Shown: positions 1-64,000 of the stretch, in pieces
Numbering within the stretch: the first letter of the stretch is position 1
Layout: every line of letters starts with the position of its first letter
Assembly (NCBI RefSeq): GCF_029892785.1
Contig: NZ_JARXXA010000019.1
Coordinates: 1-64,000, forward strand
DNA length: 64,000 nucleotides
Source: Parabacteroides sp. PH5-46
GTDB taxonomy: Bacteria > Bacteroidota > Bacteroidia > Bacteroidales > Tannerellaceae
Reading direction: 5' to 3'
The notes under the pieces: generated by a model
Database searches by the model: none
What the model was told of the DNA's origin: nothing
Seen by the model: the letters and a program-made list of their open reading frames with translations, nothing else
Program-made: the position numbers and the translations under genes

Positions 1-80
1 AATAAATACAAACAAAAAATTGCCTATATCATTTTACGGATACAGACAATTTTATTAAGTGAAAAACTTAAAGCCGCTTT

Positions 81-137
81 TTAAGGGGTGACTATATAAA
101 GTCCTGCTATTGTATATAGTATCTTTTTCATATCCAT
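81..137 (-). pseudogene. Possible truncated start of a secreted protein gene
   Basis: An 18-codon reading frame begins with ATG directly after the stop codon of the DUF3575 gene (138-140). It reads MDMKKILYTIAGLYIVTP and then meets TAA at 81-83. The N-terminus (Lys-Lys followed by a hydrophobic run) resembles the start of a signal peptide, and the position fits the next gene of an operon. I see no continuing frame in the remaining 80 bases. It may be a broken gene, a gene interrupted by a sequencing error, or chance. Confidence 0.25.
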
Positions 138-725
138 TTATTTGATGATGTAGATTAAGGATATTCCCGCTTTGGTAGGTCCAAAATAGTTTTTGGTAAA
201 ATCGCCGATTTTCTCGGCGCATTTCTCACAAGGATACTTGGCATGATCGAGGTAGGCGTACCCTACGCCGACAGTTGCTTCTATGCTCCAGCGCTTATTG
301 AGGATCCACTGGTAGCCGTAGGAGATACCTGCGCCGTAGAGGTAACCCTCGTAGCGGTTTTCATTGAGGCCGAACATTTTCAGTCCTCCGACATTGTAGC
401 CTGCCACATGCGCATGCAAGCCCATGAAGTGACCCATGAAGCGCTGGCAGAACCAGTAACGAGCTTCAGGCTGTATGGCCCAATGCTTGAGTTTGCGGTT
501 CTTGGAGAACTCCCAGGGGTTGTAATTTACAGGTAGTTCCAGCGTCCACTTAGGAGCTAGCCCGATTTCGAGGCCGAGGTTCAGCGTCGTTGTCGCATCA
601 TACAGTAAGTTCGACTTCAGGGCCACATCCTGTGATTTAGTAAAGGGTGAGAAAAATGTCAGCATGGCAAACGCCACGACAGTCTTTTTTATCCATCCAA
701 CGGTTATACAATTCTCTGTTTTCAT
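138..725 (-). CDS. DUF3575 family secreted protein, fimbrial-locus type
   Basis: The protein has about 195 residues with an N-terminal signal-like segment (VVAFAMLTFFSPF) followed by a DUF3575-type body rich in aromatic residues (KSNLLYDATTTLNLGLEIGL, ARYWF, GAGISYGYQW). DUF3575 proteins look like small outer-membrane beta-barrels and in Bacteroidales are common in Mfa/FimA-like fimbriae operons; that is family knowledge. The frame also opens with TTG at 728, but the ATG at 725 is the likelier start. Only about 50 bp separate this start from the left inverted site of the putative invertible segment, so its promoter should lie inside or beyond that segment. The rest of the operon would lie left of the window. 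The exact function is unknown. Confidence 0.75.
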   Translation of the reverse strand: MKTENCITVGWIKKTVVAFAMLTFFSPFTKSQDVALKSNLLYDATTTLNLGLEIGLAPKWTLELPVNYNPWEFSKNRKLKHWAIQPEARYWFCQRFMGHFMGLHAHVAGYNVGGLKMFGLNENRYEGYLYGAGISYGYQWILNKRWSIEATVGVGYAYLDHAKYPCEKCAEKIGDFTKNYFGPTKAGISLIYIIK

Positions 726-775
726 CAATGTTAGTCTTCTGTTTTTTTAGTCTTCTCCCTTTATTTTTGCACTAC

Positions 776-796
776 CTATCACTTAGTGAGTGACAG
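776..796 (+). repeat. Left inverted repeat of putative invertible segment
   Basis: 21-bp imperfect palindrome with outer arms CTATCACT and AGTGACAG around the 5-bp centre TAGTG. It matches the reverse complement of 1423-1443 at 18 of 21 positions. Confidence 0.65.
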
Positions 797-1310
797 CAGA
801 CTGGATTTATGAAAATGTAAGTGTCTAGATCTATAGTAATTGCAAAACTTATTTACATAATTTCATAAAAAGGTGAAACATTTTTACAAACAGGAGGCGC
901 TGGAAAGTGCTGTAAAATCCGTATCAGACTGTAATAAAAAAGCCCGTTTGGAAGATTGAAGGAATAGGCTTTAAAAGAGTGGAATTTGTAAACATTTTAT
1001 AAACAATCTAATAATCTATCAGTTAGATTTGTTTTTCAACGATTATTGTCTTGGCTGGAGAAGGAGAGAGGTATTTCTATTGAAAACGCATTAGGTTTAG
1101 TAAACCCACATAAAAGCCAAAGACAAGAGCGTTTAATGGATTCGAATCCGAATAAAGTCCGTTCTTTTACCGCATTTTTAGGTCTTTGCCCGCTACATGG
1201 GGCTTGTAAGTGATATGTCTTCGATGCCGATATGGCATAGATAATCCGACCGGACAATTTTTGTTTGTCTGCCCGGCTTCCGGTGTATATTTTCCAGCCT
1301 ATATTATATG

Positions 1311-1347
1311 TATATTCACAAATTAACTGATGATAATTGTGAATATA
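1311..1347. repeat. Perfect 11-bp inverted repeat inside the segment
   Basis: Arms TATATTCACAA (1311-1321) and TTGTGAATATA (1337-1347) are perfectly complementary around a 15-nt loop. There is no U-run typical of a terminator, so an operator for a regulator or an mRNA hairpin is more likely. It lies within the putative invertible segment and would flip with it. Confidence 0.5.
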
Positions 1348-1422
1348 TTGAGGGGAATTAAGTATTTCCGGCGAATTTAAATGGTGGATATTTGCAGAAA
1401 CTTACTGGTTTTTCTTTCTTTT

Positions 1423-1443
1423 CTGCCACTCGCTAAGTGACAG
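1423..1443 (-). repeat. Right inverted repeat of putative invertible segment
   Basis: 21-bp site with arms CTGCCACT and AGTGACAG around CGCTA. Read on the minus strand it gives the same arm-centre order as the left site, with centre TAGCG. It lies 102 bp downstream of the recombinase stop codon. Confidence 0.65.
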
Positions 1444-1545
1444 ATTTGTTGATAAATAGTCAGATACTGCAAATATATATAAAAATCGCCATTCTTTTCT
1501 TATCTTTTCCTGGAAAATATAAATTAACTTAAATATTCTATTCTT

Positions 1546-2796
1546 TTATATGGCCTGTTCGATGGCTTTAGCTACCGTTTCGTTGGCCTCGTCGAGCACA
1601 CTTCTGTCGAAAGAGGCCAGGTAGATGCGGGTAGTTGCCTCGGAAGTATGTCCGAGGGCTTCGCTGATAACCGCCAGCGGCAGGTTCGCCCCTTTGGCTA
1701 TGGATGCCCAGGTGTGACGTGCCACATGGGTAGTGAGCTTGCTTTTCAAGCCAAGGAACTGTGAGATTTCCCCCAGTTTCTGGTTTTGTTTCCGTAGGCC
1801 GCTCTCATACTGTAGCCGGGGGGATACATCCTTCCGGGTGATGATGGGTAGGAGGTAAGGACTTTCTTCGGTAAGCGGTTGGAATATTTCCAGTATTGAC
1901 TTTAGTTGTGAGTTCACTTTCAGTTCGATCCGTTGTCCGGTCTTCATCCGCTTGTATGATATGACATTGTTCTGCAAGTCTTCTTTTTTCAGGAAGGCCA
2001 TATCTACGTACGACATACCTCTGGCATGAAAGCTAAAAAGGAACATAAGGAGTGCTTGCTGTAGGTGGAAAGGAAGTCCGGTGGGCTCTGAAGGCTGCGA
2101 CTTAAATTCCACCTTATCAAGCAGACCCATCTCTTTTTTGCCCAGGGCGCGCTTTGGGGTGGTGGCATTTCCTGTATATACATCACGAAAGGGCGGTATA
2201 CCGTGTGCCTGGAAGAGACCTTCTGCTGAAGCCTTGTTGTAGATGGCCCGCAGATTACGCATATAGAATGAAATGCTGTTGCGTGCAAGCTTTTCTTCTG
2301 TTAGCTGTGACTCAAAGTCTTTCATCAGCAGAGGGGTCATGGCGTCAAAGGTCATCCGGGGTTTCTTACTGAAGTTGATAAACCTATCCAGTACGGTCTG
2401 GTAGGCTCTGGCAGTACGTATCTGTTCTTTTTTCAGTAGTCCTTCAACTAATTTGTTGGTATAATCTGCCAGGCTGATCTTTTCTTTATGCAGCCTGTAG
2501 GCAGCAGCCACTTTGGCAGCATCGGGTGTACCTTCCCTTTCGAGCTGTAAGGCAGTAGATTCAACAAAGTATCGATCGCTTTCCAGCTCTACTCTTGCCC
2601 ATGCCAGGTGTGCGGATCGGTCTCCTCCGGCGGTCTGGGGGATAATCATCTGCCTCTTTAGATCCCACTCATGGGGATACAGTTGGATACGGGTTGATAC
2701 ATTGTACGTGGTACGTTTACTGATAATGCGTACAAAAAGACGAGAAGCACGGCCATCCACGCTGGAGTCGCGCAACATAAATTTTACAGAGGTCAT
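1546..2796 (-). CDS. Tyrosine-type site-specific recombinase
   Basis: The 416-residue protein has the Bacteroidota integrase layout: an N-terminal arm-binding domain (about 1-90), a SAM-like core-binding domain (about 105-205) and a C-terminal catalytic domain. The catalytic set is visible: Arg259 (HARGMSY), Lys286, His357-x-x-Arg360 (THVARHTW), His383 (LGHTS) and Tyr392 (TRIYLASF). Enzymes of this type cut and rejoin DNA through a 3'-phosphotyrosine, and in Bacteroides relatives many act as invertases on nearby promoter segments. It starts at ATG 2796 behind a good promoter and is transcribed toward the inverted sites at 1423 and 776. No prophage or conjugative genes are visible nearby, so an invertase role is more likely than element mobility. 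Confidence 0.93.
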   Translation of the reverse strand: MTSVKFMLRDSSVDGRASRLFVRIISKRTTYNVSTRIQLYPHEWDLKRQMIIPQTAGGDRSAHLAWARVELESDRYFVESTALQLEREGTPDAAKVAAAYRLHKEKISLADYTNKLVEGLLKKEQIRTARAYQTVLDRFINFSKKPRMTFDAMTPLLMKDFESQLTEEKLARNSISFYMRNLRAIYNKASAEGLFQAHGIPPFRDVYTGNATTPKRALGKKEMGLLDKVEFKSQPSEPTGLPFHLQQALLMFLFSFHARGMSYVDMAFLKKEDLQNNVISYKRMKTGQRIELKVNSQLKSILEIFQPLTEESPYLLPIITRKDVSPRLQYESGLRKQNQKLGEISQFLGLKSKLTTHVARHTWASIAKGANLPLAVISEALGHTSEATTRIYLASFDRSVLDEANETVAKAIEQAI

Positions 2797-2861
2797 CTTA
2801 TCTTTCTTAAAAGGTTAAAAAATAATTAAGTCTACTAAGAATTAGTTATTGAATATGGCGG

Positions 2862-2894
2862 CAAAAGTATAAAAAAAACACGAAAAATTGCAAA
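2862..2894 (-). promoter_or_regulatory. Promoter of the recombinase gene
   Basis: On the minus strand a -33 TTTG (2894-2891) is followed after 21 bp by the -7 box TACTTTTG (2869-2862). Both match the Bacteroidota sigma-factor consensus, and the predicted start lies about 60 bp upstream of the recombinase ATG. Confidence 0.7.
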
Positions 2895-3197
2895 TTGTCA
2901 AAATGTTAATTTACCCCTTGCTTGCAGGCCGTATTTAGAGCTGAAGCAGGCTTTGCTTGTAAAGAGGGCGTTTATTTAACAGTTTGGCTTTGTTGTTTTG
3001 CAAACTGCAGCACGCAGAACGGAACACGCAGTACGCATTTTTAAACATTTTTCGTTCACTATTCTATATTCTTTATTTTAAACCTGTCTTTTTGTTATTT
3101 CAAAAAGAATAGCTTTTTTGGGTGGATTTTGTGTTAAAAAGTGCTTCATTTTGTATATTTCAGCCATTCGGTTTTTGACTTGGCCGGAATAGTTAAA

Positions 3198-3285
3198 AAA
3201 TCATTTGGATGAATCTCCGAAATCATTTGGATCAATAGGGGATTTTAATTGGATGATTTACTGAAATCATTAAGATAAAATGGAG
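3198..3285. repeat. 22-bp periodic repeat array 1 (four units)
   Basis: The motif AAATCATTTGGAT recurs at exactly 22-bp steps: 3198 and 3220 are identical, 3242 is ATTTTAATTGGAT, and 3264 is AAATCATTAAGAT. The 765-bp gap between the recombinase (2796) and the DUF4105 gene (3563) otherwise holds the recombinase promoter, the DUF4105 promoter and AT-rich sequence. Repeated ACGCAG words lie at about 3006-3038. I see no gene in the gap. Confidence 0.75.
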
Positions 3286-3502
3286 AAAAGTGGGTGTTTT
3301 TACCAAATATCTGTTAAATATCGCTCGATATATATTAAAAAACCTTTTATTTTTTATTTTTTCGGAGGTTTTGAATAAAAGTAAAGTTAGTGGAAAGTGG
3401 TGTTTTGTGTAATTATGTGATAATATAAGGTAATTTAACATCAAAAAGACATAGTTATTGCTCCCTCTCTAAGGGGGAATGAGGGGTGAAGAATGATAAA
3501 CC

Positions 3503-3537
3503 TTTTGTTGTACTTCGGAAGAAAGGCACTATTTTTG
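3503..3537 (+). promoter_or_regulatory. Promoter of the DUF4105-phosphatase-secA operon
   Basis: A TTTTGTTG stretch (3503-3510) serves as the -33 element and TATTTTTG (3530-3537) as the -7 box, with 19 bp between them. The ATG at 3563 lies about 20 bp beyond the expected transcription start. Confidence 0.65.
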
Positions 3538-3562
3538 TAGGTTGTAAATTAAAGATGGTTTG

Positions 3563-4759
3563 ATGAGAAGAGTAGCATTATTATATCTGGCGATTGTTCT
3601 TGCGCTTCCGCTGTCGGCTCAAATAAAGTTGAGTGATCAGGCGTGGATTAGTTTGCTGACTTGTTCACCTTCCGAAGAGGCGATATTCACTGTCTATGGG
3701 CATACAGCCATACGGGTGTGTGATCCGGCAGCAAATATGGATGCTGTCTTTAATTATGGAATGTTTGATTTCAGCAAACCTAATTTTATTTACCGTTTTG
3801 CGAAAGGGGAGACGGATTACCGCTTGGCGGTGGCGCACTTTAAACGTTTTCTGGCAGATTATGCGATGCGGGGAAGTAGCGTTACAGAGCAGGTTTTGAA
3901 CCTGTTGCCGGAAGAACGGGCACGGATTTGGGAGGCATTGGTGATTAATGCTGAGCCGGAGAATGCCGTGTACAGATATAATTTCTTTTACGATAATTGC
4001 GCTACCCGCCCGGTTGCCATCGTTGAGAAGTATGTAGAGGGCGAAGTGGTATATAATCATCAGCCAAAGCCTCAGACATTTCGTCAGTTGATTAACGATT
4101 GTGCCCGAAACAAACCCTGGCTGATTTTTGGTACGGAGCTGGCACTGGGTAGTCCGACGGATAAGATTGCTACGCCGCATGAAGAATTATTTCTGCCTTT
4201 ATACCTGGAAGCGGCTTTTGATAAGGCGACTGTCAAATCGCCGGACGGAACGGAGCGGAAGTTGGTTTCCCAAACGAATATACTGGCAGAGGAAGTCCCC
4301 GAAGAAATAGAAAAGGAATTTTTCACCCCTTTAGTTTGTAGTCTGCTTTTTCTGGCTGTTATGTTGTTACTTACCTGGCTGGAATGGCGTAAGAAAAGCT
4401 ACTATCGCTGGCTGGATTGCCTGTTGTTTCTTATCGCGGGAATAGCTGGGGTTATTATCTTTTTCCTGGCTTTTGTGTCGGAACATCCGGCTACCTGGCC
4501 CAACTGGCTGGTTCTTTGGTTGCATCCGTTCCATTTGGCTGCAGTGGTCTTATTTGCTGTAAAAAAGTTTAATAAGGCCGCATATTACTATCATTTTATT
4601 AACTTTGCGGCGCTTACGCTGATGCTGCTGGGCTGGTACTTCATTCCGCAACATCTGAATACGGCATTCATCTTTTTAGTGGCGGGCTTTTGGCTAAGGT
4701 CGGCCGTGTACCTGAGAAGGGAAAAGGTGAAAAAAGCTTTGAAACAAGAGAATAAATGA
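3563..4759 (+). CDS. Lnb/DUF4105 N-terminal domain membrane protein
   Basis: The 398-residue protein has a signal peptide (cleavage near LSAQ20), then a periplasmic DUF4105 (Lnb N-terminal) domain to about residue 250, then several membrane segments from about 256 to 385. Conserved family motifs are visible: GHTAIRV (His47) and YDNCATR (Cys146), the presumed catalytic His-Cys pair. The domain is related to the Lnb lipoprotein acyltransferases; the actual substrate here is not shown. TTG at 3560 directly precedes ATG 3563, and ATG is the better start. The stop overlaps the start of the phosphatase-like gene (ATGA, 4756-4759), so the two are likely translated together. Confidence 0.8.
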   Translation: MRRVALLYLAIVLALPLSAQIKLSDQAWISLLTCSPSEEAIFTVYGHTAIRVCDPAANMDAVFNYGMFDFSKPNFIYRFAKGETDYRLAVAHFKRFLADYAMRGSSVTEQVLNLLPEERARIWEALVINAEPENAVYRYNFFYDNCATRPVAIVEKYVEGEVVYNHQPKPQTFRQLINDCARNKPWLIFGTELALGSPTDKIATPHEELFLPLYLEAAFDKATVKSPDGTERKLVSQTNILAEEVPEEIEKEFFTPLVCSLLFLAVMLLLTWLEWRKKSYYRWLDCLLFLIAGIAGVIIFFLAFVSEHPATWPNWLVLWLHPFHLAAVVLFAVKKFNKAAYYYHFINFAALTLMLLGWYFIPQHLNTAFIFLVAGFWLRSAVYLRREKVKKALKQENK

Positions 4760-6339
4760 GGAAAATACTAACATCGCTCATTGCAATACTGGCCGTTACC
4801 AGTCTGGAAGCACAACAGGTACCTAAACTGGTTGTGTGTATTACGGTAGACCAGTTGCGGGGAGATTATGTCGAATATTTCTATAATACCTTTGGTGAAG
4901 GGGGATTTAAACGTCTGCTGAATGAGGGTCTTGTCTATAAGAATATTCGTTTTGAGTTTTCAAATATAGACCAGGCAACCGCTTTTGCTACGCTATTTAC
5001 AGGCTCTAATCCCTGTTTTAACGGTATATCCGGTGAAAAGGTTTACGACTTTAACCGAGAGCAGGAGAAGTCGGTTTTGCATGATGCTAATTACATCGGA
5101 AACTATACGCGGGATAACTATTCACCCAGAAAACTGTATGCTTCAACAATCGGCGATGAGTTAAAAATAGCCTCCAAAGGGCGGAGCGACGTATATGCTA
5201 TTGCTCCGGACGCGGAAAGTGCCATATTGTCAGCAGGGAATGCAGCGAATGGTGCCTTCTGGATTGACAATATAAACGGGAAATGGGCTACTACTACCTA
5301 TTATAAAGGCGTTCCCTGGTATATAGATCGCTACAATAACGGACAGGAATCTTTGCCGGTACGGCTGGATAAGCTGGTATGGACTCCTTCGCTAGCGCTC
5401 ACGAAGTTTGATGCATTCCCTTATATAACGGATGAAAGCTCTTATCGTTATACATTTAATGAGAATCAGAGAAATTGCTATCCCGATCTGAAAACCTCTC
5501 CTTTTGTAAATGCAGAGGTAAATAAACTGGCTTTTCAGTTTCTGGAATATGGCGGCTTTGGTTCGCGTTCATGTCCGGATATGCTCTCTGTTACCTATTA
5601 TGCGGGTAATTTTAACCGATTGAAGGATAGAGAGTATTCTCGTGAAATACAGGATACTTACTACCAACTGGATAAAGATATTGAGAAGCTACTGGACTTT
5701 ATCGACAAGAAGGTAGGCCTACGCAATACGCTTGTTGTATTTACCGGTTCGGGATATTACAAGAGCGTTGAAGATTATCCGGAAGGAGTTCAGTTGAACG
5801 GAGGCGATTTTTATCCGAAGCGTTGCCTGGCTTTGCTGAATATGTATCTGATGCAGATATACGGACAAAAGCAATGGGTGACAGGATATTATAACGGACA
5901 GATATTCTTGAACCGAAAAGTAATAGAGGACGAAAAACAGGCGCTGGAGAGTGTTCAGAATAAGGCTGCCGAATTTGTTGCCCAGTTTTCAGGTGTGCAG
6001 TCTGTCATTACGGATTGCGCCTTAAGGAATGGCGAATGGAATGAAGGAACGGCCAAGTTTCGTAACGGGACACACTATCTGGGACGGGGTGATTTGATTA
6101 TCGAATTGCAACCCGGCTGGCGGGTGAATAATGAGGTGCCCGGCGAAAAAGTAAAAATGGTACGTCACAATGCCGTTGTAACCCCTTTGATTTTTATGGG
6201 TAACGGCTTGAAGCCTAAACATATTTACCGTGAAGTAAAAGCAACGGAAGTGGCACCGTCTGTCACGCATATACTCAGGATTCGTCCGCCGAATGCTGCT
6301 ACAGAGCTACCGCTTTGGGAATTGAAAGTTGAAAACTAA
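4756..6339 (+). CDS. PafA-like phosphatase homologue, probably inactive
   Basis: The 527-residue exported protein (signal ending near LEAQQ) has the overall fold markers of Bacteroidota PafA-like alkaline phosphatases: [10 protein letters not shown] at the start, [14 protein letters not shown] in the middle, and [15 protein letters not shown] at the end. The metal and nucleophile motifs are degraded. Where active relatives have NTxTxPGHA, this protein has NIDQATAFA. The ADHG-type motif reads FTGSGYY, and the DYxGH motif reads YYAGNFN. Only Asp32 of the metal set is obvious. It is therefore probably a pseudoenzyme with a binding or structural role. It overlaps the DUF4105 gene by 4 nt and precedes secA by 68 bp. 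Loss of activity is inferred from motifs only. Confidence 0.8.
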
Positions 6340-6398
6340 ATATTCAATTCCCGCAAACTCACAGAGAATTATCGAATTTCAATTTTCAATTTTCAATT
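6317..6398 (+). promoter_or_regulatory. Alternative hairpins in the secA leader
   Basis: The end of the phosphatase-like gene can form two mutually exclusive stems. One pairs GGGAATTGAA (6317-6326) with TTCAATTCCC (6343-6352), 10 bp perfect. The other pairs 6320-6335 with TTTTCAATTTTCAATT (6383-6398), 16 bp with one G-U-type mismatch. The second stem ends 9 nt before the secA ATG, so it could mask the ribosome site. A regulatory role is inferred. Confidence 0.4.
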
Positions 6399-6407
6399 AA
6401 AGATAAA

Positions 6408-9400
6408 ATGGGATTTAATGAGTTTATGACAAAGCTGTTCGGCAATAAGTCGCAGCGTGACCTTAAAGAAATCGACCCGTATGTAAAGAAAATAAAGGAT
6501 GTATATCCTTCTATAGAAGTACTATCCAATGATGACTTACGTGCAAAAACCGACGAGATAAGAAAACGGATTAGCGATTATGTTGCTGAAGATCGTGCCA
6601 AAGTAGAAGAACTTCGCAAAAATATAGAAGAAAAAGAGCTGGAGGAACGGGAAGCCATTTGGGCGGAAGTAGACAAGATCGAAAAGGAGATTACCGAAAA
6701 AATGGAAATCGTACTGGAAGAATGTCTGCCTGAAGTATTTTCTATTGTAAAGGATACAGCCCGCCGTTTTACCCAGAATGAAGAGATTGTAGTAACAGCC
6801 AATCAGTTCGACCGTGACCTGGCAGCAAAACATGACTTTGTTCGCATAGAAGACGATAAGGCAATCTATCAGAACCATTGGGTAGCTGGTGGTAATGAGA
6901 TTACCTGGGATATGATTCACTACGATGTGCAGTTATTCGGAGGAGTAGTGTTACACAAAGGTAAGATTGCGGAAATGGCAACCGGTGAAGGTAAGACATT
7001 GGTGGCTACCTTGCCGGTGTTCCTGAATGCACTGACCGGTAATGGCGTACATGTAGTAACAGTGAACGACTACCTGTCTAAGCGTGACTCGGAATGGATG
7101 GGACCTTTATATATGTTCCACGGACTTTCCGTAGACTGTATAGATAGACACCAGCCCAACTCGGACGCCCGCCGGATGGCATATAATGCCGATATTACTT
7201 TCGGGACAAATAATGAGTTTGGCTTCGACTATCTGCGCGATAATATGGCAATTAGTCCGAATGACCTGGTGCAACGCAAGCATAATTATGCCATTGTCGA
7301 TGAGGTTGACTCCGTATTAATAGATGATGCCCGTACGCCATTAATTATTTCAGGACCTATCCCACGAGGCGAAGAACAGCTGTTTGAGCAATTCCGCCCG
7401 AATGTAGAAGTAGTGGTAAATGCCCAACGGAATCTGACAAACAAACTGCTGACCGACGCTAAGCAAAAACTGGCCAGTGACGATTCCAAAGTGCAGGAAG
7501 AAGGAAGCCTTCTTTTATACCGTTCATTCAAGGGACACCCGAAATATAAACCGCTGATCAAGTTCCTGAGCGAGCCGGGAATCAAAGCTGCTATGTTAAA
7601 AACAGAAGCTTTCTATATGGCCGAAAACATGCGTAATATGCATCTGGTTACGGATGAACTATATTATGTAATAGATGAAAAGAATAACAGCATTGAACTG
7701 ACAGATAAAGGGATCGATTTGCTGACAGGTAAATCGGACGACCCGCATTTCTTTGTCTTGCCGGATATCGCTTCCGAGTTGTCACAGTTGGACAACATGA
7801 CAGGCTCTGAAGATGAAAAGCAGGCCAAGAAGGATGAAATACTGGCTAATTATTCCGTGAAGAGCGAACGGGTACATACCATTAACCAATTATTGAAAGC
7901 CTATACCCTGTTTGAAAAGGATGATGAATATGTGGTAATGGACAACAAAGTAATGATTGTAGACGAGCAGACCGGACGTATCATGGATGGTCGTCGTTAC
8001 TCAGACGGCTTGCATCAGGCTATCGAAGCAAAGGAACGTGTGAAGGTGGAAGCTGCCACACAGACGTTTGCTACCATTACTTTGCAGAACTATTTCCGTA
8101 TGTATCATAAGCTGTCGGGTATGACCGGTACGGCTGAAACAGAAGCAGGAGAGTTCTGGGATATCTATAAACTGGATGTTGTGGTAATCCCGACGAACAG
8201 GCCGATTGCGCGTGCGGATATGAATGACCGTATCTACAAGACCAAGCGCGAGAAGTATAATGCCGTTATTGAGGAAATTAATGACCTTGTATCAGCCGGA
8301 CGTCCTGTGTTGGTTGGTACTACTTCGGTTGAGATTTCTGAATTGTTGAGCCGTATGTTGACCATGCGCAAGATTGCTCATAATGTGTTGAATGCGAAAC
8401 TGCACCAACGCGAAGCCGAAATCGTAGCCCAGGCAGGACAAAAAGGTATGGTAACCATTGCTACCAATATGGCCGGTCGTGGTACGGACATTAAGCTGTC
8501 GGCAGAAGTGAAGGAAGCCGGAGGTTTGGCCATTATAGGTACCGAACGCCATGAAAGCCGCCGGGTAGACCGCCAGTTACGCGGACGTGCCGGACGCCAA
8601 GGAGACCCGGGTTCTTCCGTGTTCTTTGTTTCGCTGGAAGATGATCTGATGCGTCTGTTTGCCTCCGAAAAGATTGCCGGACTGATGGATAGGATGGGCT
8701 TCAAGGAAGGCGAAGTATTGGAACACAGTATGCTGAGCAAATCGGTAGAACGCGCCCAGAAGAAGGTGGAAGAAAACAACTTTGGTATCCGTAAGCGTTT
8801 GCTGGAGTATGACGACGTGATGAACTCACAACGTAATGTAATCTATACCCGTCGCCGCCATGCACTGATGGGAGAACGTATCGGTCTGGATGTATTGAAT
8901 ACGATTTACGACAATACCACCTCTATTGTAGAGCAGCATGCGGACAACATGGATTATGAAGGCTTCAAGCTGGAACTGTTCCGCACCTTCGCCATGGAAA
9001 GCCCGTTCAACGAAGAAGAATTCAAAGAATTGAAAGCTGCCCAATTAACCGATAAGCTATTTGACGAAGCCTTGAAAAACTTCAAACGCAGAATGGATCG
9101 TTTAGTGCAGGTGGCTAATCCGGTTATCAAACAGGTATACGAAACACAAGGTGCTCAATATGAAAATATTCTGATACCTATTACAGACGGTAAGCGAATG
9201 TATAATATTGCTTGCAACTTGAAAGAAGCCTACGAAACGGAGAGTAAAGCTATTTCTAAAGCCTTCCAGAAATCGATAGTGCTTCACACCATTGACGAAT
9301 CCTGGAAAGAGCATTTGCGTGAGATGGATGAATTACGCCACTCCGTGCAAAATGCCAGCTACGAAAATAAAGATCCTCTATTGATCTATAAGCTGGAATC

Positions 9401-9752
9401 GTACAACCTGTTCAAGACAATGGTAGATACGATGAACCGTAAAACGGCCAGTATCCTGATGCGTGGGCAGATTCCTGTAAGAGAGGAAGCCCCGGAACAA
9501 GGAGGCGAACGCAGAGTAGATGTACGTCAGGCCGCAGAACAAAAGCGACAGGATATGAGTCGCTATCGTACGGAGAAGAGCGATGTACTTAGCGGGGGAG
9601 GAGACGATCCTTTGCAACAGAAACCGCCTGTAGGTCCGACTCAAGCTCGTCAGCAAACACCGGTTCGCGTAGAGAAACGGGTGGGACGTAATGACCCATG
9701 CCCTTGCGGAAGCGGAAAGAAATACAAAGCCTGCCACGGAAAAGGTTTATAA
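6408..9752 (+). CDS. secA: Preprotein translocase ATPase SecA
   Basis: This 1114-residue protein is the motor ATPase that drives secretory proteins through SecYEG. Visible features are the Walker A motif (ATGEGKT), the DEVD motif of nucleotide-binding domain 1 ([20 protein letters not shown]), the NBD2 arginine-rich motif ([14 protein letters not shown]), and a C-terminal SecB/zinc-binding tail ([14 protein letters not shown]). Like other Bacteroidota SecA proteins it is longer than the roughly 900-residue proteobacterial form. An inserted stretch lies around residues 310-430. It follows the DUF4105 and phosphatase-like genes, probably in one operon, and ends at a strong terminator. Confidence 0.98.
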
Positions 9753-9773
9753 TTCAGAAATATAATATATGGT

Positions 9774-9802
9774 GTAGAGACAAGGCATTGCCTTGTCTCT
9801 AC
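9774..9802. terminator. Bidirectional terminator between secA and GH51
   Basis: Perfect 13-bp arms, GTAGAGACAAGGC (9774-9786) and GCCTTGTCTCTAC (9790-9802), flank a 3-nt loop between two convergent genes. CTATTTT follows on the plus strand. Confidence 0.85.
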
Positions 9803-9807
9803 CTATT

Positions 9808-12135
9808 TTAATCAATAGATAATTTGATAATCGTAACGGAATTAGCCGGGAAAGTATAGGTTCGTTTTCGGTTTCCAGGGAAATGTATTGTTTTTTCGAC
9901 AGGTGTAGCGTTTGATAGTTCTACAATTTCAGCATCTCTCTTTACTTTTACTTCCGGGATGTGGATTTCTGTTTTCTCTTTGTGATGTGTTGTGTTTACT
10001 ACTTTCAGAATGATCTTTTTCTGCTCTTTGTCTGAAGTTGCCAGGGCTACGAGAGAAGGGAAGGGGGCTAATATGGCTTCGTGCAGTAATTCCCTGTCCG
10101 CATAGCAACGAATCGTATCATCTTTACACACAACTTTTAGCTTATACCATTGCTCGTTTTCAGTTTTGAAAGCTTTGGGGGGCGTTAGCATATCCTTTAT
10201 GGTGCCTGTTTGCCGGTATAGTTCGCTGCTTTCGTTGCCGAAAGCCAGACAAATATAGTCTGCCTCATCACCTCTTTGCCCATTGTCGCGCACGAACAGG
10301 CGAAGGGGAAGATCTCCTTTGGTATGTTTAACCGATAGCGAAAGTTCATAATTGTACGATAAGGAGTCACCTGCAAATAGCGGATTGGCGGCATCTATCT
10401 CGTAATTATTGCCGGGCACTTCTATGGCTGCACGCCCGGAGAGGACTTGTGGCTTTGAAAACGTTTCTACCTCTGTGTTTAACAGCGTGTCTCCCCTATA
10501 TTTATTGAACATTTGCAACAGGTAATAGGAGGGGGAAAGTGTAATTTGCGACTGATTAAATGTAATGAGCGGATAGCGCTGCATATCATAATTTCGATTC
10601 CCCAATGCCGGAGCATACGCTAGTCGCATAACACCATCCGGATTACTTTCGGCAGCAATCAGGAAGCAGGCTTCGGCCACAGCAGCGCGCAGTGTACCTC
10701 CTTCTTTACCTACGGAAGAGAACTCGCCGATAAAAGCAGAGGGTGACTGTCGCTCGTAATTCCGGCTGAAACGCTCATGATTCGATATAAAGAACGATTC
10801 AGTCGCATAGTAATGATCGTCTACCCAATCGTTTCTGTTCTGGTTTCTGAGGAGGGAACTGCTGATTACTGTCATGTCCGGATAGGCCGCGTGGATCGCA
10901 TTTTTGAATAATTCAAAGCGACGGCTATATTCTATCCCGTAATTTTCACTTCCTATCTCGATGTATTTCAGATGAAATGGCGCCTGATGGCCATTGGAAG
11001 CCCTCATTGCTCCAAAGGTAGAATCGGCGGGCTGATTGGCATAAGCGATAGCGTCTAATGTCTCTTGCACGAGGATGTTCATTTGTGTGATATCTTCGAT
11101 GCGGGGGCGTCTGCATTGACTGGTTATACCACTATTTACAACGTAAACGGGTTCGGCTTTCAAGTCTTCGCACATCTGTAAAAACTCATGATAGCCTACA
11201 CCATTACTGCTCCCGTATCCCCAGATATTCCAGAAATGTTTTCGTTCAGCAATATCGCCTATTGACTCCCGCCACTTGGGGTAGGTGCCGCTTGTGTAGC
11301 CTTCTACAAAACTTCCCCCGGGAAACCGGATAAAGGCAGGTGACAAGTCTGCTATCTTTTCCATGATATCGGGACGTAATCCGTTGGGACGGTTTTTCCA
11401 CGTCTTTTCAGGCATAAGCGATACAACATCTAGCCAGAAGAAGGTAGAACTGTCTGTAGAAAAGGTCAGGACAGCATTCTCCGCATCCTCATTGGCCGTG
11501 AACGTAAAGGCTTGTTTTCTCCATTCAAAGGTAGGTGTTACTCTCACCGTATTGCTCAAAGCCTTTGTGGCAGATGAGTCTTCCAGGGCGATGCGGATGG
11601 AGCGGGGAGTAACAGAAGTGGCTGTCCGGGTGTAAAATGATAGGTTATACTTTTCTCCTTTGCGGATGGGGATCCCTTTATAGCCTTCGGCAATTACACC
11701 TCCTCGTCCGGTAGCCTCCGAAGCGTAAACGGCAACCATTAATGAGCGCTGGTTCTTCTCGCTTAATGCTTTTCGGTCGTCTGTTGAAATGTATGAATTA
11801 TCGGCCAGCTTACGCCAGCCCGGGATAGAGTCGGGATGGATGAAGGGAATCGTCCAGCCATTGGGAGTAACCAATACATTGCGTGTGCGATCATACGCAC
11901 AGTGCAAGGGAATGGAACCCTCTTCAAAGCTCCTGTTTTGTATATATTCGGCATATATACCTCCGTCTATCGCATGGTTAATCTCTTCAATGGTAAGCCC
12001 GTACAACTGCTCGTTGACAGGGTAAGAAACACCTTCAGTTGTTATTGTGATGGAAGAAGTTGCCGGTAATTCGGGTTTGCATCCGGCTAAAAAGAAAATA
12101 AGTAATAAAACGATTATATGTATATATGTCCGCAT
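9808..12135 (-). CDS. GH51 alpha-L-arabinofuranosidase-like lipoprotein
   Basis: The 775-residue protein starts with a lipoprotein signal (lipobox LAGC, Cys19). A carbohydrate-binding-like beta region follows at about 90-230. The GH51 catalytic barrel then carries the expected acid/base Glu in EIGSENYG and the probable nucleophile Glu in FIGEFSS. A second beta-rich region and the arabinofuranosidase C-terminal domain (ending NSVTIIKLS) complete it. GH51 enzymes remove L-arabinofuranosyl or related residues from plant polysaccharides with retention. It stands alone, transcribed leftward, convergent with secA and divergent from the REC-kinase gene. Its substrate and any link to the arabinose-type locus at 18.7-44.5 kb are not shown. 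Confidence 0.88.
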   Translation of the reverse strand: MRTYIHIIVLLLIFFLAGCKPELPATSSITITTEGVSYPVNEQLYGLTIEEINHAIDGGIYAEYIQNRSFEEGSIPLHCAYDRTRNVLVTPNGWTIPFIHPDSIPGWRKLADNSYISTDDRKALSEKNQRSLMVAVYASEATGRGGVIAEGYKGIPIRKGEKYNLSFYTRTATSVTPRSIRIALEDSSATKALSNTVRVTPTFEWRKQAFTFTANEDAENAVLTFSTDSSTFFWLDVVSLMPEKTWKNRPNGLRPDIMEKIADLSPAFIRFPGGSFVEGYTSGTYPKWRESIGDIAERKHFWNIWGYGSSNGVGYHEFLQMCEDLKAEPVYVVNSGITSQCRRPRIEDITQMNILVQETLDAIAYANQPADSTFGAMRASNGHQAPFHLKYIEIGSENYGIEYSRRFELFKNAIHAAYPDMTVISSSLLRNQNRNDWVDDHYYATESFFISNHERFSRNYERQSPSAFIGEFSSVGKEGGTLRAAVAEACFLIAAESNPDGVMRLAYAPALGNRNYDMQRYPLITFNQSQITLSPSYYLLQMFNKYRGDTLLNTEVETFSKPQVLSGRAAIEVPGNNYEIDAANPLFAGDSLSYNYELSLSVKHTKGDLPLRLFVRDNGQRGDEADYICLAFGNESSELYRQTGTIKDMLTPPKAFKTENEQWYKLKVVCKDDTIRCYADRELLHEAILAPFPSLVALATSDKEQKKIILKVVNTTHHKEKTEIHIPEVKVKRDAEIVELSNATPVEKTIHFPGNRKRTYTFPANSVTIIKLSID

Positions 12136-12166
12136 TCCAGCTGGTTAGATTAGATTGTTAGGGATA

Positions 12167-12197
12167 CAAAGCTAAGGAAAACTGGCAAACATGCAAA
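12167..12197 (-). promoter_or_regulatory. Promoter of the GH51 gene
   Basis: Minus-strand -33 TTTG (12197-12194), 19 bp, then -7 box TAGCTTTG (12174-12167). The start codon at 12135 lies about 25 bp beyond the expected transcription start. Confidence 0.7.
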
Positions 12198-12241
12198 ATA
12201 AAACGACTCACGAGCAAAATAAAATAAGTTGTGAGCAAACG
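12193..12241. repeat. 21-bp spaced GCAAA repeats
   Basis: GCAAAATAAAA at 12193 and 12214 and GCAAACGAG at 12235 are spaced exactly 21 bp apart and overlap the -33 element of the GH51 promoter. CTCAC and GTGAG words are interleaved. They could be operator half-sites. The 226-bp divergent intergenic region holds nothing else except a weak -7 box TAATTTTG at 12330-12337 for the rightward gene. Confidence 0.4.
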
Positions 12242-12361
12242 AGAACAAGATGCAACCTATTTTTGTTATATAATAAGTGAAGGGATAACTATTTATATAG
12301 AAAAGAACAAATAACTCGAACTATTTAGTTAATTTTGCGTGGATAGAATGAAAAGTTTTAA

Positions 12362-13492
12362 ATGAAAAGTTTCGCGTCAGAATATAAGATACTCATTGTT
12401 GATGACATTCCAACGAATGTTATGCTTGTTGAGGCAATCCTGAAGAAAGAAGGTTATTCATTGATCACAGCCGATAATGGTGTTGATGCTTTAAAGATCG
12501 CGCAAGAACAACACCCCAATATTATTCTGCTGGATATCATGATGCCGGGGATGGATGGCTATGAAGTATTGCAACACCTGAAAAGCAATCCGGATACGAA
12601 TGCTATTCCGGTGATTATCATGTCAGCACTAAATGATATGCCCAGTATTATAAAGGGGTATCAATTAGGAGCTACAGAGTATGTGACGAAACCTTTTCAG
12701 CGGGAGGAGCTGGTAAAACGTATTGCTCACCGTTTCGAATTGTATAGCATCGAACGAATTAAGGAAGAGCTTGTGCTTACCATAGAGTCCAGAGATATGC
12801 TCTATTCTGTCATATCGCATGATTTACGGACTCCCTTAGGCTCGTTAAAGATGATGAATAATTCTATCCTTAAAATGGTTGACCGGGAAAGGGTAGGGGA
12901 TGATGTTTACGAGATGCTTCTGCTAACGAACAAAACCTCTGAAGATACTTTTCAATTACTGGACAACCTTACAAAATGGTCTAAATATACTCAAAACAAG
13001 ATAGCTCTCCATAAGCAAAAGACGGATATCAACGGACTGATTGAAAGTATTATTACTATCTATCAGCCTATTGCCGAACTGAAACGTGTATCAATTATTT
13101 CAAAAGGCCTGGATGAAACATTGTCGGGTATTGTTGATGTTGATATGGTAAAGACCATTGTTCGCAACTTATTGTCCAATGCTGTTAAGTTCAGCTATGA
13201 AGGAGGTACAGTGGAAATTGCTACCCGTTTGGAAGATAACTATCTGTATTTTTCCGTTACAGACCATGGAAAAGGCTTAAAAGAAGGAGACAAAGAAAGG
13301 CTCTTTAATGCCGAACATTTCTCAACCTTCGGAACCGATAACGAACAAGGCTCCGGCTTAGGCCTGATGATCAGCAAAACGTTTGTTGATTTGCACGAAG
13401 GTAAGATCTGGTTTAAATCGGAAGAAGGCAAAGGAACGACTATCTTCTTTACGCTAAAAATAAGAGAGAAAGACGAAGACGATGAGGATTAA
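12362..13492 (+). CDS. Response regulator-histidine kinase protein (REC-HisKA-HATPase)
   Basis: This 376-residue soluble protein begins with a receiver domain (Asp14, Asp15, phospho-acceptor Asp58 in LLDIMM, Lys110 in VTKPF). A dimerisation/phosphotransfer helix follows (His153 in VISHDLRTP), then a GHKL ATPase domain (N box RNLLSNAVKFSY, G1 DHGKGL, G2 GSGLGL) and an acidic tail. It has no membrane segment or sensory domain, so it probably takes phosphate from, or is modulated by, another kinase and passes it on. Its partner is not in the window. The start ATG overlaps the stop of a five-codon upstream frame (12348-12365). A strong terminator follows. Confidence 0.92.
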   Translation: MKSFASEYKILIVDDIPTNVMLVEAILKKEGYSLITADNGVDALKIAQEQHPNIILLDIMMPGMDGYEVLQHLKSNPDTNAIPVIIMSALNDMPSIIKGYQLGATEYVTKPFQREELVKRIAHRFELYSIERIKEELVLTIESRDMLYSVISHDLRTPLGSLKMMNNSILKMVDRERVGDDVYEMLLLTNKTSEDTFQLLDNLTKWSKYTQNKIALHKQKTDINGLIESIITIYQPIAELKRVSIISKGLDETLSGIVDVDMVKTIVRNLLSNAVKFSYEGGTVEIATRLEDNYLYFSVTDHGKGLKEGDKERLFNAEHFSTFGTDNEQGSGLGLMISKTFVDLHEGKIWFKSEEGKGTTIFFTLKIREKDEDDED

Positions 13493-13515
13493 TCTTTGTT
13501 GAATGATATACAAAT

Positions 13516-13546
13516 AAAAAAGGCTGTTCATTGAACAGCCTTTTTT
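13516..13546. terminator. Bidirectional terminator between REC-kinase and mmdB
   Basis: Stem GGCTGTTC/GAACAGCC with a 3-nt loop, preceded by an A-run and followed by TTTTTT, lies between two convergent genes. Confidence 0.92.
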
Positions 13547-13564
13547 ATGTATTGTGGATTGAGA

Positions 13565-14725
13565 TTATCCTAAGAATCCTAACAAGATACCGGCAGCAAC
13601 AGCTGAACCGATAACACCTGCTACGTTCGGACCCATAGCGTGCATCAAAAGATAGTTGGTTGGGTCGTATTCCAAACCTACTACCTGAGAGATACGTGCA
13701 GAGTCAGGCACAGCAGATACACCGGAGTTACCGATAAGCGGATTAATCTTATTACCTTCTTTCAGGAACAGATTGAAGAACTTCACGAACAGGATACCTG
13801 CGCAAGTAGCAATCACGAAAGATAAAGCTCCCAGACCGAAGATCTTGATTGAGTTCAATGTCAGGAACTGAGTAGCCTGCGTAGAAGCTCCTACCGTAAT
13901 ACCTAACAAGATAGTAATTGTATCAATCAGCGGACCACGGGCTGTTTCAGCCAAACGACGTGTTACACCACTTTCCTTTAATAAGTTTCCGAAGAATAAC
14001 ATACCCAACAAAGGCAAGCCCGAAGGTACAAGGAAACAAGTCAAAAGAAGACCCATGATCGGGAAGATGATTTTTTCCGTAGAAGAAACGACTCTGGGAG
14101 GTTTCATACGGATCACACGTTCTTTCTTAGTAGTAAGCAATCGCATAAACGGAGGTTGTATAATTGGTACCAAGGCCATATATGAATAGGCCGATACCGC
14201 AATAGCCCCCATCAGGTTAGGCGCCAACTTAGACGAAAGGAAAATAGCCGTAGGACCGTCAGCACCACCAATGATACCGATAGCACCTGCTTGGTTAGGT
14301 TCAAATCCCATTTGAAGAGCAATGGTGTAAGCACCGAAGATACCAAATTGAGCCGCAGCACCAATCAACATTAGTTTTGGATTGGAAATCAATGCCGAGA
14401 AGTCGGTCATCGCCCCAATTCCAAGAAATATCAATGGCGGATACCATCCTTGTACAACTCCCTGATAGAGGATGTTTAGCACAGAACCTTCTTCATAAAT
14501 ACCCACTTGTAAACCGGCATCTTTAAAAGGAATATTACCAATTAACATACCGAATCCGATAGGTATAAGAAGCATAGGCTCAAATTCATATTTGATAGCC
14601 ATGAATATAAAAAGCAAACCTACCACGATCATAATTAAATGACCGGGCGTTGCATTATATACCCCTGTATAGGTAAGGAACAGCTGAAGGTTCTCACCAA
14701 GGAATGATAAAAAACTTTCTTGCAT
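13565..14725 (-). CDS. mmdB: Na+-translocating decarboxylase beta subunit
   Basis: This 386-residue multi-span membrane protein belongs to the OadB/MmdB/GcdB family, the sodium pump of biotin-dependent decarboxylases. Conserved signatures are visible: GIGAMTDFSALI, GIIGGADGPTAIF, and NPLIGNSGVSAVPDSARISQ near the C-terminus. It couples removal of CO2 from carboxybiotin to Na+ export across the inner membrane. It is the last gene of mce-mmdA-oadG-mmdC-mmdB, starting 4 bp after the biotin-carrier stop. The MmdA-type alpha subunit in the same operon assigns it to methylmalonyl-CoA rather than oxaloacetate decarboxylase. Confidence 0.95.
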   Translation of the reverse strand: MQESFLSFLGENLQLFLTYTGVYNATPGHLIMIVVGLLFIFMAIKYEFEPMLLIPIGFGMLIGNIPFKDAGLQVGIYEEGSVLNILYQGVVQGWYPPLIFLGIGAMTDFSALISNPKLMLIGAAAQFGIFGAYTIALQMGFEPNQAGAIGIIGGADGPTAIFLSSKLAPNLMGAIAVSAYSYMALVPIIQPPFMRLLTTKKERVIRMKPPRVVSSTEKIIFPIMGLLLTCFLVPSGLPLLGMLFFGNLLKESGVTRRLAETARGPLIDTITILLGITVGASTQATQFLTLNSIKIFGLGALSFVIATCAGILFVKFFNLFLKEGNKINPLIGNSGVSAVPDSARISQVVGLEYDPTNYLLMHAMGPNVAGVIGSAVAAGILLGFLG

Positions 14726-14729
14726 ATGC

Positions 14730-15161
14730 TTATCCTATTACTACGAGGTCTGCATTTTCCAATACAGAGTCGCCTTTATTCACTCTTATTTCTTTAATTA
14801 CTCCGTCTCTGTCAGCATTAATACTGTTCTCCATTTTCATGGCTTCCAGAATAATAACTGTTTGTCCTCTCTTAACAGTATCGCCCACCTTACATTTGAC
14901 TTCCAGTATAACACCTGGTAGTGGCGATTTTACTGCACCCTGTGATGCAGATGCTGCAGGACGTGAAACTACCGGGTCGCCGGAAGCTGTTGTTGGTGCC
15001 TGAGCCGGTCTTTTGATGGTTACCACTTGCTTTTTAGCGGGTTTCTCCAACTTCACTTTATAAGGTGTTCCGTTTACTTCCACTTCAGCAATATCTTCTA
15101 TTACTGAACTGATATGCACCTTATATACATTGCCGTTTATTGTATATTTAAAACTTTTCAT
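14730..15161 (-). CDS. mmdC: Biotin carrier subunit of methylmalonyl-CoA decarboxylase
   Basis: A 143-residue biotinyl carrier protein with an N-terminal beta segment (about 1-50), an Ala/Pro/Ser-rich flexible linker (about 52-78) and a C-terminal biotinyl domain. The domain carries the attachment lysine Lys109 in EAMKMENSI. It shuttles the carboxyl group from the alpha subunit (MmdA) to the membrane beta subunit (MmdB), and the linker length suits that swinging role. It sits between the OadG-like gene and mmdB in a tight operon. Confidence 0.94.
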   Translation of the reverse strand: MKSFKYTINGNVYKVHISSVIEDIAEVEVNGTPYKVKLEKPAKKQVVTIKRPAQAPTTASGDPVVSRPAASASQGAVKSPLPGVILEVKCKVGDTVKRGQTVIILEAMKMENSINADRDGVIKEIRVNKGDSVLENADLVVIG

Positions 15162-15181
15162 TCTTGTTTGTTTTTAGATCA

Positions 15182-16072
15182 TTACTTTTTAGGAAGTTCA
15201 CGTAAACCGTATATCTTAGAACTCCATGGTGAATAATTACGTGTTACTTTCTGTATAGTAAGAACTGTATTCTCCATATCATGTACGTCTTCATCCAGTT
15301 CGTAAAGAGCGGCGCTGATTGCTGCCAGTATTTCACCGGATATTTCACCTTCTCCTACAGTTGTAACAACTCCAGTTGTTTTCTGAGCTCTGCGTTTGCT
15401 GGCTGATACGGCCGTGTATCCAACCCATTTGAAGAATAAATAGAGAAGAATCAATCCCAGAAACACAACGGCCATAGCTGTAACTGTCATACCAATTCCA
15501 ACTGGGTCGTTTGTTTTGAAGTTGTCCAACTTTTCGTTTGAATCCAACGTCAGGTTGTTTGTGCTGGGAGTTACTTTCTGAAGTACTACCCATTCGTCTT
15601 CTCCGTCTACTCTTCGTCCGTAACTAATATCGGCACTCTGGCTTGCCGGAATAACGATCTCATCCACCAAGGTTCTTCCATCGGAATCGTATAAAGCGAT
15701 GTAGTTTTCTTTTGTAGGATCCAATGTGAAATTCAAGTGGAATGTACCACGGGATGCAATTCCGTCTGCCCAGAATAATATATGTTGTCTCGGGCTGATT
15801 TTTGTTAATACATCTCCTTTAGGGATGGGATATTTTTTAGGATCGTTTTTGTCGTTTGTCAGAAAGCAACCGCCAATATTAACTGTTCCGGCAGAACCGT
15901 TATATAGCTCAACCCATCCGCTACGTTTTCCGTAGTCATCTACAAAGTTGTCTTCGTTGATGACTAAAACTTCATTTATTCGTATGGAGGTTACGCGTTG
16001 CGCCTGCATTCCTATGGAAAAGAACAACAAGAACAACCATAATACCCCTATTTTCTTTTTAGTCATATTCAT
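15182..16072 (-). CDS. OadG-family subunit fused to a lamin-tail domain
   Basis: The 296-residue protein has a signal peptide (cut near GMQAQ25), an extracytoplasmic lamin-tail domain at about 28-150 (IRINEVLVINEDNF, GWVELYNGS, GGCFLTND), a transmembrane helix at about 194-216 and a cytoplasmic tail typical of OadG/gamma subunits. OadG normally is a small (about 80-120 residue) membrane subunit that helps assemble the Na+-pumping decarboxylase. Here an exported domain of unknown ligand is added on the outer face. Its place between mmdA and mmdC supports the gamma-subunit role. The function of the lamin-tail part is unknown. Confidence 0.85.
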   Translation of the reverse strand: MNMTKKKIGVLWLFLLFFSIGMQAQRVTSIRINEVLVINEDNFVDDYGKRSGWVELYNGSAGTVNIGGCFLTNDKNDPKKYPIPKGDVLTKISPRQHILFWADGIASRGTFHLNFTLDPTKENYIALYDSDGRTLVDEIVIPASQSADISYGRRVDGEDEWVVLQKVTPSTNNLTLDSNEKLDNFKTNDPVGIGMTVTAMAVVFLGLILLYLFFKWVGYTAVSASKRRAQKTTGVVTTVGEGEISGEILAAISAALYELDEDVHDMENTVLTIQKVTRNYSPWSSKIYGLRELPKK

Positions 16073-16086
16073 TATCGTTTTAAGAA

Positions 16087-17640
16087 TTATAGAGGCAGAT
16101 TATCATGTTTCTTAGCAGGGTTTGTCAGCTTCTTTGTCTGTAACTGCTGTAAAGCACGGATAATGCGGAAACGCGTATTACGTGGTTCGATTACATCGTC
16201 GATGTAGCCATATTGAGCCGCATTATACGGGTTTGCAAATGCCTTTCTGTATTCTTCTTCTTTTTCGGCTGAAACTTTAGCAGGATCTTCTGCGGCGGCA
16301 ACTTCTTTTGCGAAGATTACTTCTACAGCGCCGCTGGGGCCCATTACTGCGATTTCGGCAGCTGGCCATGCGTAGTTCATATCACCACGTAAGTGTTTAG
16401 AACTCATTACACAATAGGCGCCTCCGTATGATTTACGCAATGTAACGGTTACTTTAGGTACAGTAGCTTCTCCGTAAGCATAAAGCAATTTGGCTCCGTG
16501 AAGGATCACACCGTTATATTCTTGTCCTGTTCCGGGAAGGAATCCAGGTACGTCTACCAATGTTACGATTGGAATATTGAATGCGTCGCAGAAACGAACG
16601 AAACGGCCTGCCTTACGTGAAGCATTGCTGTCAAGGCATCCTGCCATGATTTTAGGTTGGTTGGCTACGATACCTACCGATTGTCCGTTGAAGCGGGCAA
16701 AACCTACTATAATATTCTTTGCATAATCGGCATGTACTTCTAGGAATTCATTGTTGTCTATAATGGTTCCGATTACTTCATACATATCGTATGCCTGGTT
16801 CGGGCTGTCGGGGATTATTTCGTTTAATACATCGTCCAAGCGGTCGATTGGATCCTGACATGCTACCAGAGGAGTTTCCTCGAGGTTGTTCTGAGGCAAG
16901 AAGCTCAGCAGTTTGCGGATTAATACAAATCCTTCTTCTTCTGTGTCAACGGCAAAATGAGCAACTCCGGACTTGGTTGTGTGTACGCTTGCACCACCTA
17001 ATTGTTCCTGGGTTACATCTTCACCTGTAACGGTTTTAACAACCTTAGGACCTGTTAGGAACATATAGCTTGTTCCGCGTGTCATGATGTTAAAGTCGGT
17101 CAATGCCGGAGAATAAACAGCACCTCCTGCACAAGGACCAAAAATACCGGAAATCTGTGGTACTACACCTGATGCCAGAATATTACGCTGGAATATCTCA
17201 GCATAACCGGCAAGAGCATTTACGCCTTCCTGGATACGTGCGCCACCAGAATCGTTTAGTCCGATAACCGGTGCTCCCATTTTCATGGCCTGATCCATTA
17301 CTTTACAAATCTTCAGAGCCAGGGTTTCAGATAACGCACCGCCGAAAACAGTGAAATCTTGTGCGTATATGTAAACCACACGGCCATCAATTGTTCCGTA
17401 GCCTGTTACTACACCATCACCCAGGAATTTTGTTTTCTCAATACCGAAATTGGTACTACGGTGTTGCATAAACATATCAAACTCTTCGAAACTGCCTTCG
17501 TCTAGTAACATGGCAATACGCTCGCGAGCTGTATATTTACCTTTGTTGTGTTGGGCTTCAATTCTTTTTTCCCCACCACCAAGACGCGCTTTTTCGCGAA
17601 GGGCGATAAGCTCTTTTACTTTTTCAAGTTGGTTACTCAT
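16087..17640 (-). CDS. mmdA: Methylmalonyl-CoA decarboxylase alpha subunit (carboxyltransferase)
   Basis: This 517-residue protein belongs to the PccB/MmdA acyl-CoA carboxyltransferase family, with two crotonase-like halves. Visible motifs are [18 protein letters not shown], the oxyanion/CoA stretch [15 protein letters not shown], and in the second half [12 protein letters not shown] and [13 protein letters not shown]. It moves the carboxyl group of (S)-methylmalonyl-CoA to biotin, giving propionyl-CoA. The operon lacks a biotin carboxylase and contains a beta pump, so the complex should act as a Na+-pumping decarboxylase rather than an ATP-using carboxylase. It lies 36 bp after mce. Confidence 0.95.
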
Positions 17641-17676
17641 TGTTATTTTGATTTGTTGTTAGAAATGTTTGTTGTG

Positions 17677-18087
17677 TTATTTTTCTCCTTCCATGCAAAG
17701 TTCTGTCAGAACGCTGCAGGTGGATTTCGGATGCAGGAAAGCAATGTTTAAACCTTCTGCTCCGCCACGAGGGGCTTTGTCGATTAGTTGGACGCCTTTT
17801 GAAGCTGCTTCGTCAAGCGCTTCCTGTACAGATGGAACGGCGAATGCAATGTGATGGATGCCTTCTCCTTTTTTCTCAATAAATTTGGCGATTGTACTGT
17901 CGTCACTGGTTGGTTCCAGTAATTCGATTTTAGTTTGGCCTACTTTGAAGAACGCTGTTTTTACTTTCTGGTCCTCAACCACTTCAATGTTGTAGCACTT
18001 CAACCCTAAAACGCCTTCATAATAAGGTAAAGAAGCTTCAATACTTTTTACGGCAATACCAAGATGCTCAATATGCGTAATATTCAT
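17677..18087 (-). CDS. mce: Methylmalonyl-CoA epimerase
   Basis: This 136-residue VOC-fold protein interconverts (R)- and (S)-methylmalonyl-CoA, feeding the decarboxylase encoded next to it. Metal-binding residues expected for the family are present: His in IEHLGIAV, His in GIHHIAFAV and Glu near the C-terminus in VLTELCMEG. Length is normal. It is the first gene of the leftward operon, so the mutase product from succinate can be turned directly into the substrate of MmdA. Confidence 0.95.
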   Translation of the reverse strand: MNITHIEHLGIAVKSIEASLPYYEGVLGLKCYNIEVVEDQKVKTAFFKVGQTKIELLEPTSDDSTIAKFIEKKGEGIHHIAFAVPSVQEALDEAASKGVQLIDKAPRGGAEGLNIAFLHPKSTCSVLTELCMEGEK

Positions 18088-18133
18088 TTCTTATAAAATT
18101 AGTAATTAAGTAATACGTTTATAATTATGGGCG

Positions 18134-18178
18134 CAAAGGTACACACTTTATTTATGAATAAAGAAATAATTCTTTATT
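18134..18178 (-). promoter_or_regulatory. Promoter and overlapping palindrome of the mce operon
   Basis: A -7 box TACCTTTG (18141-18134) lies about 47 bp upstream of mce. The -33 region is weak (TTTA, 18162-18159). It falls inside a perfect 9-bp inverted repeat, AATAAAGAA (18157-18165) and TTCTTTATT (18170-18178), which could be a regulator site or a structural element. Confidence 0.5.
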
Positions 18179-18345
18179 TTTTATCCTTTCTTTTCTTTCT
18201 TTGTTTAGTGTTTGATTATTAGATGAATAGCGTTTTTCAATTTGAGGAAAAAGATAAAAGAACACTAGGTGGATATTTCCGGCTTATTGTATTTTTTTAC
18301 TATTTAGTATCTATCCGATATGTAAATTTGTATCCTATTGTTTAT

Positions 18346-18455
18346 CAAATGGTTGAAACTTTTTGATAATTGCACCCATGTGTTTTGTGAAAAGTATGCA
18401 TGCGTTTTGCAAAAAGTATGCATACTTTTCGATAAAAGCATGCACGCTTTTTTTC
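18346..18455. repeat. 22-bp periodic palindrome array 2
   Basis: Three strong units begin at 18390, 18412 and 18434, exactly 22 bp apart. The middle one is a perfect 18-bp palindrome AAAAGTATGCATACTTTT (18412-18429). The neighbours are near-palindromes around ATGCAT (18390-18408) and GCATGC (18434-18451). Weaker matches extend the same register back to 18368 and 18346. The array lies in the 598-bp divergent gap between mce and the first LacI gene, which otherwise holds only promoter elements. Confidence 0.75.
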
Positions 18456-18622
18456 GGTTGTTGTACTTGATGTAAAAAACATTCTTTTCTGCCTGATGGA
18501 AGAATACCTATAATTAGAGTCGGTTGATAGGTTGAGATATTGAGGGGATTCGTGTTTAAATTTATGTTAAAAAAGATGCTTTTTCTGCATATCTGCTATA
18601 TAACATCTTTTTTTATGCTAGC

Positions 18623-18647
18623 TAAAACGTTTAACCTACTAGTTTTG
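18623..18647 (+). promoter_or_regulatory. -7 box and LacI-type operator before the first regulator
   Basis: TAAAACGTTTAA (18623-18634) is a near-palindrome around a central CG, as in LacI-family operators. It is followed by the -7 box TAGTTTTG (18640-18647). No clear -33 element is seen. The arrangement suggests autoregulation by the gene that follows. Confidence 0.5.
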
Positions 18648-18685
18648 CAACAAATTCAGACTCAATTGTTGATTATTTTAATATT

Positions 18686-19705
18686 GTGAAAAAACGAGTT
18701 TCCATAAAAAGTATTGCAGAATCCTTGGGAGTGTCGACGGCTACAGTCTCTTTAGTGCTTAGCGGAAAAGCTGCGGAAGGGCGTGTGGGTAAAGAAATTT
18801 CTGAAAAAATACGTGAAACTGCTAAATCGATGAACTATCTGCCAAACGGACTGGCCAGAAGTCTTCGGATAGGACGCTCACAGACTATAGGACTGATAGT
18901 TGCCGATATTTCAAACCCCTTCTTCGGAACCTTGTCTTTATATATTCAGGAAGAGGCAGAGAAGTTCGGATATACTGTCATTATAGCCAATACGAATGAA
19001 AGCAGTACAAAGATGGGAGAAATGATAGATATCCTGAAAAGCAGACAAGTAGACGGATACATCATAGTACCTACCGAAGATGGCGATTCCTATATCACAC
19101 AACTTGTGGAAAGTAATAAACCTTTGGTGTTGGTGGATAGGTATTTTCCTAATATTCAAACCAATAATGTTATTATTGATAATTATAGGGCTTCATACGA
19201 TGCCACCCGTTCATTATTGAATAATGGATGCAAGCATATTTGTTTGTTTATGTATAAAAGTAAGCTTCAGCACATGATTGAACGCAAGAAAGGTTATCAT
19301 GATGCTTTGGCAGAAGTTAATCGTTTTGATGAGGAATTTTTATTTGAAATAAATTATGCTAATATTGCAGAAGATATAGCAAGCAGTGTAAAAAAAATAG
19401 TTTCTATGAAAAAAACGATTGATGGTATCTTCTTTACAACCAATAGTATCTCTATTATAGGTATAAAAGAATTGCTGAACCATGGCATAGAAATACAAAA
19501 GCAGATTCAGATAGTTTGCTTTGATAAGAGTGATGCCTTTGATTTTATGAACATTACAATTCCTTATGTACGTCAGCCCGTTGCGAAAATGGGAAGAACG
19601 TCTGTTGATCTGTTGATCGATCAAATTACCAACCACGGCGACAACGAAGCAGATCTTATTATGTGTAAGCTTTCTGCAAAACTGATTGAATATCAGGATA
19701 ACTGA
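18686..19705 (+). CDS. LacI-family transcriptional regulator
   Basis: This 339-residue protein has an N-terminal helix-turn-helix plus hinge helix (SIKSIAESLGVSTATVSLVLSG, NGLARSLRIGRS) and a periplasmic-binding-protein-like sensor domain (GLIVADISNPFF, DGYIIVPT). It probably senses a sugar released or imported by the locus that follows. The start is GTG at 18686; no in-frame ATG lies nearby, and alignment with the paralogue at 43481 (MKKVLIKDVAKKAG) supports this start. It is the first gene of the long rightward carbohydrate locus, 51 bp before the permease gene. The effector is not known. Confidence 0.92.
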   Translation: MKKRVSIKSIAESLGVSTATVSLVLSGKAAEGRVGKEISEKIRETAKSMNYLPNGLARSLRIGRSQTIGLIVADISNPFFGTLSLYIQEEAEKFGYTVIIANTNESSTKMGEMIDILKSRQVDGYIIVPTEDGDSYITQLVESNKPLVLVDRYFPNIQTNNVIIDNYRASYDATRSLLNNGCKHICLFMYKSKLQHMIERKKGYHDALAEVNRFDEEFLFEINYANIAEDIASSVKKIVSMKKTIDGIFFTTNSISIIGIKELLNHGIEIQKQIQIVCFDKSDAFDFMNITIPYVRQPVAKMGRTSVDLLIDQITNHGDNEADLIMCKLSAKLIEYQDN

Positions 19706-19724
19706 TTTTTTTTGCTCAACAAAG

Positions 19725-19736
19725 TTAATCGATTAA
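19725..19736. promoter_or_regulatory. LacI-type operator candidate before fucP
   Basis: TTAATCGATTAA is a perfect 12-bp palindrome with a central CG, in the short gap between the regulator stop (19705) and the permease start (19757). LacI-family proteins typically bind such sites. Binding is inferred. Confidence 0.45.
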
Positions 19737-19756
19737 TTAAATAATCTATATATAAC

Positions 19757-21214
19757 ATGAAAACTACTTCCAATCTACAAGAAAAAGATTCTTTACAAAA
19801 AGAAAAGATAATAAGCGGTAATCTCTTATGGCCGTTTATTCTCCTGACGATGCTATTTTTTGCATGGGCCGTTCCTAACAACCTAACGGATACCATGCTT
19901 GCCGCTTTTAAACGTATTATGAGCCTTTCAGACTCGAAGACGGCTTGGATTCAAGTAGTTTGTTATCTTCTGGGCTATGGCTGTTGTGCAATTCCCGGTG
20001 CTTTGTTTATTAAAAAATATACGTATAAAGCGGGTGTAATGGGAGGGCTTGCCTTATATATATTAGGTTGCTTGCTGTTCTATCCTGCAAAGATGTGTCT
20101 TCAGTTTAATGCCGAGATTAGTTTTGGCATGTATTTGTTTGCCATTTTTATCTTATTTGCAGGGCTTTCTGTTCTGGAAACATCGGCCAACTCATATGTA
20201 TATGCGATAGGTCCGGAGTCGAGTGCCACACGAAGGTTGAACTTTTCACAGTCTTTTAATCCCTTCGGAGCCATTAGTGGAGTTGTTATCAGCCAGGTGT
20301 TTATCTTATCGCAATTAAACATCTTAACGGCAGCCGAAAGAGATACTATTTCTCCTGCGGAGCTTGCATCCATCCAGGGAGCCGAACTAAATGCCGTAAC
20401 CATGACATATGTCTGGCTGGGTGTTTTTATGGCTATACTACTACTGGCTATTTTCCTTACCCGTATGCCCAACTTAAAAGAAGGGGGGCAGAAGCTGGAC
20501 TTTGTAGGGACTTTCAAACGCTTATTCAAAAACAAAAATTATGTATGGGGAGTAGTAGCCCAGTTTTTCTATGTAGGAGCACAGATTGCTGTTTGGTCTT
20601 TTATTATCCGTTATGTGATGCAACAGCTTAATTTTGATGCTGTTATTTCATCCTTAGGAAGCAATGCTTCTGCAGCAGAGATTATCACAGCTCTTCGTTC
20701 GGTAGAACCGGTAGCCGGAGGGTTTTATTCTTTCTGTGAGTTTATAGGCCTTGACGATCTTTTACCCCGGACTGCAGAACAAGCCGGTGCAACCTACTAC
20801 ATTATGTCTTTGATATTGTTTGTATTGATGCGTTTTGTTTGTACATGGCTGATGAAATATGTACGGGTTGATAAAATTTTAACGGCATTGGCTGTGGCAG
20901 CTGTTTTCTTTTGTTTGCTTACTATTTACGGAACAGGCCTGGTAGGTGTCTACTCGTTGATGTGTATATCGGGTTGTATGTCGTTGATGTTTCCTACCAT
21001 TTATGGAACAGGTATCAAAGGATTAGGCGAAGATACGAAGATCGGGGGAGCCGGTATGGTTATGGCTATTGCCGGCGCTGCATTACTGACGCAGATACAA
21101 GGTATCCTGTCTGATTCTTCCAGTATTACGACAGCCTACTGGGTACCGGCTATCGCTTTTGCTATCATTGCGTTTTACAGTATTACGGTATGCCGTAGAC
21201 AACAAATAAATTAA
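19757..21214 (+). CDS. fucP: FucP-type sugar:H+ symporter (MFS)
   Basis: The 485-residue inner-membrane permease of the FHS family has about 12 hydrophobic helices. Family signatures are WPFILLTMLFFAWAVPNNLTD in the first helix, ETSANSYVYAIGPESSATRRLNFSQ-type motif around residue 150, and SLMFPTIYG near the end. FucP of E. coli imports L-fucose and also D-arabinose, which share ring configuration. The protein is about 45 residues longer than E. coli FucP, partly through a loop around 300-340. Encoded between the LacI gene and GH172/fucI genes, it should import the monosaccharide freed by the locus. D-arabinose is the favoured candidate, but L-fucose is not excluded. Confidence 0.87.
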   Translation: MKTTSNLQEKDSLQKEKIISGNLLWPFILLTMLFFAWAVPNNLTDTMLAAFKRIMSLSDSKTAWIQVVCYLLGYGCCAIPGALFIKKYTYKAGVMGGLALYILGCLLFYPAKMCLQFNAEISFGMYLFAIFILFAGLSVLETSANSYVYAIGPESSATRRLNFSQSFNPFGAISGVVISQVFILSQLNILTAAERDTISPAELASIQGAELNAVTMTYVWLGVFMAILLLAIFLTRMPNLKEGGQKLDFVGTFKRLFKNKNYVWGVVAQFFYVGAQIAVWSFIIRYVMQQLNFDAVISSLGSNASAAEIITALRSVEPVAGGFYSFCEFIGLDDLLPRTAEQAGATYYIMSLILFVLMRFVCTWLMKYVRVDKILTALAVAAVFFCLLTIYGTGLVGVYSLMCISGCMSLMFPTIYGTGIKGLGEDTKIGGAGMVMAIAGAALLTQIQGILSDSSSITTAYWVPAIAFAIIAFYSITVCRRQQIN

Positions 21215-21243
21215 TGCTTTACTAACTATAAAAATTGATTATC

Positions 21244-22410
21244 ATGAAAAAAACCGGTTTTTTACTGATTTGTTTATTGTGCTCTTTGGCTATGTTCGGA
21301 CAGCAGTATCCTTATAATGGCTTAGATTCGAATATGGGTAACCTGTATCGCTTATCCAATGCGAAAACCCGCTCGATAAGCCCGGAAAACTTTACCGGAG
21401 AAAAAGGAAAAGGCGGAATGGCGGATATAAAGGACAAAGATCAGCGGAATGTAGCAAATGCCTCACATGCAGCACGCGATTTGGGGCAAGGTTGGAAAGT
21501 AAATCCGTATATCCGGATCAACTCGGGTGAAACGATAACAATCGCCGAAATCGAAGGTCCCGGTGCCATCCAGCATATCTGGATGACTCCTACCGGAAAC
21601 TGGCGTTTCACGATTATGCGTATTTACTGGGATGACGAAAAAGAACCTTCTGTAGAGTGTCCGGTAGGTGATTTCTTCGCTATGGGATGGGGTGTTTATG
21701 CTCCTTTAACATCACTTGCTGTTTGTGTAAATCCGGGTAGTGCCTTTAATTGCTACTGGACAATGCCTTTCCGCAAGAAGTGTAAGATAACGATGGAAAA
21801 TATCAACGACAATGACCCGATGACCTTGTATTATCAGATTGATTATACATTGACGGATGTTCCTGAAGATGCCGCTTATTTCCATGCTCAGTGGCGTAGA
21901 ACAAATCCGAATCTTACATCGGATTATACTGTTGTAGACGGGATAAAAGGAAAAGGCCATTTTGTAGGTGTATATATGGCTTGGGGAGTGAATAATAATG
22001 GCTGGTGGGGAGAAGGAGAAATCAAATTCTTCATGGATGGTGATACCAAATTCCCAACTATTTGTGGAACCGGTGCGGAAGACTATTTCTGTGGTTCTTA
22101 TAATTTTGAGAATAAAACAACACGACAGTATGAAGAATTCTGTACGCCATATGCAGGATTACACCAGGTTATCCGCCCTGACGGAGTGTACAGATCGCAA
22201 CAACGTTTTGGCTTGTACCGTTGGCATATAACAGACCCTATTCGCTTTGACAAAGATCTGAGAGTTACTATTCAGGACCTGGGATGGCGACATGGCGGAC
22301 GTTATCTGCCTCAGAAGTCTGATATATCTTCTGTTACTTATTGGTATCAGGCCGAACCACATAATAAGTTCCCCAAACTGCCCAAGTGGGAAGAAATGGA
22401 GGTTAATTAA
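21244..22410 (+). CDS. GH172 (DUF2961) glycoside hydrolase, copy 1
   Basis: This secreted protein has about 388 residues, with a signal peptide ending near AMFGQ. It is a single DUF2961 beta-jelly-roll unit with family motifs EGPGAIQHIWMT, RIYWDDEKEPSVECPVGDFF, the acidic WGEGEIKFFMDGD and GTGAEDYF, and GKGHFVGVY. GH172 includes difructose-anhydride enzymes and exo-alpha-D-arabinofuranosidases from gut Bacteroidota; these trimeric enzymes use Glu residues in the two acidic motifs. The frame opens with TTG at 21235, but ATG 21244 begins the signal peptide properly. It sits 29 bp after fucP. Substrate is inferred from context as a terminal D-arabinofuranosyl or similar furanoside. Confidence 0.88.
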   Translation: MKKTGFLLICLLCSLAMFGQQYPYNGLDSNMGNLYRLSNAKTRSISPENFTGEKGKGGMADIKDKDQRNVANASHAARDLGQGWKVNPYIRINSGETITIAEIEGPGAIQHIWMTPTGNWRFTIMRIYWDDEKEPSVECPVGDFFAMGWGVYAPLTSLAVCVNPGSAFNCYWTMPFRKKCKITMENINDNDPMTLYYQIDYTLTDVPEDAAYFHAQWRRTNPNLTSDYTVVDGIKGKGHFVGVYMAWGVNNNGWWGEGEIKFFMDGDTKFPTICGTGAEDYFCGSYNFENKTTRQYEEFCTPYAGLHQVIRPDGVYRSQQRFGLYRWHITDPIRFDKDLRVTIQDLGWRHGGRYLPQKSDISSVTYWYQAEPHNKFPKLPKWEEMEVN

Positions 22411-22431
22411 TAACAATTTATTACTCAACGT

Positions 22432-23664
22432 ATGAGAAAAAAGGAACTCTGCTTATGCGTATTTATCGCGTTGATCATGTGGGGCTGTAACTATTCAAAA
22501 AAGGAAAGTATGGATAAATATGATAAAGGAACTTTTGGCTTTGATTTGCGTTATTTGTCGGAGAAGGATAACCGGATTGCGGTTCTGACGAGTGATGACG
22601 AACAAGCCAGAATCATTGTATCTCCCAAATACCAGGCAAAAGTTTTTACCTCTACGGCTACCGGGCTGGAAGGTAAAAGTTTAGGCTATTTGAATTATGA
22701 TGTGTTGGATTCTGACGAAATTAGCGAGCACATGAATGGCTATGGGGGAGAGAACCGCTTCTGGCTGGGGCCTGAAGGGGGTAAATTCTCTGTTTATTTT
22801 AAGCCGGAAACGGAGCAGGTCTATGACAACTGGCATACTCCCAAACCCATTGATATAGAGCCTTGGTCGGTAGTTTCTATTGCCCCCAAAAGTGTATCAA
22901 TGGAAAAGACAATGGAAGTAGCTAACTATCAGGGAACACAGCTGCAACTTAAGATAAACAGAACCGTACGCTTACTGGAAATACCTGCTATTTGCGCAAA
23001 GCTAGGTATCTCGGCAAATGAGAAAGTGCAGGCTGTAGCTTATGCTACGGAAAATAGTATTACCAATCTGAACGATTTTGAATGGACAAAAGATACGGGA
23101 ACCATCTGTATCTGGATGCTGGATATGTTTAACCCGGGTCCCAAAGCGGTTACTTTTATTCCTTTTGCCGAAGGAGATGAGAAAGACTTAGGGATTATAG
23201 CAACAACTGACTATTTCGGAGAGATACCAGCCAGCCACTATAAAGTAAAAGAAGGAATGGTCTTTCTTAAAACGGATGGTAAATATCGTAGCAAACTAGG
23301 TATGAACGCGAAACGGACGAAAGCCATTGCCGGTAATTATGATCCGGATGCAAAGCGCTTGACAATATGTACGTTTGACGTTGATCCGAATGCTGTGTAC
23401 CTGAATCAGGAGTGGAATCCCTCAAAAGATCCTTTGGTGGGTGATGCATTGAATGCGTATAATGACGGACCGTTAGAGGATGGTAGTATTATGGGACCTT
23501 TCCTGGAGTTGGAAAGTTGCTCTCCCGCAGCTTTTATTGCTCCTCAGGAATCTCTTAAGCATAATCATAATGTCTTCCATTTTGTAGGGGAAGAAGCAGA
23601 TTTGACAAATATTGTGGAAAAACTATTCAATATTTCTCTGAATGAACTGAAAAAAGTTTTTTGA
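22432..23664 (+). CDS. DUF6786-like lipoprotein, mutarotase-like
   Basis: This 410-residue lipoprotein (lipobox MWGC, Cys19) resembles a Bacteroidota family I associate with DUF6786. Motifs such as YGGENRFWLGPEGGKFS and repeating beta-strand patterns suggest a beta-sandwich related to aldose-1-epimerases. I cannot identify catalytic residues with certainty. It lies between GH172 copy 1 and fucI, 21 bp after the former. A role in handling the released sugar, for instance anomer interconversion or glycan binding at the cell surface or periplasm, is a guess from context. Confidence 0.6.
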   Translation: MRKKELCLCVFIALIMWGCNYSKKESMDKYDKGTFGFDLRYLSEKDNRIAVLTSDDEQARIIVSPKYQAKVFTSTATGLEGKSLGYLNYDVLDSDEISEHMNGYGGENRFWLGPEGGKFSVYFKPETEQVYDNWHTPKPIDIEPWSVVSIAPKSVSMEKTMEVANYQGTQLQLKINRTVRLLEIPAICAKLGISANEKVQAVAYATENSITNLNDFEWTKDTGTICIWMLDMFNPGPKAVTFIPFAEGDEKDLGIIATTDYFGEIPASHYKVKEGMVFLKTDGKYRSKLGMNAKRTKAIAGNYDPDAKRLTICTFDVDPNAVYLNQEWNPSKDPLVGDALNAYNDGPLEDGSIMGPFLELESCSPAAFIAPQESLKHNHNVFHFVGEEADLTNIVEKLFNISLNELKKVF

Positions 23665-23706
23665 TGAGACACAATTAACAGATAATACATAAATAATATC
23701 CATTAA

Positions 23707-23751
23707 CAATCAATGTGTTATTGATTGTAGACAGCCTGCTCCGGCGGGCTG
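23707..23751 (+). promoter_or_regulatory. Two consecutive hairpins upstream of fucI
   Basis: CAATCAA/TTGATTG (23707-23727) is followed at once by a GC-rich stem, CAGCCTGC/GCGGGCTG with one G-T pair (23732-23751). No T-run follows, so a classical terminator is unlikely. They may set transcript stability or stoichiometry within the operon. Confidence 0.45.
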
Positions 23752-23799
23752 CCAGGGATAGTTTTGTGGTAAAACGAAACAATTTAAATAAGCAAAAGC

Positions 23800-25572
23800 A
23801 TGAAAGAAACATTTCCTAAAATCGGCATTCGTCCGATTATTGATGGCCGTAGGCGCGGTATCCGCGAATCACTGGAAGACATGACAATGGGGCTGGCAAA
23901 GAGAGTTGCTAAGTTTTATAGTGAAACACTTCGTTATCCGGACGGCTCGCCTGTAGTATGCATCATAGCTGATACTTGTATAGGCGGCGTGAAAGAAGCA
24001 GCCAATTGTGCGGAAAAATTCGCGAGAGAAAATGTAGGTGTTTCTTTATCGGTAACCCCTTGTTGGTGTTACGGGTCGGAAACAATAGACATGGATCCCC
24101 TGATTCCCAAAGCAATCTGGGGATTTAATGGGACAGAGCGTCCGGGAGCTGTATATCTGGCTGCTGCATTAGCCGCTCATAACCAGAAGGGTTTGCCTAC
24201 GTTTGGTATTTACGGAAGGGATGTGCAAGACTTGACCGATCCGGTTATTCCTGACGATGTAAAAGAGAAACTACTCCGTTTTGCCAAGGCAGGCTTGGCG
24301 GTTGCTATCATGCGTGGAAAATCATATCTGGCAATTGGCTCTGTTTCAATGGGAATTGCCGGTTCAATCGTTAATCCTGATTTCTTACAGGAATATCTGG
24401 GAATGCGGACGGAATATGTTGATTGCTCCGAGATACTTCGCCGTGTACAACAGGAAATATATGACAAAGACGAATACAAAAAGGCTTTGGAGTGGACAAA
24501 GAAAAACTGCATGCCAAGGGAAGGAGAAGACTTTAATCCCGAACATTTGAAGTTTTCACGCGAAAAGAAAGATGCAGACTGGGAATTCGTGGTTAAGATG
24601 ACAATGATTATGCGTGATCTGATGACCGGAAACGAAGTGCTGGGCGAGATGGGACATCAGGAAGAAGCCATGGGACACAATGCCATAGCCGGAGGTTTTC
24701 AGGGTCAACGCCAATGGACAGACTTCATGCCTGACGGAGACTTTTCGGAAGCAATCCTTAATTCCTCCTTCGACTGGAACGGCATTCGTGAACCTTTTAC
24801 ATTTGCAACGGAAGACGACCACTTAAATGCTATTTCCATGTTGTTCGGCAAGTTGCTAACCAATACTGCTCAGATATTTGCCGATGTCCGGACATACTGG
24901 AGTCCGGAAGCCATAGAGCGTATCAGTGGCTGGAAACCGGATGGCTTGCTGAAAGATGGAGCGATACACTTGATAAACTCAGGTTCTTGTACATTGGATG
25001 GTACCGGATGTCAGACAAAAGACGGCAAACCGGTAATGAAGCCATTTTGGGAGATCACTAACAAGGAAGTGGATGATATGCTTCAGGCAGTAACCTGGTA
25101 TCCTTCCTCATTAGAATATATGCGTGGAGGAGGCTATTCGTCACATTTCCTTACCAAAGCGGGTATGCCGATGACGATGTGTCGCCTGAATCTGGTAAAA
25201 GGACTCGGAGCTGTCCTGCAAATAGCTGAAGGATGGACGGCTACCTTCCCGGACCATGTGTTTGACCTGATTAATAAGCGAACAGATAAGACCTGGCCTT
25301 CTACCTTCTTTGTTCCTAAAACAACAGGGCAGGGACATTTTAAAGATATCTACTCTGTGATGAACTACTGGGGCGCTAATCACGGTGCGATTAGTTACGG
25401 ACATATAGGAGCCGATCTGATCTCACTAGCCTCTATGCTATCTATTCCTGTTTGTATGCATAATGTGGAAGAAGACAAGATATTCCGCCCATCTGCCTGG
25501 AATGCTTTCGGATCGGATATAGAAGGTTCAGATTATAGGGCATGTGCTACTTACGGACCATTATATAAATAG
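23800..25572 (+). CDS. fucI: L-fucose/D-arabinose isomerase
   Basis: This 590-residue enzyme matches E. coli FucI (591 residues) along its whole length: [53 protein letters not shown]. The Mn2+-binding residues are conserved: Glu in FATEDDHLN, Asp in IFADVRTYW and His in VCMHNVEE. The family isomerises L-fucose to L-fuculose and equally D-arabinose to D-ribulose. No fuculokinase or fuculose-phosphate aldolase is encoded in the window, whereas an AraB-type kinase is, which favours the D-arabinose reaction. It is cytoplasmic. Confidence 0.96.
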
Positions 25573-25635
25573 AAATAAACTCTAACAAGGGGAATTATAA
25601 ATCATGTATTGTTAAACAATTAAATCGGGAAATTT

Positions 25636-26832
25636 ATGAAAAAAAAGTATTGGAAAACTCTCTTGTTTTTCTTGTGTGCTTTCTTCCTGTGCTTTACTGA
25701 GGCTAACTCTCAGGTAAATGTAACAGGAGAAATGTATGATCTGGCTAAAATGAAGAGTGGAGTACGTAATCGTCGTGTCAGCAGTTATGATCAATCAGGT
25801 AATAACAGAGACCACTTTAGTGCAATTAAGCCGGGGGAAACCCGTACAATTGCTGAGGTATCTGGTGCGGGCATTATTAATCATATCTGGATTACGATTG
25901 CTCCCGGGCCTAACGTACTAAATCGCAATGATATTATTTTGAGAATGTATTGGGATAATAAGTCCTATCCATCTGTTGAATCTCCTATTGGTCCGTTCTT
26001 TGGACAAGGCTGGAATGAGCAGTATAATTATGCTTCGTTGCCGCTGTCTGCCGGGCCTGGGAATGGTACGGGATTATCTTCCTATTTCCAAATGCCGTTT
26101 GCCAATGGAGCCAAGATAGAAATAGAGAATCAGTCCGACGTTACAATCAGTTCATTCTATTTTTATGTAGATTATCTGGAAGTAAAGAAGTTACCTCAGG
26201 ATATGGGACGTTTCCATGCCTGGTATAATCATGAGTTGACGGATGCGCTTCCGGAAGGTGAAACAGAATGGGGAGTTGTAGGTAAAGAAGGAGAAAACAA
26301 AAACGGAGCAAACAATTATGTGTTTGCCGATATCAAAGGAAAAGGCCATTTTGTAGGTATAAACTATTATGTGCATTGCCCTACACCCATGTGGTATGGA
26401 GAAGGGGATGATATGTGGTTTATCGATGGAGAAACCATGCCTTCTTTGATTGGTACGGGAACGGAAGATTTCTTTAATACCTCCTGGTGTCCGAAAGAAA
26501 AATTCTCACATCCGCACTTTGGTTATCCGAGGGTGAATGACGACATCGGTTGGTTAGGACGTACCCACGTCTATCGCTTCTTTATCAATGATCCGGTATT
26601 CTTTGAAACCAGCCTGAAAGGAACTATAGAACACGGGCATAACAATAACCTGACATTGGACATGGCTACCGTTGCTTATTGGTATCAAAGCGAAGCATCT
26701 GTTATCCCTACGGCACCAACAAAAGAAATGAGAAAGCTCAAACCCTTTATCGGAGTAAACGAAATTCACAAGTGGAGACACGAATGGAGAAAGAACAAAG
26801 GGAATGGCTCGAAACTTTGGGGAAATGAATAG
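25636..26832 (+). CDS. GH172 (DUF2961) glycoside hydrolase, copy 2
   Basis: This 398-residue secreted protein (signal ending near TEANSQ) is the second single-domain DUF2961 protein. It shares SGAGIINHIWIT, RMYWDNKSYPSVESPIGPFF, GKGHFVGINYY, WYGEGDDMWFIDGE and GTGTEDFF. The acidic pair in GEGD and GTGTED corresponds to that of copy 1, so it is expected to be active. Divergence from copy 1 in the loops suggests a different linkage or leaving group. It directly precedes the SusC gene (29 bp), so it probably acts in the periplasm on oligosaccharides brought in by SusC/SusD. Confidence 0.88.
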   Translation: MKKKYWKTLLFFLCAFFLCFTEANSQVNVTGEMYDLAKMKSGVRNRRVSSYDQSGNNRDHFSAIKPGETRTIAEVSGAGIINHIWITIAPGPNVLNRNDIILRMYWDNKSYPSVESPIGPFFGQGWNEQYNYASLPLSAGPGNGTGLSSYFQMPFANGAKIEIENQSDVTISSFYFYVDYLEVKKLPQDMGRFHAWYNHELTDALPEGETEWGVVGKEGENKNGANNYVFADIKGKGHFVGINYYVHCPTPMWYGEGDDMWFIDGETMPSLIGTGTEDFFNTSWCPKEKFSHPHFGYPRVNDDIGWLGRTHVYRFFINDPVFFETSLKGTIEHGHNNNLTLDMATVAYWYQSEASVIPTAPTKEMRKLKPFIGVNEIHKWRHEWRKNKGNGSKLWGNE

Positions 26833-26861
26833 TGAATATTATTTAGATTAAAATTCAGGTT

Positions 26862-29822
26862 ATGAAAAAACATTATTATAGATCGTGTGTATCGATTCTG
26901 TTGTTTACAATTTGTCTTTTTATGGCAACTTTAGGAGTTGCAGCGCAAGGTAGTCTTACTATTAATGGTATAGTAAAAGACAATACAGGAGAACCTCTTA
27001 TCGGGGTAAATGTAACTGAAAAAGGTACAACTAATGGAACAATAACAGACTTTGACGGAAAATATGTGCTTACCATATCCGGTAGAAATTCCGTGCTTGC
27101 ATTTTCTTATATAGGGTATGTTACGCAGGAAGTAGCCGTAGGGAATAATACAACAATCAACATCACATTACAAGACGACACAAAAGCCCTGAGCGAGGTG
27201 GTGGTTGTAGGATATGGTACACAAAGACGGGAAGAGGTAACAAGTGCTATTACTAAGATTACGTCTGAAAACTTTGTAAAAGGCCCGGTGGTATCTCCTT
27301 CTCAGTTAATCCAGGGAAAAGTAGCCGGTTTGGCTATCACTTCTGTAAATGGTGACCCATTTGGTAACCCTACAATCGTATTAAGAGGTATTGCTACGTT
27401 AGAGAGTAGTGTAGAACCGCTGATCGTTATAGATGGTGTGCCGGGTGGTAGCCTGGGAAGTCTACAGCCGGAAGATGTTGAGTCAATAGACGTGCTGAAG
27501 GATGGTTCAGCTGCTGCTATCTATGGAACACGTGGTACCGGTGGTGTGATTATTGTAACCACAAAAAATGGAAAAGGAGCACAACGCAATACTGTAGAAT
27601 ATAATGGTTGGTTCGGTTTTGACACCATGTATGGTACTCCTGATTTGTTAAACGCAAGCGAATGGCGTGCCTATATGGCGGAGCAAAAAGCGGCCGGATA
27701 TCCTAATCGTTTTGCAGAATCTATGCAGGATTACGGGCATGATACTGATTGGTATGATGCTATTTCACGGACAGCTATCAATCACTCGCATAATATAACA
27801 TTCCGTGGTGGTGGTGAAAAGACCAGTTATCTGGGATCTGTTACTTACAAAAGTATTCAGGGGATCATGAAAACAACGGAAAAGAATTTTCTGACAACCC
27901 GTCTGAATGTGAATCATTCTGCTATAAATGATAGGTTAAAACTCAGTTTAAATATCCAGAATACCTTGACAAAAGGAGGTATGTGGTGGAGTAATGCCTA
28001 TAATCAGGCTGTTAAACAAAATCCTACAGCACCAATCTATGATGAAAACGGAAAAATAAATGAAATAGCTCAGTGGGATACCTATAACCCGGTAGGGATT
28101 TTGGAACAAAGAGATGAAGAACGGAAGAACAATGAATATTTAGTGAATCTGAAAGCTGATTTTGAAATTATTTCCGGACTAAAAGTTGGAACATTATTAG
28201 CCTATCAAAAGAAAGATGGATCTCACGGATTTAATGACTTTGTCGATATGTATGTTTCTCGCGTGAATGGACAGCATGGCCGAGCCGTACGTTGGTCGGA
28301 CTGGGCAGAAGACAGGACGGTAGAATATACAGCAGAATACAATAAAGAAGTGGCTAAGAATCACCGTTTAAATGCTATTGTGGGTTACAGTTATCAGGAT
28401 TCCATGGCAGAAGGCTTATGGGCTGATAATTATAACTTCCTGAATGACGACTTTTTGTGGAATAATATTGAGTCCGGAGACTTCCTTCAGGATGGACGTG
28501 CTGCTATGACGAGTTATAAGAATGATAGTAAGTTGATTGCTTTCTTTGGTCGTGTGAATTATAATTATGCAGGAAGATACATGATTTCGGCTAGTTTGCG
28601 CCGGGAAGGTTCTTCTAAGTTCGGAGCGAATCATAAGTGGGGTAATTTCCCGGCTGTTTCTGCCGGTTGGATGATGTCGGAAGAAGCATTTATGGATGGT
28701 ACGAGAGATGTTATTTCTTCTTTGAAAATAAGAGCTGGATACGGTGTAACAGGAAGTGTACCCAATGGAAATTATATGTCTCTTTCCAGGTTAAAAGATG
28801 ATGCTCCTCGTATGCTTTATAACGGACAATGGATCAGAGGTGTGCAACCAGCCAGTAATCCGAACCCGGATTTGAAATGGGAGAAGAAAGGTGAGTTGAA
28901 TGTTGGGGTTGATTTTGGTTTATTTAATGACCGCTTGACAGGTAGCATTGAATATTACAACCGCAAGACAACCGACCTCTTGTATTGGTATAGTGTGCCT
29001 GTTCCTCCTAATTTGTATAATCAAACTTATACGAATGTTGGTTCATTACGTAATCAAGGTTTGGAAATAACATTAAATCCGGTAATTATCAGAGATAAAG
29101 ATTTGTATTGGGATGCCAATGTAAACTTCTCTTACAATACAAATAAGTTGTTAACACTTTCCGATGGCGTATATACGCGTGATTATACAAATGAAGGTTG
29201 GCTGGGAGCACCAGGAGTAAATACGTACACACACCGTTTAGAGCCGGGTAAGCCTATAGGGAACTTCTATGGACTTGTATTTGACAGGTTTGATGAAAAT
29301 GGTAAATGGGTATTTAAAGATTTCAATGGTGTAGAAGGAGATAATGCAGAAGCAGATAAACGAGTGATAGGAAACGGTATTCCTAAATATTACGCAAACC
29401 TTTCTACCTCTGTTTCTTATAGGAACTTTGACCTGTCGCTTATGTTAAGAGGTGCATTCGGATTTGAGTTGGTTAATATGATGCGCTTGTACCATGAGAA
29501 CAAAACGCTGTTCCCTTTAAATGTATTTAAGTCGGCATTGGATAGTCCTCTGTATGATGATCCTAAGTATTCTGATTATTATGTGGAAAATGGAAGTTAT
29601 GTAAAAATTGATAATGTAACCTTAGGCTATTCTTTTAGTATTCCGAAGCTTGCATTAACGAAAGCGAGAGTCTATGTTTCCGGATTGAACCTGTATACCT
29701 TCACCGGATTCTCAGGTATTGATCCCGAGCTGGATGTAACGGGTATGACTCCCGGATTTGAATGGCAGAATAAGTATCCTAAAAAGCGTTCGTTTAATGT
29801 GGGAGTACAGTTGACATTTTAA
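26862..29822 (+). CDS. SusC/RagA-family TonB-dependent transporter
   Basis: The 986-residue outer-membrane protein has a signal peptide, an N-terminal CarboxypepD-regulatory-like domain (GIVKDNTGEPLIGVNVTEKG, DFDGKYVL), the SusC plug signature (VVVVGYGTQ, PSQLIQGKVAGLAI, IDVLKDGSAAAIYGTRG) and a 22-stranded barrel ending in GVQLTF. It imports oligosaccharides across the outer membrane, powered by TonB, with the SusD lipoprotein encoded 36 bp downstream as the lid. There is no sigma/anti-sigma signalling domain. At 986 residues it is within the normal size range. The ligand is probably the furanoside glycan targeted by the GH172/GH116 genes. Confidence 0.96.
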   Translation: MKKHYYRSCVSILLFTICLFMATLGVAAQGSLTINGIVKDNTGEPLIGVNVTEKGTTNGTITDFDGKYVLTISGRNSVLAFSYIGYVTQEVAVGNNTTINITLQDDTKALSEVVVVGYGTQRREEVTSAITKITSENFVKGPVVSPSQLIQGKVAGLAITSVNGDPFGNPTIVLRGIATLESSVEPLIVIDGVPGGSLGSLQPEDVESIDVLKDGSAAAIYGTRGTGGVIIVTTKNGKGAQRNTVEYNGWFGFDTMYGTPDLLNASEWRAYMAEQKAAGYPNRFAESMQDYGHDTDWYDAISRTAINHSHNITFRGGGEKTSYLGSVTYKSIQGIMKTTEKNFLTTRLNVNHSAINDRLKLSLNIQNTLTKGGMWWSNAYNQAVKQNPTAPIYDENGKINEIAQWDTYNPVGILEQRDEERKNNEYLVNLKADFEIISGLKVGTLLAYQKKDGSHGFNDFVDMYVSRVNGQHGRAVRWSDWAEDRTVEYTAEYNKEVAKNHRLNAIVGYSYQDSMAEGLWADNYNFLNDDFLWNNIESGDFLQDGRAAMTSYKNDSKLIAFFGRVNYNYAGRYMISASLRREGSSKFGANHKWGNFPAVSAGWMMSEEAFMDGTRDVISSLKIRAGYGVTGSVPNGNYMSLSRLKDDAPRMLYNGQWIRGVQPASNPNPDLKWEKKGELNVGVDFGLFNDRLTGSIEYYNRKTTDLLYWYSVPVPPNLYNQTYTNVGSLRNQGLEITLNPVIIRDKDLYWDANVNFSYNTNKLLTLSDGVYTRDYTNEGWLGAPGVNTYTHRLEPGKPIGNFYGLVFDRFDENGKWVFKDFNGVEGDNAEADKRVIGNGIPKYYANLSTSVSYRNFDLSLMLRGAFGFELVNMMRLYHENKTLFPLNVFKSALDSPLYDDPKYSDYYVENGSYVKIDNVTLGYSFSIPKLALTKARVYVSGLNLYTFTGFSGIDPELDVTGMTPGFEWQNKYPKKRSFNVGVQLTF

Positions 29823-29858
29823 AGGAACATATAGTTATAAAATTCAATAGATATAGAT

Positions 29859-31589
29859 ATGAATACATTTAAAAATAAAATAACAGGCTTCCTTATTACG
29901 GTTTTTCTATTGGGAAGTTTCTCTTGTACAAATCTGGACGAGAACCTGTATGAACAGTATTTAGTGGATGATTTCTTCAAAACAGAAGAAGAAATTTTAG
30001 CTGGCTTGGCTCCTGCATACGGTGGTATGCGCGGACTTTTTGATGTAACTTTCGAGATACAGGAATATATGAGCGGGAACATGATTTCTCCTACACGTGG
30101 ACAGCACTGGTATGAAGGTGGGCGTTTTTGGCGTGCACATACCTTCCAGTTAGACCCGGTAGATGCCTTATGTACAGGTCCATGGAACTATTGTTTCGGA
30201 GGAGTTAGTACCTGTAACCGCTTGCTTTATATATTGAAGGATAAGGAGTTTCCTAATAAGGAGCAGTTTATGGCAGAATTGAAGATGATACGTGCCTATT
30301 ACTACTTCTATGCTTTAGATATGTTTGGTAATATACCCTGGATAGATCGTTATGATCTGGAACCGGGATTTTTACCTCAACAGGAAACACAGCCTCAGAT
30401 CTATCAGAATATCCTGAAAGATATAACCGAGAATATTGAGTTTTTATCAGAAGACGTTAATACAGCTACTTACGGACGCTTTACAAAATGGGCTGCTTAT
30501 TCGTTACTGGCCAGGCTTTATTTGAATGCACATGTATTTAAAAGCGAATCCCCGGAGCCAAATACATGGAAAGATCCGGAATGGGATAAATGTATTGAAG
30601 CATGTAATAAAGTGATTGCATCAGGGAAGTATCAATTGGAAAATGATTATTTTTCTAATTTTCGTGCAAGTAATGAAGGTTCCCGGGAAAATATCTTTGT
30701 AATTCCTTATGATGATGTATATGCAAAAGGTTTCTATTTACCCAATAAAGGCTTGCATTATTCCCATCCTGAAAAGTTTGGAACCAAAACACAGCCTTGG
30801 AACGGTATGTGTATGGTACCCGAATTCTTTGAAAGCTTCGACTGGGGAGGCACAGACGGGAAAGGTATTCTGGAGGATACAAATGGAGATGGTATCTGGG
30901 ACAAATTTGAACCGGGAGAAAATCCTGATTTGAGATGGTCAAAAGGGTTCTTATATGGTCCTCAAATTGGTAAAGATGGTAGTATGCTTCTGTGTACAGA
31001 AGAAAGCAAAGGGAAAGGCCTCTTCTTATATCCGTTTGCTGCCAAGAACGCAAGTGGTGACCTGGATAGCGAACGCGAAGTACAGTTTATCCATACATGG
31101 AAAGATGCGGCAGGTGTTGAACATCGTGATGAACTTCAGGGATTTAACTATAAGTTTGCTAACGAATATAATGGGGCGCGTCTGAATAAATACGAATTTG
31201 AAGATGGCGGACGTGCGGATATGAATAATGACCTTCCTATCTTCCGCTATGCTGATATTTTGATGATGAAGGCTGAATGTCTCTTCAGAAAAGGTGACAA
31301 GGCAGGAGCTGTTGAACTGATAAATCAGATTCGTGCTCGCGCGTTTGAAACTCCTAAGCCTATAACGGTTGATATGTTGACAGAAGACCGCATGTGGCAT
31401 GAAATCCGTTGGGAATTCTTTGGTGAGATGAAGGCCCGTCAGGATGCCCGCCGCTTCGATAAAATGTCTACACGGGCTTGGTTTGGTAAGCCAGCTTATT
31501 CTTCTCACAAGAATGACTGGATGCCTATTCCGCTTGAGCAATTGAGTGCAAATCAAAATCTTAAGCAAAATCCGCATGATTTGATGTAA
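29859..31589 (+). CDS. SusD/RagB-family glycan-binding lipoprotein
   Basis: This 576-residue lipoprotein (lipobox GSFSC near residue 23) has the SusD plan: an N-terminal SusD-like helical region (TNLDENLYEQY, AELKMIRAYYYFYALDMFGNIPW), TPR-like helices and the C-terminal RagB/SusD signature (LPIFRYADILMMKAECLFRKGD, MWHEIRWEFFGEMKARQDARR, WMPIPLEQL). It sits on top of the SusC barrel at the cell surface and captures the glycan. Encoded directly after its SusC partner and closed by a strong hairpin. Confidence 0.96.
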   Translation: MNTFKNKITGFLITVFLLGSFSCTNLDENLYEQYLVDDFFKTEEEILAGLAPAYGGMRGLFDVTFEIQEYMSGNMISPTRGQHWYEGGRFWRAHTFQLDPVDALCTGPWNYCFGGVSTCNRLLYILKDKEFPNKEQFMAELKMIRAYYYFYALDMFGNIPWIDRYDLEPGFLPQQETQPQIYQNILKDITENIEFLSEDVNTATYGRFTKWAAYSLLARLYLNAHVFKSESPEPNTWKDPEWDKCIEACNKVIASGKYQLENDYFSNFRASNEGSRENIFVIPYDDVYAKGFYLPNKGLHYSHPEKFGTKTQPWNGMCMVPEFFESFDWGGTDGKGILEDTNGDGIWDKFEPGENPDLRWSKGFLYGPQIGKDGSMLLCTEESKGKGLFLYPFAAKNASGDLDSEREVQFIHTWKDAAGVEHRDELQGFNYKFANEYNGARLNKYEFEDGGRADMNNDLPIFRYADILMMKAECLFRKGDKAGAVELINQIRARAFETPKPITVDMLTEDRMWHEIRWEFFGEMKARQDARRFDKMSTRAWFGKPAYSSHKNDWMPIPLEQLSANQNLKQNPHDLM

Positions 31590-31610
31590 GCGTAAAGTAT
31601 TATGTATATA

Positions 31611-31645
31611 TTGCATACGAGCAATTCTTTTTTGCTCGTATGCAA
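31611..31645 (+). terminator. Strong hairpin after susD
   Basis: Perfect 14-bp arms, TTGCATACGAGCAA (31611-31624) and TTGCTCGTATGCAA (31632-31645), flank a 7-nt T-rich loop. There is no long T-run after the stem, so it may be a partial terminator or a 3' stabiliser that raises susCD message over downstream genes. Confidence 0.65.
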
Positions 31646-31700
31646 TTAAAAATCATTAGTGTGTGAATGTATCCAACAGATTGGTTGTCAGTGGAAATCC

Positions 31701-31719
31701 CTGAAGGATTACCCTTCAG
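31701..31719 (+). repeat. Small hairpin upstream of GH116
   Basis: CTGAAGG (31701-31707) and CCTTCAG (31713-31719) pair around a 5-nt loop in the 239-bp gap before GH116. No clear -33/-7 promoter was seen in this gap; the nearest is a near-match AATATTTG at about 31736. Confidence 0.35.
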
Positions 31720-31828
31720 CTTGCTTTCAGGTATAATATTTGAAGATGAACAGTTTTTATGTAGTTGAAGGGCTGAATGTAAGCTGTAACGAAATACTTG
31801 TATACCTATATTTTTAATTTGTATTCTT

Positions 31829-34381
31829 ATGAAAACCTACATGAAGCTTTTTTATTTACTGTTCATTGCTTGTTTTTTGGCGAGTTGTTCCGGTGAGACT
31901 CAATCGGTGAAAACAACTAGTGTTCACCAATATAATGGAGTGTACACTGGCGAAAACCTGGAACGGATAGCCTTCCCTATTGGTGGCTTGGGGGCCGGGA
32001 TGTATTGTATAGAGGGGACAGGCTATATTTCGCATATGTCAGTTCGCAATCGCCCGGAGGTGTTTCATGAACCTGGCGCTTTTGCAGCCATCTCTGTAAA
32101 GGGGATTGAAAACGGAGCTAAGATACTGGAAGGCCCTGTTCCGGAATGGCGTAAGTTTGGTGCTCCGGGTAGCGGGAATGGCGCATCAGGGGCTAACTAT
32201 GGATTACCTCGCTTCCAACACGCGGAATTCAACGCTCGTTTCCCGTTTGCAGAAATAAATCTTCAGGATGGGGATATCCCTTTAAAAGTCTCCATCAACG
32301 CGTGGAGTCCGTTTATACCGGGCGATGCGGATAATTCCGGCTTATCGGTCGGTATCTTAGAATATACGTTTGAAAATAACTCAGGAAAATCACTGGAAAC
32401 TATCTTCTCTTTCAATACGCGAAACTTTATGAGAGCGCATAATAAAGGAGAAAATAGCGTGAAACCTATGAATAATGGGTTTATTTTATCCCAAACAGGA
32501 ACAAAGGAAGAACCTTTCTTACAGGGGGACTTTGCTATATATACAGATCAGCCGAATACAATCGTGAATCATTGTTGGTTCAGAGGGGGGTGGTTTGATG
32601 GTTTAACCATGACATGGAATGTCGTAAAAAACGCTGAATCTCCGGCCGTTGCTCCGGTTGACAAGAATGCTCCGGGTGCTTCTTTATATGTCCCGATTGA
32701 GTTGAAAGCAGGCGAGAAGAAAACTATAAAAGTCTTTACCGCCTGGTATGTTCCCGGAACTAGCATGCGCATAGGAGGAGATCCTACAGATCAGGCAGAT
32801 AACAATATTGCACAATGCGACCCGGCTTCCGGTTGTTGTTCAACGGAAGATGTTCAAACTTACAGACCTTGGTATAGTTCTAAATTTACCAATGTAAATG
32901 AAGTAGTTAAATACCTGCAGGCGAATTATGAAGACCTTTACCGGAAGAGCGAATTATTTACTCAAACATTCTACAATACTTCATTGCCTGCCGAAGTAGT
33001 AGAAGCAATTGCTGCCAACCTGACTATATTAAAATCGCCAACCGTATTGAGGCAGCATGATGGCCGCTTATGGGCTTGGGAAGGTTGTGGAGACAATAGT
33101 GGATGTTGCCATGGCTCCTGTAACCATGTGTGGAATTACGCGCAAGCTATACCTCATCTGTTCCCCGCTTTGGAAAGGACATTGCGCCATACGGAATTTG
33201 AAGAAGACCAAAACAAAGCAGGACATCAGACGTTCCGCTCCAACCTGCCGATCCGTCCGGTTACGCACGACTTCTACTCAGCAGCCGACGGACAATTAGG
33301 GGGGATTATGAAAGCATATCGCGATTGGCGTATCTCCGGAGATGAGATGTTTGTCAAAAATATGTATCCCAAAGTAAAAGCAAGTTTGGATTATTGTATC
33401 GATACATGGGATCCCCGTCGGGTAGGATTGATAGAAGAACCTCACCATAATACATATGATATTGAGTTCTGGGGACCCAACGGAATGCATAACAGTTTCT
33501 ACGTAGGCGCATTAAATGCGTTTATCGCGATGAGCGACTACTTAGGCGAAGATGCCTCAGCTTATAAAGAATTAGCTGCGAAGGGGAAAGCCTATACTGA
33601 TTCGGAACTATTTAATGGTGAGTATTATATCCAGAAAATTCAGTGGACAGACTTGAAAGCACCCGATCCAACTAAAATGACCTCCTGGACTGTTAGCTAT
33701 TCCGAAGAGGCGCAGAAAGTACTTAAAAAAGAAGGGCCTAAATATCAATACGGGACGGGTTGCTTGTCAGACGGTGTTTTCGGTTCATTAATGGCACGTG
33801 TCAGCGGCTTGGAAGAACCCTTGGACGAGGCAAAGACAAGAAGCCATTTGGTATCTATCCATAAATATAATTTAATAAAAGATTTATCTAAACACGATAA
33901 TCCGCAACGCCCGGCGTTTGCCTTCGGAAACGATGGAGGCCTCTTGTTGTGTAGCTGGCCGAAGGGCGGAAAGTTATCCCTCCCGTTTGTATATAGCGAT
34001 GAGGTTTGGACAGGTATAGAATATCAGGTAGCTGCTCACTTGATGTTGTTAGGCGAGGTAGATAAGGGTTTGGATATCGTACGTGCCTGCCGCGACAGAT
34101 ACGACGGACGTATCCGCAACCCCTTCAATGAGTACGAATGCGGGCATTGGTATGCGCGTGCTATGTCGAGCTATGCGATGCTGCAAGGTTTAACCGGAGT
34201 ACGATATGATGCAGTAGATAAGACCTTGTATGTTGATTCGAAGGTAGGCGACTTTAGCAGTTTCCTGAGTACGGAAACCGGCTATGGCACTGTAAGCCTG
34301 AAGAATGGTAAAGTTGAGTTGTCGGTAGCTTCCGGCACAATAGACGTGAAACGGTATGTGGTGTCAGGAAATGAAGAGTAA
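31829..34381 (+). CDS. GH116-family glycoside hydrolase lipoprotein
   Basis: This 850-residue lipoprotein (lipobox LASC, about Cys20) has the two-domain GH116 plan. The N-terminal beta-sandwich carries IAFPIGGLGAGMYCIEGTG and NRPEVFHEPGAFA; the C-terminal (alpha/alpha)6 barrel carries WAWEGCGDNSGCCHGSCNHVWNYAQ. Candidate catalytic residues are the Glu in HNTYDIEFWGPNG and the Asp in GCLSDGVFG. The family includes beta-glucosidases and beta-xylosidases, and gut Bacteroidota members are reported with furanoside substrates. A Cys-rich loop (CDPASGCCSTED) is unusual. It is encoded between susD and GH172 copy 3, which suggests shared glycan breakdown. Confidence 0.87.
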   Translation: MKTYMKLFYLLFIACFLASCSGETQSVKTTSVHQYNGVYTGENLERIAFPIGGLGAGMYCIEGTGYISHMSVRNRPEVFHEPGAFAAISVKGIENGAKILEGPVPEWRKFGAPGSGNGASGANYGLPRFQHAEFNARFPFAEINLQDGDIPLKVSINAWSPFIPGDADNSGLSVGILEYTFENNSGKSLETIFSFNTRNFMRAHNKGENSVKPMNNGFILSQTGTKEEPFLQGDFAIYTDQPNTIVNHCWFRGGWFDGLTMTWNVVKNAESPAVAPVDKNAPGASLYVPIELKAGEKKTIKVFTAWYVPGTSMRIGGDPTDQADNNIAQCDPASGCCSTEDVQTYRPWYSSKFTNVNEVVKYLQANYEDLYRKSELFTQTFYNTSLPAEVVEAIAANLTILKSPTVLRQHDGRLWAWEGCGDNSGCCHGSCNHVWNYAQAIPHLFPALERTLRHTEFEEDQNKAGHQTFRSNLPIRPVTHDFYSAADGQLGGIMKAYRDWRISGDEMFVKNMYPKVKASLDYCIDTWDPRRVGLIEEPHHNTYDIEFWGPNGMHNSFYVGALNAFIAMSDYLGEDASAYKELAAKGKAYTDSELFNGEYYIQKIQWTDLKAPDPTKMTSWTVSYSEEAQKVLKKEGPKYQYGTGCLSDGVFGSLMARVSGLEEPLDEAKTRSHLVSIHKYNLIKDLSKHDNPQRPAFAFGNDGGLLLCSWPKGGKLSLPFVYSDEVWTGIEYQVAAHLMLLGEVDKGLDIVRACRDRYDGRIRNPFNEYECGHWYARAMSSYAMLQGLTGVRYDAVDKTLYVDSKVGDFSSFLSTETGYGTVSLKNGKVELSVASGTIDVKRYVVSGNEE

Positions 34382-34399
34382 ACAGTTTAATTTAACAAT

Positions 34400-36364
34400 A
34401 TGAAGAAAGTACATCAATTTGTATACGTTTTGCTACTTTTAATGATGAGTTTGGGCATCAGTAGTATGCAGGCACAGAACAAAAAAGGGAAAGCCGGCTT
34501 ATATTCACTTTCCGAAGAAATAAGTCTGCTGAAAAGAGTGGATTTATTACCGGAATACAGAACGAATTGCCTTGTGGAACAGCTATCAAGTTATGATACT
34601 ACAGGGGGGAATGATGACGGTTTCTCGGGAAGGTATTCATACATCCGGAAGGAAAACGGACACCTGGTTATAGCCGATTTAAAAGGCCCGGGAGTGATCA
34701 ATCGTATCTGGACGCCCACTCCAACAAACGATACGCTAGCCTTTTACTTTGACGGGGAGAAACGGGCTCGCCTGAGGGTCTGTTTCAGCGATCTGTTCTC
34801 GGGCAAGGTATATCCGTTTGTGAAACCCATCTGCGGCAATGAAGTCGGGGGATTTTATTGTTATATTCCAATCCCGTATAAGAAATCGTGCAAGATTGTT
34901 TTTGAAGGAGAAAAGATTATGTTCCATCAGATACAATACAGGGATCTGCAAGGCTACAATGTAGACTCTTATACTCCCGAGGGATATCAGCAGCAGGAAG
35001 CGCTCCTAAAAGACGTATGCAGAATATGGTCTGAAATAGCTCCTTCTGTAAAACACTTTGCGGCAGGTAATTCTTTGGGCTATAAAGTGGAAGAGAAAAC
35101 ATTTACCTTATTACCCGGACAGCGTATCCCGTTCTTTGAAAAAGCAAACGGAGGACGTATTGTCGGGCTGGAAATAGATGCCGGAAACTCCTTTGAAGGC
35201 CTTCAGAAAGATGTGCTGTTGCAAGGTAAATGGGATCATGAATCAGTACCGGCTATCCAGGCTCCGGTGGCAGATTATTTTGGCTATGCGTTCGGAAAAA
35301 CAGCCATGCGTAGCCTTTTAGTGGGCAAATATAAGGATATAAACTACAGCTATATGCCCTTACCCTTTGACGAAAAAGCGGAGCTGGCCTTGGTCTATGA
35401 AAAAAGAAGTTCGGCCAAGCAAAATCCCGTTCAGGTTCATACCAAAGTGTATTACAATGACACCCCCAGAAACAAGGAAACAGAAGGTAAGTTCTATTCC
35501 GTTTGGAGAAGGGAGATAGACCCGCCGGAAGGGAAGTATTATACCTTTGCCGACCTGAAAGGGAAAGGGCATTATGTGGGGACTGTTCACCTGGCGCAGG
35601 CGCTTCAACCAGGAATGACTCTCTTTTTTGAAGGGGATGATTCTACCTATGTGGATGGTAAAATGCGTATGCACGGAACCGGGTCGGAAGACTATTATAA
35701 TGGGGGATGGTATGCATTGTTAGACCGATGGGACAGAGGCATTAGCCTTCCGCTTCATGGTTCTCTGGACTATTCATTGCCGATGGCGCGAACCGGAGGA
35801 TATCGCTTTTATCTGACAGATAAAATGCCTTATGAGAAAGAGCTTTATATTGGAATAGAACACGGGCCGGAAGGAAATAAATACCCGGTAGATTATACAT
35901 CGGTAGCCTATTATTATAGTGATACCCCTCTCTCTGAAGTAATGAAAACAAATGATGCCTTGCGAACCGTATATATACCGAAAGAGCATGAGTATTACCC
36001 TCAACTGATGGATATTACGGTAGGAGGCGGCGTAAATGTCATACACCGAAGAGGCATCCGCCTGATCGCTTCACCCTCCGGGATGGTGCGCATTATGCTG
36101 AATGACGTTCCCGAAGGGAAATATAAAGTGCATATCTCTTATTTTGAGAAGGAAAATGGCGCCGATTTTTGCATCTGGCAACGACAGAAACAGCTCACGG
36201 ACTGGAACTCCACAAAAGCCTCTACCGAAGAGTTGAAGCATAAACAATATATCGGTGATATAGAACTGACTCCTCAAACAAACTCCCTGTCTTTCCACAT
36301 ACGGAAAAACAGAGAATCTGATGAGTTTGAGTTGGATAGAATCTATTTGGAACGGATAGAATAG
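34400..36364 (+). CDS. GH172 (DUF2961) glycoside hydrolase, long copy 3
   Basis: At 654 residues this secreted protein (signal ending near MQAQ) is far longer than copies 1 and 2. The first half holds a DUF2961 jelly roll (ADLKGPGVINRIWTPTP, YIPIPYKKSCKIVF). An insert of about 120 residues follows (about 200-330), then the second half of the catalytic unit (LKGKGHYVG, LFFEGDDS, HGTGSEDYYNGG) and a C-terminal beta domain of about 140 residues that may bind carbohydrate. The acidic motifs are present, so activity is expected. It is 18 bp after GH116 and 4 bp before the DUF6057-like gene. Confidence 0.85.
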   Translation: MKKVHQFVYVLLLLMMSLGISSMQAQNKKGKAGLYSLSEEISLLKRVDLLPEYRTNCLVEQLSSYDTTGGNDDGFSGRYSYIRKENGHLVIADLKGPGVINRIWTPTPTNDTLAFYFDGEKRARLRVCFSDLFSGKVYPFVKPICGNEVGGFYCYIPIPYKKSCKIVFEGEKIMFHQIQYRDLQGYNVDSYTPEGYQQQEALLKDVCRIWSEIAPSVKHFAAGNSLGYKVEEKTFTLLPGQRIPFFEKANGGRIVGLEIDAGNSFEGLQKDVLLQGKWDHESVPAIQAPVADYFGYAFGKTAMRSLLVGKYKDINYSYMPLPFDEKAELALVYEKRSSAKQNPVQVHTKVYYNDTPRNKETEGKFYSVWRREIDPPEGKYYTFADLKGKGHYVGTVHLAQALQPGMTLFFEGDDSTYVDGKMRMHGTGSEDYYNGGWYALLDRWDRGISLPLHGSLDYSLPMARTGGYRFYLTDKMPYEKELYIGIEHGPEGNKYPVDYTSVAYYYSDTPLSEVMKTNDALRTVYIPKEHEYYPQLMDITVGGGVNVIHRRGIRLIASPSGMVRIMLNDVPEGKYKVHISYFEKENGADFCIWQRQKQLTDWNSTKASTEELKHKQYIGDIELTPQTNSLSFHIRKNRESDEFELDRIYLERIE

Positions 36365-36368
36365 GGGT

Positions 36369-38015
36369 ATGGAACGGGTAAACAGGAGGGTGATATTGAT
36401 TATAAATGTGATACTTTTCGGACTGATTAGTATCCTGTTTTATAGTCTGGTTTACCCGTTTCATTTATATTATCAGGAGCAGATTCAGCTCTTTCAGTTT
36501 ACGTCAGCTTATTGGAAAGAATATATCATACATCCGGGTGGTTTTATCGGATATTTAGGGGCTTTTGTTACTCAGTTTTATTACTTTCCTCGCCTTGGAG
36601 GTGTGATTGTTTCTTTGTTGTTAGTTCTACTTTTTATTCTTACATACCGGGTTGCCCGTCTGTTGAAGTTGGGTAATTTATCTTCTGTATTTTTATCTTG
36701 GTTTGTTGGCTTTTTATTTTTGTTGTTACATGCTTCTCCCTTGTATAAAACGGCTTGTACATTGGCTGTTTTACTATCATTGGCTTTGCTGTGTCTGTAT
36801 TTTTCAATTCACTCATATTCTTTGCGATATGTATTCGGTGGTGTCGTTTGTTTGGTTTTAAATCCATTGATCGGCGGGGCGTATCTGATCTTTGTTTTCT
36901 GTTGTGTTTTGTTTGAAGCCTTTGTCAAAAAAGAACGGCATTATTTGGCTGTCGCATTTGCTTATGTAGCGATCGGATTAACAGTTCCTGTTTTCAATCG
37001 TTATACTCTTTATACGGCTTCTGTACGTAATTCGTATCTGAGTGATTTTTACTATGAAATACCCGAATGGCCAGACTTGGATTATCGTAGCATAATTAAT
37101 TTTGATCAACAGCGAATTTTTCGTCAGATATACTATGCCAATAATGGAGAGTGGGAGCTTATCCTGGAAGATGCGAAGCAGCATCCTCCTGTAAATAAAT
37201 GGCAATTATCTTATGTAAATCTGGCCTTAGCTAAGACCGGTAGAATAGCGTCCGATCTTTTCCTTTTCGAGCAGTTTAATGAGCATTTATTCTGCCTTGA
37301 AACGAAAGATGTTATCAGTTGCCAGATTAGCTCGGATGTGTATTGGCATATAGGCTATCAGAACTATTCGCGGATGGCAGCTTTTATGGGAACTCAGATG
37401 AATAAAAGGCCGGAGCATGCAGCCCTGCTTTATCGCCTGGCAGAAATAGAAGTTTTAAATTCTAATTTCAAATTAGCAGATAAATACATATCGATATTTG
37501 AAAACACCTTGTTTTACAAACAAAAGGCAAGAGCCTTGCACTTGATGATGGAAGATAAAGAGTCCTCGGAATATGTAGATAAAAGAAAGTTTATACCTTC
37601 TACAGACAAGTTTTCCGTCATTAATTCATCGATGTTTGTAACTCAACTGAATCATCTGTTGGAAGATAATCCGCAAAATAAAAATGCCCTGGAAGTCTTA
37701 TTGTCTGTTTATTTTATAAAGAGAGATATGGAGTCCTTATTGGCTTGTCTGAAGTATATAGATGGTATGAAATATGATCCTCTTCCGCCCTTATATCAGC
37801 AATGTTTATTGATTCTTCTTTCTGTAGGAAATGAATCTATCGAACAGGAATATAGTAAGTATTCGTTTGACATATCAAAAAGTATAACGGATGACTTTAA
37901 GGAACTGAATAGCCTGTTATTTTGGCTGAGTCAAAATGATCCGGACGCTCAAAGAAAGATAAACGAGAAATATAAAAGCTCTTTTTGGTTGTATTTTTTA
38001 TCTGTTGCTAAATGA
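36369..38015 (+). CDS. DUF6057-like membrane protein with helical C-terminal half
   Basis: The 548-residue protein has an N-terminal block of about seven hydrophobic helices (residues about 8-30, 58-80, 84-102, 115-135, 138-165, 170-190 and 195-215). A soluble second half with TPR-like helical repeats follows (for example AALLYRLAEIEVLNSNFKLADKY, NALEVLLSVYFIKRDMESL). I associate it with the uncharacterised Bacteroidota family DUF6057. It starts 4 bp after GH172 copy 3, and its stop overlaps the start of the CxxCH lipoprotein gene by 4 nt (ATGA), so the pair is probably one functional unit. No biochemical role is known to me. Confidence 0.6.
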   Translation: MERVNRRVILIINVILFGLISILFYSLVYPFHLYYQEQIQLFQFTSAYWKEYIIHPGGFIGYLGAFVTQFYYFPRLGGVIVSLLLVLLFILTYRVARLLKLGNLSSVFLSWFVGFLFLLLHASPLYKTACTLAVLLSLALLCLYFSIHSYSLRYVFGGVVCLVLNPLIGGAYLIFVFCCVLFEAFVKKERHYLAVAFAYVAIGLTVPVFNRYTLYTASVRNSYLSDFYYEIPEWPDLDYRSIINFDQQRIFRQIYYANNGEWELILEDAKQHPPVNKWQLSYVNLALAKTGRIASDLFLFEQFNEHLFCLETKDVISCQISSDVYWHIGYQNYSRMAAFMGTQMNKRPEHAALLYRLAEIEVLNSNFKLADKYISIFENTLFYKQKARALHLMMEDKESSEYVDKRKFIPSTDKFSVINSSMFVTQLNHLLEDNPQNKNALEVLLSVYFIKRDMESLLACLKYIDGMKYDPLPPLYQQCLLILLSVGNESIEQEYSKYSFDISKSITDDFKELNSLLFWLSQNDPDAQRKINEKYKSSFWLYFLSVAK

Positions 38016-39520
38016 AAGTATTGTTGAAAAATATGATTCTGTTCGCATTGCTTCTGTATACTATTTCATGCCGGGTGTCGGTTGATGATGCGGAGATAAT
38101 CAATCAATTACCGAAATTATATCCGGACTATATAGACGTAACCATACCCTACAATATCGCTCCTTTAAACTTTAAACTATTAGACAATGCGGAAAAAATA
38201 TATGTTAAGATAGAAGGTAAATCAGGTGTATTAACGCAGAGCGGAAACAAACAAATCTCTTTCTCAAAAAGCAAATGGCGCTCTTTTCTGGAAGCCAATA
38301 AAGGGACAAGCCTTTTAGTGACTGTTTACTCCTTGAAAGAATCCAAATGGCTTCAATACAAGTCCTTTTCTCTTGCGGTTCAGTCCGAACCCATTGATAG
38401 CCATATCGTATACCGGCTGATTGAACCAGGATATTCCATGGCTTATAAACATGGTATTTATCAACGAAATCTGGAGACTTTTGAAGAAAAAATAATCTAT
38501 CATACCGACTTAAACGGCGGAGGCTGTATGAACTGCCACTCCTTTTGCAGCCAGGACCCGGAGAAGATGTTATTTCATATCCGGGGCAAGAATTCCGGAA
38601 CCTACATTCTGGACAATAAGGATATAAAAAAGATAAATACCAAAACGCCTTATACCTTGTCCAATGCCGTATATCCTTCCTGGCATCCGGATGGAGATAT
38701 AGTGGCCTTTTCAACCAATAATACCTGGCAGGCATTTCATACACTGAAGGATGAACGGGTGACTGTTTTTGATTATAAATCGGATATTCTATTATATGAT
38801 ATCCGGAAGAATGAATTACTAACTACCCCTTTAATCGCTTCGGATGAGTTTTGTGAAACCTTCCCTTTCTTTTCTTCAGACGGAAGCAAACTATACTTTA
38901 TGTCTTGCCATACAGTTGATTCCTTGCCGAAGAAATATGAAGAACAGGTATATAGTTTATGCTTTATTGATTATGATGTAGATACGCATGCATTTGGCAG
39001 TCAAGTTGATACGCTAATAAATGCTTTTACGTTTGGAAAAGGTGTCGCACATCCGCATGCTTCACCGGATGGAAAATACATACTCTATAGCGGAGTAGAT
39101 CATGGGAATTTCAGTAGCTGGAATAAAGAGGCAGATCTGTATATCTACAATTTTGAAACGATAGAAAACTATCCATTAAAAGAGGCCAATAGTGATTGCT
39201 CGGAAAGCTGCAATTCCTGGTCTTCCAATAGTAAATGGGTTGCGTTTAGCAGCCGTAGAGACGATGGCTTATACAATCGGATTTATATCACTTATATAGA
39301 TGAAAAGGGGAATGCCTCAAAGGCTTTTATGCTTCCGCAAAAAGATGCAGATTACTATCCGCAGCTATTAAAATCGTATAACCTGCCGGAATTTATAAAG
39401 GGGGAAATGCGTATGAGCCCTTACTTTATTGAAGATGCGGCAAGGACAAAAAAGGCCTTAGATGTACAGTTTAATGGGAGCGAAAAAAGAAGTGAAAATA
39501 TTATTCATTCGATAAATTAA
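38012..39520 (+). CDS. TolB-like beta-propeller lipoprotein with a CxxCH motif
   Basis: The 502-residue lipoprotein (lipobox TISC, Cys20) has an N-terminal beta domain (about 25-125) and then WD40/PD40-like propeller blades: YPSWHPDGDIVAFS, FPFFSSDGSKLYFMS, PHASPDGKYILYSG and NSWSSNSKWVAFSSRRDDG. A CMNCH motif (Cys172-Cys175-His176) lies just before the propeller and has the form of a c-type haem attachment site, with another Cys (Cys179) nearby. Haem binding is not proven; metal or disulfide use is possible. It is translationally coupled to the DUF6057-like gene and lies 33 bp before araB. Confidence 0.7.
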   Translation: MKVLLKNMILFALLLYTISCRVSVDDAEIINQLPKLYPDYIDVTIPYNIAPLNFKLLDNAEKIYVKIEGKSGVLTQSGNKQISFSKSKWRSFLEANKGTSLLVTVYSLKESKWLQYKSFSLAVQSEPIDSHIVYRLIEPGYSMAYKHGIYQRNLETFEEKIIYHTDLNGGGCMNCHSFCSQDPEKMLFHIRGKNSGTYILDNKDIKKINTKTPYTLSNAVYPSWHPDGDIVAFSTNNTWQAFHTLKDERVTVFDYKSDILLYDIRKNELLTTPLIASDEFCETFPFFSSDGSKLYFMSCHTVDSLPKKYEEQVYSLCFIDYDVDTHAFGSQVDTLINAFTFGKGVAHPHASPDGKYILYSGVDHGNFSSWNKEADLYIYNFETIENYPLKEANSDCSESCNSWSSNSKWVAFSSRRDDGLYNRIYITYIDEKGNASKAFMLPQKDADYYPQLLKSYNLPEFIKGEMRMSPYFIEDAARTKKALDVQFNGSEKRSENIIHSIN

Positions 39521-39553
39521 ATACAAAAGAATCATTACAAAAAATAGCGTGTT

Positions 39554-41227
39554 ATGGAAAAAACGAAATTGGTGATAGGGATTGATTACGGAACGGATTC
39601 TTGCCGTGCCTTGGTGGTGGATACGCAGAGTGGGGAAGAGTTGGCTTCCGAAGTGGTTTGGTATCCGCGTTGGAAGGCCGGCCTTTATTGCGAACCCAAG
39701 AAGAACCAATACCGACAGCATCCGTTGGACTATATAGAGAGCCTGGAGGCTGTTATAAAGGCTGTTCTGGCTAAGTGTCCGTCTGATGCAGCCGAACGGG
39801 TGGTTGGCTTGTCTTTTGATACAACGGGCTCTACCCCTGTACTATTGAACGAAGAGGGCCTGCCTTTGGCTATGTTGCCCGAATATGCAGAGAATCCGAA
39901 TGCTATGTTTGTGCTTTGGAAGGATCATACGGCCCTCCGGGAGGCAGACGAGATCAATGCTTTGGCTAAAGAGTGGGAGGTAGACTATACCGCCTATTCG
40001 GGGGGTGTTTATTCGTCCGAATGGGTCTGGTCTAAGATGCTGCACCTGCTGCGTGCGGACGAGTCTGTTCGTAAGGTAGCTTACAGTTGGACAGAGCATT
40101 GCGACTGGATGCCGGCTTTGCTAACCGGGAAAACAAAACCGGAAAAGATGATCCGGAGTCGCTGTGCTGCAGGACACAAAGCCATGTGGAATGAAACATG
40201 GGGTGGCCTGCCTTCTACCGAATTTCTGTTGACCCTGGATCCTTTACTGGATTTGTTTACAGGGCATTTATATACAGATTGCTATACGACTGATACGGTG
40301 GTGGGGACACTTTCTGCTCATTGGTCGGGGCGTTTGGGCTTATCGTCACAGGTGGTTGTATCCGTCGGAGCCTTAGATTGTCACGTTGGCGCTGTGGGAG
40401 CTCAGATTACACCCGGCGCCTTTGTTCGTGTGATGGGTACTTCTACTTGTGATGTCATGGTGGCAAGCTATCAGGAGATGCAAGGCCGCCTGATCGAGGG
40501 TATTTGTGGACAGGTAGACGGTTCGGTGGTCCCCGGGATGGTGGGGCTGGAAGCGGGTCAGTCTGCCTTTGGCGATGTGTATGCCTGGTATAAGCAACTA
40601 CTTAGCTGGCCAATGGAACAATATATATCGGCTTCCTCCTTGCTGGATGAGGAAACCAAGCAGGTATTGATGCAAGAATTCACAGATTCTATACTAGCCA
40701 ACCTAACCTTAGATGCAGAACGAGTGGATTTGAAGGAGAGTACTTTGATAGCTGTTGACTGGCTGAACGGACGTCGCACTCCGGTGGCCAATCAGGCTGT
40801 CAAAGGCTCTATCTACGGGCTTACGTTGGGTACGACGGCTCCTATGTTGTATCGTGCCTTGGTAGAAGCTACGGCCTTTGGTTCCAAGGCGATTGTAGAT
40901 AGCTTTTTGCAACAGGGAGTCGGTATTGATAAGGTCATAGCCATAGGGGGGATCTCCCAGAAGTCTCCTTTTGTGATGCAAACGCTGGCGGATGTACTGG
41001 GGATGCCTATTCTGGTGGCGAAGGCAGAGCAGGCCTGCGCTTTGGGAGCTGCTATGTTTGCGGCTGTAGCCTCCGGTGTGTATCAGTCGATAGACGAAGC
41101 GGAACAGAAACTGGGCAAAGGTTTTCTTTGCGAATATAAACCTGATTTTAATAAACAGACAATTTATGAAGATATGTATGAAAAATACCTTACCTTAGGA
41201 GCGTTTACGCAAAATAAAATACTATAA
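39554..41227 (+). CDS. araB: AraB-type ribulokinase
   Basis: This 557-residue FGGY kinase follows E. coli AraB along its length: IGIDYGTDSCRALVVD (ATP-binding start), EVVWYPRWKAGLYCEP, AENPNAMFVLWKDHTA, CAAGHKAMWNETWGGLP, GALDCHVGAVGA, GTSTCDVMVA, GQVDGSVVPGMVGLEAGQSAFGD and DWLNGRRTP. AraB accepts all four 2-ketopentoses, including D-ribulose. No araA or araD is in the window, but fucI is, so the likely reaction is D-ribulose to D-ribulose 5-phosphate, which enters the pentose phosphate pathway. Its stop is 1 nt before the next start. Confidence 0.95.
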   Translation: MEKTKLVIGIDYGTDSCRALVVDTQSGEELASEVVWYPRWKAGLYCEPKKNQYRQHPLDYIESLEAVIKAVLAKCPSDAAERVVGLSFDTTGSTPVLLNEEGLPLAMLPEYAENPNAMFVLWKDHTALREADEINALAKEWEVDYTAYSGGVYSSEWVWSKMLHLLRADESVRKVAYSWTEHCDWMPALLTGKTKPEKMIRSRCAAGHKAMWNETWGGLPSTEFLLTLDPLLDLFTGHLYTDCYTTDTVVGTLSAHWSGRLGLSSQVVVSVGALDCHVGAVGAQITPGAFVRVMGTSTCDVMVASYQEMQGRLIEGICGQVDGSVVPGMVGLEAGQSAFGDVYAWYKQLLSWPMEQYISASSLLDEETKQVLMQEFTDSILANLTLDAERVDLKESTLIAVDWLNGRRTPVANQAVKGSIYGLTLGTTAPMLYRALVEATAFGSKAIVDSFLQQGVGIDKVIAIGGISQKSPFVMQTLADVLGMPILVAKAEQACALGAAMFAAVASGVYQSIDEAEQKLGKGFLCEYKPDFNKQTIYEDMYEKYLTLGAFTQNKIL

Positions 41228-41228
41228 C

Positions 41229-43280
41229 ATGAAAAAAAATCGAGTAGTAGTCTTGATTGTACTACTATCTTTTGTAGGGGTGTCTTCTTTGTTTTCGGCA
41301 CCTATTGATCTGGTAAAAAAAATAAAATGTGATTCACTTGGAGATGTAAAAGCAACGGTTAATGTAGAGCCTGTAAGCCCCGGAGTTAATAGGGTAACTG
41401 TCCGATATGTAACGAACAAAAATATTATACAGGACGATTGTGCCATACGGATTACCCCCTCTTTTAAGCCTACGTTTCATTGGGCTCCTCATCTTACGCC
41501 TGAAGACAATTATGTGATCGACAGGCATTTGTTTCGTACGCCAGCCTTGATTGTACAGGATGCCAAGCATACCCTGATGTTGATTCCCGATACGGATAAT
41601 CCGTATACATCTCCGGGCTTTCAACTGTATATGGATATGAATGCACCGGACAATGAACTGGTGTTTGGGATGTGCCGTACAAATGTTACAGATCATGTGT
41701 TGTATCAGAAAGATGGTGCTGCAGTCTTTTGCGAGGGTACGATAGAACTGAAATTTTTCCTTGTTTCTTCGACTGGTGATGCCGGGATGCAGCAGAACCC
41801 CTTCCGCTTTGTGCTCAACCACTTCTGGGCAGAGAAAGGAGCTTCGGTATTCAAAGAGACGGATCTTTCGCGTAAGTTGTTTGACAAATATTGTCGACAT
41901 ACTTATCGCTGGGCGTTTAGTACCTGGGCAGAGCCTGTTTGGCAGGAGTTTAACATAAACGGCAAACATGTAGGAGCACCTGTCTTTATCGTGAATTATA
42001 CCCAGAGCCCCAACTATCCCGGCGAGGTAAATGAGCGTGAAATGCGTTCGGTCTGGAACCAGGCCTGGTTCAGCTCGTTACGCTCGGCAAGCGGACTGTT
42101 TCGCTATGCCCGCCGAACCAATAACAAACGCTTGATGGATAATGCCCTTCTGTCGAAAGAACTGGCGCTGGCAGCTCCTCAGAAAGATGGTTTGTTTTAT
42201 GCCGTAGTGGCTACGGAAATGGAACAGGTGGAGATTGGTGATAAAAAGTATAATCGCTCAAAGGGCTGGAAAACGGCCTATTGGGGCAATTCAAACCGCA
42301 ATCCGCAAACCTGGGATATCCGCAAATCGCCTTTCCATATCCTGGATATGAGCTGGACGGCTTACATCATGCTTCAATGGTATGATGAGCTGGAGAAAGA
42401 CAAGCGCCTGCTTGATTATGCCACCAGCTATGCAGAGGCCCTCCTGAAACTGCAGGATACCAAAGGCTACTTTCCCGCCTGGCTGGATACGGAGAGCCTG
42501 AAGGTATTGCCTCAGTTGAGGGAATCGCCGGAGAGTTCCATGTCTGCCTTGTTCTTGCTGAAGCTGTATCAACTAACCAAGGATCAGCGGTATATGTCGG
42601 CTGCATTAGCCGCTCTGAAAGTAATTGAGAAAGAGATTATTCCGGTAGGCAGATGGGAAGATTTTGAAACATATTGGTCTTGTTGCCGATACGGATCGAA
42701 GGATTTGCAAGGCAAGAAGGTGGCACGAAACAATATGTACAAGCAATGCAATTTCTCTATGTTCTGGACTGCTGCGGCTTTGATGGAAGCCTACCGGGTA
42801 ACAAGCAACAGCCGCTATCTGCAAACGGGACAGCGCGTAGTGGATGAGCTACTGATGACACAAGCTTCCTGGCAACCTCCTTATATCTACGTAGATGCAG
42901 TGGGAGGCTTTGGCGTGATGAACTGCGATGGCGAATGGAACGATTCGCGGGGAAGCCTCTTTGCTGAAATGCTGATGGACTACGGAAAAGCCTTGAATAA
43001 AGAGGAATATATGCAGCGGGGTATCATGGCCTTGAAGACATCTTTCTCGATGATGTATTGCCCCGAAAACCCACGTGCCAAGAAGCTGTGGGAAAATACC
43101 TGGTCTTTCTTCTCCACGGAAGACTATGGCTTTATGATGGAAAATTACGGCCATGGAGGCAAGACTTCCCCCGAAGGAGAAGGGATGGGAGAGTTTACCA
43201 TCTATGATTGGGGAAATGGTGCTGCCACCGAAGCCTACAACAGAATTCTGGATCATTGGGGCGAAGCGGTATTCAAATAG
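41229..43280 (+). CDS. Unrecognised secreted protein, probably an (alpha/alpha)6-barrel
   Basis: The 683-residue protein has a signal peptide (ending near LFSAP) and an N-terminal beta-rich part (about 30-190). A long helical part follows with repeats typical of alpha/alpha toroid glycosidases: LFRYARRTNNKRLMDNALLS, LLDYATSYAEALLKLQDTKG, MSALFLLKLYQLTKDQRYM and AALMEAYRVTSNSRYLQTG. Tryptophan-rich and acidic segments (WEDFETYWSCC, NCDGEWNDSRG) could line an active site. I do not recognise the family. It is the last gene before the second LacI gene, coupled to araB, so a glycosidase or lyase role in the same pathway is a reasonable guess. Confidence 0.7.
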   Translation: MKKNRVVVLIVLLSFVGVSSLFSAPIDLVKKIKCDSLGDVKATVNVEPVSPGVNRVTVRYVTNKNIIQDDCAIRITPSFKPTFHWAPHLTPEDNYVIDRHLFRTPALIVQDAKHTLMLIPDTDNPYTSPGFQLYMDMNAPDNELVFGMCRTNVTDHVLYQKDGAAVFCEGTIELKFFLVSSTGDAGMQQNPFRFVLNHFWAEKGASVFKETDLSRKLFDKYCRHTYRWAFSTWAEPVWQEFNINGKHVGAPVFIVNYTQSPNYPGEVNEREMRSVWNQAWFSSLRSASGLFRYARRTNNKRLMDNALLSKELALAAPQKDGLFYAVVATEMEQVEIGDKKYNRSKGWKTAYWGNSNRNPQTWDIRKSPFHILDMSWTAYIMLQWYDELEKDKRLLDYATSYAEALLKLQDTKGYFPAWLDTESLKVLPQLRESPESSMSALFLLKLYQLTKDQRYMSAALAALKVIEKEIIPVGRWEDFETYWSCCRYGSKDLQGKKVARNNMYKQCNFSMFWTAAALMEAYRVTSNSRYLQTGQRVVDELLMTQASWQPPYIYVDAVGGFGVMNCDGEWNDSRGSLFAEMLMDYGKALNKEEYMQRGIMALKTSFSMMYCPENPRAKKLWENTWSFFSTEDYGFMMENYGHGGKTSPEGEGMGEFTIYDWGNGAATEAYNRILDHWGEAVFK

Positions 43281-43292
43281 GAATAAGTTGCT

Positions 43293-43312
43293 AAAAAAAC
43301 AGCTATTTTTTT
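43293..43312 (+). terminator. Weak terminator-like element
   Basis: AAAAAAACAGCT (43293-43304) pairs imperfectly with ATTTTTTTG just after the last gene of the carbohydrate locus. The stem is almost all A-T, so termination efficiency is doubtful. Confidence 0.3.
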
Positions 43313-43315
43313 GTT

Positions 43316-43403
43316 GCCGACATATGTCGGCAATATTGCCGATAATTATCAACAATTCTGCCGATAACTATCGGCAAGCCTGTTGATAATTGTCAGCAAA
43401 CAT
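43316..43403. repeat. 22-bp periodic palindrome array 3 (four units)
   Basis: Four 16-bp palindromic units start at 43316, 43338, 43360 and 43382, each exactly 22 bp apart: GCCGACATATGTCGGC (perfect), GCCGATAATTATCAAC, GCCGATAACTATCGGC and GTTGATAATTGTCAGC. The consensus is GCCGATAATTATCGGC with 6-bp spacers. The array fills the gap before the second LacI gene. Confidence 0.85.
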
Positions 43404-43455
43404 TTTGATTTGCCCTCAGAGTAAGAATATAGCTGGCTTTTATTGCGATTATTTG

Positions 43456-43463
43456 TACTTTTG
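43456..43463 (+). promoter_or_regulatory. -7 box of the second LacI gene
   Basis: TACTTTTG lies 17 bp before the ATG, giving a very short leader. No convincing -33 element is seen, so expression may depend on an activator or on the adjacent repeat array. Confidence 0.5.
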
Positions 43464-43480
43464 CTGAAAATTAACCAGGA

Positions 43481-44473
43481 ATGAAGAAGGTTTTAATTAA
43501 AGATGTCGCAAAAAAGGCCGGAGTTTCTAATGCTACTGTATCACTTGTATTAAATGGGAAGGAAAAAGAAGGACGTGTAGGCAAGGAGGTGGCTGAGAGA
43601 GTGAGAAAGATTGCTGCTGAGATGAATTACCAACCCAATGCCTTAGCCAGAAGCCTTCAAAGCGGACGCACATATATTATCGGGCTGATTGTAGCGGATA
43701 TATCGAACCCTTTCTTTAGTACATTGGCGTATTACGTGCAGGATCAGATAGAAAAAGCCGGCTATGCCGTGATGATCATGAATACGAACGAAAATGACGA
43801 TCAGCTGGAGAAGATAATCGGCATGCTGAAGAACCATCAGGTAGATGGCTATGTCATTGTTCCTACGGAGAATGGCGAAGCCTCTGTGGCACGCTTGCTG
43901 GAGGCCAAATGCCCGCTAGTTTTGCTGGACCGTAACTTTCCCGACCTGAAGACTTATAGCGTAATGGTAGATGGCTACCAGGCGTCGTTTCAGGCCACAA
44001 ACCTCTTGATAGAACGGGGCTGCAAACGTATTGGATTACTGATCTATAATAGCTTTCAGGCTCATATGTCGGAGCGTAAGTATGGTTTTGTAGATGCCCT
44101 TCAACGAAATAAATCGTATGATCCGGATTTGGTAGAGTATGTCAACTTTAACAACCTGGAAGAGGACGTGTTAAATGCCATGGATCGCTTAGTAAAGAAG
44201 AAAGTAGACGGCCTGCTCATTGCTACCAATACCATAGCGATGCTTGGTATTAAAGACTTGTTTGAAAGGAAGATAAAGATACCGGAGCAGATACAGGTGG
44301 TTTGTTTCGACAAGAGCGATGCCTTTGAATTTATGCCGAATCCCATTCCTTACATACAGCAACCCATAGAAGTAATGGGGCGCAAAGCGGCTGATTTACT
44401 GATGGAACAAATGGAAAAGAAAGACTCGGAAGTGCAGGTGTGTAAATTCCCTGCTTCGCTTGTCAGACGCTAA
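43481..44473 (+). CDS. LacI-family transcriptional regulator (second)
   Basis: This 330-residue regulator closely resembles the one at 18686 (shared GKEGRVGKE-type hinge region, GLIVADISNPFFSTL, DGYVIVPTE, QVVCFDKSDAFEFM). It has an N-terminal HTH (KDVAKKAGVSNATVSLVLNG), hinge (NALARSLQSGRT) and a sugar-binding sensor domain. The two regulators bracket the carbohydrate locus and are probably paralogues sensing related ligands. It converges on the TonB receptor gene with only 8 bp between stops. No terminator is visible there. Confidence 0.92.
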   Translation: MKKVLIKDVAKKAGVSNATVSLVLNGKEKEGRVGKEVAERVRKIAAEMNYQPNALARSLQSGRTYIIGLIVADISNPFFSTLAYYVQDQIEKAGYAVMIMNTNENDDQLEKIIGMLKNHQVDGYVIVPTENGEASVARLLEAKCPLVLLDRNFPDLKTYSVMVDGYQASFQATNLLIERGCKRIGLLIYNSFQAHMSERKYGFVDALQRNKSYDPDLVEYVNFNNLEEDVLNAMDRLVKKKVDGLLIATNTIAMLGIKDLFERKIKIPEQIQVVCFDKSDAFEFMPNPIPYIQQPIEVMGRKAADLLMEQMEKKDSEVQVCKFPASLVRR

Positions 44474-44481
44474 CTCCCGTA

Positions 44482-46896
44482 TCAGAAGTCAACAATCAGG
44501 CGGAAGTTTAGCTGGCGGCCTGTCAGATAGTTAGGAACAGCCGATTGTTTGTTGTTTGCGTCTGTAATCCAGTAATAAGAATTGGTGTTTTTGATGTCGA
44601 AAAGGTTGAAGATATCAACCCCCAGCCAGATATTTTTTAAATGGCGGAAGAAGCCTCTGTCCATGATGGCATCGGTACCACCTGCCAACTGGTACGACAT
44701 ACCGATGTCTACCCTGCGGTAAGGGGTTGTTTCATAGTATTTTTCTTCGTATCCGGTGCGGGGAGCTGTAACCGGAAGTCTTCCTGACAGCACACCTCGC
44801 AGATTGAGTTTTACGCGCTCGTAACCAGGGAAATAGTCTTGGAAAAAGAGCGATAGGTTATAGCCCGGATTGTTGGGTAAAGGCAGGTTCTTCACGTCAT
44901 AGATCGTCTGTTCTGCCTTCATAAACGACATACTGATCCAAGAGTCTGTTCCCGGAACAAATTCGCCGAAAAACTTGAAGTCTACTCCCATCGCATAGCC
45001 ATGCGCTACATTATCACCGTAATAGCGTATCTTTACGTTGTCTATTGTATAGGGATTCAGATTGTCTAGCTTCTTGTAATACAGTTCGGTAGTGAACTTA
45101 AAGTTGCGTTCAATAGCTTTGAATGCATAGTCACCTCCCAGGATGACGTGTATGGAACGTTGTGACTTGAGGTTTTTGTTCAGCTCTACAATATCGTTGC
45201 CTTTATCGTCTTTGGTAACAACCCGCAACTCCTTATAGAAAGGCGGCTGGTAGTACAGCCCGGTTGCCAGGCGGAATGTCAGATCCTGGTTGAAGTTGGG
45301 AATAAAACCCAGAGAGGCACGAGGACTAACGATAAACTCCTCATTGCATGACCAGTAACTGGCGCGTACACCTCCTGTTAAAGTAAACAATCCCTGAGGG
45401 GTACGAAACTTGAATACATCCTGCACGTAGCCGGAGACGCGTGTGCTTTCCAGCTCGTTGTTTGAATACAGGTTGGAGATGACGTGTACACCGCTTCCCG
45501 TGTGGGGTAGGGAGTAGCCTGCCGAGTCGCGTTTTTCCCACTCGCTGATGCGGTCGCTGATGTTCTCAAATTGCACAGTAGCACCCCATTGGATGGTGTT
45601 GCTCTTGATACGGTGCGAGCCATACAGACCGGCATTTATTACACTGGAATGCAGACGGTTTCTGGCATGTTCGTGATAGCGTCCGATGGCAAAGGGGGAG
45701 GGCTCATCATCGCTGTTTCCGGTCTCATCAGTATCATCGCTCAACGTATATTCTCCGGCTATGTCATAACTCTCTTCCTCCCTGCTATTGAAGGCCGAAG
45801 CCTGGAATCCTATCTCTGTATTTTCATTTGGTGTATGCTTGAGTGTAAGCGCACCGAATAAGGTCTGAAACTTGTCTCTTTCCTTTCCGTCAAAATAGAC
45901 GGTAAACTTTTGGATATCAGTGGTGGTTCCGAAAACAGTTTCCCGGCTGTGGGGAGTGAATTTAAAGTTATTGGTGGCCAGGTTTCCCAGGAAATTTACT
46001 TCCCATTTGGGGGCCAGCTGGTAAGTCATATAGGTTTGCAAATCAATGAAATTGGGATCGTATTCCGCATCTGTATCCATTGTTTTTAAGAGCGAACGGC
46101 CTGTTTTATAGCGAAATCCTGTTATCTGGGTAAACTTTCCGATAGAGCTGCCTACATAGGCGTTGGCTCCCAGCAGGCTGGCTGACACGGAACCTTCAAA
46201 TTCGGTTGGTTTCTTATAGCTGATATCCAATACGGAGCTCATTTTGTCGCCGAATTTAGCTTCAAATCCTCCGGCTGAGAAGCTCACAGACTCGGTCATA
46301 TCTGGGTTTACGAAGCTGAGTCCTTCCTGCTGTCCGGAGCGGATCAATTGCGGGCGGAAGACCTCCAACCCGTTTACATAAACAATATTTTCGTCATAGC
46401 TTCCGCCTCTTACGGAATACTGGGAACTTAATTCATTGCTTGAGGTTACTCCCGCATGTGTTACCACCAGGCTTTCGATACTTCCGCCGGAAGGGTCGGG
46501 GAGGAGGCGGATCTTTTCCGCGTCAATGTTTTCCATGGTGTTAATCTGTCTCCTGGCGGCTGTAACAGATACTTCTCCCAGTGACAGGGAGGCATAGTTC
46601 ATCTGTACATTGAGCCGCATATCGCTTTGTGCGGAGGGTATAATGCGTTCGGCCTTGTTATAACCCAGACAAGAGAATAACAGAGTCAGTGAATCCGAAG
46701 GGGATATAGACAGGGAATAGAAGCCTTTTTCATTTGTCATGGCACCTGTCATAGTACCTTTTACCTGAACAACAACCAGTTCCAGTGGGTTCCCGTCTCC
46801 GTCCCGTACATTACCGCTTATCTTGATACGGTTTTGCGCGGCAATTTGCAAAGAAGTTAATATAAATAGCAGTGCAGCTAAAGCACGAATTTTCAT
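44482..46896 (-). CDS. TonB-dependent outer-membrane receptor
   Basis: The 804-residue protein has a signal peptide (ending near QIAAQ), a CarboxypepD-regulatory-like domain (ISGNVRDGDGNPLELVVVQVKG), a plug (GGSIESLVVTHAGVTSSNELSSQYSVRGG-type sequence around 140-175) and a barrel ending in Phe (LIVDF). It lacks the SusC signatures and has no SusD partner, so a siderophore, vitamin or other small ligand is more likely than a glycan. It is transcribed alone and divergently from the nitroreductase gene. Confidence 0.92.
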   Translation of the reverse strand: MKIRALAALLFILTSLQIAAQNRIKISGNVRDGDGNPLELVVVQVKGTMTGAMTNEKGFYSLSISPSDSLTLLFSCLGYNKAERIIPSAQSDMRLNVQMNYASLSLGEVSVTAARRQINTMENIDAEKIRLLPDPSGGSIESLVVTHAGVTSSNELSSQYSVRGGSYDENIVYVNGLEVFRPQLIRSGQQEGLSFVNPDMTESVSFSAGGFEAKFGDKMSSVLDISYKKPTEFEGSVSASLLGANAYVGSSIGKFTQITGFRYKTGRSLLKTMDTDAEYDPNFIDLQTYMTYQLAPKWEVNFLGNLATNNFKFTPHSRETVFGTTTDIQKFTVYFDGKERDKFQTLFGALTLKHTPNENTEIGFQASAFNSREEESYDIAGEYTLSDDTDETGNSDDEPSPFAIGRYHEHARNRLHSSVINAGLYGSHRIKSNTIQWGATVQFENISDRISEWEKRDSAGYSLPHTGSGVHVISNLYSNNELESTRVSGYVQDVFKFRTPQGLFTLTGGVRASYWSCNEEFIVSPRASLGFIPNFNQDLTFRLATGLYYQPPFYKELRVVTKDDKGNDIVELNKNLKSQRSIHVILGGDYAFKAIERNFKFTTELYYKKLDNLNPYTIDNVKIRYYGDNVAHGYAMGVDFKFFGEFVPGTDSWISMSFMKAEQTIYDVKNLPLPNNPGYNLSLFFQDYFPGYERVKLNLRGVLSGRLPVTAPRTGYEEKYYETTPYRRVDIGMSYQLAGGTDAIMDRGFFRHLKNIWLGVDIFNLFDIKNTNSYYWITDANNKQSAVPNYLTGRQLNFRLIVDF

Positions 46897-46990
46897 AAAT
46901 CAATGTTTACCTTATAAGGCTTATAACGAAAAAAAAGGCAGAAGCGTATATGCATCTAAAAAAAATCCCGTATTAATTGGGTGGAATTGC

Positions 46991-46998
46991 TATATTTG
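46991..46998 (+). promoter_or_regulatory. -7 box of the nitroreductase operon
   Basis: TATATTTG lies about 50 bp before the ATG at 47049. A -33 element at proper spacing is not evident. Confidence 0.4.
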
Positions 46999-47048
46999 CA
47001 ACGAATAGGAAATGTTTAGATACAGACTAATAACGAATAAGACAGAGA

Positions 47049-47609
47049 ATGAATAGTTTTTCAGAGTTGCTTAAAACGCGCCGGAGTACCCGTAAATTCA
47101 CGGAACAGCTATTGTCGCCGGAGCAGGTAGAGCTGATATTGAAAGCAGGACTGATGTCTCCCTCCTCAAAGCGGGGAACACCCTGGCAGTTTATAGTAGT
47201 AGAGGATAAAGAGACCCTGAAAAAACTAGCCGGATGCAAGCCACATGGAGCCGGTTTTCTGGAGGAATGTGCCTTGGCTGTTGTAGTAATGGCTGATGTA
47301 ATGAGTTCTGAGGCTTGGGTGGAGGATACTTCTATCGCCTCCATACTGATGCAGTTGCAGGCAGAAGATTTAGGCTTAGGCAGTTGCTGGTGTCAGATAC
47401 GTGGACGTCAGACGGAGAGTGATGAAGAGTCGGCCCAGTATGTTCGTAATTTATTTAACGTTCCTTATCAACTGGAAGTCTTGTCTGTAATAGGTTTCGG
47501 CTATAAAGCTCAAGAAAATAAACCCTTTGACGAATCCCGCTTACAATGGGAGAAAATACATATAGGAACCTATCAGAATCCGGAAGAAAACAAAAATCTA
47601 AAAGCATGA
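47049..47609 (+). CDS. Nitroreductase-family FMN enzyme
   Basis: This 186-residue protein has the family hallmarks: an N-terminal RRSTRKF motif for FMN phosphate binding, SPSSKRGTPWQFIVV, ASILMQLQAEDLGLGSCW and a C-terminal IGFGYKAQENKP. Such enzymes reduce nitro compounds, quinones or flavins using NAD(P)H; the physiological substrate is unknown. It heads a rightward run of four housekeeping-type genes and overlaps the next start through ATGA (47606-47609). Confidence 0.9.
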   Translation: MNSFSELLKTRRSTRKFTEQLLSPEQVELILKAGLMSPSSKRGTPWQFIVVEDKETLKKLAGCKPHGAGFLEECALAVVVMADVMSSEAWVEDTSIASILMQLQAEDLGLGSCWCQIRGRQTESDEESAQYVRNLFNVPYQLEVLSVIGFGYKAQENKPFDESRLQWEKIHIGTYQNPEENKNLKA

Positions 47610-48382
47610 AAATTGTATTTATTGGAGCAGGAAATCTAGCTACTGCTGTTTCGCTTGAGATGCAAAGAGCGGGAATGACTATCGGGCAAATCTATAGTCG
47701 TACCCGGGAGAGTGCTGAATCATTAGCCAAAAAACTGAATACCCAATGGACGACCAATCTGAATGAGATTATTCCCGATGCCGATTTATATATCTTTGCT
47801 TTAAAAGATGCGCTTCTTACGGAAATAATACCCAAAGTAAAGCCTAATGAAGGGCTGTGGGTACATACGGCAGGAAGTGTGCCTATGCAGATTTTTGAAG
47901 GTCATGCCAAGCGCTATGGGGTTTTCTATCCGTTGCAGACCTTCACGAAGAAGCGGAGGGTTAAACTGGACAAAACGCCTATCTTTCTGGAAGTAAACAA
48001 TCCGGAGGATATGAAAATGCTGAAGAAAGTAGCGATTGCCTTGTCCGGAAATGCGCAGGAACTGGATTCGGAGAAGCGGAAGATGCTTCATCTGGCAGCC
48101 GTTTTTGCCTGTAATTTCACCAATCACATGTATGCGCTTGCAGCAAAACTATTGGAGGAACAGTCTCTTTCATACGAACTTATATTACCACTCATTATAG
48201 AAACGGCAGATAAAATAAGCGAGATTCCTCCTTCCGAAGCACAAACCGGTCCGGCTGTCCGTTTTGAAAAAGAGATTATGGATAAGCAGATTGCCATGTT
48301 AAGTGATCCGGGTATGCAGACGATTTATCGTTTGATAAGTCAGAATATCTATAAAGAAAAACTACAGCATGAGCAGTATTAG
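47606..48382 (+). CDS. DUF2520 / ProC-like Rossmann protein
   Basis: About 258 residues. The N-terminal dinucleotide-binding fold (MKIVFIGAGNLATAVSLEM) is followed by a DUF2520 helical domain (AAVFACNFTNHMYALA, PLIIETADKI, QTGPAVRFEKEIMD), as in ketopantoate- or pyrroline-carboxylate-reductase relatives. The substrate is unknown. An upstream in-frame ATG at 47546 would add 20 residues inside the nitroreductase gene. The ATG at 47606 begins the canonical fold and overlaps the upstream stop, so it is preferred. Confidence 0.85.
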   Translation: MKIVFIGAGNLATAVSLEMQRAGMTIGQIYSRTRESAESLAKKLNTQWTTNLNEIIPDADLYIFALKDALLTEIIPKVKPNEGLWVHTAGSVPMQIFEGHAKRYGVFYPLQTFTKKRRVKLDKTPIFLEVNNPEDMKMLKKVAIALSGNAQELDSEKRKMLHLAAVFACNFTNHMYALAAKLLEEQSLSYELILPLIIETADKISEIPPSEAQTGPAVRFEKEIMDKQIAMLSDPGMQTIYRLISQNIYKEKLQHEQY

Positions 48383-48893
48383 TTACGATCTGACGAAGAT
48401 CAAAGCCTTTGTTTTTGATGTAGATGGCGTTCTCTCGCACGAAGTTAGCCCCCTATACCCCAACGGCGAGCCGATGCGTACCGTAAGTACAAAAGACGGA
48501 TATGCCATTCACGAGGCTGTCAAGAAAGGCTTTCAGGTTGGGATTATCACTACCGGGCATACGGAAGCTGTTCATACGCGTTTTTCCAACTTGGGAGCCC
48601 AGCATATATATCTGCATAGCCGGAGAAAAATGGATGATTTTGAGGATTTTATCAGCAAAACAGGCTTGAAGGATGAGGAGATCATCTATGTAGGTGACGA
48701 TCTGCCGGATTACGAAATAATGAAGCGTGTAGGCCTGCCGGTAGCCCCTGCTGATGCTGTCCCGGAGATTAAAGCGATTGCCAAATATATATCTTCCAGA
48801 AAAGGAGGAGAAAGCGTAGCCCGCGATGTAATAGAGCAAACGCTGAGAGCACAGGGCTTGTGGATGTCTGACGAAACAGCCTTCATCTGGTAA
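48369..48893 (+). CDS. KdsC-like HAD phosphatase
   Basis: The 174-residue HAD enzyme has motif I DVDGVLS (nucleophile Asp and acid/base Asp), motif II ITTGHTE and motif IV GDDLPDYEIM, ending RKGGESVARDVIEQ as in KdsC. It lacks a cap domain and is likely tetrameric. KdsC removes phosphate from KDO 8-phosphate in lipopolysaccharide synthesis; no kdsA/kdsB is adjacent, so the substrate could be another sugar acid phosphate. It overlaps the preceding gene by 14 nt. Confidence 0.88.
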   Translation: MSSISYDLTKIKAFVFDVDGVLSHEVSPLYPNGEPMRTVSTKDGYAIHEAVKKGFQVGIITTGHTEAVHTRFSNLGAQHIYLHSRRKMDDFEDFISKTGLKDEEIIYVGDDLPDYEIMKRVGLPVAPADAVPEIKAIAKYISSRKGGESVARDVIEQTLRAQGLWMSDETAFIW

Positions 48894-48898
48894 TTGCT

Positions 48899-49480
48899 AT
48901 GCTGAACAACCTGGAAAAATACCGGATCATCCTTGGATCTAATTCTCCCCGACGAAAAGAGTTACTTGCAGGATTGGGACTTAATTTTGAAGTGAAACCC
49001 ATGCCGGACTTGGACGAGTCGTACCCCGAATCCCTGGAAGCAGAAGAAATCCCGGTCTTTATTGCCAATAAAAAGGCGGATGCCTATCGTCCCGCTTTAG
49101 CGAAGGATGATCTATTGATTACGGCTGATACCATTGTCTGGATAAATAATCAGGTATTGGGTAAACCGGTGGATCGGGAAGATGCGATTCAGATGCTTCG
49201 CACCTTATCTGCTCATACACATGAGGTAATTACAGGAGTCTGCTTAGCTACCACCGAGAAATCCGTTTCTTTTTCAGTTGTCTCAACCGTGCGTTTTGCC
49301 CCCATTAAAGAAGAAGATATCGCCTATTATATCGATACTTATCGTCCGTACGACAAAGCAGGTGCATATGGTATTCAGGAATGGATCGGTTATGTAGCTG
49401 TAGAGGGTATAGAAGGCTCCTTCTATAACGTTATGGGCTTGCCTATCCAGCGCGTGTATCAGGAACTGTCCCGTTTTTAA
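48899..49480 (+). CDS. maf: Maf-family nucleotide pyrophosphatase
   Basis: This 193-residue Maf protein has the signature ILGSNSPRRKELL, the catalytic base region ITADTIVW and GKPVDREDA, and the C-terminal DKAGAYGIQEW. Maf proteins hydrolyse non-canonical or canonical dTTP/UTP-type nucleotides and are linked to division arrest. It follows kdsC by 5 bp. Its stop overlaps the stop of the convergent dehydratase-ApbE gene by 4 nt. Confidence 0.94.
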   Translation: MLNNLEKYRIILGSNSPRRKELLAGLGLNFEVKPMPDLDESYPESLEAEEIPVFIANKKADAYRPALAKDDLLITADTIVWINNQVLGKPVDREDAIQMLRTLSAHTHEVITGVCLATTEKSVSFSVVSTVRFAPIKEEDIAYYIDTYRPYDKAGAYGIQEWIGYVAVEGIEGSFYNVMGLPIQRVYQELSRF

Positions 49481-50511
49481 GGATTCTCTAGTATATCCAG
49501 TGCTTTCCGGTTGGGAAGATACTCTAATATCCCCTTGGAATAAGTGATTTGGTGCTTGCCTCTATCGTCCAGGTAGATAAGGTAGTATTCGATTTCCGGG
49601 ATAGAGTTGGCCAGTTCTACTGCCTTATCTTTGCCAAGGGCCATCAAGGTGGTAGCATATCCGTCTGCCATCATGCAATTCTCGGCTAAAACAGTAGCGC
49701 TTAGCACATTCTGTCCTGCCGGATAACCGCTACGGGGATCGATGGTGTGTCCGTATCTTTTTCCGTCTTTTTCATAGAAATTCCGGTAATCTCCGGAGGT
49801 TGCGATCCCGCATTTTTTGCAGGGCTGTATTATATCTTCTACCTTTTTGTTTACTCCGGTTAAGTCGTCTTCCGGCTTGTTGATACCGATACGCCAGCAG
49901 TTACCGTTTTGATTCACCCCCTTCATGGCTACTTCGCCTCCTATATCTACCATGTAGTTGCTAACTCCTTCGCGTTCGAGTAAGCGAGCCACTACGTCAC
50001 AGGCATATCCCTTAGCGATAGCCGAGTAATTGATCATGATGCGGGGATCGTCTTTCACCACCTTTCTACCCTCAAGCCTTATTTTCTTGTAGCCGACGAA
50101 TTCCTTGATGCTGTCTACCATCTGAGGGGTTACACTATCCATTTTGCTAAAACCAAATCCCCAAAGATTAAAAAAAGGAGCTCCTGTTGCATCAAAAACA
50201 CCTTCGGACTGTTCAGCTATCTTTTGTGCCTGATTGAATACCTCGATAAACCAATCATCTACCTCTACCGGCTCATTGTTATTAACCTTGGCAATGATAG
50301 AGTTCGGATTAAACGGGTTCAGGGATAGATTAAAGTCTTGCAACTCCTTATCAATCTTCTCTGTAAGCAACTGAGGCGCCTGGTATTTAATCTTGTAAAG
50401 CGTATGAAATACAGACCCGCTTTCTTCGTAATACTCTTTCTGCTGGCAACTTGCAAAGAAGAAGTTCAGAACCATAAAGGCTATAAGAACCGTAAAGGCC
50501 TTTGCCGACAT
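49477..50511 (-). CDS. apbE: ApbE FAD:protein FMN transferase, internal start
   Basis: Alternative product of 344 residues starting at the internal ATG 50511. It has an SD-like GGGAGG (50522-50517), a hydrophobic signal (AFTVLIAFMVLNFFFAS) and a lipobox cysteine at position 22. ApbE attaches FMN to threonines of exported or membrane subunits such as NqrB/NqrC and RnfG in the periplasm. Length and ends are normal for the family, which supports independent translation. Confidence 0.75.
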   Translation of the reverse strand: MSAKAFTVLIAFMVLNFFFASCQQKEYYEESGSVFHTLYKIKYQAPQLLTEKIDKELQDFNLSLNPFNPNSIIAKVNNNEPVEVDDWFIEVFNQAQKIAEQSEGVFDATGAPFFNLWGFGFSKMDSVTPQMVDSIKEFVGYKKIRLEGRKVVKDDPRIMINYSAIAKGYACDVVARLLEREGVSNYMVDIGGEVAMKGVNQNGNCWRIGINKPEDDLTGVNKKVEDIIQPCKKCGIATSGDYRNFYEKDGKRYGHTIDPRSGYPAGQNVLSATVLAENCMMADGYATTLMALGKDKAVELANSIPEIEYYLIYLDDRGKHQITYSKGILEYLPNRKALDILENP

Positions 50512-52218
50512 ATATCCTCCCTTCATTGGCGAGACACTGTTTTGAGTATATATACTTAGGATTCCGTTTTTGTGACGGGGTTCCGGCTTTTTCCATTTTA
50601 TTCTGCGTTCTGCAAGTATGCTGTCTATTTCCTTAGCACTTTTGGCTACTCCGCCTACTCCTGTAATGTCTAACTTGCGGGCAGGGATATCTATTTGTAT
50701 CAAGTCTCCTTCTTCCACTAAAGCGATAGGGCCTCCTTCCGAGGCTTCGGGAGAAACATGTCCGATAGCCGGTCCACGAGTGGCTCCGGAGAAACGTCCG
50801 TCAGTGATAAGAGCCGTTGTTTCAATTAGTTCCGGATCGGAAGCAATGGCTTCTGTGGTGTAAAACATCTCCGGCATTCCACTGCCTTTCGGGCCCTCAT
50901 AGCGGATGAAGACAGCCTCTCCGGGTTGTATATCTTTCTTCAAAACAGCCTGTAGAGCCTCTTCCTCACAGTCGAAGACCCTGGCTTTCAGCGTAACCTG
51001 CATCAGCTTGGGAGAGATGGCTGCATGCTTTACAACGGCTCCTTCGGGAGCCAGATTCCCTTTTAATATAGCGATGGCTCCTTGTGGACGGATGGGATCG
51101 TTAAGCGGTTTAATGATGTCGCTGGCTTTCACTCCCAAGGCCGGAAGATACTTGTTGCAGCCTTCATAGAACCCGGTCTGGCGCATGATGTCCAGGTTCT
51201 CACCCAAGGTTTTTCCGGTTACGGTTCGTACATTCAGATGGAGGAAATCTTTGATCTCTTCCATGATGGAAGGTACCCCTCCGGCATACCAGAAATATTC
51301 GCCCGGCCAGTATCCGCTGGGTCGTATATTCAATAGGAAAGGTATCTTTTGATGTATTTCGTCAAACAGTTCCGGTGGCAAGTCTATCCCCAATTCGTTA
51401 GCAATGGCCGGAAGATGCAGCAAACTGTTGCTCGAACCGGCTATGGCAGCATGTACCATAATGGCGTTTTCAAACGCTTCACGGGTCATGATTTCAGAGG
51501 GGAGTAGGTCTTCAGATGCCAGCAATATGGCGCGTTCTCCTGCCCGCCGGGTGATGTCTTTTAAGTAGTGTATATGTGTGGGGATCAGAGCCGAACCGGG
51601 CATCGCCATGCCTAATGCTTCGGCCATTACCTGCATGGTAGAAGCTGTTCCCATAAACGAACAAGCTCCGCAATCAGGGCAGGCATCCCGTTTATAGGTC
51701 ATAAATTGTTCTTCTGTAATCTCCTTACGGGCATATTGGGCATTGTATTTGCCGATTTGCTCTAAGGTCAGCAGATCCGGGCCGGCTTTCATAATACCGC
51801 CGGGAATAAATACGGAAGGCATGTTGATCCTTGCGATAGCCATCAGGTGAGCCGGTACGGATTTGTCGCAGCTAGCAATGAAAAGTCCTGCATCAAAGGG
51901 AGTTGCCTTTACGTGGATCTCTATCATGGCAGCCATGATATCACGCGAAACCAGCGAATAGTTCATGCCGTCGTGTCCCTGGGCTTCTCCGTCGCATATA
52001 TCTGTTACGTAGTAATTGGCCGCTTTTCCTCCTCCATCATTTACGCCCTTGTCGGCTTCTTCTACCAGCTTGTCTAAGTGGGCGCTTCCCGGATGGCTGT
52101 GTCCGTAGCTGCTTTCTACTATGATCTGAGGTTTGCTTAAATCATCGATGCTCCATCCGCTACCTAAGCGTAGAGAATCAAGTTCCGGTGCTAATCCGCG
52201 TAATTCCTGACTTTTCAT
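49477..52218 (-). CDS. In-frame fusion: IlvD/Edd dehydratase plus ApbE lipoprotein
   Basis: One 913-codon frame encodes two unrelated proteins. Residues 1-569 are an IlvD/Edd-family dehydratase with Fe-S cysteines in FIASCDKS and CPDCGAC and the SGATRGPAIGHVSPEA motif. Residues 570-913 are an ApbE FAD:protein FMN transferase (GEVAMKGVNQNG, YGHTIDPRSGYPAG, DGYATTLMALG) that begins with its own lipoprotein signal (lipobox FASC, Cys591). A cytoplasmic Fe-S enzyme and an exported lipoprotein should not work as one chain. An internal ATG at 50511, 5 nt after GGGAGG, probably starts ApbE separately. A missing stop codon by mutation or sequencing error is possible. The GT2 gene lies immediately upstream with a 4-nt overlap. 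Confidence 0.85.
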   Translation of the reverse strand: MKSQELRGLAPELDSLRLGSGWSIDDLSKPQIIVESSYGHSHPGSAHLDKLVEEADKGVNDGGGKAANYYVTDICDGEAQGHDGMNYSLVSRDIMAAMIEIHVKATPFDAGLFIASCDKSVPAHLMAIARINMPSVFIPGGIMKAGPDLLTLEQIGKYNAQYARKEITEEQFMTYKRDACPDCGACSFMGTASTMQVMAEALGMAMPGSALIPTHIHYLKDITRRAGERAILLASEDLLPSEIMTREAFENAIMVHAAIAGSSNSLLHLPAIANELGIDLPPELFDEIHQKIPFLLNIRPSGYWPGEYFWYAGGVPSIMEEIKDFLHLNVRTVTGKTLGENLDIMRQTGFYEGCNKYLPALGVKASDIIKPLNDPIRPQGAIAILKGNLAPEGAVVKHAAISPKLMQVTLKARVFDCEEEALQAVLKKDIQPGEAVFIRYEGPKGSGMPEMFYTTEAIASDPELIETTALITDGRFSGATRGPAIGHVSPEASEGGPIALVEEGDLIQIDIPARKLDITGVGGVAKSAKEIDSILAERRIKWKKPEPRHKNGILSIYTQNSVSPMKGGYMSAKAFTVLIAFMVLNFFFASCQQKEYYEESGSVFHTLYKIKYQAPQLLTEKIDKELQDFNLSLNPFNPNSIIAKVNNNEPVEVDDWFIEVFNQAQKIAEQSEGVFDATGAPFFNLWGFGFSKMDSVTPQMVDSIKEFVGYKKIRLEGRKVVKDDPRIMINYSAIAKGYACDVVARLLEREGVSNYMVDIGGEVAMKGVNQNGNCWRIGINKPEDDLTGVNKKVEDIIQPCKKCGIATSGDYRNFYEKDGKRYGHTIDPRSGYPAGQNVLSATVLAENCMMADGYATTLMALGKDKAVELANSIPEIEYYLIYLDDRGKHQITYSKGILEYLPNRKALDILENP

Positions 52219-53162
52219 ATCTCTTCTTCTATTTGATACCTGTTACGTTTGGGTGAATCTCTTGATATAAGCTCACCCAGAAAACCTGTAAGGAACATCT
52301 GGGTTCCTACAATCATGGCTGTAAGTGATATGTAAAAGTAAGGAGAATTTGTGACTAAGGGGCGCAAATCGCCTGAAATAATGGAAATAAGCTTCATGGC
52401 CAATACATAGCCCAGGGCTAGAAAGCCAATCAGGAACATCACGCTTCCCCATAGTCCGAAGAAGTGCATGGGCTTTTTTCCAAATTTAGATGTAAACCAA
52501 AGGGTTATCAAATCTAGATAGCCATTCACGAAACGATCCAGCCCAAACTTTGTGCTTCCGTATTTACGTGCCTGATGTTGAACTACTTTTTCACCAATCT
52601 TGCTGTAACCGGCTATCTTTACCATGTATGGAATGTGCCGGTGCATATCGTTGTACACTTCTATGTTCTTGACAACGATATTCTTATAGGATTTGAGCCC
52701 GCAATTAAAGTCATGCAACTTTACACCTGAAAACTTCCGGGCAGTAGCATTGAACAGCTTGGTAGGGAGTGTTTTGGATAATGGGTCGTAGCGCTTTTTC
52801 TTCCAGCCGGAAACCATATCGTAGCCATCTTCCATGATCATCCGGTATAGCTCCGGAATCTCATCAGGACTGTCTTGCAGGTCTGCATCCATCGTGATGA
52901 CAACATCTCCCTCTGCTTTCTGAAAACCGCATTGCAAGGCCGGGGATTTCCCATAATTCCGGCGGAATTTGATCCCCTTGACATTAGGCGATTTCTTTTG
53001 AAGTTCTTTTACTATTTCCCAGGAATTGTCTGTGCTTCCATCATTTACGAATATAATTTCGTAAGAGTAATTGTGTTCTTTCATCACCCGTTCGATCCAG
53101 GCTTCGAGCTCCGGCAACGATTCGGCTTCATTGTATAAAGGAATAACTACTGATATGTCCAT
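52215..53162 (-). CDS. GT2 glycosyltransferase, polyprenyl-phosphate type
   Basis: The 315-residue protein has a GT-A fold (VVIPLYNEAESLPEL, FVNDGSTDNSW, DADLQDSPDEIPEL with the metal-binding DxD) and two C-terminal membrane helices (about 230-255 and 268-290). This matches DPM1/GtrB-like enzymes that load a sugar on undecaprenyl phosphate at the inner membrane. It overlaps the dehydratase gene by 4 nt and the DUF4199 gene by 1 nt, forming a tight leftward operon. Confidence 0.9.
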   Translation of the reverse strand: MDISVVIPLYNEAESLPELEAWIERVMKEHNYSYEIIFVNDGSTDNSWEIVKELQKKSPNVKGIKFRRNYGKSPALQCGFQKAEGDVVITMDADLQDSPDEIPELYRMIMEDGYDMVSGWKKKRYDPLSKTLPTKLFNATARKFSGVKLHDFNCGLKSYKNIVVKNIEVYNDMHRHIPYMVKIAGYSKIGEKVVQHQARKYGSTKFGLDRFVNGYLDLITLWFTSKFGKKPMHFFGLWGSVMFLIGFLALGYVLAMKLISIISGDLRPLVTNSPYFYISLTAMIVGTQMFLTGFLGELISRDSPKRNRYQIEEEI

Positions 53163-53710
53163 TATAGGTTATCTCCCTTTTTATTATTTTGATTAATTAA
53201 TCCGGTAAAGTTGTTGCGGCATAATAACGCGGCAACAGGTATAGATAGTATAATACCATAGAAAACATTTGTGAAAATACCCTGAATGGTCATCTGGATA
53301 GGCGTAGGGGTTGCCATCTGCTCTATGGTTTCCTTCATCTGCTCATTCAGATCCATTTTCCTCATCATCTCCACCATCTGCTCCATGGATGAAGAAAGCA
53401 GGTCTGGAGGTGCGATGTAACGGTAGAAAACATAATGAAGCAGCGAAACGATAAGTCCCGCAAAGAAATAGAGCAGGATACCATATTGCCAGGCATGGAA
53501 AAAGCTGATTTTTCCTCCCAGCTGATATTTGTATAAAGAGGTGAAAAGTAGCGCCAGAACAACCGTTAGCGGAGTTAAGACCCAGTAAATAATCTGCATG
53601 AAAGGCATTGTTATTCCCAGTATGAAAAAAACATATTTTATTACCCAGAAAATTCCCAGTAATAAACCATACGACATGGCGCTTTTCAACAGGTCTTTAT
53701 TCTCTTCCAT
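53162..53710 (-). CDS. DUF4199 membrane protein
   Basis: This 182-residue protein has four hydrophobic helices (about 10-35, 38-60, 72-95 and 145-165) and a Met-rich charged loop (EQMVEMMRKMDLNEQMKETIEQM). It matches the Bacteroidota family DUF4199, often next to a DPM1-like glycosyltransferase. It may help that enzyme or flip its product; the function is unknown. Confidence 0.82.
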   Translation of the reverse strand: MEENKDLLKSAMSYGLLLGIFWVIKYVFFILGITMPFMQIIYWVLTPLTVVLALLFTSLYKYQLGGKISFFHAWQYGILLYFFAGLIVSLLHYVFYRYIAPPDLLSSSMEQMVEMMRKMDLNEQMKETIEQMATPTPIQMTIQGIFTNVFYGIILSIPVAALLCRNNFTGLINQNNKKGDNL

Positions 53711-53728
53711 ATAAAGTTGTTTAAAATA

Positions 53729-53798
53729 AAAATGGAAAATTGAAAACGAAAATACAAAGATACTCTTTAATAATTTTCAACTTTCAATTTTCCATTTT
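53729..53798. repeat. Long A/T-rich palindromic element
   Basis: Perfect 17-bp arms, AAAATGGAAAATTGAAA (53729-53745) and TTTCAATTTTCCATTTT (53782-53798), lie just upstream of the DUF4199 gene. The same word family (AATTGAAAATTGAAAA) forms the hairpin before secA at 6320-6398, suggesting a dispersed palindromic element. Confidence 0.55.
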
Positions 53799-53823
53799 CA
53801 ATTAGCAAGCTTGCTTGCTTCTG

Positions 53824-53897
53824 AGCCTCTTGTCGGATTCGAACCAACGACCCCGAGATTACAAATCACGTGCTCTGGCCAACTGAGCTAAAGAGGC
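53824..53897 (-). tRNA. tRNA-Thr (anticodon TGT)
   Basis: The minus strand folds into a full cloverleaf: acceptor GCCTCTT/AAGAGGC, D stem GCTC/GAGC, anticodon stem CGTGA/TCTCG with loop TTTGTAA, and T arm GTTGG-TTCGAAT-CCGAC. The anticodon TGT reads ACA codons. One T-T mismatch occurs in the anticodon stem. CCA is not encoded. It lies 4 nt after the SRP RNA and shares its promoter. Confidence 0.95.
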
Positions 53898-53901
53898 AAG
53901 T

Positions 53902-53997
53902 GGGTAAGCTTACTACATCGCGCCGCTACAACCAAGTACCCTTGCTGCGGTCAAGCCCTGGGGGATTCCGAGGGAGCATGCCGTATAGGACTTACCC
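53902..53997 (-). ncRNA. ffs: Signal recognition particle RNA, small bacterial type
   Basis: On the minus strand a region of about 96 nt is closed by GGGTAAG and CTTACCC. It carries the SRP core CCAGGGCTTGACCGCAGCAA, followed by GGGTA, resembling the Ffh-binding hairpin with its AGCAG internal loop. The terminal loop appears to be TTGA-like rather than the common GGAA. Size and upstream promoter suit a 4.5S-type RNA that pairs with Ffh for membrane-protein targeting. The ends are estimated from the closing stem. Confidence 0.82.
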
Positions 53998-54002
53998 GGG
54001 CG

Positions 54003-54033
54003 CAAAGGTAGACATTTTTTGTTAGAATGCAAG
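54003..54033 (-). promoter_or_regulatory. Promoter of the SRP RNA-tRNA-Thr transcript
   Basis: Minus-strand -33 CTTG (54033-54030), 19 bp, then -7 box TACCTTTG (54010-54003), placing the start within a few bases of the SRP RNA 5' end at 53997. Confidence 0.7.
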
Positions 54034-54170
54034 AGGCGAATAAAAGAAATCTTCTGCATTCCGCATAAACACTTGAGTATCTTATTTTTTTGAAATGAAA
54101 AAAAAAGCTCTTTCTATTGTTTTTCCAACAGGCCTTTACTTTTTTTCAGTGACTTCGTTGGCTGAAAATA

Positions 54171-54276
54171 TTTAGACGTACCTCTAATTTAATTTACACC
54201 TACCTCTAAATAAATTTACACGTACCTCTAATCTGATTTAGACGTACCTCTAAATTATTTTGGACGTGCCTCTAAC
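54171..54276. repeat. 22-bp periodic repeat array 4 (five units)
   Basis: Five units begin at 54171, 54193, 54215, 54237 and 54259, exactly 22 bp apart. The 16-bp cores are TTAGACGTACCTCTAA (twice), TTACACCTACCTCTAA, TTACACGTACCTCTAA and TTGGACGTGCCTCTAA. TTAGACGTACCTCTAA is a palindrome except for one C-C pair. The array lies between the SRP promoter and the lipoprotein gene at 54359. Confidence 0.85.
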
Positions 54277-54305
54277 GGGAAATAGATTTTGTTAAGATTT
54301 ATTTT

Positions 54306-54313
54306 TAACTTTG
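54306..54313 (+). promoter_or_regulatory. -7 box of the lipoprotein gene
   Basis: TAACTTTG lies 45 bp before the ATG at 54359. A TTTG at 54288-54291 is only 14 bp upstream, closer than the usual 19-21 bp, so the -33 element is uncertain. Confidence 0.45.
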
Positions 54314-54358
54314 TATTGAACAAATATTACTTATTAAACTCTAAATTATTAAACGAAA

Positions 54359-54856
54359 ATGAAAAAGTTCTTTTTTATGTGGGTGGCTTTAGCCGTTTTA
54401 TTTACTTCATGTGGTGGCGATCCTGTTAAATTTAATGACACAATAATTGATGGATTGACAGAAGTGGATAATAAGATAGAAGCGCTGGATGATCTGATTT
54501 ATGAGAGTGAATATGAGGATGCTCAGATTCTATTGGATTCATTACAGCTGCATGTAACGAATTGCCTGGGTGTTGTTTCTGCATTAGATTTTAAATCGGG
54601 AGAAACGTTTAAAGAAAAGTCATTGGAAATACTAAGGTTGGTTGACAAAGAATTTATTTCCGGTTATAAAAAGGCGATTGGAGCATATAAACTAGCCGAT
54701 GCAATAGAAGATGAAGACGAGATGCAGGCTAGGTATGATGAAATATATAAGGAAATGCTTCCTATGTATGAGGAGTATAATAAGTTGGACGAAGAACTGA
54801 TTGATATTCAAAAAGCATTTGCGAAAAAGAATGACATGATATTGGTAGACCAATAA
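54359..54856 (+). CDS. Small helical lipoprotein of unknown function
   Basis: This 165-residue protein has a clear lipoprotein signal (lipobox LFTSC, Cys18) followed by a strongly acidic, all-helical body with heptad-like patterns (DNKIEALDDLIYESEYEDAQ, EDEDEMQARYDEIYKEM). I do not recognise the family. It is monocistronic, with the 22-bp array upstream and a terminator downstream. It could be a coiled-coil envelope protein. Confidence 0.75.
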   Translation: MKKFFFMWVALAVLFTSCGGDPVKFNDTIIDGLTEVDNKIEALDDLIYESEYEDAQILLDSLQLHVTNCLGVVSALDFKSGETFKEKSLEILRLVDKEFISGYKKAIGAYKLADAIEDEDEMQARYDEIYKEMLPMYEEYNKLDEELIDIQKAFAKKNDMILVDQ

Positions 54857-54877
54857 ATGATATTGCTATTTGTTGAT

Positions 54878-54920
54878 AAAAGCTGTCTTAATATTATATT
54901 GAGGCAGCTTTTGTTTTCTT
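54878..54920 (+). terminator. Terminator after the small lipoprotein gene
   Basis: AAAAGCTG (54878-54885) pairs with CAGCTTTT (54905-54912), extended by CT/GAG pairing, and is followed by GTTTTCTTT. Its 3' part overlaps the -33 region of the next promoter. Confidence 0.75.
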
Positions 54921-54940
54921 TGAGGAATCGTTTACCTTTG
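54910..54940 (+). promoter_or_regulatory. Promoter of the PurF-like gene
   Basis: -33 TTTG (54910-54913), 19 bp, then -7 box TACCTTTG (54933-54940), about 30 bp before the ATG at 54973. Confidence 0.75.
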
Positions 54941-54972
54941 TGCTTCAAAAATTATAAAAACGCAAACATCAA

Positions 54973-56376
54973 ATGGGCGGATTCTTCGGGACTATATCTA
55001 AATCGGCATGTGCTACCGATTTGTTCTATGGCACAGATTATAACTCACACTTAGGAACCCGTAGAGGGGGGATGACTACTTTGCATAACGGGGTGTTCAA
55101 GCGTTCGATCCATAACTTGGAGAACTCTTATTTTCGTACCCGTTTTGAAAAGGAACTTGAAAAATTTGAAGGTAATTCGGGGATAGGAATTATAAGTGAT
55201 ACGGATCCTCAACCTATCTTTATCAACTCGCATCTGGGAAAATATGCGCTTGTTACGGTTGCTAAGGTGAATAATCTGGTAGAACTGGAGAAGGAACTGC
55301 TGGCCAGTGGTTGTCACTTCTCGGAGTTAAGTTCCGGACAAATAAACCAAACAGAGCTGATCGCTTTGCTGATCTCGCAGGGAGGAACGTTTACCGAAGG
55401 AATAGAGATTGTACAGAACAAAATAAAAGGCTCCTGTTCTATGCTGATTCTTACGGAAGACGGAATAATAGCCGCCCGGGATAAATTGGGCCGTACGCCT
55501 GTTCTGGTAGGGAAGAAAGAAGGGGCTTATGCAGCTTCCAGCGAACCGTGTAGCTTCCCCAACCTTGATTTTGAATTGTCTTACGATCTGGGGCCGGGAG
55601 AGGTTGTTATGCTTACTCCTGATAGCATGGAGGTATTGCGTGAGCCGAATGAAAAAATGCAGGTATGTTCTTTCCTTTGGGTATATTACGGATATCCGGT
55701 TTCCGACTATGAAGGAGTAAATGTAGATGCCGTGCGCTATGCCTGTGGTATGTCTATGGCTCAGAAAGACAATGTAGAGGCTGATTATGTGTCTGCCATC
55801 CCCGATTCGGGTATAGGTATGGGACTGGGATATGCCGAAGGAAAAGGCATTCCGTATCGCCGCGCCATCATCAAATATACGCCTACCTGGCCTCGTAGCT
55901 TTACTCCGGCTAATCAGTCGGTGCGCGACCTGGTAGCGAAAATGAAGTTAATACCCAACCGTCAGTTGCTACGCAGCAAAAGGGTTATTTTTTGTGACGA
56001 CTCCATTGTGCGTGGCACCCAGTTACGCGACAATGTAAATATATTGTATGGCTATGGAGCAGATGAAGTGCACATGCGCTTGGGCTGTCCTCCTATCTTA
56101 CATTCCTGTCCGTTTATCGGCTTTACAGCTTCTCGCTCACCGCTGGAATTGATAGCCCGCCGTACGGTAAAGGAGCTGGAAGGAGACGATACGAAAGACC
56201 TCGACCTGTATGCTCAAACAGACTCTGAGCAGTATAATAAAATGATAGATTGTATCCGCAGGAAGTTAAATATTACTACCTTGCGCTTTAATACGGTTGA
56301 AGACCTGGTAGCCGCTATTAAGCTGCCAAAAGAATGTGTTTGTACGCATTGCTACAACGGAACAAGTTATTTTTAA
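54973..56376 (+). CDS. PurF-like amidophosphoribosyltransferase homologue without glutaminase cysteine
   Basis: This 467-residue protein has the PurF plan: an N-terminal Ntn glutaminase-like domain and a C-terminal phosphoribosyltransferase domain with the PRPP loop [17 protein letters not shown]. In true PurF the mature N-terminus is Cys (MCGIxG); here it reads MGGFFGT, so the catalytic cysteine is Gly. RRGGMTT replaces the usual RGQES-type region. It therefore probably cannot hydrolyse glutamine and may use ammonia, or act on another substrate. C-terminal cysteines (CVCTHCYNG) may bind metal. It is followed by pepT after 11 bp. Confidence 0.85.
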
Positions 56377-56387
56377 ACGTAAATAAA

Positions 56388-57608
56388 ATGAAGATAGTAG
56401 ACAGGTTTCTGAAGTATGTTTCATACGATACTCAGTCGAGTGAAACATCCGGGAAAACGCCAAGTACCCCCGGTCAGCGAGTATTGGCTGAAGAGATAGC
56501 AAAGGAATTGAAAGAGATCGGTCTGGAAGATATAACATTGGATGATAATTGTTACCTGATGGCTACGCTTCCGGCAAATACGTCTAAGAAGGTGCCTGTT
56601 ATCGGCTTTATCGCCCACCTGGATACCAGTCCGGATATGTCGGGAAAGGATGCAAAACCTCGTATTGTAGCTTATAAAGGAGGCGATATTGTTTTGTCGG
56701 AAAAGCAAGGGGTTGTATTGTCGCCTAGCATGTTTCCCGAACTGAATGATTATGTGAATCAAGATATTATCGTAACAGATGGTACTACCTTACTGGGAGC
56801 CGACGATAAAGGAGGAATTGCTGCCATTATATCAGCCATGCAATATCTGATTGAACATCCTGAAATAGAGCATGGAAAGATACGGATAGCCTTTACGCCT
56901 GACGAAGAAATAGGGCAGGGGGCAGACCATTTTGACGTAAAGCAATTTGGCTGTGAATGGGGCTATACCATTGATGGAGGGCAAATTGGCGAGCTGGAGT
57001 ATGAAAACTTCAATGCCGCTGCCGCCAAGGTAACCTTCAAAGGGCTGAATGTACATCCCGGAACAGCTAAGGGTAAAATGGTGAATGCCTCGCTATTGGC
57101 TACTGAGTTTGCTTCGTGGTTACCGGTAATCAAGCGACCGGAGCATACCGAAGGATATGAAGGCTTTTTCCACCTGACAAATATGAGCGGGACAGTAGAG
57201 GAAGCAAGCCTTTCTTATATTGTGCGCGACCATGATCGTAAGCTGTTTGAGCAAAAGAAAGAAATGTTGCAATCGCTTACTAATCTGATGAATGAACGAT
57301 ATCCGGGCAGTACACAGTTGGAAGTGCGCGATCAGTATTACAACATGCGCGAGATAGTAGAACCTCAGAAGCATATCATTGATCTGGCTTACAAAGCGAT
57401 GGAAGCTGTGGGTGTGAAACCGATTGTAAAACCTATCCGTGGGGGAACCGATGGTTCGCGCCTATCCTTTATGGGACTACCTTGTCCGAACATTTTTGCC
57501 GGAGGCCTGAACTTTCACGGAAGGTATGAGTTTCTGCCAGTGAAGTCGTTGGAAAAAAGCATGGAAACAATTATAAAAATAACAGAGTTACTAACAAAGC
57601 AATCTTAA
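56388..57608 (+). CDS. pepT: Peptidase T (tripeptidase)
   Basis: This 406-residue M20B aminopeptidase has the zinc ligands and catalytic residues: [11 protein letters not shown] (His, Asp), LGADDKGG (bridging Asp), [14 protein letters not shown] (catalytic Glu and ligand Glu), and [12 protein letters not shown] near the end. It releases the N-terminal residue from tripeptides in the cytoplasm. An in-frame ATG at 56334 lies inside the upstream gene; the start at 56388 ([16 protein letters not shown]) matches the family. gcvT follows after 12 bp. Confidence 0.95.
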
Positions 57609-57620
57609 ATAAAAGAAGAC

Positions 57621-58706
57621 ATGAAGAAGACGCCATTTACTGATGTACATATTGCATTAGGTGCGAAAATGCATGAATTTGCAGGGTATAATATGCCGAT
57701 TGAATATTCCGGTATCATTGATGAACACATGACCGTGTGTAATAGTGTAGGGGTATTTGATGTATCTCACATGGGCGAATTTTGGGTGAAAGGCCCGAAA
57801 GCCATTGAATTTCTGCAGAGTGTAACAACCAATGACGTATCGACTCTGGCGGTAGGAAAGGCACAATATACCTGTTTTCCCAACGATAAAGGTGGTATTG
57901 TAGACGATTTTCTGGTATATTGCTACGAGCCGGAAAAATACCTGCTGGTTGTAAATGCTGGTAACATCCAGAAAGACTGGGATTGGTGCGTAAGCCATAA
58001 TACAATGGGAGCCGAGTTGGAAAACTCATCCGATAATGTAGCTCAGTTGGCCGTACAAGGTCCGAAAGCAACGGAAGTGTTGCAACGCCTGACTTCGATT
58101 GACCTCTCTGCCATACCTTATTACTCGTTCGTAACGGGAGAATTTGCCGGATGCAAGAACGTAATAATCTCGAATACAGGATACACCGGAACCGGAGGCT
58201 TTGAGTTGTACTTCTATCCCAGCGATGCCATGACCATCTGGAATGCCATCTTTGAAACAGGCAAGCCGGAAGGTATCAAGCCCATTGGCTTAGGAGCCCG
58301 TGATACGCTTCGCCTGGAGATGGGTTTCTGCCTCTATGGCAATGACTTGGACGATAATACCTCACCAATAGAAGCAGGCTTAGGCTGGATCACCAAGTTT
58401 GTAGAAGGCAAGAACTTTCCAAACCGTGCCGAACTGGAACGCCAAAAGAAAGAAGGCGTTAGCCGCAAGCTGATCCCGTTTGAAATGATAGACAAAGGTA
58501 TCCCCCGCCATGGCTATGAAATAGCAGACAAAGACGGTAATATCATAGGAGTAGTAACATCCGGCACTATGTCGCCCTTCCTCAAAAAAGGAATCGGCAT
58601 GGGCTACGTAAAACCCGAATACGCCAAGGCAGGCACCGAACTATTCATCAAAGTACGCAACAGAGACCTGAAAGCCGAAGTAATCAAAGCTCCATTCAGG
58701 AAATAA
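57621..58706 (+). CDS. gcvT: Glycine cleavage system T protein (aminomethyltransferase)
   Basis: This 361-residue folate-dependent enzyme has the family signatures [29 protein letters not shown]-type N-terminus, [15 protein letters not shown] and [20 protein letters not shown]. It moves the methylene group from the aminomethyl H protein to tetrahydrofolate, releasing ammonia. The P and H genes are not in the window. No glycine riboswitch is visible in the 12-bp gap after pepT, so it is co-transcribed with it. Confidence 0.96.
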
Positions 58707-58727
58707 GAAGAAATACGATAAAAGAGT

Positions 58728-58760
58728 AAAGGCTGTCCCTCAAAAGATAGCCTTTCTTTG
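58728..58760 (+). terminator. Terminator after gcvT
   Basis: AAAGGCTGTC (58728-58737) pairs with GATAGCCTTT (58746-58755) apart from one G/T-type position, followed by CTTTG. Confidence 0.75.
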
Positions 58761-58856
58761 TACTTTGCTGGAACCCCATCTCAAAAATGATTGGTTTATC
58801 TTACATAGTTGGAGAAGATAATCCTTATCTTTATAGCAAATTTGAAACCAACAAGT

Positions 58857-59186
58857 ATGACAACAAAACCTTATGATAATATACCGGAGGGTGATTCTAC
58901 TAAAAAGGTGGATGAGCCGGCTATTGCGTATGAAAGAAATATGAATCTAAAGGCAGAAGTAACAAAACTAATCATGAATATTGATGATCCTGTATTGTTG
59001 CAAGAACTAGTAGATGAGCTAACCTGTTTGGCTGCAACTTCTATGTCTACTCGTTCGCCAATTCAATATACACTAGAAGAGCTAAAGGAACAGTTGGCGA
59101 TAGCGCAAGAGCAATCTGCTCAAGGCATGGGGATAAGTCATGATGAAGTGCTGAAAAGGGAACCGCAATGGTGGATGTCAAAATAG
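58857..59186 (+). CDS. Antitoxin of a RelE/ParE-type toxin-antitoxin pair
   Basis: This acidic protein of about 109 residues sits directly before a RelE/ParE-type toxin gene, overlapping it by 19 nt. Its tail (YTLEELKEQLAIAQEQ, SHDEVLKREPQWW) has the usual antitoxin C-terminal helix pattern that wraps the toxin. A TTG start at 58809 would add 16 residues, but ATG 58857 is more natural. It should neutralise the toxin and probably represses the operon. Confidence 0.75.
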   Translation: MTTKPYDNIPEGDSTKKVDEPAIAYERNMNLKAEVTKLIMNIDDPVLLQELVDELTCLAATSMSTRSPIQYTLEELKEQLAIAQEQSAQGMGISHDEVLKREPQWWMSK

Positions 59187-59494
59187 AATGGCAGCCTATC
59201 GCTATCAAGCAATTAGTAGATCATTATTCTTTTTTGTCTGAGAAAAATGAAAGAGCAGCTTTGTTGCTATATAACACATTAATAGCTGCTCCTAATATGC
59301 TTAAAGTGTTTCCTTATGCCGGACAAATTGAGCCATTATTGACTGATTTGCCGGTTTGTTATAGGTATTTGTTGGTTATTCGAAGGTTTAAAATCATTTA
59401 TACAGTAAGAGAAAATATAGTAGATATTCATGCCGTCTGGGATTGTCGCCAGAATGAAGATACTTTAAAACAAGAGTTAGGGAAATATATATGA
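59168..59494 (+). CDS. RelE/ParE-family toxin
   Basis: The 108-residue protein fits the RelE/ParE fold: IEWQPIAIKQLVDHYSFL helix start, MLKVFPYAGQIEP, and the conserved basic beta-strands CYRYLLVIRRFKIIYTV and DIHAVWDCRQNEDTL. Members cut ribosome-bound mRNA (RelE) or poison gyrase (ParE); which one applies is not clear. Its stop overlaps the comB start (ATGA, 59491-59494). Confidence 0.82.
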   Translation: MVDVKIEWQPIAIKQLVDHYSFLSEKNERAALLLYNTLIAAPNMLKVFPYAGQIEPLLTDLPVCYRYLLVIRRFKIIYTVRENIVDIHAVWDCRQNEDTLKQELGKYI

Positions 59495-60213
59495 AAATAG
59501 ACGTTTGTTTTTCGCCGGCTTTGTATCCGGTGTATCATGATGCTGAGAGTGTTGTAGTGGTGGTGGATGTTTTCCGGGCTACTACTACGATGGCTACTGC
59601 GTTTCAGAATGGAGTTCGTAGTATTCGTCCTGTTGCAACTATTGAAGAGGCGATAGCCTATAAGGAAAAAGGCTGGTTGGTTGGTGCCGAGCGGAATGTG
59701 AAGCGTTGCGATTTTGCCGATTTTGGCAATTCCCCATTTGATTATACCCCAGAGATGGTGAAAGGCAAGGATGTTGTGTTTACAACAACAAATGGGACGA
59801 AAGCCATTACTGTAGCGAAGGATGCTTATCGTGTTGTGATAGGCGCCTTTGTGAATTTGCAGGCAGTTGCGGATTACTGTCTGAAGCATCAGCGGGATGT
59901 AGTGGTTCTTGCTTCCGGCTGGGAAGATAAGGTAAATATTGAAGATACCTTATATGGTGGGGCTCTGACGGAAGTATTATTAAATACTGGACAGTATCAG
60001 ACAGCAAGTGATGCTGCTGTAATAGCCCGTGATATGTGGAATACCCACAAGCAAGATCTGAATACCTATATGGAACAAACCGACCATTTACCCCGACTGA
60101 AAGCCAATCGGCTGGAAGATTCTGTTCCCTATTGTCTTTCATTAAACCTAACGAATGCTGTCCCAGAGCTTCATATCGAAAATGAAATGCTGATCTTACG
60201 TAATTATAAATAA
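59491..60213 (+). CDS. comB: 2-phosphosulfolactate phosphatase-like protein
   Basis: This 240-residue Mg2+-dependent phosphatase of the ComB family shows VVVVVDVFRATTTMATAF, FTTTNGTKAI, VLASGWEDKVNIEDTLYGGAL and SVPYCLSLN. ComB dephosphorylates 2-phosphosulfolactate in coenzyme M synthesis; in bacteria it is tied to sulfolactate or sulfonate metabolism, in Bacteroidota possibly sulfonolipid precursors (inference). Partner genes comA/comC are not in the window. It overlaps the toxin gene by 4 nt and the oxidoreductase gene by 1 nt. Confidence 0.88.
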   Translation: MKIDVCFSPALYPVYHDAESVVVVVDVFRATTTMATAFQNGVRSIRPVATIEEAIAYKEKGWLVGAERNVKRCDFADFGNSPFDYTPEMVKGKDVVFTTTNGTKAITVAKDAYRVVIGAFVNLQAVADYCLKHQRDVVVLASGWEDKVNIEDTLYGGALTEVLLNTGQYQTASDAAVIARDMWNTHKQDLNTYMEQTDHLPRLKANRLEDSVPYCLSLNLTNAVPELHIENEMLILRNYK

Positions 60214-61241
60214 TGGAAAAACATATGAAAAAAGTGCGCTTTGGAGTTGTTGGAACGAATTTTATTACGGATTGGGTGATTGCCGGAGCCAGGCAGGATG
60301 AGCGGTTTGAGTTGGTGGCGGTTTATTCCCGGACGCAGGAAACAGCGGATGCTTTTGCTGCAAAACATCAGATACCTCATACCTTTACATCTTTGGAGGA
60401 GATGGCTAAGAGTCCACTGATAGATGCTGTATATATTGCGTCTCCTAATTTTCTGCATGCTTCGCAGAGTATCTTGTGCATGCAATATGGCAAACATGTA
60501 CTTTGTGAGAAGCCTTTCGCTTCCAATGCCAAAGAGGCCAAAGAGATGATACAGGCTGCTCAAACATATAATGTAACTTTAATGGAGGCTATGAAACCGA
60601 CACTTACCCCTAACTTTACAACTGTAAGGAAAAATCTGGGAAGGGTAGGGACGGTACGCCGTTATTTCTCTTGTTACTGCCAGTATTCCTCCCGCTATGA
60701 TAAGTTTAAGGAAGGGATCGTTTTAAATGCCTTTAAACCGGAGTGTTCAAACGGGGCAATGATGGATATAGGAATTTATACGGTGTATCCGATGGTGGTT
60801 TTGTTTGGACGTCCGTTGAAGATTGATACTTCGGGGATTGTCTTGTCTTCGGGGGCAGATGGTCAGGGTGCTGTTAACTTCCTGTATGAGGGTATGAATG
60901 CAACTATCCTTTATTCCAAAATAGCCAACTCGTCATTACCAACTGAGATTCAGGGTGAAGACGGAAATATAATGTTAGATCGTATCAATATAATAGGGAA
61001 TGTCAGCTTTACACCTCGTTTGCAGGCTGCTTCGGGTAAAGGTCCCCAGCCTGCTATGGAGGATATCAGTCTAGTTACCGATAAAGACGAATACTTCTAT
61101 GAGATAGAGGAGTTTATAAACCTGGTTATTTCCGGCAAACGAGAGTCATCTGTCAATTCACATGAGAATTCTCTTATTACGATGGAGATAATAGATGAAG
61201 TTCGTCGTCAGTTGGGAGTAATTTATCCTGCAGACAATTAA
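60213..61241 (+). CDS. Gfo/Idh/MocA-family oxidoreductase
   Basis: The 342-residue dehydrogenase has an N-terminal Rossmann domain (RFGVVGTNFITDWVIAGA, YIASPNFLHA, VLCEKPFA) and a C-terminal alpha/beta substrate domain (CSNGAMMDIGIYTVYPMVVLFG). It uses NAD(P) to oxidise or reduce a sugar or inositol-like substrate that cannot be named. The start at 60213 overlaps the comB stop (TAATG); an alternative ATG at 60225 fits equally well with the fold start. Confidence 0.9.
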   Translation: MEKHMKKVRFGVVGTNFITDWVIAGARQDERFELVAVYSRTQETADAFAAKHQIPHTFTSLEEMAKSPLIDAVYIASPNFLHASQSILCMQYGKHVLCEKPFASNAKEAKEMIQAAQTYNVTLMEAMKPTLTPNFTTVRKNLGRVGTVRRYFSCYCQYSSRYDKFKEGIVLNAFKPECSNGAMMDIGIYTVYPMVVLFGRPLKIDTSGIVLSSGADGQGAVNFLYEGMNATILYSKIANSSLPTEIQGEDGNIMLDRINIIGNVSFTPRLQAASGKGPQPAMEDISLVTDKDEYFYEIEEFINLVISGKRESSVNSHENSLITMEIIDEVRRQLGVIYPADN

Positions 61242-61256
61242 AACCGGAGGATAGTT

Positions 61257-61679
61257 TTATTCCCCTTCCGAGTCGAAATCAAAATCAAAATCAAAGTCGA
61301 AACCATCGTTTTCGGCAAACATATCCAAGTCGCGACGATCTTTTTTAGTGGGTCGTCCAAGTCCTTTGGCTCTGTTTACGAAGCCGGATATCTTGTTCAT
61401 TTCCAGTATTTCATATTGTTCGGGAGGCGTAATGTTTTCCAGGAACTCAGGAACCAGTTTGGCTCCCATGCGGCGCTCTGTTAGTCCCAATACTTTAAAC
61501 GAATAAGTAACAGGTGGTTTCTTTACCTGTATAACCTCTCCCAGTTTGATCATACGCGAAGGCTTTACGCTCACCCCATTAATCATGATTCGATTCTTTT
61601 TGCATGCTTCGGCAGCAATCGTGCGGGTTTTAAATATGCGGGTAGCCCACATCCACTTATCGATTCTTACTTCTTCCAT
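61257..61679 (-). CDS. Hsp15-like S4-domain RNA-binding protein
   Basis: The 140-residue protein has an S4 domain (VRIDKWMWATRIFKTRTIAAEACKKNRIMINGVSVKPS) followed by a basic stretch (GLGRPTKKDRRDLD) as in Hsp15, which recycles stalled 50S subunits carrying peptidyl-tRNA. Its neighbour is pth, which hydrolyses peptidyl-tRNA, a fitting pair. The C-terminus is a run of alternating Asp-Phe encoded by hexamer repeats (about 61272-61303). Its ATG abuts the pth stop. Confidence 0.9.
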   Translation of the reverse strand: MEEVRIDKWMWATRIFKTRTIAAEACKKNRIMINGVSVKPSRMIKLGEVIQVKKPPVTYSFKVLGLTERRMGAKLVPEFLENITPPEQYEILEMNKISGFVNRAKGLGRPTKKDRRDLDMFAENDGFDFDFDFDFDSEGE

Positions 61680-62243
61680 TTATTTATTGTTAAATAAATT
61701 CATTGTTGTTTGTATGCCGGATAGGCAGAAGCTTTTCACCATTTCTACGGCTCTTTTCACCTTTTCGGGCATGGCTTTCATTTCGTCGGGATCAAAAGGT
61801 GAGAGGACGAAGTGTGCCTGGCTGCCACGTGGGAAGTCACTTCCTATACCGAAGCGTAAGCGGCTGTATTCTTGTGTGTTTATAATTTCTTCTATGTTGC
61901 GTAAGCCATTATGCCCGGCATGGCTTCCTTTAGGCTTCAGGCGTAAGGTGCCAAAGGGTAGGGCGATATCGTCTACAATAACCAATAGATTTTCCTCGGG
62001 AATGTTTTCCTTCTGCAACCAGTAACGAACGGCCAATCCGCTGAGGTTCATGAATGTGTTTGGCTTTAACAACACCAATTCTTTGTTTTTGATACGTAAT
62101 TTAGCGATTGCTCCGTAGCGTGCTTCGGTGAAGGGTACGCCGGCATCTTCGGCTACTGCATTTACAATACGAAATCCTATATTATGACGTGTTCCCCAAT
62201 ACCGGGACTCAAAATTGCCTAATCCTACTATTAGATACTTCAT
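61680..62243 (-). CDS. pth: Peptidyl-tRNA hydrolase
   Basis: This 187-residue enzyme recycles tRNA from dropped-off peptidyl-tRNA. Signature residues are visible: [20 protein letters not shown] (catalytic His), [21 protein letters not shown] (Asp) and [13 protein letters not shown]. It lies between rplY and the Hsp15-like gene in a leftward ribosome-maintenance operon, in which the order rplY-pth is common in bacteria. Confidence 0.97.
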
Positions 62244-62260
62244 AATTACTTATAATAAAG

Positions 62261-62295
62261 CAAGGGAAGAACATTCGGTGAACGCTCTTCCCTTG
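62261..62295 (-). terminator. Hairpin between rplY and pth
   Basis: Perfect 10-bp arms CAAGGGAAGA (62261-62270) and TCTTCCCTTG (62286-62295) with a 15-nt loop. On the minus strand it is followed by CTTTATTATAAG, so it may be a partial terminator reducing pth expression relative to rplY. Confidence 0.6.
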
Positions 62296-62321
62296 TGTAT
62301 GTTTGGAAGTGTATATCCTGA

Positions 62322-62981
62322 TTATTTGCCTGCGGCTGCGGCAGCAGCTGCTCCACGAGCAGCACGTGTCAACTTAACGGCAGCTACAACAGCATTCTTA
62401 GCATTTACCAGTTCCAGCTTGTCAAAGTGAAGAGAACCAACTTGTATTGTTTTACCCAAGCCTAAGTTTGTTATGTCTACAAGCAACTTTTCAGGGATAT
62501 CTTTGTACAAGGCTTTCACTTTTAGTTTTCTCATCTCCAGGCTTAATTTACCCCCTGCTTTTACACCTTCAGAGTGTCCTTCCAGTTTAACAGGTACCTC
62601 GATAACGATTGGTTTGTTATCAAAGATTTCCAAGAAGTCGATATGCAGAATTTCATCTGTTACCGGCTGAGTCTGAATATCTTTAACCATAGCCATTGCT
62701 TTTTTGCCACCTTCCAGAGATAGTTCTACCAAGAATACTTCCGGAGTATAGATCAGATTACGGATAGCCTCTTTTGTAACTGTAAAGTGTGTTACAATGA
62801 TACCATTACCATTATGGCTTTCGATAAGCTTTTGACCTTTACCTAATTTTCCTTCATACGGTAAAGCAACCACTTCGCTTCCATATAAAATAGCAGGGAT
62901 ACTGCTTTCTTTACGAATGGCTTTAGCCGCTTTCTTACCTACTGCTTCTCTGGGTGTTCCTTCTAATTGATACGTTTTCAT
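62322..62981 (-). CDS. rplY: 50S ribosomal protein L25 (Ctc-type)
   Basis: At 219 residues this is the long Ctc form of L25: an N-terminal 5S-rRNA-binding barrel (YQLEGTPREAVGKKAAKAIRKE, IPAILYG) and a C-terminal TL5/Ctc beta domain (VIEVPVKLEGHSEGVKAGG). It ends in an alanine-rich tail (RAARGAAAAAAAGK). It stabilises 5S rRNA in the large subunit. A good promoter lies upstream. Confidence 0.96.
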   Translation of the reverse strand: MKTYQLEGTPREAVGKKAAKAIRKESSIPAILYGSEVVALPYEGKLGKGQKLIESHNGNGIIVTHFTVTKEAIRNLIYTPEVFLVELSLEGGKKAMAMVKDIQTQPVTDEILHIDFLEIFDNKPIVIEVPVKLEGHSEGVKAGGKLSLEMRKLKVKALYKDIPEKLLVDITNLGLGKTIQVGSLHFDKLELVNAKNAVVAAVKLTRAARGAAAAAAAGK

Positions 62982-63059
62982 TTCTTTAATTTGTTTGTGT
63001 TACTCAAAATTAGTTGCTTCCTAATTTCCCATCACACTTATGGGCTTAAAAAAGCGCTG

Positions 63060-63090
63060 CAAAAATACGTCTTTCTTTCGTATTAACAAA
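63060..63090 (-). promoter_or_regulatory. Promoter of rplY-pth operon
   Basis: Minus-strand -33 TTTG (63090-63087), 19 bp, then -7 box TATTTTTG (63067-63060), about 75 bp before the rplY ATG. Confidence 0.75.
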
Positions 63091-63182
63091 GGAATAAAAG
63101 CTTTTATTTCAATCTGTATCCATTAAATTTACGCTCAATTCCGATCCTAGGATAATAAAATACCAACAGGATAGATGAAGGT

Positions 63183-63698
63183 TTATTCGATGAAAGACAG
63201 GAGAAAATCGGCAAAATCGTCATCTCTCCAATCACCTTCAAAGCGTTTACCATTAATAAAGAAGGTGGGAGTTCCTTCCACTCCATTATCAACACCCGAC
63301 TGGTAGTCTTTCTGCACCTTCTGCAGGCATTTTTCGCTATTCATGTCAGCTTGAAATTTTGAGACATCGAGCTTGAGTTTTTGCGCATATTCGAGCAAGT
63401 TGTAATCCTGTAGATACTGCTGGTTGTCGAATAGCAACATCTGCATTTCCCAGAACTTACCTTGCTGTGCTGCCGCTTCGGCAGCTAGCGCTGCATTCAT
63501 GGCGTTGGCATGTAATTCTGTCAATGGGAAATTCCGGAAAGCAAACATCAAATCCTGCCCCAGACGTTCCTGTATATCTCGCATCACGTAAAAAGCCTTT
63601 CTGCAATACGGACATTGATAATCTGCGTATTCTACTAACTCAATAGGAGCGCTTATTTGTCCCCTTATGTGTTCATGTTGATTCACTACTATAGCCAT
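63183..63698 (-). CDS. DsbA-family thioredoxin-fold protein, cytoplasmic form
   Basis: The 171-residue protein has a thioredoxin fold with the active site CPYC (Cys29-Cys32) in VEYADYQCPYCRKAF, a DsbA-type helical insert (about 60-130) and the cis-Pro loop GTPTFFING. It has no signal peptide, so it probably acts in the cytoplasm as a dithiol oxidoreductase or stress protein rather than as periplasmic DsbA. It is monocistronic and its partner is unknown. Confidence 0.88.
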   Translation of the reverse strand: MAIVVNQHEHIRGQISAPIELVEYADYQCPYCRKAFYVMRDIQERLGQDLMFAFRNFPLTELHANAMNAALAAEAAAQQGKFWEMQMLLFDNQQYLQDYNLLEYAQKLKLDVSKFQADMNSEKCLQKVQKDYQSGVDNGVEGTPTFFINGKRFEGDWRDDDFADFLLSFIE

Positions 63699-63806
63699 AC
63701 TTTTTATTTTTAATTACTTTCTATTACAACACCGGAATACTGGTATTTGTTTTTTCCTTACCTTCGCAGGATTACTTGCTGCTTTATCCGACAAATAATT
63801 ATTTAT

Positions 63807-64000
63807 ATGAACAAACTAATCGCTATTATTCTGTGTGCCATCTTATTTGCTTGCTCTACGACAAAAGAGCAAAAGGAGTTTTTTACCAATCCGGTGATCC
63901 CGGGAGATATGGCAGATCCCTCTATAATAAGGATAGGCGAGACTTATTATGCTACCGCTACATCCTCAGAATGGGCTCCTTTTTATCCGGTATTTACTTC
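63807..64000 (+). CDS. GH43-like lipoprotein, N-terminal fragment (cut by window end)
   Basis: The first 64 codons lie in the window. They show a lipoprotein signal (lipobox LFAC, Cys16) followed by NPVIPGDMADPSIIRIGETYY, the typical start of a five-bladed GH43 propeller in which the Asp of ADPS is the catalytic base. The enzyme would act on arabinose-, xylose- or galactofuranose-type linkages. The remainder is outside the window. Confidence 0.75.
   Translation, partial: MNKLIAIILCAILFACSTTKEQKEFFTNPVIPGDMADPSIIRIGETYYATATSSEWAPFYPVFT

Follow-up and report, generated by a model that had tools for sequence, protein, structure and literature searches.

We analysed a stretch of 64,000 nucleotides from Parabacteroides sp. 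PH5-46, here called the window, which forms the start of contig C19 of a genome of 4.42 Mb in 39 contigs. Near the contig end a tyrosine recombinase gene and a DUF3575 gene lie on either side of a pair of inverted sites (Table 1). The sites were found as an earlier note on this DNA had described them: 21 bp each, matching at 18/21 positions in inverted orientation, enclosing 626 bp, and each an imperfect palindrome in its own right (16/21 and 14/21 self-match). The adjoining recombinase gene and the DUF3575 start 50 bp from the left site, both read by the note from the letters, were recovered with their Pfam domains. When the 820-bp intergenic stretch was shuffled with its dinucleotides preserved, 1 of 300 shuffles reached 18/21; by itself this repeat match is modest, and it is the comparison of six loci that is decisive. 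Further along the window, a tRNA gene adjoins a Bacteroidales small SRP RNA gene (53824-54004).

Table 1. Features at the start of the window; positions are those of the window.
Feature	Position	Strand	Remark
End of a repeated, IS-like element	1..98		The contig starts here; 13 further copies of this end in the genome
5' remnant of the DUF3868 gene	95..137	-	MDMKKILYTIAGLYI common to the paralogs, then the repeated element
DUF3575 gene, first in the pilus operon	138..725	-	PF12099, 264.6 bits
Recombination site, DUF3575 side	776..796		CTATCACTTAGTGAGTGACAG
Segment end matching L014 6273-6344	777..848	+	The L014 stretch precedes an orphan araC on contig C4 and begins with a decayed site
Invertible segment, OFF orientation	797..1422		L010 has the segment reversed between collinear flanks
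Block matching L014 6332-6418	931..1017	+	The L014 region lies directly upstream of the orphan araC; 76%, E 2.5e-12
Poorly conserved middle; araC position in relatives	1016..1247		Column identity 0.22-0.64
Promoter end of the segment	1325..1412	+	Aligns with L015 sequence that follows araC, 72% over 90 bp
Likely -7 box GATATTTG of the putative invertible promoter, pointing to the recombinase (OFF)	1387..1394	+	Identical in 6/6 copies
Recombination site, recombinase side	1423..1443		Two substitutions relative to L009, L010 and L012, one of them central
-7 box TATATTTG of a putative fixed promoter, facing the segment	1470..1477	-	6/6 copies; 22/25 loci of the kind
Tyrosine recombinase gene, 416 aa	1546..2796	-	Phage_int_SAM_5 and Phage_integrase domains (Pfam)

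Five sister loci were found in the same genome: L009 (contig C14), L010 (C10), L011 (a second copy on C19), L012 (C12) and L013 (C11). L009, L010 and L011 match 776-1443 over its full length, while L012 and L013 match both ends and not the middle. Gene order is the same in all six copies, namely recombinase, site, segment, site, DUF3575. In the direction from recombinase to DUF3575, L010 carries its segment in reverse relative to the other five, between collinear flanks; this segment aligns to that of L009 on the opposite strand with 89.7% identity over 629 bp. Both orientations of the segment exist among the paralogs of one genome (1/6 reversed), which bears out the main claim of the note, an invertible tyrosine-recombinase switch in front of a DUF3575 gene. 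Downstream in L011 we found the anchor and pilin genes of a type V (Mfa1/FimA-like) pilus operon, with an Mfa2 match of 160.6 bits and an Mfa1-family match of 101.6 bits, the latter below its cut-off of 130.

Identity between the copies was found to depend on the part compared (pairwise 82-92% for the recombinase, 68-90% for the segment and 87-97% for DUF3575; the DUF3575 of the window is 92-99% identical to those of the five paralogs). The pair L011/L013 is a mosaic, with 99% identity upstream, 71% in the segment and 98% in the right flank. Such differences by part between pairs suggest conversion between copies. A DNA search with the segment and its flanks in 123 family genomes returned the source genome itself and otherwise a single 28-bp match in each of two genomes.

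The six loci also indicate where recombination would take place. In 6/6 loci one outer letter of the site reads A next to DUF3575 and G next to the recombinase, whatever the orientation of the segment, and the inner letters travel with the segment, again in 6/6. As the outer letter stays with the flank and the inner letters go with the segment, strand exchange would fall inside the site.

We then looked at promoter-like boxes in the alignment of the six copies, in which column identity was 0.74-0.92 at the segment ends versus 0.22-0.64 in the middle, and conservation over blocks of 30 columns was highest at 1337-1366, 867-896 and 1367-1396. The earlier note had pointed to a -7 box at 1024-1031. 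Its letters (TAGATTTG) are present, but the same position reads TAGGTTGA, TAGGTTGG, TATGTCGA, TAAATCTA and TAAATCTT in the five paralogs, and this lack of conservation speaks against a promoter there. At 1387, inside the block 1367-1396, 6/6 copies have GATATTTGCA; the box shares 7/8 letters (G for T) with TAnnTTTG, given as the Bacteroides -7 consensus in the available part of PMC4747536. It points to the recombinase in five copies and to DUF3575 in L010. If this box is a promoter, its direction would make five copies OFF and L010 ON. The OFF state predicted for the window copy thus still holds, now because the 1387 box points away from DUF3575. No enrichment of a -33 box at the usual distance was observed.

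Relatives were collected with a recombinase alignment, taking the best 80 of 115 loci and 20 further stretches from family genomes; a single-protein recombinase query of the genome contigs gave no match. Among the 115 recombinase matches examined, 19 distinct loci (duplicates L151, L153, L156 and L162 left out) were found whose segment measures 1.0-1.3 kb and encloses an AraC-type gene. These loci come from Dysgonomonas (L025, L026, L101), a Dysgonamonadaceae genome (L027), Tannerellaceae genomes (L037, L042, L044, L048, L056, L067, L100), a record labelled Bacteroides sp. (L039), other family genomes (L149, L150, two loci in L157, L161, L166) and the source genome itself (L015). An AraC-type helix-turn-helix (Pfam) was detected in 7/7 inside-segment proteins scanned (L015, L025, L042, L056, L101, L149, L150). 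L166, with a weak repeat pair only, may lie outside the kind. In five loci (L044, L100, both of L157, L161) the araC gene is in two or three frame pieces and looks as if it were decaying in place. The gene points away from the operon in 17/19 loci and towards it in 2/19 (L015 and L101), so both orientations are met again among the relatives. In searches of an open-access library, judged by titles and the openings of abstracts, we recognised no report of an AraC-type gene inside an invertible segment, which does not prove novelty; a regulator gene inside such a switch appears to be a little-known design.

A TAnnTTTG box behind araC, facing out of the segment at the end that corresponds to the 1387 box of the six copies, was found in 15 of the 19 araC-bearing loci, which are not independent of each other, and facing inward in 2/19, with 1.85 expected by shuffling; the full outward box is absent in L015, L037, L039 and L048. 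At the araC start inside the segment, a box facing araC was found in 1/19 (1.71 expected). A further box, fixed in the flank between recombinase and site and facing the segment, is present in 22/25 loci (the 19 araC-bearing loci and the six copies; absent in L025, L026 and L166), with 0/25 on the reverse strand. Among short switches of this recombinase family that lack araC and passed the filters, the flank box was found in 0/20 (0.66 expected), where 13 flanks are shorter than 80 bp and two loci (L135, L137) were measured at an inner repeat. From these positions, a single inversion may place araC under the fixed promoter and the pili under the internal one; this two-promoter arrangement is the simplest reading of the boxes. 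In L012, L013 and an orphan AraC locus of the source genome (L014), an internal TATATTTG faces the side of araC, which in these loci could therefore do without the fixed promoter.

The note had seen no credible gene between the two sites, and we recognised none: tblastn with two AraC proteins found nothing significant in any of the six segments (best E about 6), and a 73-aa frame at 1036-1257 falls in the least conserved part. The flanks of araC can nevertheless be traced. In the six copies, one segment end aligns with L015 sequence that follows araC (68-73% over 82-115 bp), and the opposite end aligns with sequence preceding the orphan AraC gene on contig C4 (L014 6426-7292). Against L014 6273-6344, the stretch 777-848 gave 69% in the window (E 0.004) and 73% in L009 (E 5.5e-8). 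The matching L014 stretches begin at a decayed site (15/19 letters) at 6273 and include a TATATTTG. These matches suggest that the six copies lost araC, kept both promoter ends and descend from the larger araC-bearing kind. Because the segment ends match the surroundings of these two araC genes, the orphan AraC on C4 or the L015 AraC may serve the six copies in trans.

The motif AAACATTTT..AAACA was found at 990, inside the 931-1017 match, with a second copy at 876, outside it. A candidate operator motif, AAACATTTTNNAAACA, occurs 7 times in exact form across the genome, six times at these loci. The seventh, the only copy outside them, is at 36289-36304 of contig C5. With at most one mismatch there were 20 matches versus 13 for a reversed control pattern, and for this reason the motif remains only a lead. 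A hairpin was also noted between the place of the lost araC and the promoter end, at 1248-1290 and in the paralogs (CCGGACAA..TTGTCCGG in L010). It is present without a T run, and we rejected an intrinsic terminator in the segment.

Taken together, it is likely that the locus is an invertible promoter segment for phase variation of an Mfa1/Mfa2-type pilus operon starting at DUF3575, with an araC-bearing ancestry, and that the window copy itself is probably worn out. The sites, the paralogs with both orientations among them, the interrupted operon and araC in relatives are seen directly, and recombinase activity, promoter function, ON/OFF expression and the stuck state of the window copy are what we infer from the sequence. 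Strand exchange within both sites, and with it the flip of the segment, would be the work of the adjacent tyrosine recombinase or, in trans, of one of its five paralogs. With the promoter end (GATATTTG, 1387) facing DUF3575 the operon would be ON, as in L010; with that end facing the recombinase, the orientation of the window copy, it would be OFF. In the larger kind the fixed promoter beside the recombinase would face into the segment and transcribe araC in the ON state only, a second promoter behind araC would face out to the pili in the ON state only, and in OFF neither araC nor pili would be read. The six copies of the source genome would have lost araC.

More tentatively, these loci from Tannerellaceae and Dysgonomonas relatives could make up a switch class of their own, in which a single inversion joins a fixed promoter to the araC inside the segment and, from within the segment, a second promoter to the pilus operon outside, so that regulator and target switch together. 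Six daughters would have lost araC and kept its upstream region, and either the orphan C4 AraC, freed from its decayed site and with a promoter of its own, or the L015 AraC would control the six in trans. We regard this wider proposal as possible but incline to doubt it.

The state of the window copy itself was judged from its sites and its operon. Site centres, though variable between loci, are equal within a locus in 22/23 readable loci (L150 and L166 were not readable by pattern). In the relatives this equality is partly built in, because they were found via near-perfect repeats; the five paralogs were found by homology and their equal centres are free of this bias. The window copy is the sole exception of the 23, with TAGTG at the centre of one site and TAGCG at its partner (1423-1443), where a second substitution lies outside the centre. 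Tyrosine recombinases require a matching overlap between sites, and with unequal centres the window copy should flip poorly. Its operon is not intact either: the DUF3868 frame ends after 18 codons, where the repeated element begins (homology to the paralogous DUF3868 genes begins at 93-113), and the contig ends. The 13 further copies of the element's end in the genome are 96-100% identical, and 13/13 lie at contig ends; the element (1-98) has no plasmid match and only weak matches in 2/59 other genomes searched. Differing centres and an interrupted DUF3868 gene both lead us to conclude that the window copy is probably worn out and flips poorly or not at all.

A window copy that still works in two states, with the centre mismatch tolerated and a recent interruption of the operon, is unlikely, given that its centres alone are unequal and that its second gene is broken off. 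What speaks for it is the recombinase. Residues R259, K285, H357, R360, H383 and Y392, which we take to be the catalytic residues R-K-H-R-H-Y, are invariant among the paralogs, and dN/dS is 0.11-0.15 between the window's recombinase and the paralogs and 0.06-0.13 among the paralogs, that is, at the upper end of the paralogs' range or slightly above it, with no clear decay. Five sister enzymes could also act in trans, the paralogs occur in both orientations, and a single centre mismatch might be tolerated. The window recombinase is intact and may still act elsewhere. We find it more doubtful still that the fixed promoter (1470-1477) is the sole promoter and the segment a valve that passes its transcripts in one orientation only. 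The fixed box is the better match to the consensus (TATATTTG, 6/6), and near 1248-1290 the hairpin has its best fold on the strand transcribed from this box in OFF, but a hairpin that lacks a T run and outward boxes in 15/19 loci, at the end turned to the operon in the ON state, both speak against a valve.

Exchange between loci, with the sites serving mainly for a shufflon-like swapping of operons or segments and not for local flipping, would account for the TAGTG centre on at least one site in four loci and for mosaic identities such as that of L011/L013. Ordinary gene conversion explains the mosaics too, however, the three centre types would insulate the loci from one another, and L010 shows a plain local inversion, which makes this explanation very improbable. 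A dead transposon-like element with the inverted repeats as its ends is hardly credible: the repeats do enclose a stretch with no recognised gene and a repeated element lies nearby, but they hold the same position between recombinase and operon in six loci, in both orientations, and other genera have the same arrangement with araC inside. An invertible promoter segment, probably worn out in the window copy, remains our preferred explanation.

Other switches were seen in the same genome. A second group consists of recombinase loci with sites like CCCTCACTTGGTAAGTGATGGGG (L134 on C4, L135 on C8, L136 on C5 and L137 on C3). Fib_succ_major or FimA-like domains were detected in the genes behind L134, L135 and L137, those scanned. 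At one segment end, a block of 105-113 bp is next to the recombinase in L134 and L136 and next to the operon in L135 and L137; judged by this block, two of the four segments lie in each orientation. Long inner inverted repeats occur within the segments of L134, L135 and L137. On contig C2, a further recombinase has palindromic inverted sites (TACCACCTCTTACTTAGAGGTGGTAC) directly behind it (L138 1894-2269).

What began as a single suspected switch would belong to a family with a readable history, including regulator-bearing switches, regulator-less copies, one frozen regulator and one worn-out copy. If the two-promoter wiring is true, regulator and target would be switched in one step, ON states could be sharper or longer-lived, and the effect of one flip could reach other loci. 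As the six switches are close relatives and each has an enzyme of its own, they lend themselves to testing whether the site centres keep loci insulated from one another.

Local promoter inversions in Bacteroides fragilis were reportedly described by Weinacht in 2004. Short araC-less DUF3575 switches in Alistipes (L061), Sanguibacteroides (L079), a Bacteroidaceae genome (L095) and L164 share the recombinase family and the target gene with the locus studied here; they differ in their lack of araC and in the 157-281 bp that separate the repeats (the 20 short switches with no fixed box include L061, L095 and L164; L079 fell outside that filter). Tyrosine-recombinase promoter inversions, pilus genes near invertons and gene-bearing invertible segments are known, as seen in the available parts of PMC12632263, PMC4747536, PMC11892184 and PMC5903667. 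A known gene-bearing invertible segment near surface genes likewise has a whole gene inside, but, in the portion of the source at hand, not an AraC-type regulator. For gut Bacteroidota, excerpts of PMC11892184 describe invertase genes that adjoin invertons and are oriented beyond reach of the inverton promoter, name the FimB/Mfa2 pilus gene family among genes predicted to change by invertons, and distinguish promoter-bearing from gene-intersecting types, with no mention in these excerpts of a whole regulator gene inside. In Bacteroides fragilis, the accessible text of PMC4747536 reports local tyrosine-recombinase promoter inversions (BF2766/tsr19), with one enzyme also acting on a distant site. 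As far as that text goes, the present locus is like BF2766/tsr19 in having a tyrosine recombinase beside the putative invertible promoter of a surface-structure operon and a candidate -7 box close to TAnnTTTG, and unlike it in its 626-bp segment, its extra fixed promoter-like box facing the segment and its araC-bearing ancestral kind.
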